Origin: a virus
Length of the DNA: 30,267 bases
Strand: one strand, 5' to 3'
Virus record (IMG/VR): IMGVR_UViG_3300050821_008022
Location: 1 to 30,267 of that record
This document shows, piece by piece, positions 1 to 30,267 of this stretch. How positions within the stretch are numbered: position 1 is the stretch's first letter; the number at the start of each line of letters is the position of its first letter. The notes below the pieces were generated by a model that saw nothing but the letters and a program-made list of their open reading frames with translations, did no database searches and was not told where the DNA came from. A program made the position numbers and the translations under genes.

Positions 1-104
1 AAAACATTCAGAATCAGTGGGAAGAGATCACAAGATTCCAAATGGGAAAGACCAATGAAATTATCTACTATGAACCTGGCGAGCTAGTGAGCGATGTGTC
101 ATGA
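1..104 (+). CDS. C-terminal end of a tail protein gene (partial)
   Basis: An open frame enters from the left edge and stops at 102-104, giving about 33 residues that end in GELVSDVS. The stop overlaps the ATG of the hub-like gene in an ATGA, so the two genes are probably translationally coupled. Too little remains to assign a family. Its position before the baseplate hub suggests a tail or baseplate component, which is inference from gene order only. Confidence 0.6.
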   Translation, partial: NIQNQWEEITRFQMGKTNEIIYYEPGELVSDVS

Positions 105-1024
105 CTTTTATCAGAGAAGCGACAGTCACTGTGAATATTCGAAAAGGAGACTTTTCCGGTTATGAGATTCCTCCGATTGAAATATCCGGTTTAAGAGTCT
201 CCTTTTCAATTTTAAAATCACTCGCATGGTCGACCAATTCAGCCGTTATCAAAATATGGAATCTCAGTCAGTCGATACGCAACATAATCAAGGACTATGG
301 AGATCAAGTCATTTTGTACGCAGGCTACGAAAGAGGATCTGGAACGCAATTGCTTTATCTTGGAGATACAACGGCGGTTTCACACATTTATGAATTCCCT
401 GAAATTGTCACTATTCTTGAGTGCGGAGACGGGGAAAAGTATCTGAATCAGCTTAGGGTTTCTGTCTCTTTCGCAGCCAATACGCCTGCCCGCTCTGTCA
501 TCTCAGCTATTGCGCAGCAGATGGGAATTGAATTCGTGGAATTCGCTTCGACTGAAAACCTGGTGTATCGGCAAGGATTTAAGGGAATCGGAATGGGAAA
601 GGACGTTCTTACCAATGCCTGCAACAAGCTTGGTTTGCAATGGAGCGTGCAGAACAATCAGCTTCAAATTATTCCCCTTGATGGATCGATTCAACAGACT
701 CCAATTGAAATTAATGAAAATACAGGCATGCAGGGCGTCCCAACGCGATTTACTTATCGCAGCCTGTATCTGTACCGCCCTATTGAAGTTAACCCGTTGC
801 AGGCTCCGCTAGCCCCTTCCATCCCGCCTTCGCGTCCAGTCGGGTATAAAGTGAATACGATACTCAATCCGCTGATACTCCCTGGCTCAGCAGTCAATTT
901 GACATCTAATCATTTAGGAATTAAAGGACCATTTAGGGTGGAGAATGTGAGGCATGAAGGCGATACCTATGGTTTCGTCTGGTCATCCAATTTAGAATTA
1001 ACACAACTAAACAGTACGCCATGA
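101..1024 (+). CDS. Baseplate hub protein, gpD/gp27-like
   Basis: A 307-residue protein resembling phage baseplate hub proteins (P2 gpD, Mu gp44, T4 gp27 class), the central ring that joins tail tube and spike. The N-terminus has the FSGYEIPPIEISGLRVSFSI-type opening followed by IKIWNLSQ, a pattern seen in hub proteins that begin with a beta-barrel. A middle segment (about residues 125-190, with AQQMGIEF and LTNACNKLGLQW) matches the second hub-type domain. The last third ends in VENVRHEGDTYG. It starts in an ATGA overlap with the preceding tail gene and ends in another with the spike gene. The family call rests on pattern and context; the exact subfamily is uncertain. Confidence 0.7.
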   Translation: MTFIREATVTVNIRKGDFSGYEIPPIEISGLRVSFSILKSLAWSTNSAVIKIWNLSQSIRNIIKDYGDQVILYAGYERGSGTQLLYLGDTTAVSHIYEFPEIVTILECGDGEKYLNQLRVSVSFAANTPARSVISAIAQQMGIEFVEFASTENLVYRQGFKGIGMGKDVLTNACNKLGLQWSVQNNQLQIIPLDGSIQQTPIEINENTGMQGVPTRFTYRSLYLYRPIEVNPLQAPLAPSIPPSRPVGYKVNTILNPLILPGSAVNLTSNHLGIKGPFRVENVRHEGDTYGFVWSSNLELTQLNSTP

Positions 1025-1674
1025 CAAGTCCAGTCGATCTGCCGAGTGCTATTCGGCAAGCAGTTCTTTATAATCTGAACAATGTGCATACAGCCTTACC
1101 TGCTTCCGTGATTTCTTATGATTACACTGTGCAGAAAGCAACCGTCCAGCCTTTGCTTAATAAAGTCTGGTTTGATGGCACAGTTACTCCGATGCCTGTG
1201 CTTGAAAATGTCCCTGTGATTTTTCCCAAATCAGGCGGAGCTAGCCTTACCTTTCCTGTGAATCCAGGTGATACATGCCTTTTGCTTTTCATTGAAAGAA
1301 GTACGGATCTATGGTTGACGCAAGGAGGTCAGGTTAGTCCTGATGATCCAAGAAAATTCGATCTATCTGACGGTGTGGCTATTATGGGACTTTTCCCATT
1401 TTCGCAAAATTCTTTAGCTGATAATAACACAGATTTACTGCTCACCTATCAGAGATCAAGTTTTAGGATTAAACAAAATGGGGCTATTGTCATACAAACA
1501 TCGGACACAGTCGCTATCGGCGATACAACTACAGAAGTACTCGATATCATCTCCCAGACGCTTAATCTTCTTGCAACATCGCTTACGACTGCTGAGGGAA
1601 CGCCATTTGAATTTGCTGCGAGCTGGGCTAGTCTCAAAACCCAAATTGATGCACTTAGAGGAACAATACCATGA
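1021..1674 (+). CDS. Baseplate spike protein, Gp138 N-terminal domain family
   Basis: A 217-residue protein with the Gp138 N-terminal OB-fold signature: VISYDYTVQKATVQP, then VLENVPVIFPKSGGASLTFPVNPGDTCLLLF, then DGVAIMGLFPF. This family forms the membrane-puncturing spike at the tip of the tail tube. Residues from about 145 on are beta-rich and repetitive (FRIKQNGAIVIQTSDTVAIG), as expected for a trimeric needle or its attachment stalk. The start ATG overlaps the hub stop (ATGA). Neighbours on both sides are baseplate genes. The C-terminal tip shows no HxH metal-binding motif, so a separate tip protein may exist elsewhere. Confidence 0.8.
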   Translation: MTSPVDLPSAIRQAVLYNLNNVHTALPASVISYDYTVQKATVQPLLNKVWFDGTVTPMPVLENVPVIFPKSGGASLTFPVNPGDTCLLLFIERSTDLWLTQGGQVSPDDPRKFDLSDGVAIMGLFPFSQNSLADNNTDLLLTYQRSSFRIKQNGAIVIQTSDTVAIGDTTTEVLDIISQTLNLLATSLTTAEGTPFEFAASWASLKTQIDALRGTIP

Positions 1675-2030
1675 TAGATCTAGGACTTGATCCCTCTACT
1701 GGAGATCTGCTGATTGTAGATTTTGATGCAACCTTGGTTTATGGCATAGATCAAATCGCTCAGAATCTCGCCATTAGATTGAGATTTTTTTTAGGAGAAT
1801 GGTTTTTAAATATTCTCGCAGGGGTGCCATACTATCAATATTTTTTTATAAAAGATCCAAATCAAATTCAGGTAGAAACTTTTTTAAAAGATGAGATATC
1901 CAACACTGAAGGTGTATTAGAAATTACTTCATTTTCTAGTGATTTCAATGGATATAACAGGACATTTACTGTAGATTTCGGATGTAAGACCATATCCGGA
2001 AATATGGAATTAAACTTGGAGCTGCCATGA
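1671..2030 (+). CDS. Baseplate wedge protein, gp25/W-like
   Basis: A 119-residue protein of the gp25/gpW-like baseplate wedge class. The diagnostic stretch is IAQNLAIRLRFFLGEWFLN followed by AGVPYYQYFF (about residues 31-62), the conserved core that docks the wedge to the sheath-initiating ring. The C-terminal half is a beta-rich region typical of the family. Length is normal for the family. ATGA overlaps join it to the spike gene before and the J-like gene after. Confidence 0.8.
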   Translation: MIDLGLDPSTGDLLIVDFDATLVYGIDQIAQNLAIRLRFFLGEWFLNILAGVPYYQYFFIKDPNQIQVETFLKDEISNTEGVLEITSFSSDFNGYNRTFTVDFGCKTISGNMELNLELP

Positions 2031-4015
2031 CATTCGGACTTACTCCCAGTGGCTTTAATGCCATGCGCCTGGCTGACGTGCAGCAATTCCTGCAAGATGC
2101 CTTCATAGCGCAATTTGGAAATATAAATCTTGACCCTCAGAGTGTCTTCGGACAAGAAATAGGCGTGCTTTCCAAGTCATTCGCAGATATGTGGGAAAAC
2201 CTGGAAGATGTCTATTTCAGCCAATACCCGAATAGTGCCTCTGGAACTTCACTTGATAATGTCGTCCAGCTTAATGGCATTACCCGCCTGCCTGCAACCC
2301 AAACTTCAGTGATTGCTTCCTGTGGAGGAATTGAAGGAACTTATATTCCTGCCAACTCCCTGGCCTCTATACCATCCTCTGGAGCAGATTTTTACGCTAA
2401 TCTGGGAGGGTTTATTACCGCTTCAAACGCTTTAGAAGTAGATATAGAAGTGGGAACAATAACCACACAAGCTTACACAGTCATTCTTTCTAACGAAGCT
2501 TTCACATATTCTCTGCCTATCATTACCTTTTCCAATTCAGGCGCAATCTTTGTGACTGGAAACGTTATTAACGTAACATTAAATGGGATTGCTCTTTCTC
2601 CTGTCAATTTTACAACTAACAGCAATACAACGCTTGCAGCTATAGCCTCAGCCATAGCAGGATTCACAGGTGTTGCATCAGCTACAGTCACGAATCCAAA
2701 TATTATTAGTATAGTTCCTAGCGCAGGATACAACATCGTTGTCAGCTCAATTGTGATTACGGGGGGAGCAACGCAAGCGTCTTATGCGATCACCTACGCA
2801 TCTCCGGCAAATGATAATGCCATAACTGCCGCATTAGCTGCAATAATAAATGTTGGAACGCCTGACTGGATAGCTACGGACAATATGGACGGCTCTATAA
2901 CGATAGATGCAACCGCCCCAAATTTGCCATTTGCAGCCAGCGTAGGCGTGAATCTTTCCATAGCCTCACAACTGTCACCTATAAACTTTTTATGCGTGGA
3001 TTACGGCCCTATTCCTTGCCCCGTTGGAGCTTTAGACAATATCGTCACTCCTATCGCAGGATGGACATCGATCACGAATACTGTAGCAGGAAACACAGGA
3101 ACCCTGATTGAGACAGATGCACAGTTGAGAATCAGAAGAAAGAATTCAATCGCATTGTTAGGTGATGCTACCCCCTCTGCTATTACCGCAGGTCTATTGC
3201 AGAAAGTGCCTGGTGTCACAAGCGCGATAGTGTTTGAGAATGTGACCCTGACTCAAGATCCGATCGTGATCATATTCCCAGCTCAATTTAATAGCGGTGA
3301 TACAATTTCAGTTACCTATGAGCCTTCCACAACCTTCACCGTTCCATATGACACTAGTCAGGCGCAAACGATGGCAGATCTTGTAGCAGCTTTTGAAGAG
3401 CTGCCTCAAGTCTCTTCAGCTTCGTATGGAGGCTCAGGCAATCAAACTTTGACGGTGAATATTGTCATCGCAAACGAGCTTTATGTAACAGCCGTGACGA
3501 CTGACGTCTCGGATCAAACAGCGTCTATAACTGGCGGGATTCCGCCTAAATCTTTTGAATGCGTAGTACAAGGAGGTACAGATGATGCGGTCGCAAATCA
3601 GATCTGGCAAACAAAACCTGCTGGAATCCAAACTTTTGGCAACACAGAAGTTACGATCACCGACTCTCAAGGCAACTCACAGGACATCTACTTCACCCGC
3701 CCATCGCAAATTTACATTTGGGTTGAAGTAGCATTGACGCTATTCGCAGAGGAAAATTTCCCTGTGAATGGAACACAGCTAGTAGCTGAAGCTATTTTGA
3801 ATTATGGGAATAGCCTGGGCGTTGGAATTGATGTTCTTTTCCAACGTGTCTTATCTCAAATCTTTACTGTTCCTGGGATAGCTAGCGGTGATATGCAGAT
3901 CGCCGCGACTCTCTCTCCAACTCAGTCTCCATCCTTCGGTACTTCAGATATAACGATTGCAGACAGTCAAATCTCAGTCTTCAATCTTCAAATGATCTCA
4001 GTGACGGTGGCCTGA
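2027..4015 (+). CDS. Baseplate J-like protein (Mu gp47 family), enlarged
   Basis: A 662-residue baseplate wedge protein. The N-terminal part (VQQFLQDAFIAQFG, then SGTSLDNVVQLNGITRLPATQT) and the later TDAQLRIRRKNSIALLGDATPSAI segment match the J/gp47 family. It is much longer than the roughly 350-400 residues common for J proteins. The excess is beta-rich module sequence, for example about residues 150-275 (NVTLNGIALSPVNFTTN, then TLAAIASAIAGF) and about 410-500 (a diverged copy with TISVTYEPSTTFTVPYDTSQ). These look like inserted Ig-like or exposed decoration domains. The gene overlaps the gp25-like gene in an ATGA and the following mini zinc-protein gene in a TGATG. Confidence 0.85.
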   Translation: MTFGLTPSGFNAMRLADVQQFLQDAFIAQFGNINLDPQSVFGQEIGVLSKSFADMWENLEDVYFSQYPNSASGTSLDNVVQLNGITRLPATQTSVIASCGGIEGTYIPANSLASIPSSGADFYANLGGFITASNALEVDIEVGTITTQAYTVILSNEAFTYSLPIITFSNSGAIFVTGNVINVTLNGIALSPVNFTTNSNTTLAAIASAIAGFTGVASATVTNPNIISIVPSAGYNIVVSSIVITGGATQASYAITYASPANDNAITAALAAIINVGTPDWIATDNMDGSITIDATAPNLPFAASVGVNLSIASQLSPINFLCVDYGPIPCPVGALDNIVTPIAGWTSITNTVAGNTGTLIETDAQLRIRRKNSIALLGDATPSAITAGLLQKVPGVTSAIVFENVTLTQDPIVIIFPAQFNSGDTISVTYEPSTTFTVPYDTSQAQTMADLVAAFEELPQVSSASYGGSGNQTLTVNIVIANELYVTAVTTDVSDQTASITGGIPPKSFECVVQGGTDDAVANQIWQTKPAGIQTFGNTEVTITDSQGNSQDIYFTRPSQIYIWVEVALTLFAEENFPVNGTQLVAEAILNYGNSLGVGIDVLFQRVLSQIFTVPGIASGDMQIAATLSPTQSPSFGTSDITIADSQISVFNLQMISVTVA

Positions 4016-4194
4016 TGGAAAAAGAAGTAAAAGAATTTACATGCCGAAGAATGAATGAGTTGAGATGCAAGAACAAAATTTACAGAGATAATCTGGGTGA
4101 TCTTTTTGATTACCCTATATGTGAAGAATGTCAAAAATTAGAATTTGATAAAGTGACTAGGCTAGACGATGGTGGATATTCCAAATTACTTTGA
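4015..4194 (+). CDS. Mini zinc-ribbon-like protein (59 aa)
   Basis: A 59-residue ORF starting in a TGATG overlap with the J-like gene and ending 26 nt inside the DUF2612 gene. Cysteines at 10, 18, 36 and 39, ending in a CEEC pair, suggest one zinc site. It shares a pattern with the 55-residue protein at 17757-17924: C-K-x-IYR-x-N, then a Leu, D(Y/F)P(I/V)C, two residues and C. Two similar small proteins in one phage support it being real despite its size. Function is unknown; an adaptor or DNA/RNA-binding role is only a guess. Confidence 0.65.
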   Translation: MEKEVKEFTCRRMNELRCKNKIYRDNLGDLFDYPICEECQKLEFDKVTRLDDGGYSKLL

Positions 4195-4948
4195 CCGTGC
4201 TGTAGCATTGCTGGCAAGTCAGTTTCAAACCATCTTGCCTGGCGGAGCTCTGACAAATTTTCAGAAGATGCTCTATGCTATTCTCACGCAAGCGCAATTG
4301 ATTCAGACTCAGATGAATCTTTTGCAAACCATGCGCTATCTGAACACAGCGCAAGGCGTGCAGCTTGACGGACTGGGTCAAATCCTTGGACTTGCACGTG
4401 TGCCTGGGCAAAGCGACGCATCTTATCGTGAAGATCTGCAATTTCAAATTTTCATAAATACTAGCTCAGGAACTCCTGAGCAGATGATTTATATTCTTTC
4501 TTATCTTACCGAAGCAAGTAAAGTTTGGTACCTGGAATCCTATCCGGCCGGATATGTGATGACAACCAATGGCCTGATATTTCCAACAAATCCATCAGAC
4601 CTCGTCGCTGCCATTCAGAATGTGTCGCCTGCTGGCGTGCAGTTTGAAGCGTTGATAGCTACCTATGATACTAATCCGTTCGTTTTTTCCAGCGATCCAT
4701 TCGATGAACAGCTTTATGTGAATCCAAACCCCGTGGATCCTGCTCAATATAATCCATTGCAAGTTTACGATGGCGTGAATACTGACAATTTTTTCGTTCA
4801 AATCGGACAGACATCCAATCCAAATTTCGGAGGCGGTTTCGCTGAAGCTATCCTGATCGCCTATCCGGATTATGATTATGACAATACGGGTGCAGGTCAG
4901 TTGACAGAAAGCATTCAACCAAATGGGAATATCCCTCCCCCATATTAG
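4169..4948 (+). CDS. DUF2612 baseplate protein (tail protein I-like)
   Basis: A 259-residue protein whose N-terminal half (LLASQFQ, then MRYLNTAQGVQLDGLGQILGL, then SDASYREDLQFQIFINTSSG) fits DUF2612, the family that takes the place of gpI/gp48 proteins linking wedge to fibre. The C-terminal half carries YDTNPFVFSSDPFDEQ and a tyrosine- and asparagine-rich tail ending NIPPPY, which may dock the next protein. It begins inside the mini zinc-protein gene and is followed after 8 nt by the fibre gene. Confidence in the family is good; the role comes from family context. Confidence 0.8.
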   Translation: MVDIPNYFDRAVALLASQFQTILPGGALTNFQKMLYAILTQAQLIQTQMNLLQTMRYLNTAQGVQLDGLGQILGLARVPGQSDASYREDLQFQIFINTSSGTPEQMIYILSYLTEASKVWYLESYPAGYVMTTNGLIFPTNPSDLVAAIQNVSPAGVQFEALIATYDTNPFVFSSDPFDEQLYVNPNPVDPAQYNPLQVYDGVNTDNFFVQIGQTSNPNFGGGFAEAILIAYPDYDYDNTGAGQLTESIQPNGNIPPPY

Positions 4949-4956
4949 GAGAATTT

Positions 4957-5448
4957 ATGACAGTTTCGAAACCTAGTGTTTTGCCTCAGTGGGCTATAGA
5001 TGATCAAGTCGATCCAGTCTCAATGCAAAACAATGTACTTACTCCTCCTCCAGCTTTTCAAATGTATGGATGGCTGCGAAGTCAGTTCCCTCCTCGCCAA
5101 TGGTTTAACTGGCTTGGAAGGCTCACTTATAATGCCCTGGCTTGGCTATTCCAGCAGGAAGCGCAGGCAATTGTGGCAACAGATAGTGGATCCGGCGCAG
5201 TGGTTTTCAATGTGACAACTGGTGGCCTCTGTACTTTATGGGTAGTGGATACAGGATCAGGCGGAGGATCCAATTTTTACAATGGAATTGCATATGTGCC
5301 TCCTAGCCCTGGGTCGCCCGTAGCTATGAATAAGATTGCCAATGGAACACTGACAATCTCATCCATATCGACTTCAGGAGGCGTGACAGTCTCAGGCGGA
5401 GTCGGGCCTTACCTGCTCTGGGGTCAAACAAAAACCGTTCCATCATAG
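4957..5448 (+). CDS. Tail fibre-type structural protein with PPRQWFNWL N-terminus
   Basis: A 163-residue protein preceded by TAGGAGAATTT. Residues 1-70 include LPQWAIDD, then FQMYGWLRSQFPPRQWFNWL and YNALAWLFQQ. This tryptophan-rich segment recurs at the start of many phage fibre or tail proteins and probably attaches to the baseplate. Residues 80-163 are a glycine- and serine-rich beta region with VSGGVGPYLLWGQ, typical of short trimeric fibres. It lies between the DUF2612 protein and the collar-type protein, consistent with a baseplate-bound fibre. No enzymatic motif was seen. Confidence 0.6.
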   Translation: MTVSKPSVLPQWAIDDQVDPVSMQNNVLTPPPAFQMYGWLRSQFPPRQWFNWLGRLTYNALAWLFQQEAQAIVATDSGSGAVVFNVTTGGLCTLWVVDTGSGGGSNFYNGIAYVPPSPGSPVAMNKIANGTLTISSISTSGGVTVSGGVGPYLLWGQTKTVPS

Positions 5449-5455
5449 GGGGATT

Positions 5456-6136
5456 ATGTCATCGCCTATTAATCTTAGCGGATTGCCCGTAGCTGGACCC
5501 ACAAGTCCAAGTGATTTGATGTTGATTAGACAGGGTCTGACTGACTATCAAATCGCCCTTCAGCTAGTCCAAAGCATAAACGTTGCAGCTTTTGATAATC
5601 TCAATCCAAACTATGCCAACAGCACAGATCTGATGATGATCTACAGGAACGGAGGAAATTACCAGATCCAATTTTCTCAGGTAGGATTTTTATTAGGCAC
5701 ATGCATGTGGTTTTACAATTCTGCTGTGCCGATTGGATGGACAGCAATTCCTAATACTGGAGACAGGTTGCTGGCTGTCTCTGATTCAGTCACAAAATAC
5801 GCAGGAAGCGCAAACCCTGGCACTCAAGCGGGAAGCTGGCAGCAGTCAAATGCGACTTTGACCATTGATCAAATCCCAGCTCACTCTCACTATGCAGCGA
5901 TGGATAATTCAGTAGGCAGCAGCGGTTTTCTTTATGCTGCTGGAAAAACAACACATGTGATCGGGGATCAATTTAGAAACACACAGGGATTTCCGACTGG
6001 CGGTATCGGGTCTACAGCATACTCAAGCAGCAGCCCTCCTGATTATTTCACGTATCCTGGGACAAATCCGCACAATCACGGAAATACATGGAGACCTTTG
6101 GCGAATGTCGGTATATTGGGACAAAAAACTTCGTAG
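5456..6136 (+). CDS. Phage tail collar-domain-like protein
   Basis: A 226-residue virion protein. Residues 75-150 contain the collar-type core (MWFYNSAVPIGWTAIP, then GDRLLAVS, then LTIDQIPAHSHYAAM), and the end has NPHNHGNTWRPLANVGILGQK. The paired His motifs AHSH and HNHG are hallmarks of collar and short-fibre tips, where they can bind a metal ion in a trimer. The N-terminus (SGLPVAGPTSPSDLMLIRQG, then a similar NSTDLMMIYRNGGNYQI) shows an internal repeat likely used for attachment. It has a strong RBS (TAGGGGGATT) and closes the first baseplate/fibre cluster. Confidence 0.75.
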   Translation: MSSPINLSGLPVAGPTSPSDLMLIRQGLTDYQIALQLVQSINVAAFDNLNPNYANSTDLMMIYRNGGNYQIQFSQVGFLLGTCMWFYNSAVPIGWTAIPNTGDRLLAVSDSVTKYAGSANPGTQAGSWQQSNATLTIDQIPAHSHYAAMDNSVGSSGFLYAAGKTTHVIGDQFRNTQGFPTGGIGSTAYSSSSPPDYFTYPGTNPHNHGNTWRPLANVGILGQKTS

Positions 6137-6144
6137 GAGGAGTT

Positions 6145-6510
6145 ATGGAATCGACGTCGTGCGGAGAAGAATGTGCCTTCGTGAGATCAGGCCTGTGCAA
6201 TCATGAAAAGAAATGCCCAAATTATATTGAAACCTGGTGGGTGACTGGAGAAAAACAGGAACCAAGAATGATAAAAGATTGCTCGCCTAAAAGAATTATT
6301 TTACAACAACAGCTTTTGCAGACACGTGTAGAGCAATTAACTGAGGCTTTATTGTCTTCACGTAATGAATACAATCAATTGTCAAATTATCTAAAAACAC
6401 TCGTAGAAATGTCTAAGGCTGTTTTGAAAGAAGGATGCAAACAAATTCCACAGGAGAATCAAAATGGACAAATTGTTTATAGTGGTACTAGGCATGATGT
6501 TCCTAACTAG
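6145..6510 (+). CDS. Cysteine-rich, coiled-coil small phage protein
   Basis: A 121-residue protein. The start chosen is 6145, right after TAGGAGGAGTT, rather than the upstream in-frame ATG at 6088, which lies inside the collar gene. Cysteines 6, 10, 18 and 24 in the first 25 residues, plus one near 45, look like a small metal-binding head (CNHEKKCPNY). Residues about 50-100 form a glutamine/leucine-rich helix that probably makes a coiled coil (LQQQLLQTRVEQLTEALL). Its place between fibre and lipoprotein genes would suit a fibre-assembly or lysis-accessory role, but I do not recognise a characterised family. Confidence 0.7.
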   Translation: MESTSCGEECAFVRSGLCNHEKKCPNYIETWWVTGEKQEPRMIKDCSPKRIILQQQLLQTRVEQLTEALLSSRNEYNQLSNYLKTLVEMSKAVLKEGCKQIPQENQNGQIVYSGTRHDVPN

Positions 6511-6631
6511 CTGCACATACAATATTTCGCTTTCTCATGTCTCTGGCGGATCTTCTGATGTCAGTAAAGATACTGCTACGACAGATATTGAGCCTCATGT
6601 GAATGTGCCCATTATTCCTGGTGTGGGGTGA
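6464..6631 (+). CDS. Small lipoprotein (55 aa)
   Basis: A 55-residue ORF starting 8 nt after CAGGAG and overlapping the preceding gene by 47 nt out of frame. The N-terminus MDKLFIVVLGMMFLTSC is a short lipoprotein signal with a lipobox (LTSC) at residues 14-17, so the mature form would be about 39 residues with an acylated cysteine. The mature part is polar (TYNISLSHVSGG, then TTDIEPHVNVP). Phage lipoproteins may take part in outer-membrane disruption (spanin-like) or superinfection exclusion. Which applies here cannot be decided from sequence. It is followed 3 nt later by a small membrane protein. Confidence 0.65.
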   Translation: MDKLFIVVLGMMFLTSCTYNISLSHVSGGSSDVSKDTATTDIEPHVNVPIIPGVG

Positions 6632-6634
6632 TTT

Positions 6635-6799
6635 ATGGCTCAAAAAGAAGTTAAAAAAGTTTCTTCGTGGCATTGTGGGTGGATGCTGGTGTTTTTGATT
6701 TTTGTATTCATGTGTACTTTGGCAGCGTCTTCTATTTTTCAAGTGGGCGATAAAATTGTTGACTTGGCTAGCCTGTTTGATTTAAACATGTGCCCGTGA
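6635..6799 (+). CDS. Small single-pass membrane protein (54 aa)
   Basis: A 54-residue ORF starting 3 nt after the lipoprotein stop. A lysine-containing N-terminus (MAQKEVKKVSSW) is followed by one hydrophobic helix (about residues 15-36, WMLVFLIFVFMCTLAASSIF), then a short polar tail (DKIVDLASLFDLNMCP). The pairing with a lipoprotein recalls phage inner/outer membrane gene pairs, but there is no convincing spanin-like coiled coil. A pinholin or exclusion protein is also possible. It has no strong SD of its own (GGGGTGATTT precedes it) and is probably translated by coupling. Confidence 0.55.
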   Translation: MAQKEVKKVSSWHCGWMLVFLIFVFMCTLAASSIFQVGDKIVDLASLFDLNMCP

Positions 6800-6819
6800 C
6801 AGGAATTTTTTCATTAGTA

Positions 6820-6856
6820 GAGGCAGGAAGCGTTTTCCTGCCTCTCTCCTTTTTAC
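6820..6856. terminator. Bidirectional rho-independent terminator
   Basis: A perfect 10-bp stem, GAGGCAGGAA (6820-6829) with TTCCTGCCTC (6835-6844), and a 5-nt loop. A pyrimidine-rich run with five T's follows on the + strand, and on the - strand the stem is followed by an A/T-rich stretch. It sits between convergent operons: the rightward tail/lipoprotein genes and the leftward recombination genes. Confidence 0.8.
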
Positions 6857-7755
6857 ATTGCGATGTCTTCTATACCGCTGGGTGTATCGACATCAAGATC
6901 AGGATATTTTGCCTTTTGCCATTTTAAGAAACGCTCCTCGAAAACTTTCTCATTTTTCATGGCCGAATTGACTACTTGGATCTCACTCATGTTCGCTTTT
7001 TTGCAAGTTTCCTGCACGTAAGCGTATTTGGCATTTTGCCCGAATGAATCAGGCAAAATTGCATGTTTTACGCAAAAAGCATCATAACCTTCGGATTTTA
7101 CATGCTCAATCTGCTTAGGTGCTTCGGCTGGTTTTTCTTCAGAAATAGGAGTGATTGAAGCGGGCAATGCTGGCAATACAGGCTCTATGTGTCCATCCTC
7201 CTCTCCCATCTCGCCCTGAACGTAGTAAGATAATAAAACATCCGGCATAAACTTTCGCGCTCCCCCCGATAGACATCTGCTGAAAAGCATATCCCTGGGT
7301 GATGACATCCAGTTTTGCTTTTTTAGATAACCCGCTCTTTCAGCCATTTGGATATTGTATTCGTATTCGAAAGTGCAGTTATCTTTAGGACGGTCGCATC
7401 TCCAGAATCTGATCTTACAAGTTTTCTCATTCAATTCGATCACATCTGCCCTGTGTCCTGCATTGACAATCATCATATTCATGAACTGAGCGGAAAGCGT
7501 CACTTTGCCATCGAAAGTGTACATCCCTCCGTTAAGACTGCTCATGAAAGGCAAGTTCAACTCTTTTGCGGTTAGATAAAGGGCCATGACTCCACCTGGG
7601 CCTATTTTCTGATAGAAAGGCGAAGATGCCATTACCTTGCAGAAATTGATCAATTGCTCCATTTCCTGTGGGGTCGGCATGGAGAAAAAGTTTTTAGGTG
7701 CCAGAGAATTGTTTTGCCTGGCTGGTGTGGTATTGTTGTGTGGAACTAGGCTCAT
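6853..7755 (-). CDS. recT: RecT-like single-strand annealing protein
   Basis: A 300-residue protein matching the RecT-type annealing proteins of phages. The core (about residues 26-180) has MEQLINFCKVMASSPFYQKI, GGVMALYLTAKELNLPFMSS, GGMYTFDGKVTLSAQFMNM, AGHRADVIELNE and DMLFSRCLSGGARKFMPDVL. These proteins pair a resected strand with its complement during phage recombination. The C-terminal part after about residue 195 is a linker plus a small helical domain. It overlaps the upstream coiled-coil protein gene by 4 nt (ATGA). A PD-(D/E)XK exonuclease lies 1.2 kb upstream in the same orientation, completing a Red-like pair. The terminator at 6820-6844 ends this operon. Confidence 0.8.
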   Translation of the reverse strand: MSLVPHNNTTPARQNNSLAPKNFFSMPTPQEMEQLINFCKVMASSPFYQKIGPGGVMALYLTAKELNLPFMSSLNGGMYTFDGKVTLSAQFMNMMIVNAGHRADVIELNEKTCKIRFWRCDRPKDNCTFEYEYNIQMAERAGYLKKQNWMSSPRDMLFSRCLSGGARKFMPDVLLSYYVQGEMGEEDGHIEPVLPALPASITPISEEKPAEAPKQIEHVKSEGYDAFCVKHAILPDSFGQNAKYAYVQETCKKANMSEIQVVNSAMKNEKVFEERFLKWQKAKYPDLDVDTPSGIEDIAM

Positions 7756-8285
7756 AATGACTCCTTGATTCTCATGTGGGTTTTTTCTACTTCAAAAATT
7801 TTGACTCCAGGAATTTTCCTGGTGCCATTTTTAATTGCTTTCTCGATTGCGTCCGGATCGACGCAAAGATATTCTCTAGGAACTATTTGTTCATCTTGAA
7901 CGCAAAAGTCCCATTCTTTTTTTGTGTAGATTACGCCTTCATCTACACGGATAGAATTTGTCGTGGTGAAATGATATTCTCTCTGCTCTTCCATCCACTT
8001 ATCGATTTTTCCCTGAAGTCTTTTCTCAAGTGTCTCTAGGTTATCTTTGAAGTCTTTAACAAGCTTATTGATAGCTCGCTGAAAGTCCAAATGAGGGCGA
8101 ACTATTTCCGCCCTGCTCTTCTCAATTTTCTTTTCCAGCATTCTGGACTGAAGGGCCATTGATAACGCTTGCTTAGCTGTATCTTCATCAATGACGCACA
8201 AGCTTTTTTCCTGATCCAAAAACCAATCAATATCCAATTGCTTTTTTAGATCTTGCTGTATCAATTCCAAGTCTTTTGATTCCAT
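7752..8285 (-). CDS. Coiled-coil recombination-associated phage protein
   Basis: A 177-residue protein, helical from about 35 to 105 (LQSRMLEKKIEKSRAEIVRP, then LETLEKRLQGKIDKWMEEQR). A compact C-terminal domain follows (EGVIYTKKEWDFCVQDEQIV, PREYLCVDPDAIEKAIKNGT, then IPGVKIFEVEKTHMRIK). Proteins of this layout occur in phage recombination operons next to RecT or exonuclease genes; their biochemical role is not established as far as I know. It is translated from a strong TAGGAGGATAA site that contains the stop codon of the upstream 53-residue ORF, and it overlaps recT by 4 nt. A co-factor of RecT or a host-nuclease inhibitor is possible. Confidence 0.65.
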   Translation of the reverse strand: MESKDLELIQQDLKKQLDIDWFLDQEKSLCVIDEDTAKQALSMALQSRMLEKKIEKSRAEIVRPHLDFQRAINKLVKDFKDNLETLEKRLQGKIDKWMEEQREYHFTTTNSIRVDEGVIYTKKEWDFCVQDEQIVPREYLCVDPDAIEKAIKNGTRKIPGVKIFEVEKTHMRIKESL

Positions 8286-8293
8286 TTATCCTC

Positions 8294-8455
8294 CTACCAA
8301 CCTACACAGAGGCATTCATTGCATCGCATGCAATCGCACTCGTATGGTCTTTTTTGTTCTATTTCTTCATCTTCATATTCGATCGGATCTTCAGGCTCCA
8401 ACCCATGCATAGAGTCGATTTCTGTTTTAGAAAACTGTGCCCAATATGCGTTCAT
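8294..8455 (-). CDS. Acidic, cysteine-rich mini-protein (53 aa)
   Basis: A 53-residue ORF whose ATG overlaps the upstream gene's stop in an ATGA and whose TAG stop is part of the next gene's Shine-Dalgarno. The middle is strongly acidic (EPEDPIEYEDEEIEQ). The end has six residues of spacing between clustered cysteines, C-D-C-M-R-C-N-E-C-L-C, near residues 41-50, suggesting metal binding. No family recognised. The acidic segment could mimic DNA, as many phage anti-host proteins do, but this is speculation. Confidence 0.55.
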   Translation of the reverse strand: MNAYWAQFSKTEIDSMHGLEPEDPIEYEDEEIEQKRPYECDCMRCNECLCVGW

Positions 8456-8673
8456 GTTATAGCCTGGATGTAAATACGTTGAAAATTGTCATCGCCTATA
8501 GGATAGATCCTTCCTAATCCGATCACTTTGTACTTAATTCTTACGCCCGCACAGTCTGATTCGATAAGGTCATGTAGAGAAAAATTCTCATGGTTTACCT
8601 TGGATACGAAAAAGTGAGTTCCAACTTCCGATCGATCGAGGTAGTAAATTTTTTCTTTTATTGTAATTTGCAT
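8452..8673 (-). CDS. Small phage protein, unknown function (73 aa)
   Basis: A 73-residue protein beginning MQITIKEKIYYLDRSEVG. The start at 8673 is preferred because CAGGACGAAAA precedes it. The longer in-frame start at 8736 would run through the terminator hairpin at 8691-8704 and the upstream gene. The sequence alternates short beta-like strands (HFFVSKVNHENFSLHDLI, then GVRIKYKVIGLGRIYPI) with a charged middle. No family recognised. It overlaps the 53-residue ORF by 4 nt, so the two are likely coupled. Confidence 0.6.
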   Translation of the reverse strand: MQITIKEKIYYLDRSEVGTHFFVSKVNHENFSLHDLIESDCAGVRIKYKVIGLGRIYPIGDDNFQRIYIQAIT

Positions 8674-8684
8674 TTTTCGTCCTG

Positions 8685-8704
8685 AAAAAAGGGGCTTGCG
8701 CCCC
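8685..8704 (-). terminator. Leftward rho-independent terminator or attenuator
   Basis: On the minus strand a GGGGC/GCCCC stem (8700-8704 with 8691-8695, 4-nt loop) is followed by six T's (8690-8685). It lies directly after the 56-residue ORF and only 12 nt before the ATG of the 73-residue gene. It therefore probably attenuates rather than fully stops transcription into the recT operon. Confidence 0.65.
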
Positions 8705-8708
8705 TGGG

Positions 8709-8879
8709 TTAGATTTCGATTCCCTCTTCGATGCAAGCTGCCTTAACTTTTGAAGTTATTGACTCGTACATCTTAATGATGCTGTCGCATTGGCCTGTTC
8801 TCTTAGCTCTCTTTTCCTGAGCGACTGATTCATGATACATATTCAAGAGTCTCTGTTTGTCTATTGTGATCGTCTTCAT
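8709..8879 (-). CDS. Small helical phage protein (56 aa)
   Basis: A 56-residue, helix-rich, mostly basic protein (MKTITIDKQRLLNMYHESVA, then SIIKMYESITSKVKAACIEE). The start at 8879 is chosen for the AAGGAGACAAA just upstream; an in-frame ATG at 8912 lacks an SD. It is the first gene of the leftward operon driven from the promoter at 8919-8946, so an early expression time is likely. No family recognised. Confidence 0.6.
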   Translation of the reverse strand: MKTITIDKQRLLNMYHESVAQEKRAKRTGQCDSIIKMYESITSKVKAACIEEGIEI

Positions 8880-8915
8880 TTTGTCTCCTTGCCTGTCGGC
8901 TTTGATGTTCATGAA

Positions 8916-8946
8916 TAAATATTAACAAAATTCTGTTTTTAGGCAA
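8916..8946 (-). promoter_or_regulatory. Leftward promoter with operator copy 1 of the 23-bp element
   Basis: Read leftward, the -35 is TTGCCT (8946-8941), the spacer 16 nt and the -10 TAATAT (8924-8919). The spacer is filled by the imperfect palindrome AACAGAATTTTGTT (8937-8924). On the + strand the 23-bp element (8916-8938) is TAAATATTAACAAAA, then TT, then CTGTTT, shared with sites at 10022 and 22767. It drives the 56-residue gene and the operon towards recT. Confidence 0.7.
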
Positions 8947-8987
8947 AGAAAAATGTTCACAATTAGAAAAAAATTCATGTTTTATGA

Positions 8988-9584
8988 TCATGGACTGACT
9001 GTGAAGGATTTGTTTCTGATGATGTTTGGATTGAAAAATCTGTAAAGTTCGAGGGCTTTTAGATAAAGTGCGAGGTCATTGGCGTGGTCGGAGTATTCGA
9101 CAATCTTGACGCTGTCTCCGTATTTTGGCAGCATTAAGCAGATGCGCCTGGCTACCTGCACTTTTAAAAGCTCGTCGGCCAGCATCTGATACGCAGCAGT
9201 CTGTAGTGCCCAGGCCTGTGAGTGAGTCGCTGGTGTTTTAATGTCGATCAATGTCGGCTCCGTATCGCCTTTTAATGTAGCGATCATGTCGAAAGCTCCT
9301 GAGATTTTAAAAGTCGGGGAATTGAGCCTGACTTCAGTGTGGTGCACTTTCATTACCATGCTGTCGAACCATTTTTTGAAAACTTCAACATAATTCTTGC
9401 AATCTGCATCGCATTCTTCTATGAAGAGTCCGAGTGCATGAGCTTCGCAGAAGGAGTGCACGCGAGAGCCTCGGTCTCCGGCCTTTAAAACAATTGCGGG
9501 ATCGATGCCTTCAAGTTTTGAAAAAGGCGTCAGGACTTGAGTCACTCGCAGGTATCCTTCGGGAATCTCAGGCTCTTTTTTCAT
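8988..9584 (-). CDS. PD-(D/E)XK exonuclease (RecB/lambda-exonuclease-like)
   Basis: A 198-residue nuclease. Conserved elements in order: HSFCEAHA (about 43-50), Glu84 in HHTEVRL, GAFD (96-99), LIDIKT (112-117, the D-x-K of the motif) and LQTAAYQML (127-135, the motif with the conserved Gln and Tyr). This order matches phage-type exonucleases that resect double-stranded ends to feed a RecT-like annealing protein, which is present 1.2 kb downstream. The RBS is AAAAGGAGTTAACT. About 105 bp carrying a separate promoter separates it from the recT operon, so the two recombinase halves are under different promoters. Confidence 0.8.
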   Translation of the reverse strand: MKKEPEIPEGYLRVTQVLTPFSKLEGIDPAIVLKAGDRGSRVHSFCEAHALGLFIEECDADCKNYVEVFKKWFDSMVMKVHHTEVRLNSPTFKISGAFDMIATLKGDTEPTLIDIKTPATHSQAWALQTAAYQMLADELLKVQVARRICLMLPKYGDSVKIVEYSDHANDLALYLKALELYRFFNPNIIRNKSFTVSP

Positions 9585-9619
9585 AGTTAACTCCTTTTGT
9601 TGTTATTTTTTTTGTTTGT

Positions 9620-9644
9620 CCCTGTATGCGCAGTGCATACAGGG
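9620..9644. other. Intercistronic hairpin upstream of the exonuclease gene
   Basis: A perfect 10-bp inverted repeat, CCCTGTATGC (9620-9629) with GCATACAGGG (9635-9644). On the leftward transcript it is followed by an A-rich stretch and then the SD of the exonuclease gene. On the + strand it is followed by AATTTTTT, so it would act as a terminator for transcripts entering from the left. Possible roles are mRNA processing or stability, or blocking antisense transcription. Confidence 0.55.
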
Positions 9645-9678
9645 AATTTTTTATTTCGTCTTTTCTGTTGAGTTTTTT

Positions 9679-9888
9679 TCAAAAGATGCTTATCATCAGT
9701 GCAATTCCGGCGAAAACGCCTGACAAAAATAGGAAAGGCATCGTGTAGACTATCTTTCTAAATTCAATCATAGTGGCCTTCCTGTGTGGAATCGCGCTAT
9801 GCTCAAAGAGATCGAGTCGTCGCTCCCTTTCTATTAAACCTGGGTAATGTCCTGGAATTTGGCTTCGGTGATGTAAGTCAACAATCAT
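9679..9888 (-). CDS. Small membrane-anchored protein (69 aa)
   Basis: The start at 9888 is chosen for TTAGGAGACACT just upstream. The first 45 residues are hydrophilic and histidine/arginine-rich (MIVDLHHRSQIPGH, then LIERERRLDLFEH); the last 22 are hydrophobic (PFLFLSGVFAGIALMISIF). This is a C-terminal membrane anchor. A second ATG at residue 40, with AGGAAGG upstream, could give a 30-residue membrane peptide from the same frame, a dual-start layout seen in some phage holins. No family recognised. It is the first gene leftward of the control region. Confidence 0.5.
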   Translation of the reverse strand: MIVDLHHRSQIPGHYPGLIERERRLDLFEHSAIPHRKATMIEFRKIVYTMPFLFLSGVFAGIALMISIF

Positions 9889-10076
9889 AGTGTCTCCTAA
9901 GTGGTTGCGGGGCCAATCGATTTCAGAGAGACTCACTTACCACGGCGGATCTCTCTGAAGCCTCGATAAAATTAATTTTGCACAATGACAAGTATGCTCT
10001 TTTTTGTCATTTAGGAAAAGATAAATATTAACAAAAAACTGTTTGTGTGCTATGCTTTTTTTTAAAAGGATTTATC
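9889..10076. promoter_or_regulatory. Divergent early control region
   Basis: About 190 bp between the leftward 69-residue gene and the rightward Cro-like gene. It holds: the rightward promoter and 23-bp element (10022-10056); an AATGACA / TGTCATT inverted repeat around 9983-10012; and, in the leftward leader, a 10-bp perfect hairpin TTCAGAGAGA (9922-9931) with TCTCTCTGAA (9950-9959), flanked by further ATCGA/TCGAT pairing. A leftward promoter could be TTGTCA with a TATCGA -10, but this is weak. No ORF was supported here. Confidence 0.55.
10022..10056 (+). promoter_or_regulatory. Rightward promoter of the Cro-like gene with operator copy 2
   Basis: -35 TTAACA (10028-10033), 17-nt spacer, -10 TATGCT (10051-10056). 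The 23-bp element (10022-10044) overlaps the -35 and spacer, with the centre AA instead of TT compared with the other two copies. Placement just upstream of a Cro-like regulator suggests autoregulation. A leftward TAATAT -10 is also present at 10030-10025, so the site may serve both directions. Confidence 0.65.
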
Positions 10077-10292
10077 ATGGTTGCTAGGACGAAAAATTCA
10101 GATTTAGACAATTGGCTCTTAAAAAACAACATGAAAACAAATGATTTCGCGTTGCTCGTAGAGTGTTCGCGTACAGTCGTCTGGAAAGTCAAGCGTGGAA
10201 TTCCTGTCTGTCCAACCTACGCGAAAAAAATCTATGAGCTCACGAATGGTGAGGTAGCTCCTCTGATGGAAAAGGTGGGCCGTAGATGGTGA
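10077..10292 (+). CDS. Cro/C1-type helix-turn-helix regulator (71 aa)
   Basis: A 71-residue protein of the small XRE/Cro type. The helix-turn-helix runs over about residues 20-52 (KTNDFALLVECSRTVVWKVK, then GIPVCPTYAKKIYELTNGEV). The start at 10077 is chosen because AAAAGGATTTATC precedes it and places it downstream of the promoter; the earlier in-frame ATG at 10047 lies in the -10 region. Cro-like proteins bind short palindromes in early promoters, and the thrice-repeated AACAAAATTCTGTT-type palindrome is the obvious candidate target. It overlaps the next gene by 7 nt. No CI-like repressor is seen nearby, so it may act alone. Confidence 0.75.
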   Translation: MVARTKNSDLDNWLLKNNMKTNDFALLVECSRTVVWKVKRGIPVCPTYAKKIYELTNGEVAPLMEKVGRRW

Positions 10293-10945
10293 TAGCTCAT
10301 GTGAAATATGATGAAGTCCTTGAGTTTAAAAAGCGGCAGTACGTGCGCCGTATGGTGTCGGATGCGATCCGGAAAGGCAGCCTTACCCGTCCGAAAGCGT
10401 GCGATCTCTGCTCTGGATTCGAAGGCGGCATAAGTGCTCATCACTTGGATTATGGCAAGCCTATGGATGTTATGTGGTTATGCCGTATTTGTCATGGCAT
10501 AGCACACAGAAAAAACAGCAAGTTAAATCCTATGCAGGTGACTCAGACTCCCTTGCCAGCCTGCTGCTTCGAGGGAAAAATTGTAACTGTTACTTTCACA
10601 ATGCCTGTAAGAAATTTTATCGCAATGAAGGCACAAGCTGAAAAAAAGAAAAAATCCATCTCGAAAATTGTTCGGGATGAAATATTAAAAAAATTTCCAG
10701 TACAGTCTTTGCAACTGGAATTCAATTTTGAGGAGTTAAAACATGACCACAACAGGGATGTCAAAGACCAGAGAGTACGAAGCGTGGCAGAGGATGAAGC
10801 AAGTCTGCCTAAACCCAAACCATCAATTCTATTCCCGTTACGGGGCGAAAGGCGTGAAAGTTTGTCCGGAATGGATGGAATTTTCGAATTTCTTAAAGCA
10901 AATGGGCAAAATGTCGGAGGAATGCAACGGGCTGCAACTCGCTGA
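10286..10945 (+). CDS. HNH-like zinc-finger protein with basic helical region
   Basis: A 219-residue ORF. Residues 36-76 form an HNH/zinc-finger-like unit: Cys39-x2-Cys42, His52-His53, Cys66-x2-Cys69-His70 and His74. This unit is common in small phage endonucleases and DNA-binding proteins. Residues about 105-135 (PVRNFIAMKAQAEKKKKSIS) could be a ribbon-helix-helix-type or basic DNA-binding segment. The last 66 codons overlap, out of frame, the following gene, whose start and SD are convincing. That tail (arginine/serine-rich) is therefore suspect, as if an original stop near 10740 were lost. Catalytic activity is uncertain. Confidence 0.65.
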   Translation: MVIAHVKYDEVLEFKKRQYVRRMVSDAIRKGSLTRPKACDLCSGFEGGISAHHLDYGKPMDVMWLCRICHGIAHRKNSKLNPMQVTQTPLPACCFEGKIVTVTFTMPVRNFIAMKAQAEKKKKSISKIVRDEILKKFPVQSLQLEFNFEELKHDHNRDVKDQRVRSVAEDEASLPKPKPSILFPLRGERRESLSGMDGIFEFLKANGQNVGGMQRAATR

Positions 10946-11222
10946 AGGTGCTACGGTATTCTGCAAAAAGAATTGCAAGTGGAAGCAAAAAAAGTCAGGT
11001 CGCCCGCTTGAGCCTGACAATTGGAAAAGAAAAGAGAACAAAAACCGATATGGCCAGTTTGAAAATCCTAGGTCTATTTGCCTGGTGTTAGAGAAAGAGC
11101 AACTTGACTTTATAAAATCGAAGGCGTTAGAAGAATCAATGAATACGCATCGTTATGTCGAAGCAAATGAACTAATCCGGCGTACACTCAATCAGGCTTT
11201 TCCAATGCAAAGGGCGCAATAA
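10743..11222 (+). CDS. Phage YG-type DNA-binding protein (AP2/HNH-associated domain)
   Basis: A 159-residue protein preceded by GAGGAGTTAAAAC. Residues 8-75 match the domain common in phage genomes with Y-x2-W-x2-M, CLNPNHQFYSRYGAKGVKVC, then W-x2-F-x2-FL and NCKW near residue 78. This unit is thought to bind DNA and often accompanies HNH nucleases. The C-terminal part (SICLVLEKEQLDFIKSKALE, then RTLNQAF) looks like a ribbon-helix-helix region. It overlaps the upstream HNH-like ORF by 203 nt in another frame. Role unknown; a transcription factor or nuclease accessory are the alternatives. Confidence 0.65.
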   Translation: MTTTGMSKTREYEAWQRMKQVCLNPNHQFYSRYGAKGVKVCPEWMEFSNFLKQMGKMSEECNGLQLAEGATVFCKKNCKWKQKKSGRPLEPDNWKRKENKNRYGQFENPRSICLVLEKEQLDFIKSKALEESMNTHRYVEANELIRRTLNQAFPMQRAQ

Positions 11223-11339
11223 ATGTTTGTCGACCCCTTTTGGCTTGCATATATGATGCTCGCAAGTGCAGTATTTGGAGCTGGTTGCGGTATGTGCTGG
11301 TATTTGGTGTGGCTGCATAAAAATGGACATTTGAAATGA
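11223..11339 (+). CDS. Tiny membrane protein (38 aa)
   Basis: A 38-residue ORF starting at TAAATG on the preceding stop and ending in an ATGA with the DUF3310 gene. It is almost entirely one hydrophobic helix (PFWLAYMMLASAVFGAGCGM, then CWYLVWLH) with a basic tail (KNGHLK). Tight coupling on both sides supports it being translated. A small-residue face (ASAVFGAG) could mediate helix packing. Function unknown. Confidence 0.5.
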   Translation: MFVDPFWLAYMMLASAVFGAGCGMCWYLVWLHKNGHLK

Positions 11340-11764
11340 ATTACGAAGAAATTATCTGCTCTGTTTGTGGCTGTTGTTCTGGGTCAAACATCAAACTTTC
11401 GGATAATGAAAAGGCGAAATTTTCCTGTCCTTCATGCGCAGAAAAGCATCATGAGATGACCAAAAAACATTATCTTGGTCATGCAATGGAAGTCTTTAAA
11501 AATCGCGCCTCCTTGAATCCTGATCTGAAGGCTGCTTACGAAAAAGAAAAAACGGTTTACGAAGCAGTGAATCATCCTAATCACTATCAGAGCGATTGTG
11601 GCCTTGAGGCAATAGATGTGATTGAAGCGTTCAATCTGAATTTCTGCCTAGGTAATGCTGTCAAGTATATCCTTAGGGCCGGAAATAAGGGTTGGAAGCG
11701 GGAAGATCTAGAGAAGGCAATTTGGTACATTGAACGAGAAATTGATAACGTTGAGGAGAGCTAA
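11336..11764 (+). CDS. DUF3310 family protein with N-terminal zinc ribbon
   Basis: A 142-residue protein. The C-terminal part (about 78-139) is DUF3310: VNHPNHYQS, GLEAIDVIEAFNLNFCLGNA, VKYILRAGNKG, then REDLEKAIWYIEREI. Phage T7 gp1.7, a nucleotide kinase, belongs to or near this family, so a role in nucleotide metabolism is plausible. The N-terminus has Cys8, Cys11, Cys13-14, Cys31 and Cys34, a likely zinc ribbon not usual for the minimal family. It starts in an ATGA overlap with the 38-residue membrane protein. Confidence 0.8.
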   Translation: MNYEEIICSVCGCCSGSNIKLSDNEKAKFSCPSCAEKHHEMTKKHYLGHAMEVFKNRASLNPDLKAAYEKEKTVYEAVNHPNHYQSDCGLEAIDVIEAFNLNFCLGNAVKYILRAGNKGWKREDLEKAIWYIEREIDNVEES

Positions 11765-12002
11765 AGTGCTTTTCTATAGCGTTGTAAGCAGGATTCTGCT
11801 AAGGTCTTTTAAAATAAGATACCCCCAGCCTTGTGGACTGGGGGTCTGTGAACTAACAAGAGCGAAATTTGCCGATTTCGTCTCTCAAACTACCATCGCT
11901 GGTAATATATTGCAACAATCATCGATTAAATCGCAAGATGCAATGTTTTTTTGAGAGATAAAATCGCCTGTTTCGCTCCTTAAACATATTAAGGAGCGTG
12001 TC
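11765..12002 (+). promoter_or_regulatory. Structured intergenic leader before the replication gene
   Basis: A 238-bp gap packed with inverted repeats: AGCAG/CTGCT (11787-11800); ACCCCCAG/CTGGGGGT (11821-11828 with 11838-11845); CGAAAT/ATTTCG (11863-11880); an outer TCTCTCAAA (11881-11889) with TTTGAGAGA (11950-11958) that encloses TACCA/TGGTA (11891-11904) and ATTGCA/TGCAAT (11909-11914 with 11939-11944), a possible three-way junction; and the SD-covering hairpin. Alternatives are an RNA regulator, a processed non-coding RNA, or a replication origin. No iterons are seen, and the ATTGCA/TGCAAT hairpin is followed by seven T's and might terminate transcription. Confidence 0.55.
11974..11998 (+). 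promoter_or_regulatory. Hairpin sequestering the RBS of the replication gene
   Basis: A perfect 10-bp stem, CGCTCCTTAA (11974-11983) with TTAAGGAGCG (11989-11998), and the 5-nt loop ACATA. The 3' arm contains the entire Shine-Dalgarno AAGGAG (11991-11996), six nt before the ATG at 12003. Ribosome access must require opening this stem, so translation of the downstream gene is probably controlled. Confidence 0.7.
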
Positions 12003-13037
12003 ATGTCTGCTAAATTTTTCCCAAAAGAAGCTAAATTCGAGAAAAAATCTCAAGTCGCACCCAACGCCATCGTATTTCATAGACAACTTTCTGATGCTGG
12101 CAAGCTTCTTTTACTAGCTCTGAATGGAATCGCAACGTGCACTTATACTTGGACTGTCATTCAATCCGACATTCAGAAAAGAATGGGGTGGGGAAGGGAT
12201 AAAATGAGGGGAGCCGTGCACGAATGCATAAAGCACGGTTACATGAAAATAAAGCAAAACAGATTAGTTCATTCACAAGACCCTGAGAATAAGTGGCAGA
12301 AGAAAGGACAATTTGCCCATAACGAATTTGAATTCGATATGGAACCCAGCTATCTCAATGAAAATCAACAAGATGCAGAAAAGTGCCCCCACAATGAATG
12401 TCAGCCGACGCCTGATTTTCCGTCGCCGGATGTCCCGTCGACGGAAAATCAGTCGTCGGAAAACAAGGCACTACCAAGTACTAGGGATTTACCTTGTATT
12501 GGAGAACAAACAAACAGCGATGAGGCGGAGCCTGTTGTTGTTATTCCATCATATGAAGAAGATGAAGAAGACCAAAAGCGTGATATTCTCGAAGATATTG
12601 GACTTCCCGAAAATTTAATGCCTTCCTGCCTCTGCCTTTCGCTTTCGCATATTAAGGATGCTGTGGCTGCTTTTGAACAATACAAGGACAAGAAGGCCGT
12701 AAAGGGTGAGATTGTAGAGAATCCAATAGGGATGCTTAGACGTGCGTTGATGAGCGGTTGGAAGCCTAACATTACCAAAGAAGATCTTCAGAACATCAAG
12801 AACCAAAAAGCTAAACGAGAATTGGATGCTTTTCAGAAAAATAAGCAATTTGCAGTCAAATTGGCTCAAGAAAACAGAGCTTTTTTCACAAATTCATTCT
12901 GTTTGGACACTGAAAAACATGAAAATTGCGTAATTTTGAAGTATGCTTCAAGCTTTATGCCACTGCCATATAACGAAGAAGGTTTCATGGAAATTTTGGA
13001 ATACTATATAGAAAACAACAAAAGAGATAAACCATGA
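12003..13037 (+). CDS. Winged-helix replication-initiator-like protein
   Basis: A 344-residue protein. Residues 20-85 (FHRQLSDAGKLLLLALNGIA, then TWTVIQSDIQKRMGWGRDKM, then GAVHECIKHGYMKI) form a winged helix-turn-helix of the kind found at the N-terminus of phage and plasmid replication proteins. A long acidic and serine/proline-rich linker follows (about 115-205, with EEDEEDQKRDILEDIG). The C-terminal part (about 210-270) has GMLRRALMSGW, similar to the segment repeated in DnaD/O-type helicase-loader regions. No helicase or primase motif is seen. Its RBS is buried in the hairpin at 11974-11998. ATGA overlap with the next gene. Confidence 0.6.
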   Translation: MSAKFFPKEAKFEKKSQVAPNAIVFHRQLSDAGKLLLLALNGIATCTYTWTVIQSDIQKRMGWGRDKMRGAVHECIKHGYMKIKQNRLVHSQDPENKWQKKGQFAHNEFEFDMEPSYLNENQQDAEKCPHNECQPTPDFPSPDVPSTENQSSENKALPSTRDLPCIGEQTNSDEAEPVVVIPSYEEDEEDQKRDILEDIGLPENLMPSCLCLSLSHIKDAVAAFEQYKDKKAVKGEIVENPIGMLRRALMSGWKPNITKEDLQNIKNQKAKRELDAFQKNKQFAVKLAQENRAFFTNSFCLDTEKHENCVILKYASSFMPLPYNEEGFMEILEYYIENNKRDKP

Positions 13038-13309
13038 AAGAAGATAAAAAAAATATATCGCAAGATTCAGGGATTCAAACACTTATAAGAGAATTGAGTC
13101 GTCAGAGATTAGAAAATAAAATTACCAGTGTTAAACTGGGATGTTTATTGGATTGGATGGAACACAATTCTCCAGATCATATTTATCATTCTATGTGTAA
13201 AAGACTTAAGGAAATTCACGAATACATTCAAAAAAGAGATAGCGTATATTTCTTGGAAGAAACAGTGAAAGACTTTGATGAAAACAAAATTGGAAATGAA
13301 GAATTTTAA
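13034..13309 (+). CDS. Small helical phage protein (91 aa)
   Basis: A 91-residue protein starting in an ATGA overlap with the replication gene. It is helical and charged (IQTLIRELSRQRLENKITSV, then YHSMCKRLKEIHEYIQKRD) with an acidic C-terminal end. No family recognised. Position between a replication initiator and an SSB-like protein suggests a replication accessory, but nothing in the sequence proves it. Confidence 0.6.
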   Translation: MKEDKKNISQDSGIQTLIRELSRQRLENKITSVKLGCLLDWMEHNSPDHIYHSMCKRLKEIHEYIQKRDSVYFLEETVKDFDENKIGNEEF

Positions 13310-13340
13310 AATTGCGGAAGCTATAAAAAAGGATTTTTTT

Positions 13341-13811
13341 ATGATGTCAGACTTCGAATTCATTGACTATGTCGCTACCCCTGGAGAAAAACATCTGGGA
13401 ATCGCACGTGTGAAGGCGTGGAACAAAATAACGCTGCGTTACAAGATCTCAGCCAAAAAAGACGGCCCTGGCTATTACATTCAAGTCGCAGTGTGTAAAT
13501 TGCCTTCAATTGACGGAACTGATAACTATGCGCCTCTCTTCACCTTGGAATCCATGTCGGATAAAGAGGATTGCGAGAATCTAGTCAGGGCAAAAGTCGC
13601 TAAACTGATCGTCCCTCCAACTTCTGTCTTCCAGCCTGCTCAACATCAGCAAGCTCCCCAACAGCAGCAATATAATCAATATCAATACCAACAGCAGCCT
13701 GTTCAATATGCGTCTCCTCCGAATTATCTGCAACAGCAGCAATACCAACCCGCTCAACCGCCTCAATATCAGCAATCGGAGCTCGTACCGCCGAATGGCC
13801 TTCCGTTTTGA
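13341..13811 (+). CDS. Putative single-stranded DNA-binding protein with Q/P-rich tail
   Basis: A 156-residue protein. The start at 13341 follows AAAAAAGGATTTTTTT; an earlier in-frame ATG at 13275 lies inside the previous gene. Residues 1-90 form a compact beta-rich domain (FEFIDYVATPGEKHLGIARV, then YKISAKKDGPGYYIQVAVCK). Residues 100-145 are glutamine/proline/tyrosine-rich, and the protein ends NGLPF. A flexible Q/P-rich tail with a terminal Pro-Phe is the layout of bacterial SSB proteins, although the terminal acidic residues usual for SSB are missing. Gene context (replication, recombination) fits. Confidence 0.55.
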   Translation: MMSDFEFIDYVATPGEKHLGIARVKAWNKITLRYKISAKKDGPGYYIQVAVCKLPSIDGTDNYAPLFTLESMSDKEDCENLVRAKVAKLIVPPTSVFQPAQHQQAPQQQQYNQYQYQQQPVQYASPPNYLQQQQYQPAQPPQYQQSELVPPNGLPF

Positions 13812-13825
13812 TAAAAGACGTTGAA

Positions 13826-13831
13826 TATAAT
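13826..13831 (+). promoter_or_regulatory. Candidate promoter for the second virion cassette
   Basis: A perfect TATAAT lies in the 64-bp gap between the SSB-like gene and the first structural gene at 13876. No good -35 is found at 16-18 nt, so it may need a phage activator. A second reading, TTGAAT (13821) with TATCTG (13844) at 17 nt, is also possible. Confidence 0.35.
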
Positions 13832-13875
13832 CAATCGCGAGGTTATCTGTAAATTAAAAAAATAAATGAGGTATT

Positions 13876-14154
13876 ATGATTCCAACTCCTCAAACTGTAT
13901 GGGCTAATATAATTGCATTATCTGATGTCGCTCCAGTCGGGATGCAATTAGAGAAGCGCATGACCAACTCTGATACAGGACAAGTTTTGTATCTTGGTTG
14001 GAATGCAACTCCAAACGCTTCTACTTCAGCTCTTACATGGTATATCGTTAAAGTTTTGTACGATGGCAACGGTTATATAAATCGCGTTCAACTGCCTGAC
14101 AATGGCGCAGGATTCTATTATTCCTGGGATCTTCAAGCAGACTACTTTTCATAG
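13876..14154 (+). CDS. Small virion-type protein (92 aa)
   Basis: A 92-residue protein preceded by TGAGGTATT. The sequence (QVLYLGWNATPNASTSALTW, then VKVLYDGNGYINRVQLPDNG) is beta-rich with many small residues, like phage decoration or fibre-associated proteins. It opens the second structural cassette and lies 8 nt before the next fibre-type gene. No enzymatic motif. The structural role is inferred from composition and position. Confidence 0.5.
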   Translation: MIPTPQTVWANIIALSDVAPVGMQLEKRMTNSDTGQVLYLGWNATPNASTSALTWYIVKVLYDGNGYINRVQLPDNGAGFYYSWDLQADYFS

Positions 14155-14162
14155 GAGCAAAT

Positions 14163-14558
14163 ATGTCAACTCCAGACGTGGTGTGGAACCCGTTCACCGA
14201 CAATTTTGATTATGTTGCACCTGGCGGTGGCGGTGGCGGTGGCTTGACCTGGGTGGATGTTTCCGGCTCTTTTACTCCTCAACGGGGATTTGGATATTTC
14301 ATTACTGGAATGGCTGAAGGAACAATGCCTCCTGGCAATCAAGGCGATACAATCGAATTTATCATAGACACTGGACTTTCAAGTGCACTCACCTTGACTG
14401 CTGGCTCAGGTCAAATAATCAGAATTGGAACGGCTGTGACTTCATCGGGCGGAACTTTGACTAGTACAGCTCAAGGCTCAACCGTGGAATTGATTTTCCG
14501 TGAAGCAGAAAATGCGTGGATAGCTGGTGACAACAATGGATCCTGGTCTTTTGAATAA
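14163..14558 (+). CDS. Fibre/decoration protein with GSW-type C-terminal domain (131 aa)
   Basis: A 131-residue protein after TAGGAGCAAAT. An N-terminal WNPFTDNFDYVAP segment is followed by a seven-glycine hinge (about 21-27), then a beta domain (about 40-131) ending GSTVELIFREAENAWIAGDN and GSWSFE. The same domain type ends the next protein (GDSIKLVFRASDSTWFAVGD, then GTWTIT), so the two are modular relatives. WNPFTDNFDYV-type openings occur in phage proteins that dock onto the virion. Likely a trimeric surface or fibre-tip component. Confidence 0.55.
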   Translation: MSTPDVVWNPFTDNFDYVAPGGGGGGGLTWVDVSGSFTPQRGFGYFITGMAEGTMPPGNQGDTIEFIIDTGLSSALTLTAGSGQIIRIGTAVTSSGGTLTSTAQGSTVELIFREAENAWIAGDNNGSWSFE

Positions 14559-14567
14559 GGAATTTAT

Positions 14568-15044
14568 ATGCCTAGCGTGGGTAATGCTCTAAATATTCAG
14601 CAACAGGGTCTGCAATACTTCGACGGAACATCAGTCTTTACAGGTCTGACTGGCGACGAAAATTACGTCATGGTTTCTAACGGACCTACGAACCCTCCCT
14701 CTTTTCAGCCTCCTCAGGTCGTTCAAACTCCTTGGACCGATCAATCTTCAAATTTCAATGTGGCAGTCAATAACGGATACTTTGTTACTGCAACTTCGAC
14801 AGCCTCCTTGCCTCCAGCTCCAGCACAAGGAAATTTCGCAGAATTTGCAGTCGATTCATCGTCAGGAATTTTAACAATTCAGGCAAACACTGGTCAAAAA
14901 ATACGTATTGGAACTATTGTCAGCGCATCCGCTGGCACGTGTGCATCAAACTTTAATGGCGATTCAATAAAACTCGTCTTTAGAGCCTCTGACAGTACAT
15001 GGTTTGCAGTAGGAGATCCAAAAGGAACATGGACAATAACGTAA
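14568..15044 (+). CDS. Modular fibre protein (158 aa)
   Basis: A 158-residue protein after ATAAGGAATTTAT. Its N-terminus (NALNIQQQGLQYFDGTSVFT, then GLTGDENYVMVSNGPTNPPS) resembles the start of the mature 900-residue S74 fibre (NAIGQTEAGITHFDGTATFI). Its C-terminal domain resembles the 131-residue protein just upstream. It therefore combines the head module of one neighbour with the tail module of the other, as if built by recombination. It is probably a virion surface or fibre component. Confidence 0.55.
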   Translation: MPSVGNALNIQQQGLQYFDGTSVFTGLTGDENYVMVSNGPTNPPSFQPPQVVQTPWTDQSSNFNVAVNNGYFVTATSTASLPPAPAQGNFAEFAVDSSSGILTIQANTGQKIRIGTIVSASAGTCASNFNGDSIKLVFRASDSTWFAVGDPKGTWTIT

Positions 15045-15052
15045 GAGGAACT

Positions 15053-17755
15053 ATGAAAAATTTGATTCTAAAATTATTATTTCTCCTGGTTTTATCAGGA
15101 TCGATTCAAACTGAGGCTTCAACTCCAGCGAATGCCATAGGTCAAACTGAAGCTGGAATTACTCATTTTGATGGCACTGCGACTTTTATAGGCATAACCG
15201 ACGGGGCGAATGGAACGATTTTGCAAGGCACGAATACTGTACCTGCTTTTAGCACGGCTACATATCCTTCGACTACAACAGCCAATCAATTGCTTTATTC
15301 TTCCGCCTCCAATACTGTCGCTGGACTTTCAACCGCAGATAATGGCGTTCTGATCACTTCCAGTAGCGGAGTTCCTTCCATCCTTGCAAATGGAACTACA
15401 GGACAGGTGTTTACTGCGACCACAGGCTCGCCTCCTGGCTGGGCTACTCCTCCGTCTTATCTCCAAACTATGAATGCTGACAGCGGGTCAATGAACGGCA
15501 GCACAATGACCATTAGCGGGGGAACTACTGGCCTGACAACAACCGCCTCATCTTCAACTATGGATGTCACAGGCACATTGAATGCTGGTCATGGCGGAAG
15601 CGGAGCGGCAACTCTGACTGGACTTTTGACTGGGAATGGCACGTCTGCTTTCACTGGAACAGCAATCACTCAATACAACGTTTTGACTGGTGGAGCTTCC
15701 AACGTTCCAAATTCAGTTACCCCCTCTGCTACTTCAGGGATAGCTCTAATAAGTCAAGGGTCATCATCTCAGCCTGTCTTCGGAACTGTGGTCGTGTCTG
15801 GCGGTGGATCGGGTGCAACTTCTCTTACGGGCGTTTTGACTGGAAATGGAACTTCTGCCTTTACGGCAAGCGCGATTACTCAGCATGATGTGCTTGTCGG
15901 TGGCGCAAGCAATGCGATCACTAGTGTGGCTCCCTCTGCTACTTCAGGAGTCCCGTTTATTTCGCAAGGCTCCTCTAGCAATCCAGTATTTGGAACAGCC
16001 GTGGTCGCTGGTGGCGGAACTGGACTCACTTCAACTACAGCCTATGGCGTTCTTTGTGGAGGCACAACAACTACAGGTAACCTGCAAAATGCAGGCGCAG
16101 GAACGTCAGGACAGTTATTTAAAAGCAATGGAGCCTCATCGCTTCCGACCTGGGTCACATTCACAATTAATGGGGACAGCTCCTCAATAACTGGCTCTTC
16201 ATTGACTTTTGAAGGCTATAATGGAGGTAAGGCTGGAGCTACTGTTCAATTCGTGGGAAGCGGGTCGACTATGGTTTTGAATATGGTCGATTCAAATGAC
16301 AATCTAATGATTGGAAGGGTTGCAGGAAACACATCCGAATCAGGCGCAAACAATGTCGGCCTGGGAACAGGCGCAATGCAGTCTTTGACTAGCGGATCGG
16401 ATAACGTGGGTGTGGGATATCTCGCATTAGATCATTTGACATCAGGAAGCGATAATACGGCGGTTGGATATGGTGCGTTGCAGTCGGTGACTACAAACAG
16501 CCTAAATACAGGAGTTGGATACGATGCCCTGGCTCAATGCACAGGATCAAATAATGCAGCTTTCGGTGCTACTACCTTAGGAGACTTGACAACTGGCGGT
16601 TATAATACTGGTTGCGGAGAGGCTTCGCTTCCTGATTTGACCACAGGATCTTATAATATCTGCCTTGGATATTCTTCAGGCGTGAGTTATAGCGGATCTG
16701 AGTCTTCAAATATTTGCATTGGAAACAATGGAACAGCTAGCGAATCGAACGTGATTCGTATCGGAACTCAAGGCAGCGGATCTGCTCAACAGGATGCTTG
16801 CTATATCGCTGGAATTGTAGGCGTTACTGTCTCAAACCAAGAATTTGTCACTATCAATAGTTCTACTGGGCAGCTTGGTGTCACTTCTGGCGGTGGAGTT
16901 TCAACTATTGACGGTGATTCAGGCTCTGCAACAGGCTCAACAATCACATTTAATGGTTATGGCGGAGGTAAGGCTGGATCGACAATCAAGTTCGCTGCCA
17001 GCGCATCTACAATTGATTTAAACTTCGTTGACGGAAGCGATAATTTGATGATGGGTCGCGTAGCTGGAAACTCCTCGATTTCAGGAAGCTGGAATATGGG
17101 AATTGGATCGGGGGCTTTAAACGCCTTAACTTCAGGGAATTTCAATACCTGTATAGGCTATGTCTCAGGGGTTTTGCTTCAAAGTGGATCCGCAAATACT
17201 GCGCTGGGTTATTTCTCTCTGGACAGTCTAATTACTGGTACAGGCAATACGTGCATAGGATATGAAACAGGTATTGGATATACTGGCTCTGAATCAAATA
17301 ATATTTTGATAAGCAATGGTGGAACTGCTGGAGATAACAATATAATCAGAATTGGAACACAGGGAAGCGGTGGCGAACAACAAAATCAGTGTTTTATTGC
17401 TGGGATAACCGGAGCTACCGTAACTGGAACTGCTGTTCTCTGCTCTGCTGCTGGTCAACTTGGTACTATTTCGTCTTCACGCAGATACAAAGAAAACATT
17501 GTAGATATGCCTGAAGATGTGTCCATAATGCATCTTAGACCAGTTAAATTCAATTATAAAACAGATGTAAAAAAAGAAATGCATTACGGTTTGATTGCTG
17601 AAGAAGTTCAAGAAGATTTCGAATATCTTTGCTTTTACAATCAAGAAGGCGAACCAGAGTCTGTAAAATATCATGAAATGGCTGTTTTGCTTCTTAAAGA
17701 AGTGCAAAGATTAAATAAAAGAATTGAACAACTGGAAGAGGCTTGTGGTTTTTAA
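15053..17755 (+). CDS. Long fibre with signal peptide, YadA-like repeats and S74 chaperone domain
   Basis: A 900-residue protein. The start at 15053 follows AAGAGGAACT. The first 23 residues (MKNLILKLLFLLVLSGSIQT, then EAS) look like a Sec signal peptide, unusual for a fibre. Residues about 180-320 hold about two and a half copies of a GGSG-LTG-LLTGNGTSAFT type module. About 360-590 and 620-800 are two copies of a larger unit with a GYNGGKAG-type strand and NVGLGTGAMQSLTSG-type loops resembling trimeric adhesin heads. The last 95 residues are an S74 intramolecular chaperone/peptidase domain (SSRRYKENI with the Ser/Lys pair, then YGLIAEEVQEDFEYLC, ending in a coiled coil), which trimerises the fibre and cleaves itself off. 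Folding and cleavage follow from the family; location is open. Confidence 0.8.
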   Translation: MKNLILKLLFLLVLSGSIQTEASTPANAIGQTEAGITHFDGTATFIGITDGANGTILQGTNTVPAFSTATYPSTTTANQLLYSSASNTVAGLSTADNGVLITSSSGVPSILANGTTGQVFTATTGSPPGWATPPSYLQTMNADSGSMNGSTMTISGGTTGLTTTASSSTMDVTGTLNAGHGGSGAATLTGLLTGNGTSAFTGTAITQYNVLTGGASNVPNSVTPSATSGIALISQGSSSQPVFGTVVVSGGGSGATSLTGVLTGNGTSAFTASAITQHDVLVGGASNAITSVAPSATSGVPFISQGSSSNPVFGTAVVAGGGTGLTSTTAYGVLCGGTTTTGNLQNAGAGTSGQLFKSNGASSLPTWVTFTINGDSSSITGSSLTFEGYNGGKAGATVQFVGSGSTMVLNMVDSNDNLMIGRVAGNTSESGANNVGLGTGAMQSLTSGSDNVGVGYLALDHLTSGSDNTAVGYGALQSVTTNSLNTGVGYDALAQCTGSNNAAFGATTLGDLTTGGYNTGCGEASLPDLTTGSYNICLGYSSGVSYSGSESSNICIGNNGTASESNVIRIGTQGSGSAQQDACYIAGIVGVTVSNQEFVTINSSTGQLGVTSGGGVSTIDGDSGSATGSTITFNGYGGGKAGSTIKFAASASTIDLNFVDGSDNLMMGRVAGNSSISGSWNMGIGSGALNALTSGNFNTCIGYVSGVLLQSGSANTALGYFSLDSLITGTGNTCIGYETGIGYTGSESNNILISNGGTAGDNNIIRIGTQGSGGEQQNQCFIAGITGATVTGTAVLCSAAGQLGTISSSRRYKENIVDMPEDVSIMHLRPVKFNYKTDVKKEMHYGLIAEEVQEDFEYLCFYNQEGEPESVKYHEMAVLLLKEVQRLNKRIEQLEEACGF

Positions 17756-17756
17756 T

Positions 17757-17924
17757 ATGGCTTTAACTTTAGTAAAAGCTCAGTGTGTAGAATGCGATAA
17801 AATGATTTATCGTAGAAACGTATCTGAATTAAAAGATTTTCCAGTTTGCGATATGTGCATTGAAATGGAAAAGCAACAGGAAGAAAAAAAGGAGTTTAAA
17901 GATGCCTCAGAGCTGCCATGCTAA
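17757..17924 (+). CDS. Mini zinc-ribbon protein (55 aa), paralogue of 4015-4194
   Basis: A 55-residue protein starting one base after the fibre stop; a longer frame from 17724 would lie inside the S74 gene. Cysteines come as CVEC (9-12) and CDMC (30-33), a complete four-cysteine zinc site. The segment between them (KMIYRRN, then LKDFPVC) resembles the small protein at 4015. The tail is lysine/glutamate-rich. Both copies directly follow a large virion gene, which hints at a shared assembly or regulatory task. No characterised family recognised. Confidence 0.65.
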   Translation: MALTLVKAQCVECDKMIYRRNVSELKDFPVCDMCIEMEKQQEEKKEFKDASELPC

Positions 17925-18429
17925 TGGATCGTGCAATGGAATGCATTCTTGTCGCTATTCTCATCTGAAAGACAATAGTGTTGGAATGGATGATATGAAA
18001 AAGAAAAGAGAAGCGGCAGCAATGCGTCATCCAAACACGCTGGGAGCTGGGGCAGAAAAAAGAAAGTCCTTGCCTGCTAAAGAAAAGATCGGAGTGGTAG
18101 AGAAGGAATTCAAGCGTGGAACTCTGCACAGCGGATCGGGTGCAAAAGTTACGAATCCTAAGCAAGCAATTGCAATAGCTCTTTCGGAAGCTCGTAAAGC
18201 TGGTGCGCATATTCCTGAAAAAAGAAAGGATATATTGCCTACTCCTGAATATAAAAACACTTTGAAGTCTTATGGCCTTAGCTCTTTAAAAAATAATAAT
18301 GGTGCTGTGACTAGCCCTCAGCAAGCTCGCCAAATTGCAGGACAGCGCAGCGGTCAAAGCTATAATCAACACATGCGAGATTTTAAGAACGCCGACAGAT
18401 TCGGCATGAAAAATAGAGGTAAAAAATGA
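17902..18429 (+). CDS. DUF6496-like basic protein (175 aa)
   Basis: A 175-residue protein. The start at 17902 has AAAAGGAGTTTAAAG upstream and overlaps the mini zinc gene by 23 nt. Residues about 63-106 (VEKEFKRGTLHSGSGAKVTN, PKQAIAIALSEARKAGAHIP) match the short DUF6496-type motif common in bacteria and phages. The N-terminus has four cysteines in 20 residues (CHANGSCNGMHSC), possibly a metal site. The C-terminus is basic with SPQQARQIAGQRSGQSYN. DNA or RNA binding is plausible; function is unknown. ATGA overlap with the next gene. Confidence 0.6.
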   Translation: MPQSCHANGSCNGMHSCRYSHLKDNSVGMDDMKKKREAAAMRHPNTLGAGAEKRKSLPAKEKIGVVEKEFKRGTLHSGSGAKVTNPKQAIAIALSEARKAGAHIPEKRKDILPTPEYKNTLKSYGLSSLKNNNGAVTSPQQARQIAGQRSGQSYNQHMRDFKNADRFGMKNRGKK

Positions 18430-18884
18430 GCGAAACAATAATCCCCGCAAGCAATAGGACAAGCAAAAAACATCCTGGGGAAAATCAAAAATATGTAGGG
18501 TCACGTGCTGGCGGACCCGAAGAGGCTAAAATGTCAAAAAACGCTTCGATAAAACATGAAAACCCAGAGTATTTCAAGCGTCAATCCGATCGTAAACATG
18601 CCGATGCTATGGGGCCGAAAGGCGGTCATGCTGGCGTAGGTGCAGTTGGCGTGAAAGATTCTGGCCGTGGAATCGGTGCGGTAGGAAAATTCGATAAGAT
18701 GAATGAAAAAGGCCGTGGAGTCGGCGCAGTCGGGGCAAATGATTCTAAAAAAAAAGATAGCATGATTCCCGCTCGAAAAGATGTGCCGATTCAGCGCGAC
18801 TTCAACAAACATCAAGCAAATGTAGGAAAAGATCCTGGTCGAGGAGTGGGGCAAACAGGCGTAGATAGTAAAAAAAAAAGATGA
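18426..18884 (+). CDS. Basic protein with GRGVGAVG repeats (152 aa)
   Basis: A 152-residue lysine/arginine/glycine-rich protein. It contains three to four spaced copies of a GVGAVG-type unit between about 68 and 108 (AGVGAVGVKDSGRGIGAVG, then GRGVGAVGANDSKKK) and a final GRGVGQTGVDSKKK. The composition suggests an unfolded nucleic-acid-binding protein, for example one packaged with the genome or binding RNA. No family recognised. It starts in an ATGA overlap with the DUF6496-like gene, and the two likely act together. Confidence 0.55.
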   Translation: MSETIIPASNRTSKKHPGENQKYVGSRAGGPEEAKMSKNASIKHENPEYFKRQSDRKHADAMGPKGGHAGVGAVGVKDSGRGIGAVGKFDKMNEKGRGVGAVGANDSKKKDSMIPARKDVPIQRDFNKHQANVGKDPGRGVGQTGVDSKKKR

Positions 18885-18949
18885 TGGATCAGGCTCCATT
18901 TCAGATGAAGGAATTTACTAGAGGAACAATATATTAAAGGGGGTTTTAA

Positions 18950-19663
18950 ATGAGTACAGATAGCAATTATGTTTATGAAAAGGGTACAATACTTGTCGCG
19001 CCTGGCGGAGGTGGAGCTTTCACTCCTTTAGCCCCTGGCGCAGCTAACCAAGCTCTATTCGCCAACCCTGCTGAGGCGTTAGGCGTGGCCTGGGGTGCTG
19101 GCGATGCGATGGGTAACGTGGTCGGGCCTGTGAGTTCAACAGCTCACAATTTAGCAGCTTTTGCAGATACATCAGGCGTTTTGCTTGAAGATTCGGGAAT
19201 TGCTACAGATTTAGTCGCCATTGGCCCTGGCTCGTCAACTGCTAATCACGTGGCTGCCTTCGATGATACCGATGGCGTGACTTTGATTGATAGTGGATTG
19301 CTCTATACAGAGATTGCTAAAGGCCCAGGATCTTCTACAGCAAATAACTTTGCTTCCTTTTCAGACACAGATGGCTTGACTCTGGCTGACAGTGGATACA
19401 ATCATACGAGTTTCCGTCCAGCTCCAGTCACAGGCGGAAGTGCCGCGACTAAAGGCTCATTCACGCTGTCCAGCGGTACTCATGCTCAGATTGCTACCAC
19501 AGCAGCAGTGACAGGAGCCGTTATTGTGTTTACCGTGGTTACTCTCGGAACAGTAACAGTCGCCTCTGCTTTTGAATGTGTAATTCAGAACGGTGTCGGC
19601 TTCACTCCAACAGCATCTCAGTCTAACGATACATCAGTCGTTAACTGGGCTATTGTTGCCTAA
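18950..19663 (+). CDS. Repetitive fibre-type protein (237 aa)
   Basis: A 237-residue protein after AAAGGGGGTTTTAA. The middle (about 60-165) holds three tandem copies of roughly 33 residues with the pattern GP-x-SSTA-x-N, AAF-x-DT-x-GV and DSG. The N-terminus has a glycine hinge (APGGGGAF), and the C-terminal domain (about 165-237, ending DTSVVNWAIVA) is a beta domain like those at the tips of phage fibres. It closes the second virion cassette and is followed by a terminator. Probably a trimeric fibre or decoration protein. Confidence 0.65.
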   Translation: MSTDSNYVYEKGTILVAPGGGGAFTPLAPGAANQALFANPAEALGVAWGAGDAMGNVVGPVSSTAHNLAAFADTSGVLLEDSGIATDLVAIGPGSSTANHVAAFDDTDGVTLIDSGLLYTEIAKGPGSSTANNFASFSDTDGLTLADSGYNHTSFRPAPVTGGSAATKGSFTLSSGTHAQIATTAAVTGAVIVFTVVTLGTVTVASAFECVIQNGVGFTPTASQSNDTSVVNWAIVA

Positions 19664-19669
19664 TAAAGA

Positions 19670-19696
19670 GCCTAAGGTGATCCCTTAGGCTTTTTT
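19670..19696 (+). terminator. Rho-independent terminator of the second virion cassette
   Basis: An 8-bp stem, GCCTAAGG (19670-19677) with CCTTAGGC (19683-19690), a 5-nt loop, then six T's on the + strand. It lies 6 bp after the fibre gene stop. It also covers the stop codon of the convergent HNH gene, so the two opposing transcripts end in the same element. Confidence 0.85.
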
Positions 19697-19875
19697 CTCG
19701 CATTCTTTGTTATCACAACAAGATTTTCAATTGAATTGTCATCAGGATTGCCATTGAGATGATAAACATGCTCATCGGTGGTAAGCTCTCTGCCTAGATG
19801 AGCTTCCATGATATGCCTGTGGACAGAATTCTTTTTTCCGTTGATGCGCTTGTGCTTGTATCTATGAATTCCCAT
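19672..19875 (-). CDS. Small HNH endonuclease
   Basis: A 67-residue protein with the compact HNH core seen in phage homing-type nucleases: HRHIMEAHLGRELTTDEHVY, HLNGNPDDNSIENLVVI. The first His (VHRH), the Asn-Asp turn (GNPDDNSIENL) and the missing third metal ligand region match the HNH_3-like class; the unit is near the minimum size. It overlaps the upstream gene by 14 nt and has no strong SD, so it is probably coupled. It could be a free-standing selfish element or part of DNA packaging or exclusion. Confidence 0.7.
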   Translation of the reverse strand: MGIHRYKHKRINGKKNSVHRHIMEAHLGRELTTDEHVYHLNGNPDDNSIENLVVITKNARKKPKGSP

Positions 19876-20230
19876 TACCGAAAGTTTTGACGTTGATTCT
19901 GACGTTGATTGCCTGGCAAGCTTGAACTATCTTATCTTCGCTCTCCATGCATTGCAGAAGGTCATTGAAAAATGCTGGGCCGAATCCCCTGGTTTCGTTT
20001 TCTGGGATCGTGAATGATATGGTAATGCTGCGGAAATGGAGCGTAGCGAAGTAGAATTTTTTGCCATCCTCTATGCCAATATCATATGCCAAATATTCGA
20101 ATTCTGATTTTCGAACATAGAAATTGCTTGCGCTGCCGAATTGGATGATGATCATCGTTTTCTGATTCACAAAGCACATAGGGATTTTCTGTGTTAAAAG
20201 AGGCGTTCCATTTTTTTCAGTCGTCGTCAT
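19862..20230 (-). CDS. Phage protein of unknown function (122 aa)
   Basis: A 122-residue protein starting at 20230 after GTGGAGAATATATA; the longer frame from 20287 lies in the upstream gene. The sequence alternates beta strands (KTMIIIQFGSASNFYVRKSE, then KKFYFATLHFRSITISFTIP) and ends with a helix (DKIVQACQAINVRINVKTFG). No family recognised. Its place between a Lar-like zinc protein and an HNH protein suggests an accessory or host-interaction role. Confidence 0.55.
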   Translation of the reverse strand: MTTTEKNGTPLLTQKIPMCFVNQKTMIIIQFGSASNFYVRKSEFEYLAYDIGIEDGKKFYFATLHFRSITISFTIPENETRGFGPAFFNDLLQCMESEDKIVQACQAINVRINVKTFGNGNS

Positions 20231-20435
20231 TATATATTCTCCACTTTTTTCGTTTTGGACGTTCATTCCATTCGGACATCGCCTCATTTAATGATTCCAT
20301 TCGTGGACCCCTTGCATCGCAATTCAAACATTCTACCCAGAATCCATTATCTTCACCTGTGACTTTAATCTCATCAGGGTCATTGGCTGGACAGAACGGA
20401 CAAAGCTTTAATTGATAGGCGATGTTTTTATTCAA
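20217..20435 (-). CDS. Lar-like zinc protein (restriction alleviation family)
   Basis: A protein of about 72 residues with the Lar-type signature: LKLCPFC, then WVECLNCDARGPR, then AMSEWNERP. The two cysteine pairs bind zinc. Members such as Rac prophage Lar relieve or modulate type I restriction, but many phage members are untested. There is no ATG in front. The best start is TTG at 20435, coupled to the upstream stop in a TTGA, with AAGGA ten nt before; another TTG at 20486 would give 89 residues. It overlaps the next gene by 14 nt. Confidence 0.65.
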   Translation of the reverse strand: MNKNIAYQLKLCPFCPANDPDEIKVTGEDNGFWVECLNCDARGPRMESLNEAMSEWNERPKRKKWRIYNDDD

Positions 20436-20887
20436 ATGAAGGGGTATCCTTGAACTTGTTCGCTGAATGGACTTACTTTCTTCCAAGGCTGTTCAGCTTG
20501 GTATTTGTGGCGGTAGACTTCTTTCTGTGTGACAGTCCCTACATCCCCATGTTCCGATTTCTCGGCCTCAGATTTTGCCTTAGCGATCGCATATCTCCTA
20601 GGCCAGCCCTCGCCTAGTAATTCTTTGATACGCTCGTGTATTGAATTTAAAGGGACAAATTTACCAGATGGTGCATACGGATTTTCTCGGCTGCCTTTCT
20701 GCATCCGGAAAATCTCAGGAGGCAAATTCAGTTCCTGATTGCGCCCTGGGTTATACTGCTGCTTATGGTGCGGGTATTTCGGGTGATTTTTGTCATAATC
20801 GACCTTGCCTGGCTGATTTTGCTCGCCGTGGCCTTGGAGTACATCGACTCCAAGGTTTACCGTGCCCCATTTTGGCTGCTCGTACAT
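20432..20887 (-). CDS. Hydrophilic phage protein (151 aa)
   Basis: A 151-residue protein after CCAAGGAATAAT. It is rich in His, Gln, Asn and Pro in the first half (YDKNHPKYPHHKQQYNPG) and ends in a short basic helix region (RIKELLGEGWPRRYAIAKAK). The segment GEGWPRRYAIAKA recalls short helix motifs seen in small phage structural proteins. Mostly disordered by composition. No family recognised. It is coupled to the Lar-like gene downstream. Confidence 0.5.
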   Translation of the reverse strand: MYEQPKWGTVNLGVDVLQGHGEQNQPGKVDYDKNHPKYPHHKQQYNPGRNQELNLPPEIFRMQKGSRENPYAPSGKFVPLNSIHERIKELLGEGWPRRYAIAKAKSEAEKSEHGDVGTVTQKEVYRHKYQAEQPWKKVSPFSEQVQGYPFI

Positions 20888-20888
20888 A

Positions 20889-21092
20889 TTATTCCTTGGG
20901 TTTTAGGCATCTTAATGTAGCCATCAATTCAGCGTGCTGAATGGCCTTTTCTTTCTCTATGCGCCTTGATCTACTATTAACACGCTGAACGATTACGCCT
21001 AAAATAAAAAACACTATAAAAGCCCAGAATCCAAAAATGCAACCTAAAAGAATTGATACTATGGTTACGCATAGCGAAAACATGGTTTCCAT
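20889..21092 (-). CDS. Small membrane protein (67 aa)
   Basis: A 67-residue protein after GAGGAGAAGAAATA. Residues 4-38 are almost entirely hydrophobic (SLCVTIVSILLGCIFGFWAF, then IVFFILGVIV), enough for one long or two short helices. The rest is a positively charged helix (NSRSRRIEKEKAIQHAELM) that would lie in the cytoplasm. A holin or membrane exclusion protein are both plausible. No endolysin gene is adjacent. Confidence 0.55.
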   Translation of the reverse strand: METMFSLCVTIVSILLGCIFGFWAFIVFFILGVIVQRVNSRSRRIEKEKAIQHAELMATLRCLKPKE

Positions 21093-21277
21093 TATTTCTT
21101 CTCCTCAAAATTTTCTTCAATTAATTTGCCTTCGATATCAAAAAAAACATCTCCATTGTATGAATCAATAACTTTACATGTAAAATTTGGATAATCATAA
21201 CATTCTTCAGTATCAGATCCTGATGTTAAAAAAGTATGAAGTTTTGACCATTCATTTTTTGTGCATTCGATTTTCAT
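21092..21277 (-). CDS. Small acidic protein (61 aa)
   Basis: A 61-residue protein whose ATG overlaps the stop of the upstream 86-residue gene by one base. It is acidic (DTEECYDYPNF, then FDIEGKLIEENFEEKK) with three cysteines in the first 35 residues. No family recognised and no signal sequence. Coupling on both sides supports it as a real gene. Confidence 0.5.
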   Translation of the reverse strand: MKIECTKNEWSKLHTFLTSGSDTEECYDYPNFTCKVIDSYNGDVFFDIEGKLIEENFEEKK

Positions 21278-21537
21278 TATTTTTTGTCCTTGTAAAATTT
21301 TTCTAAAAGATCATTCCATTTTTTATTGCTGCTCTCGTTTAATTCGCAGAACATTTTGTACAGTGTATCGATTCTAGAGGCGTGTCCGTCTAATCTTGAT
21401 CCTAAAGATTTTAGATCAGATCTAATGGAATTTACGTCTCCATCTAGTTTGTTTACCGACCATACGATCAGCGTTGCCATTGCTGCTATTAATGCTATGT
21501 TTACTCCGACTATTGTCGAAACTTGAATCCAATCCAT
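21277..21537 (-). CDS. Membrane-anchored coiled-coil protein (86 aa), holin-like layout
   Basis: An 86-residue protein with one N-terminal transmembrane helix (about residues 6-28, VSTIVGVNIALIAAMATLIV) followed by a coiled coil (NKLDGDVNSIRSDLKSLGSR, LDGHASRIDTLYKMF) and a lysine-rich end. This layout resembles some phage holin or haemolysin XhlA-like proteins, though the usual order there is coiled coil first. It starts after AAGGAGAGAAAAA and leads the leftward operon at 21537-19672. A role in lysis or exclusion is inferred only. Confidence 0.5.
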   Translation of the reverse strand: MDWIQVSTIVGVNIALIAAMATLIVWSVNKLDGDVNSIRSDLKSLGSRLDGHASRIDTLYKMFCELNESSNKKWNDLLEKFYKDKK

Positions 21538-21550
21538 TTTTTCTCTCCTT

Positions 21551-21596
21551 TTATGGGACGTTATGGGATATATCCCACAAGTTTTGCTGCTATAAT
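21551..21596. promoter_or_regulatory. Palindromic operator next to an extended -10 promoter
   Basis: A 14-bp perfect palindrome TGGGATATATCCCA (21564-21577) is preceded by a direct repeat of its half-site (TTATGGGA at 21551 and 21561). On the + strand, 13 nt after the palindrome, is TGCTATAAT (21588-21596), an extended -10 with no -35 consensus. The leftward gene at 21537 starts just beyond the repeats, so one bound regulator could act on both directions. Confidence 0.6.
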
Positions 21597-21602
21597 AAAT
21601 CG

Positions 21603-21709
21603 GTTTTGAAGTGATTTCTTTCGAAACCCCTTTTCAAAACCTGCTCATAAATATCCTAAAAACCATTTGAAAAAGGTATTTCTTTCGAAATACCCTTTTC
21701 TGGTTTTTT
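21603..21709 (+). ncRNA. Candidate small RNA of about 105 nt
   Basis: Predicted from the extended -10 at 21588-21596 (start near 21603) to the T-run ending about 21709. It would begin with a 9-bp stem GGTTTTGAA (21602-21610) with TTCAAAACC (21633-21641) and end in a long terminator hairpin, AAAAACCA (21658-21665) pairing TGGTTTTT (21701-21708) around GGTATTTC/GAAATACC (21675-21694). Both hairpins contain TTTCTTTCGAAA. No ORF of note fits inside. It faces the DUF932 gene, whose transcript it meets end to end. Confidence 0.5.
21657..21709. terminator. Bidirectional terminator after the DUF932 gene
   Basis: The core stem GGTATTTC (21675-21682) with GAAATACC (21687-21694) has a 4-nt loop. Leftward it is followed by TTTTTC; rightward by CTTTTCTGG and nine T's. 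It ends the leftward DUF932 transcript, whose stop codon starts at 21712, and would also end the candidate rightward RNA. Confidence 0.75.
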
Positions 21710-22492
21710 TTACCTTGCACTTAATTGTGCCATTTTTTCTGTCAAAGTCCAGAGTGCGGTGTTCAGTCTAACATTTTCTCCGACCGAATTTACAGCTCTA
21801 GTTTTCATTCTGCTTCCTGCCTCTGTCTTATAGCGGATACCCCCTCTTACGATATTTTCTTGAACTACGTTAAAGGCTGTCCAGAGATCTGTGTTTTGAT
21901 CCGCTGTGCGCCTGGGTGTCAAGATCTGATCGGGCGTTACAGGAAACTCCTCGCCGTCCCATTTTAACGCCATAGCTGATTGAGCGTAGGCAACTGCCTC
22001 TTCCCTCTTTAGCTCGATTCCTTTCCATTCTACGGCCTTTTCTACGCTGATAGGAACAATCTCAATCAGGTCATTGGCTGCCTCTACGACACGATTCACT
22101 ACATCGCCCTGGTGGCGAACTCGGCGGCAAAATGTCTCGGCTCCAGCGATAAGGCCATTACCGCATACGATCCGGAAAACTCCAGCCCTGAGCTGATAAC
22201 TGGTCGTTCCATCATGACTGTTAACTAGCACAATCTCAGGGATCACGCCGACTTTCTCTAAAGCCGATTCATGTCGGAAGCGCATGATGTGTTTAACGAA
22301 GCTCTCGCGCCCGTCGATCCGTGTCCTTGATTGGGTTGCCATCACTGGCCTGAATCCTGAATTGCCTAGGCCTCGCACAACGTCGATCGTAGGGATGAAG
22401 CCGTAACGCTGGCTTACATGCTCCGATCCGCCTGCTGCGAATATGCTAGGTACTCGGCGGGCTAATTCTATTTCATTTAAATATGCTGTCAT
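21710..22492 (-). CDS. DUF932 phage/plasmid-like protein
   Basis: A 260-residue protein matching the DUF932 phage/plasmid-like family: SQRYGFIPTIDVVRGLGNSG, FRPVMATQSRTRIDGRESFV, KHIMRFRHE, then LVNSHDGTTSYQLRAGVFRI, VCGNGLIAG. The function of this family is not established; it is common on phages and plasmids. The start at 22492 follows CAAGGAGTTTACC, and the longer frame to 22603 runs through the hairpin and the preceding gene. The leftward promoter at 22770-22797 drives the 60-residue gene and this one. Confidence 0.8.
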   Translation of the reverse strand: MTAYLNEIELARRVPSIFAAGGSEHVSQRYGFIPTIDVVRGLGNSGFRPVMATQSRTRIDGRESFVKHIMRFRHESALEKVGVIPEIVLVNSHDGTTSYQLRAGVFRIVCGNGLIAGAETFCRRVRHQGDVVNRVVEAANDLIEIVPISVEKAVEWKGIELKREEAVAYAQSAMALKWDGEEFPVTPDQILTPRRTADQNTDLWTAFNVVQENIVRGGIRYKTEAGSRMKTRAVNSVGENVRLNTALWTLTEKMAQLSAR

Positions 22493-22523
22493 GGTAAACT
22501 CCTTGTGATTAATTTTTATTTTT

Positions 22524-22543
22524 CGGGGGGAAGCGTCCCCCCG
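22524..22543. other. GC-rich intercistronic hairpin
   Basis: A 7-bp stem, CGGGGGG (22524-22530) with CCCCCCG (22537-22543), and a 6-nt loop. In the leftward transcript it is followed by an A-rich leader and the SD of the DUF932 gene, the same arrangement as the hairpin at 9620-9644. On the + strand TTTT follows, so it may block rightward transcription. Confidence 0.55.
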
Positions 22544-22547
22544 TTTT

Positions 22548-22730
22548 CTATTTTTGTTTTTTCGCGTATTGCATTGCTTCTTTCTTGCTGAAGAAATACT
22601 CATTGCACTCGCCGTTTATAACTACATTCCACTTGTTTGTCCTATTTGAACCATAAATTCTATGGTTGATAATCTGAACTTCGTTACCGTTGATTCTCTG
22701 TCTGTAGTGCCCTGCTTGAATTCTTTCCAT
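22548..22730 (-). CDS. Small basic phage protein (60 aa)
   Basis: A 60-residue protein after GGGAGAGAAAA. It is basic and probably a small beta-sheet plus helix (NGNEVQIINHRIYGSNRTNK, WNVVINGECNEYFF, then KKEAMQYAKKQK). No family recognised. It is the first gene of the leftward operon controlled by the third copy of the 23-bp element, so it is probably early. Confidence 0.55.
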   Translation of the reverse strand: MERIQAGHYRQRINGNEVQIINHRIYGSNRTNKWNVVINGECNEYFFSKKEAMQYAKKQK

Positions 22731-22766
22731 TTTTCTCTCCCTGCCTACTGGCTTTTCGGTTGTGGC

Positions 22767-22797
22767 TAAATATTAACAAAATTCTGTTTTTTCTCAA
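22767..22797 (-). promoter_or_regulatory. Leftward promoter with operator copy 3 of the 23-bp element
   Basis: Read leftward: -35 TTGAGA (22797-22792), 16-nt spacer, -10 TAATAT (22775-22770). The 23-bp element is 22767-22789, identical in 23 positions to copy 1, and its palindrome AACAAAATTCTGTT lies at 22775-22788. A TCTCAAA/TTTGAGA inverted repeat places another TTGAGA (22809-22814) facing rightward, which may be the -35 of the DUF1064 operon with TATGAT at 22834 (19-nt spacing). Confidence 0.7.
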
Positions 22798-22882
22798 AGA
22801 GAAATTATTTGAGAATTTCGTTTTTTTTTATTTTATGATTTAGGTATGAGCAGAGACGAAGACTTTTTTTAATTAAAATAGT

Positions 22883-23284
22883 TTGTTTGCGAGAAAAATC
22901 GAGCCTTACCCTAACTATGGTGACAACGTGGCTATTTCAATAGATGATGTCCAGGAGCTGAGGAAAAGGAAGGTTTTGAAACACAAATTCGGTGCGGTTT
23001 CATGCGAACGGGATCAAAAGAAATTCCCTTCCCGCCTGGAACGTCGATATTACGATGAGCTTAAAATCCGTCAGGCTTCCGGGGAAGTCATATTCTTTCT
23101 TAGGCAAACTCCATTCGAAATTGGAGGCGGAGTCAAATATGTCGTGGACTTCACTGTCTTCCTGGCTGATGGCACTATAGAATTTGTGGACACAAAGGGA
23201 AGGGACACAAAGATGAGTATCGCAAAGCGCAAGATCGTGGAACATCTGTATCCTGTAGAAATTAAAATTGTAACCAAGGTTTGA
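22883..23284 (+). CDS. DUF1064 PD-(D/E)XK nuclease-like protein
   Basis: A 133-residue protein with the DUF1064 layout: KFPSRLERRYYDELKIRQ (Glu53), RQTPFEI, VKYVVDFTVFLADGTIEFVD and TKG, giving Asp89 and the Asp103-x-Lys105 pair of a PD-(D/E)XK-type fold, then AKRKIVEHLYP. Members are likely Holliday-junction or structure-specific phage nucleases. The only upstream start is TTG at 22883 with no SD. An ATG frame at 22846 (MSRDEDFF, then stop) lies just before it, so the 5' end may be damaged or the start misread. Confidence 0.7.
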   Translation: MFARKIEPYPNYGDNVAISIDDVQELRKRKVLKHKFGAVSCERDQKKFPSRLERRYYDELKIRQASGEVIFFLRQTPFEIGGGVKYVVDFTVFLADGTIEFVDTKGRDTKMSIAKRKIVEHLYPVEIKIVTKV

Positions 23285-23286
23285 AA

Positions 23287-23481
23287 ATGTCATGCGAAGT
23301 CACTGTGAAAATCAAAGAAGGAAAAAGGACTTTGACTCAGAAAGCTACTGTCATGGGCGATATCAAAGCAGCCTATGATGATCCTGAGATTGATAGACTT
23401 GTGTCAAATTTAAATAAAATGTTTGGTGGAACTGAAGGGCTGAAAAAGACAGCGGTAACAATAAAATTGGTGGATGACTAA
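23287..23481 (+). CDS. Small phage protein (64 aa)
   Basis: A 64-residue protein starting at 23287 with AAGG upstream, two nt after the nuclease stop; a TTG at 23281 would couple with that stop (TTGA). The sequence (CEVTVKIKEGKRTLTQKATV, then LVSNLNKMFGGTEGLKKTAV) looks like a small beta-alpha fold. No family recognised. It is followed by a strong SD for the next gene. Confidence 0.55.
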   Translation: MSCEVTVKIKEGKRTLTQKATVMGDIKAAYDDPEIDRLVSNLNKMFGGTEGLKKTAVTIKLVDD

Positions 23482-23493
23482 GGAGGATTAGTA

Positions 23494-23769
23494 ATGTTAA
23501 TTGTTAGAGAAGAAAGAGTGGTAAATTTAAATAATGTAACTAATTTTGCAATGATTGTTAAAAACGGATTTTTTTCTATAGAATTTTACTATAATTGGTA
23601 TGAAGAATTTAAATGTTGTGACAGTTTTACTTTTGAATCAGAAGAAGATATGAAGATGGCGTTTGAAATGGTTTTAGTATTTCATGCTTCCAACGATAGA
23701 ATTTGTCACTTAGACCGTTCTTATATTGAACAAAGAAAAGAAGATATTAAAAGGTTTAAAAATGAGTGA
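23494..23769 (+). CDS. Phage protein of unknown function (91 aa)
   Basis: A 91-residue protein after AAGGAGGATTAGTA, the strongest RBS in the area. It has beta strands (VVNLNNVTNFAMIVKNGFFS, IEFYYNWYEEF), two adjacent cysteines, then an acidic helix (EEDMKMAFEMVLVF) and a lysine-rich end. No family recognised. It overlaps the following gene by 8 nt. Confidence 0.55.
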   Translation: MLIVREERVVNLNNVTNFAMIVKNGFFSIEFYYNWYEEFKCCDSFTFESEEDMKMAFEMVLVFHASNDRICHLDRSYIEQRKEDIKRFKNE

Positions 23770-24106
23770 TGAAATTGGTGAAACAAAAATGAATTTGACT
23801 TGGGAGCCTGAAAGCAATCTTTTCTCAATGAGATTTTTGATAGATGACAAGGTCGCCTTCCAAGTCAAAATGATTCCTGAAACTTTTGAAAAACTTACTC
23901 ACGATATGGTGAGGACTGTGAAAAATTATAATCTCATCATGATAGAAAAATATCAAGAAAGGATCAGAAATGAGCAAGCAACGCAGCCAGCCCCTGGAGG
24001 AAGCCTACCAGATCTACGCGATGCCGATAGATCAGGTGAAACTGAATCCGGAGAATCCGAGGGTGATAGAGGACGAGAAATTCGAGAAGATAGTCCAGTC
24101 GGTTAA
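23762..24106 (+). CDS. Small phage protein with acidic disordered tail (114 aa)
   Basis: A 114-residue protein starting at 23762 after AAAAGG. Residues 8-75 are a compact region (MNLTWEPESNLFSMRFLIDD, KVAFQVKMIPETFEKL, then a helix). The last 46 residues are acidic and low-complexity (SGETESGESEGDRGREI) and overlap, in another frame, the first ParB-like gene by 137 nt. The tail is thus a candidate for chance read-through rather than a conserved part. No family recognised. Confidence 0.5.
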   Translation: MSDEIGETKMNLTWEPESNLFSMRFLIDDKVAFQVKMIPETFEKLTHDMVRTVKNYNLIMIEKYQERIRNEQATQPAPGGSLPDLRDADRSGETESGESEGDRGREIREDSPVG

Positions 24107-24614
24107 AGAAGATGGATTCATGCTCTCGATTCGCTTCCTGGTCGTCGATAAAAACAACGTGGTCATGGGAGGCAATCAAAGGCTCAGGGCGTGTCAAGTC
24201 GCAGGCCTGACAGAAGTCTATGTAGTCAAGGCCGATGATTTGTCAGAGAAAGAATTGAATGATTTCATACTGAAGGACAACACATATTATGGAAACTGGG
24301 ACAGGCCAATGGTATCGAATCTATATTCTGATGCTGAACTGGTTTCTATGGGTGCAGAACTGGTTGAAATGACAGCTCCTCGATTGGAAGTCATAGGCGA
24401 TATCCAACCCGCGATTGATCAATCTGACCTGGCCGAAAGAAAAGAAGCTTATGACAACAATTCCATAAAGCAAATTGTGGTCTACTATCCTGCTGATATT
24501 TTCGACAAAGTTGTTGAATCTCTGGAAGCTATCAAAAAGCATATGCAATGCAATGAGAATCCCGAAGTGCTTTTGAAGCTCTTAAACCATTGGGAGGCCA
24601 ATTATGCCAATTGA
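23970..24614 (+). CDS. ParB-like nuclease-domain protein, copy 1
   Basis: A 214-residue protein after AAAGGATCAGAA. Residues 12-100 form a ParB/Srx-type domain: VKLNPENPRVI, then LSIRFLVVDKNNVVMGGNQR (motif GGNQR, 67-71), LRACQVAGL and LKDNTYYGNWD. The C-terminal region (about 165-214, IKQIVVYYPADIFDKVVESL) is shared with the next gene. Phage ParB-like proteins of this kind sit next to DNA-modification and terminase genes; activity has been proposed for nucleic-acid processing but is unproven here. It overlaps the next gene by 11 nt. Confidence 0.8.
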   Translation: MSKQRSQPLEEAYQIYAMPIDQVKLNPENPRVIEDEKFEKIVQSVKEDGFMLSIRFLVVDKNNVVMGGNQRLRACQVAGLTEVYVVKADDLSEKELNDFILKDNTYYGNWDRPMVSNLYSDAELVSMGAELVEMTAPRLEVIGDIQPAIDQSDLAERKEAYDNNSIKQIVVYYPADIFDKVVESLEAIKKHMQCNENPEVLLKLLNHWEANYAN

Positions 24615-25350
24615 AAAAATCTACAAGATAGTCAGGACTCCTATTCATGAGATTCTTTTAAATCCTTCCAATCCACGTACTATTTCAGACGAGAAATTTG
24701 AAAGGCTTGTCGAGTCTATAAAAGAGGCTCCTTGGATGCTGAAATTGCGTCCAATTGTTGTGAATAAAGATGGCGTGATCCTGGGCGGCAATCAGCGTTA
24801 CAAAGCCTGCCTTGAAGCTGGTATGGAAGATGTTTGGGTGTTGTGGGCGGATCAGATAACAGACGAGCAGCAGCGTCGTTTCATAATCAAAGACAACTTG
24901 GACTACGGTAAATGGGATCAGGAAATAATACAGCGCAGGTATAGCAAAGATGAGCTTTTAAAACACGGTGTGGAGATCTCTTTGCTTGAGCAGAAAAAAC
25001 CTACTGGCGATCCAAGCGTCAAGCCTCCTCCAGTGTTCGGGTCAGATGATGATGCTGTCGAGCCTGATATTTCCGAAGAAGAACTCGAAAAAGCAAAGAA
25101 GAATTTCAATGACAATACTATCAAGCAAATTGTGTTTCAGTTGCCCTCAGACATATACGAAGGAACACTTAAAAAGCTTGATGAGATATCAAAAGAACTA
25201 TATTGCGATGACAATAGCGAAGTTTTTTTGAGGTTAATAAATTTCTATGAGGTCAGCAATGGAATACAACCAGCATCTAGTCCCGATTCTGATTCCATCG
25301 AAAGGGAGAGCGGGGAAGACCAAGACGGACAAGTTGTTGAGGGAAGCTAA
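24604..25350 (+). CDS. ParB-like nuclease-domain protein, copy 2
   Basis: A 248-residue paralogue of the previous protein. It repeats ILLNPSNPRTI, LRPIVVNKDGVILGGNQR (GGNQR at 61-65), ACLEAGM and IKDNLDYGKWD, and the C-terminal TIKQIVFQLPSDIYEGTLKK. It has an acidic proline-rich insert (about 133-165, PTGDPSVKPPPVFGSDDD) that copy 1 lacks. A tail of about 30 residues overlaps the glycosyltransferase gene by 92 nt out of frame. Keeping two diverged copies in tandem suggests separate partners or targets, perhaps a heterodimer. Confidence 0.8.
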   Translation: MPIEKIYKIVRTPIHEILLNPSNPRTISDEKFERLVESIKEAPWMLKLRPIVVNKDGVILGGNQRYKACLEAGMEDVWVLWADQITDEQQRRFIIKDNLDYGKWDQEIIQRRYSKDELLKHGVEISLLEQKKPTGDPSVKPPPVFGSDDDAVEPDISEEELEKAKKNFNDNTIKQIVFQLPSDIYEGTLKKLDEISKELYCDDNSEVFLRLINFYEVSNGIQPASSPDSDSIERESGEDQDGQVVEGS

Positions 25351-25999
25351 TCTGACCTATTGTTTTGTTGTAGAGCCTGCCGAGAAAGAGATTTACAAGG
25401 CTACTGGAAGCAAAATTATGGTGCTTCCTGAAAGCGGTCAAGGAATCACATATTCGCGTGATTGGATAATGAAGCAAATGCGTCATATGGGCTACAAATG
25501 GTTTTGGATGCTGGATGATGACATTGAATGTTTCGGTGAGTCTTTTGATGGCAAGACAAAGCAGACGGATGCAGGTGTTTTGGAAAAATCATGGTATCAA
25601 TTTCGGTTTTATCCTCCAGCCTCTCTTTATTCCCTTGAATTGAGACAATTTTCCTGGTCGGCCTCCGAAATTCAAAAAGACAAGATCGCAATGCAGTGTG
25701 TTTTGTTCAATTTAGAGAATTGCAAAAACATTGACTATGACATTAGGCTTAAAATACGCGAAGACTACGATCTTTCCTTACAGGCTATCTTTAGGGCAAA
25801 AGGAACTTTGCGAAGCGGTAAATATTTTTATGGAATCGCCGATATGAAGTCTCAGCCTGGCGGTATGTCTGAATGGTACAATGAAGAGACTGAAATGCAT
25901 GAGACATGGAAACTTTGCCGAAAATGGCCTGAGATTGTCGAGCCCCTGAGAAAAGAGGGAAGGATAGACGTTAAAATCAATTGGAAGAAGATAAAATGA
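25259..25999 (+). CDS. TET-associated glycosyltransferase-like protein
   Basis: A 246-residue glycosyltransferase-A-type protein. The start at 25259 follows GAGGTCAGCA; an earlier ATG at 25247 adds four residues. Residues 9-20 (PILIPSKGRAGK) and 54-70 (MVLPESGQGITYSRDWIM) are the nucleotide-sugar binding part. YKWFWMLDDDIECFG places the acidic triad at 86-88, the likely metal site. Later LKIREDYDLSLQAIF (near residue 190) is a candidate acidic catalytic loop. Glycosyltransferases of this type are predicted to glycosylate hydroxymethyl bases produced by TET/JBP enzymes, and the next gene encodes one. The sugar donor is unknown. Confidence 0.75.
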   Translation: MEYNQHLVPILIPSKGRAGKTKTDKLLREANLTYCFVVEPAEKEIYKATGSKIMVLPESGQGITYSRDWIMKQMRHMGYKWFWMLDDDIECFGESFDGKTKQTDAGVLEKSWYQFRFYPPASLYSLELRQFSWSASEIQKDKIAMQCVLFNLENCKNIDYDIRLKIREDYDLSLQAIFRAKGTLRSGKYFYGIADMKSQPGGMSEWYNEETEMHETWKLCRKWPEIVEPLRKEGRIDVKINWKKIK

Positions 26000-26820
26000 A
26001 GATAATCAATGTAAAGGCTAAAGAACTTGATTTTAAAACTTACAAGATGCGTTCAGCTCTGGAAGATGATTGCTCGCAGTTAATCGATTATGATTGCGTT
26101 GTGATGGAAAACGATGTGCCTCGCATTCTTTACGCTCAGATTGATGCGCCAACTCAAAATTTGAGATGGGCGGTCAAGACCATTGATTATGAAGAGACAA
26201 CTCGAACCAATGGCTTGAAAACCCGAAGTGCGATTTTTGGCTATTCCCCTCGCGTTACCATGCGAAAAGATTTTTGTTCCGCTACTGCTATGGCCCGAAA
26301 TTTTCCTAAGCAGCATCACGTGATCTGTGAGTTTTCGAAAGAACTGCTTAAGCTTTACTTGAAGTACTTTCCTGAGACTCTCAGGAGGCATTTTGATATG
26401 GTAAAAGACAGAATCAAAGAACAATACAAACTTGCTGGAACTCCTTTTACTTCCGGCATCGTCAATAAAAATAATCCCCTTAAATATCATCACGATGCCG
26501 GAAATTTTAAAAATGTTCTTAGTAATATGATTGTGCTAAAAAGAGGAGTGCAAGGCGGTCGCCTGGCTTGCCCTGAATATGACATCAAATTTGAATGTGA
26601 TGACAATCACGTGGTCATTTTCGACGGGGCTGAAATTCTGCATGGGGTGACTCCAATTATTAAGCCTGAAGATGATAACTGCTACCGTTACTCGGTCGTT
26701 TATTATTCGTTGGAGCAAATGTGGAATTGTGAGGATGTCAATGAAGAAGTCAAGCGAATCAGAAAGGTCAAGAAACAGCGAGAATTCAAGCGACTTGGTG
26801 GAAGCAAAGGAAGCGATTAG
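25996..26820 (+). CDS. TET/JBP-family 2-oxoglutarate/Fe(II) dioxygenase
   Basis: A 274-residue protein starting in an ATGA overlap with the glycosyltransferase gene. The double-stranded beta-helix signature is present: His165-x-Asp167 in YHHDAGNFKNVLSNMIVL, RGVQGGRLACPEY, VVIFDGAEILHGVTP (His216) and the RYSVVYYS segment with Arg231, which would bind 2-oxoglutarate. The arrangement matches TET/JBP-type enzymes that hydroxylate 5-methylcytosine or thymine in DNA. The N-terminal 100 residues are less conserved and may give DNA binding. The tail overlaps the small terminase by 80 nt. Whether the substrate is C or T cannot be read from sequence. Confidence 0.8.
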   Translation: MKIINVKAKELDFKTYKMRSALEDDCSQLIDYDCVVMENDVPRILYAQIDAPTQNLRWAVKTIDYEETTRTNGLKTRSAIFGYSPRVTMRKDFCSATAMARNFPKQHHVICEFSKELLKLYLKYFPETLRRHFDMVKDRIKEQYKLAGTPFTSGIVNKNNPLKYHHDAGNFKNVLSNMIVLKRGVQGGRLACPEYDIKFECDDNHVVIFDGAEILHGVTPIIKPEDDNCYRYSVVYYSLEQMWNCEDVNEEVKRIRKVKKQREFKRLGGSKGSD

Positions 26821-27250
26821 GAATGCTGGCTATAAAAGGCCAAAGAGAAAATATCGAAAGAAGCCTACAGAACAGGAAAAACGCATTGCCTATTCTTATG
26901 CAGCCTACGGCGCAACGAATGAAGACATCGCAGCAGTCCTTGGAATGGACAATAAAACTCTCACTAAATACTTTGAAAAAGAGCTTATTTCTGGTCGTGC
27001 TGTCTCTAAAAACACGATAGCGGAAAGGCTTTATAAGATGGCTGTCGGCCGCGAAGCTGTAATTGATCCTGCCTCTGGTATCCAGCTTCACCCTGCTATT
27101 GCTCCAGATCGTTCAGCCTTGATTTTTCTGGCAAAGGTAAGGCTAGGTTGGAAAGAGACAGCGGTCGTTGAGCAAACAGTCGATGTCAAGTCCTCGGAAG
27201 TCAAATTCTACATTCCAGATAATGGCATGAGGTGCGAGGGTGAAACGTGA
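26741..27250 (+). CDS. Terminase small subunit
   Basis: A 169-residue protein starting at 26741 with GAGGA six nt before, inside the dioxygenase gene. A serine-rich and basic N-terminus (RPKRKYRKKPTEQEKRIA) leads into a helix-turn-helix (about 50-85, YAAYGATNEDIAAVLGMDNK, TLTKYFEKELISGR) and a helical middle with TIAERLYKMAVGRE, then IAPDRSALIFLAKVRLGW. This is the pattern of phage small terminase subunits, which recognise the packaging site. The large subunit follows with an 11-nt overlap. Confidence 0.75.
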   Translation: MKKSSESERSRNSENSSDLVEAKEAIRNAGYKRPKRKYRKKPTEQEKRIAYSYAAYGATNEDIAAVLGMDNKTLTKYFEKELISGRAVSKNTIAERLYKMAVGREAVIDPASGIQLHPAIAPDRSALIFLAKVRLGWKETAVVEQTVDVKSSEVKFYIPDNGMRCEGET

Positions 27251-28598
27251 AAAAGGTGGAATCGGACCGCAACCTGGGCCTCAAGAAGATTTTCTCTTAA
27301 CCAAAGCCGATATAGTCATCTATGGCGGTGCAGCAGGTGGAGGCAAGACCTTCGCTCTGCTTTTAGAGTGCTTGCGCTGGTATAAAAATCCAAATTTCTC
27401 TGCTGTCATCTTTCGCAGGACTTCAACTCAAGTCAGGAATGCGGGCGGTCTATGGGACACGTCCATGACTATCTATCCCTCTCTAAAGGCTACGCCTAGG
27501 GAATCTAGGCTCGAATGGCAGTTTCCTTCGGGCGCGAAAGTCTGTTTTGCCAATATGGAATATGACAAAGACCGATTCAACTGGCAAGGCTCACAGATCC
27601 CCTTGATTGGTTTTGATGAGCTGACTCACTTTACCTGGTCGCAATTCATGTATATGTTTTCACGCAATAGGAGCGTTTCTGGAATCCCTAGCTATATCCG
27701 TGCTACCACCAACCCTGATCCTGATTCCTGGGTGCGTCATATGATTTCTTGGTGGATCGATAATGACACGGGCTATTGCATTCCAGAAAGATCAGGTAAG
27801 GTTAGATGGTTTGTTGTCGAAAATGACAAGATCGTATGGGGTGCAACTAAAGCCGAATTGTTAGAAAAAGACGAAACTCGCCTGCCCAAAAGTTTTACAT
27901 TCATCGCATCCACTGTTTATGACAATAAAATACTGCTTGATCGCGACCCTGGCTATCTTGCTTCACTTAAGGCGTTAAGTCGCTTTGAACGTGAGCAACT
28001 TCTGATGGGAAATTGGAATGTAAGGCCAACATCAGGAATGTTCTTTCAAAGAATTTATTTCCAAGTTATTGATGTGTTGCCAAGGAACCTTCAATTTGTT
28101 AGGTATTGGGATAGAGCAGCAACTAAAAAAACAGAGATTAATGATCCGGATTTTACTGTTGGAATAAAAATGGCAAAAGATGTGAACGGAATTTTTTACA
28201 TTTGCGATTGCGTTAGAATGCAAGATTCCCCGTTGCAAGTTCAAAATGCCATTAGAAATACCGCTTCGCAGGATGGAATGCAAACCAGGATTGGAATCGA
28301 ACAAGACCCTGGTCAGGCTGGAGTCAGTGAAGTGGATTTATTGATTAGGATGCTCTCAGGATATACCGTAAAGGCATATAAAGCAACTAAAGATAAAGTG
28401 ACTAGAGCGTCGCCTGTCAGTGCTCAGGCGGAAGCTGGAAACATTAAAGTATTGCGCAGCCATTGGAACGAAGATTTCTTCAGGGAACTGGAAAACTTTC
28501 CTGAAGGCGTTCATGACGATATTGTGGACGCATTGAGCGGAGCGTTTTTAATGCACACTGAAGATAATTACAATCTTCAGGCACTGTCAAAAATGTGA
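27240..28598 (+). CDS. Terminase large subunit
   Basis: A 452-residue packaging ATPase/nuclease. Walker A is GGAAGGGKT (29-37), Walker B IPLIGFDE (120-127), and a coupling region with RATTNPD lies near 154-160. The nuclease domain has RYWDRA (Asp291), IGIEQD (Glu354) and HDDIVDALSGAF (Asp426, 427 and 430). It hydrolyses ATP to push DNA into the prohead and cuts concatemers. Start is GTG at 27240, overlapping the small subunit and supported by GAGGTGCGAGG upstream. Modified genomic DNA made by the upstream genes would be its substrate. Confidence 0.9.
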   Translation: MKREKGGIGPQPGPQEDFLLTKADIVIYGGAAGGGKTFALLLECLRWYKNPNFSAVIFRRTSTQVRNAGGLWDTSMTIYPSLKATPRESRLEWQFPSGAKVCFANMEYDKDRFNWQGSQIPLIGFDELTHFTWSQFMYMFSRNRSVSGIPSYIRATTNPDPDSWVRHMISWWIDNDTGYCIPERSGKVRWFVVENDKIVWGATKAELLEKDETRLPKSFTFIASTVYDNKILLDRDPGYLASLKALSRFEREQLLMGNWNVRPTSGMFFQRIYFQVIDVLPRNLQFVRYWDRAATKKTEINDPDFTVGIKMAKDVNGIFYICDCVRMQDSPLQVQNAIRNTASQDGMQTRIGIEQDPGQAGVSEVDLLIRMLSGYTVKAYKATKDKVTRASPVSAQAEAGNIKVLRSHWNEDFFRELENFPEGVHDDIVDALSGAFLMHTEDNYNLQALSKM

Positions 28599-28604
28599 GG
28601 TGAT

Positions 28605-30116
28605 ATGCAAGACAAGTCAATAGTGAAAGCTGATGCGATTGATTACGCTCCAGTAACTTACGTCCAAGAGCAGAAACATTTACTGTCCCGTGTCAAGCAA
28701 ATAAACAATGACAATTTCGTCCGATCTGACGGTTGGATGAATGTGTTGACTGGACTTGGGATATGCGGTCGTGACAAGAAGCAGAACGGCACTTTCCGCA
28801 TAACAAACATTTTCAACCGATCTGAGCTTGATCAGATGTATCGCTCAGATGGTGTTTTGAGGCTCATTATAGATCTGTTCGCACAAGAGATGGTAAGGCA
28901 GGGATGGGAACTTGAGGGTGACGCTGAAGGTAAGATTCAGGGAAAGCTGGAAGAGCTGAAAATTACCGAAGCAATGACGAATTTGATTAAATGGGCAAGG
29001 TTATTTGGTGGCTCGATATGCATCATGGGAATCGCAGATGGATTGCCTTTAGACCAGCCTGTAGATGAAAGGGGGATTAGAGATGTTCAGTGGCTACGAG
29101 TTTTTGACCGCTATCAGGCTTACTCAAGAGACGGGACTTTTGAATCCGATCTCAACTCCCCAAACTACGGATTCCCAAACGTTTATACAGTCAACGATAA
29201 CCGCACAGGAGCTGTTTTCTTCGTGCATTATAGTCGGGTGCTTAGGATGGACTGGAATATACTCCCTCCAAGATGGCAAAACTTCAATCAGGGGTGGGGT
29301 GACCCTTTAGTCCAGACAATTTATGAGGAGCTTAGAAACTACTCAACAGCGTTCAGCCATACGGCGACGATCATGGAAGATTTTGTAAATGGGATCTTAA
29401 CTGTGCCAAACCTGACAGCGATCATGGCATCTCAATGTGGAGATCAGGATGTGCTCAGGAGGCTAAACATATTAAACATGTCCAAATCCACAACCAATAC
29501 AATGATTTTGGATGGCAATGAAACGTATACGAAACTTACGACGAATGTCTCTGGGGTGGCCGATCTTATTGATCGTTTCATGCTGGCTCTTTCAGCAGTC
29601 ACTCGAATCCCTGTCACTCTGCTATTCGGACGCAGTCCAGCAGGCCTTAACGCTACTGGAGAAAACGATGTACGTCACTTCTATGATGCAATTAAGCAAG
29701 AACAAGAAACCAAGCTTAGGGGAGTTCTTGAGAAGCTTATTCGATATATAATGATCTCAAAAGACGGCCCGTTTGAAGGCGTAGAGCCTGAAGACTGGTC
29801 TCTTCAATTCGTTCCTCTCTGGCAAAACACTGAAGAGCAAGACGCGATTACAAGAAGACAGGTTGCCGAAATGGATGCGATCTATATTGACCGTGGCGTG
29901 ATCACTCCTGAAGAAGTGGCGATCTCAAGATTCGGCGGCAACAAGTGGTCGATGAATACCGAGATTGACATGCAGCAAAGAGAGAGAATGTCTGATCACC
30001 CTTGGGAACTAGAAGAGCTGGAAGCGGAAAAAGAAAAGATCGCAGGCCCGTCTGTCACGGAAGGCCCGGACTATATGGGTACTGGATTGCCCCGCTCGCC
30101 TGCCTCCTCATTCTAA
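28605..30116 (+). CDS. Portal protein, DUF1073 family
   Basis: A 503-residue protein in the usual place after the large terminase. Segments typical of DUF1073 portals: RSELDQMYRSDGVLRLIIDL, FAQEMVRQGWELEG, KWARLFGGSICIMGI, then IPVTLLFGRSPAGLNATGEN, DVRHFYDAIKQEQETKLR and LEKLIRYIM. A ring of portals forms the DNA entry vertex of the head. Some database entries label this family as an anti-CBASS Acb1 family protein because some portals carry that extra domain; I see no clear pair of Acb1 HxT/S motifs here. RBS GTGAGGTGAT. Confidence 0.85.
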   Translation: MQDKSIVKADAIDYAPVTYVQEQKHLLSRVKQINNDNFVRSDGWMNVLTGLGICGRDKKQNGTFRITNIFNRSELDQMYRSDGVLRLIIDLFAQEMVRQGWELEGDAEGKIQGKLEELKITEAMTNLIKWARLFGGSICIMGIADGLPLDQPVDERGIRDVQWLRVFDRYQAYSRDGTFESDLNSPNYGFPNVYTVNDNRTGAVFFVHYSRVLRMDWNILPPRWQNFNQGWGDPLVQTIYEELRNYSTAFSHTATIMEDFVNGILTVPNLTAIMASQCGDQDVLRRLNILNMSKSTTNTMILDGNETYTKLTTNVSGVADLIDRFMLALSAVTRIPVTLLFGRSPAGLNATGENDVRHFYDAIKQEQETKLRGVLEKLIRYIMISKDGPFEGVEPEDWSLQFVPLWQNTEEQDAITRRQVAEMDAIYIDRGVITPEEVAISRFGGNKWSMNTEIDMQQRERMSDHPWELEELEAEKEKIAGPSVTEGPDYMGTGLPRSPASSF

Positions 30117-30139
30117 AATTAAAATTATGGATTCAAGTC

Positions 30140-30267
30140 ATGATGAAAGTAGGAAGAGACATAGTTCAAATGGGTGAAAAGGTAAGAAAATTTTTGTATT
30201 CAGATGTGAAGTATGACGCAGATGGATGGGCCGAAGCTAAAAAGTTCATGCCTGCAGATTACGATCT
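30140..30267 (+). CDS. Start of a gene after the portal (partial)
   Basis: An open frame from ATG 30140 runs off the right edge (about 42 residues visible: MMKVGRDIVQMGEKVRKFLY, then SDVKYDADGWAEAKKFMPAD). A competing ATG at 30127 stops after 16 codons. The SD is weak. Position after the portal suggests a head-morphogenesis or small virion-related protein, but the visible part is not diagnostic. Confidence 0.5.
   Translation, partial: MMKVGRDIVQMGEKVRKFLYSDVKYDADGWAEAKKFMPADYD

Follow-up and report, generated by a model that had tools for sequence, protein, structure and literature searches.

Intrinsic (rho-independent) terminators are recognized by a stable hairpin directly 3' of a gene and a U-tract 3' of the stem, and phage antisense small RNAs by a promoter-like and a terminator-like signal that share a strand and enclose no ORF. 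The self-cleaving ribozyme Twister-P5 (RF02684) joins this comparison because it is found in relatives of the locus described here. A literature search on twister ribozymes, phages and DUF932 yielded, among the matches listed, no paper that joins the ribozyme and this protein family, and the listed papers that name DUF932 are, by title, genome surveys or unrelated. The locus is a gap between two genes, at positions 21538–21709 of a 30,267-base virus record (the whole record is hereafter called the window). An earlier note had read this gap as a candidate phage small RNA with a palindromic operator and a bidirectional terminator. All of the elements it described are present where it had placed them, but we favor a different reading, to which we give a probability of about 0.72: the gap is an unremarkable 3'-end region between two cistrons of a minus-strand operon, in which one hairpin, H1, ends the message of the DUF932 gene.

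The Virus and Its Relatives

The closest relatives of the window are two viral loci, L014 and L016 (terminase 81% and 71% identical, respectively; portal protein 83% in both). Over positions 101–30116, compared with loci L146/L147, about 20 proteins match a block of phage genes on the "plasmid" NZ_LK031773 of Criblamydia sequanensis CRIB-18 in largely collinear order, with identities of 69% for TerL, 63% for the portal protein and about 40–64% for tail and baseplate genes. A plasmid of Protochlamydia naegleriophila encodes a DUF932 protein 50% identical to that of the window. We regard the virus as a probable tailed phage or phage-plasmid of Chlamydiota, its host probably being a chlamydia of amoebae; the presence of a group of phage genes on such plasmids has been mentioned previously (PMC7846284).

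The predicted fold of the DUF932 protein, a sheet followed by a long helix, is a confident model (pLDDT 93.5) with no clear match in the PDB; several PDB entries pointed to a RAD52-like identity, too weakly to be used. Elsewhere in the window, positions 12405–12469 hold an imperfect long inverted repeat rich in CGACG/CCGTCG, within a replication-initiator-like ORF (12003–13037).

Layout of the Gap

The genes around the gap form a minus-strand block that runs from 22730 down to 19672, and the gap separates the DUF932 gene from an 86-aa membrane-type gene for which a family search gave no match (Table 1). The earlier description of the neighbors as facing away or converging holds only when viewed from the plus strand, as both flanking genes lie on the minus strand and are co-directional. 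Read along that strand, the order is the DUF932 stop codon, H1, a second hairpin (H2), a palindrome (H3), the Shine-Dalgarno sequence AGGAGAG and the ATG of the 86-aa gene, with H3 immediately upstream of the Shine-Dalgarno sequence. The T8 run beside H1 extends into the triplet complementary to the DUF932 stop codon. The best promoter-like site of the block has the second-highest promoter score in the whole window.

Table 1. Features of the gap at 21538–21709 and of the genes around it.
Feature	Position	Strand	Basis or remark
DUF932 gene (PF06067), upstream cistron	21710–22492	−	Pfam E 6.9e-40, PHROG 12094
Complement of DUF932 stop codon	21710–21712	− (gene)	
H1, best read as DUF932 3'-end/terminator hairpin	21660–21705	−	14-bp inner stem, C(GAAA)G loop
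T8 run, makes H1 terminator-like on plus too	21704–21711	+	Sequence, scan
H2, second hairpin	21602–21641	−	9-bp outer stem and inner 6-bp stem, C(GAAA)G loop
Extended −10-like TGCTATAAT without −35, antisense to operon	21588–21596	+	
H3, palindrome TTATGGGATATATCCCACAA	21561–21580		DNA operator or weak minus-leader hairpin
Shine-Dalgarno AGGAGAG of downstream gene	21543–21549	−	Sequence
86-aa downstream gene (MDWIQ...)	21277–21537	−	Membrane segment and coiled coil judged from sequence
Best promoter-like site of minus block	22770–22797	−	TTGAGA-16-TAATAT, TG ahead

Hairpins H1 and H2

Both hairpins are clearly non-random, with z scores against chance of −7.8 (minus strand) and −6.2 (plus strand) for H1 and of −3.9 and −3.0 for H2. 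On the minus strand H1 folds at −20.3 kcal/mol and H2 at −15.7, vs. −15.3 and −11.5 on the plus strand; they are more stable on the minus strand because one G-U pair in each becomes an A·C mismatch on the other. The loops show the same preference: the inner stems of both are closed by C(GAAA)G, a GNRA loop, on the minus strand, and by a UUUC loop on the plus strand.

The component stems proposed earlier can be read directly, namely the 9-bp stem GGTTTTGAA/TTCAAAACC (21602–21610 and 21633–21641) and the longer hairpin followed by its T8 run. A partial repeat of 26 nt, 81% identical, joins the two hairpins, and H2 has the appearance of an incomplete copy of H1. The core TTTCTTTCGAAA, in which the earlier note saw a duplicated or constrained loop, is indeed common to both, but since both inner stems are capped by C(GAAA)G it consists mostly of closing pairs and the tetraloop.

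The terminator half of the original proposal stands. In a terminator scan H1 is terminator-like on both strands, with 14 pairs and a T-rich tail on the minus strand and 8 pairs and a tail on the plus strand. It is stable and comes directly behind the DUF932 stop codon, and on the minus strand the GGGTATTTC/GAAATACC stem is followed by a T5 tract, a weaker tail than a run of seven or eight; a second T run and an outer AACCA/TGGTT stem complete its flanks. Because it adjoins the stop codon and carries the T5, H1 is best read as the 3'-end or terminator hairpin of DUF932, and the T8 on the opposite strand makes it potentially bidirectional, so that it may stop antisense transcripts as well.

A Hairpin Follows DUF932 Genes in Related and Distant Loci

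DUF932 relatives were gathered from viral contigs, genomes and part of the matching plasmid and phage records, and one threshold was applied to all genes, a strong hairpin being one with a score of at least 20 and no more than 60 nt from the stop codon. Such a hairpin follows 61 of the 77 DUF932 genes vs. 119 of 1220 control genes from those loci (79% vs. 10%), where the controls are mechanically chosen ORFs and the DUF932 counts are not fully independent, since the loci are related. The median offset from the stop codon is 8 nt. When the DNA downstream of DUF932 was dinucleotide-shuffled, 3.5% of sequences had a strong hairpin, and the six other gene families with at least eight members in these loci ranged from 0 to 12%. 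In an additional sample drawn from plasmids, chromosomes and jumbo phages, a hairpin follows 21 of 27 DUF932 genes, E. coli plasmid NR1 included. The sequences of these hairpins vary widely, so it is position and fold that persist after DUF932; even in the gaps of L014 and L016 the hairpin sequences differ from those of the window. Those two gaps, otherwise different from each other, have in common a nearly identical element of about 55 nt (approximately 10840–10895 in L014, and the equivalent stretch of L016) with the hairpin GTGTTGAACAAATAGGGTATTTGTTCAACAC; the core of this element, the second hairpin, was found in IMG/VR only in those two contigs.

Among the relatives, GNRA and UNCG loops fall on the sense strand rather than the other in a ratio of 13:2, while a fair test of the energies gave a weak bias (28:15, p = 0.07). 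On the Protochlamydia naegleriophila plasmid, the DUF932 homologue is followed at the equivalent site by a classic terminator, GCCCCTCCAGAGGGGCTTTTTT. In jumbo phages, the hairpin contains TTGACA, spaced as in a promoter from TATACT or a hexamer like it, and looks as if it overlaps the next promoter. A U-tract accompanies only 9 of the 61 hairpins, and "terminator" is therefore unproven for the whole family; the enrichment may reflect termination, message stability or something else. The pattern is apparently widespread and so far undescribed.

Twister Ribozymes at the Same Site

In 8 of 50 phage records, the hairpin directly after the DUF932 stop codon is the P1 helix of a Twister-P5 ribozyme; seven of the eight score above the Rfam cut-off, and L078 falls below it. 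In these phages the motif UU^AAUGCG sits 27–38 nt past the stop codon, and, judging by its homology to the cleavage site known from twisters, we take it to be the point of cleavage. Cleavage there would leave the DUF932 mRNA with a hairpin as its 3' end, and the ribozyme would be, in these eight phages, another way of ending the DUF932 message. The ribozyme is not specific to DUF932, since with a tighter search pattern twister-like copies turned up behind other phage genes too; a second Twister-P5 in L092 (3079–3153) follows the stop codon of a 102-aa gene two cistrons beyond DUF932. The matches listed for a looser pattern were expected, given the length of that pattern, to be mostly chance, and their loci were used solely to check for DUF932 genes. 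When the gap, the close loci and 40 other DUF932 3' regions were searched with Rfam, only twister in one subgroup of loci and one tRNA elsewhere rose above the cut-off.

Alternative Readings of the Gap

The plus-strand small RNA would be about 107 nt long (21603–21709), starting from the extended −10 under control of the palindromic operator and ending at H1 and its T8 run; its antisense target would be the 86-aa gene's leader, or it would act at some other site. Its upstream signals can be read directly: a perfect 14-nt palindrome, TGGGATATATCCCA, at 21564–21577, with the half-site TATGGGA at 21552 and again at 21562, and, with its TATAAT 13 nt past the palindrome, TGCTATAAT, a full extended −10 match and the sole one in the window. 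Shuffles of the gap alone make both appear unusual (P = 0.025 for the palindrome, 0.0035 for the −10), but for the window as a whole they are at the level of chance, with two 14-nt palindromes found vs. 2.1 expected and one TGNTATAAT vs. 1.1. There is no −35 hexamer: TATATC is the best partner that the TATAAT has, and by promoter score this site comes 171st in the window. Of 76 homologous gaps, only that of the window contains a perfect antisense extended −10; the other 75 lack it, among them the gaps of the close relatives L014 and L016. At the sensitivity used, a search of the gap DNA against phage records gave no match and the exact H1 and palindrome/promoter-junction patterns had no copies in IMG/VR, and Rfam returned no family for the gap at gathering score. 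With stems and loops that favor the opposite strand as well, we consider a small RNA here quite improbable. The earlier note had itself named conservation owed fully to terminator function for the DUF932 gene as telling against its proposal, and the outcome comes near to this, in that conservation extends only to the placement of a hairpin behind DUF932.

H3, ahead of the next Shine-Dalgarno sequence, may serve in the DNA as an operator or in the RNA as a weak leader hairpin. It is conceivable, though unlikely, that H2 and H3 form a cis-acting leader, or that H3 is the operator of a promoter near 21592–21597 (TATTAT), in either case controlling the 86-aa gene. A palindrome with a repeated half-site adjoining the Shine-Dalgarno sequence is suggestive, as is the presence of multiple hairpins ahead of the next start codon in several relatives (L014 and L021), yet the palindrome count is no higher than chance for the window, the minus-strand promoter score is low, and leader sequences are not conserved. 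Since eight relatives carry Twister-P5 at exactly this site, the gap could also be imagined as an unrecognized or degenerate self-cleaving ribozyme. This is very improbable: the gap does not match RF02684 (threshold 37.6 bits), it gives no ribozyme match even at an E value of 5, and the 40 other DUF932 3' regions are without a match at 0.5.

A Model for the DUF932 Message and Its Implications

In the reading we prefer, with H1 at the end of the DUF932 message, the promoter at 22797–22770 probably drives the minus-strand operon. Past the DUF932 stop codon the RNA would fold into H1, a 14-bp hairpin capped by GAAA and followed by T5, which may end the message, or may end it in part and then protect it. 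The sequences themselves show the gene order, the hairpins with their strand preference, and the conserved placement of a hairpin behind DUF932; from these we infer termination at H1 and stabilization of the DUF932 mRNA by its 3' hairpin. In RNA that reads through, H2 and H3 would become part of the leader that precedes the Shine-Dalgarno sequence of the 86-aa gene, and H1 might also stop antisense transcripts by way of the T8 on the other strand. The promoter scan found no good minus-strand promoter within the gap for the downstream genes, and efficient termination would therefore leave them poorly expressed.

A broader and more tentative proposal, which we hold at somewhat less than even odds, is that DUF932 genes, whether on phages, plasmids or chromosomes, are selected to end their mRNA in a hairpin a few nucleotides past the stop codon, cut off from downstream cistrons, with interchangeable devices for doing so: a classical terminator, a hairpin without U-tract, a terminator overlapping the next promoter (as in jumbo phages), or Twister-P5. 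The DUF932 protein or its dosage possibly depends on the 3' hairpin.

For the window itself, these results avert a false small-RNA annotation. They also give a strong positional RNA signature (79% vs. 10%) to DUF932, a very common family of unknown function, and present a case in which a twister ribozyme has naturally taken the place of a terminator-like hairpin at the same site. This case suggests something concrete that a ribozyme could do for bacterial viruses, namely form the 3' end of one cistron. The hairpin 3' of DUF932 merits a separate, family-wide study.

Comparison with Known Elements

The gap resembles phage antisense small RNAs in that signals of both kinds, promoter-like and terminator-like, lie on one strand and no ORF intervenes, but differs in its lack of conservation and of a −35 hexamer and in structures that favor the other strand. 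Twister-P5 occupies the equivalent site directly after DUF932 in eight related phages, whereas the window lacks the conserved twister nucleotides. From intrinsic terminators H1 differs in its A/T-rich stem, its outer stem and 3-nt bulge, its T5 in place of a longer run, and its position inside a co-directional gene block; it shares with them a hairpin just past the stop codon, a U-rich tail and an A-rich 5' flank.
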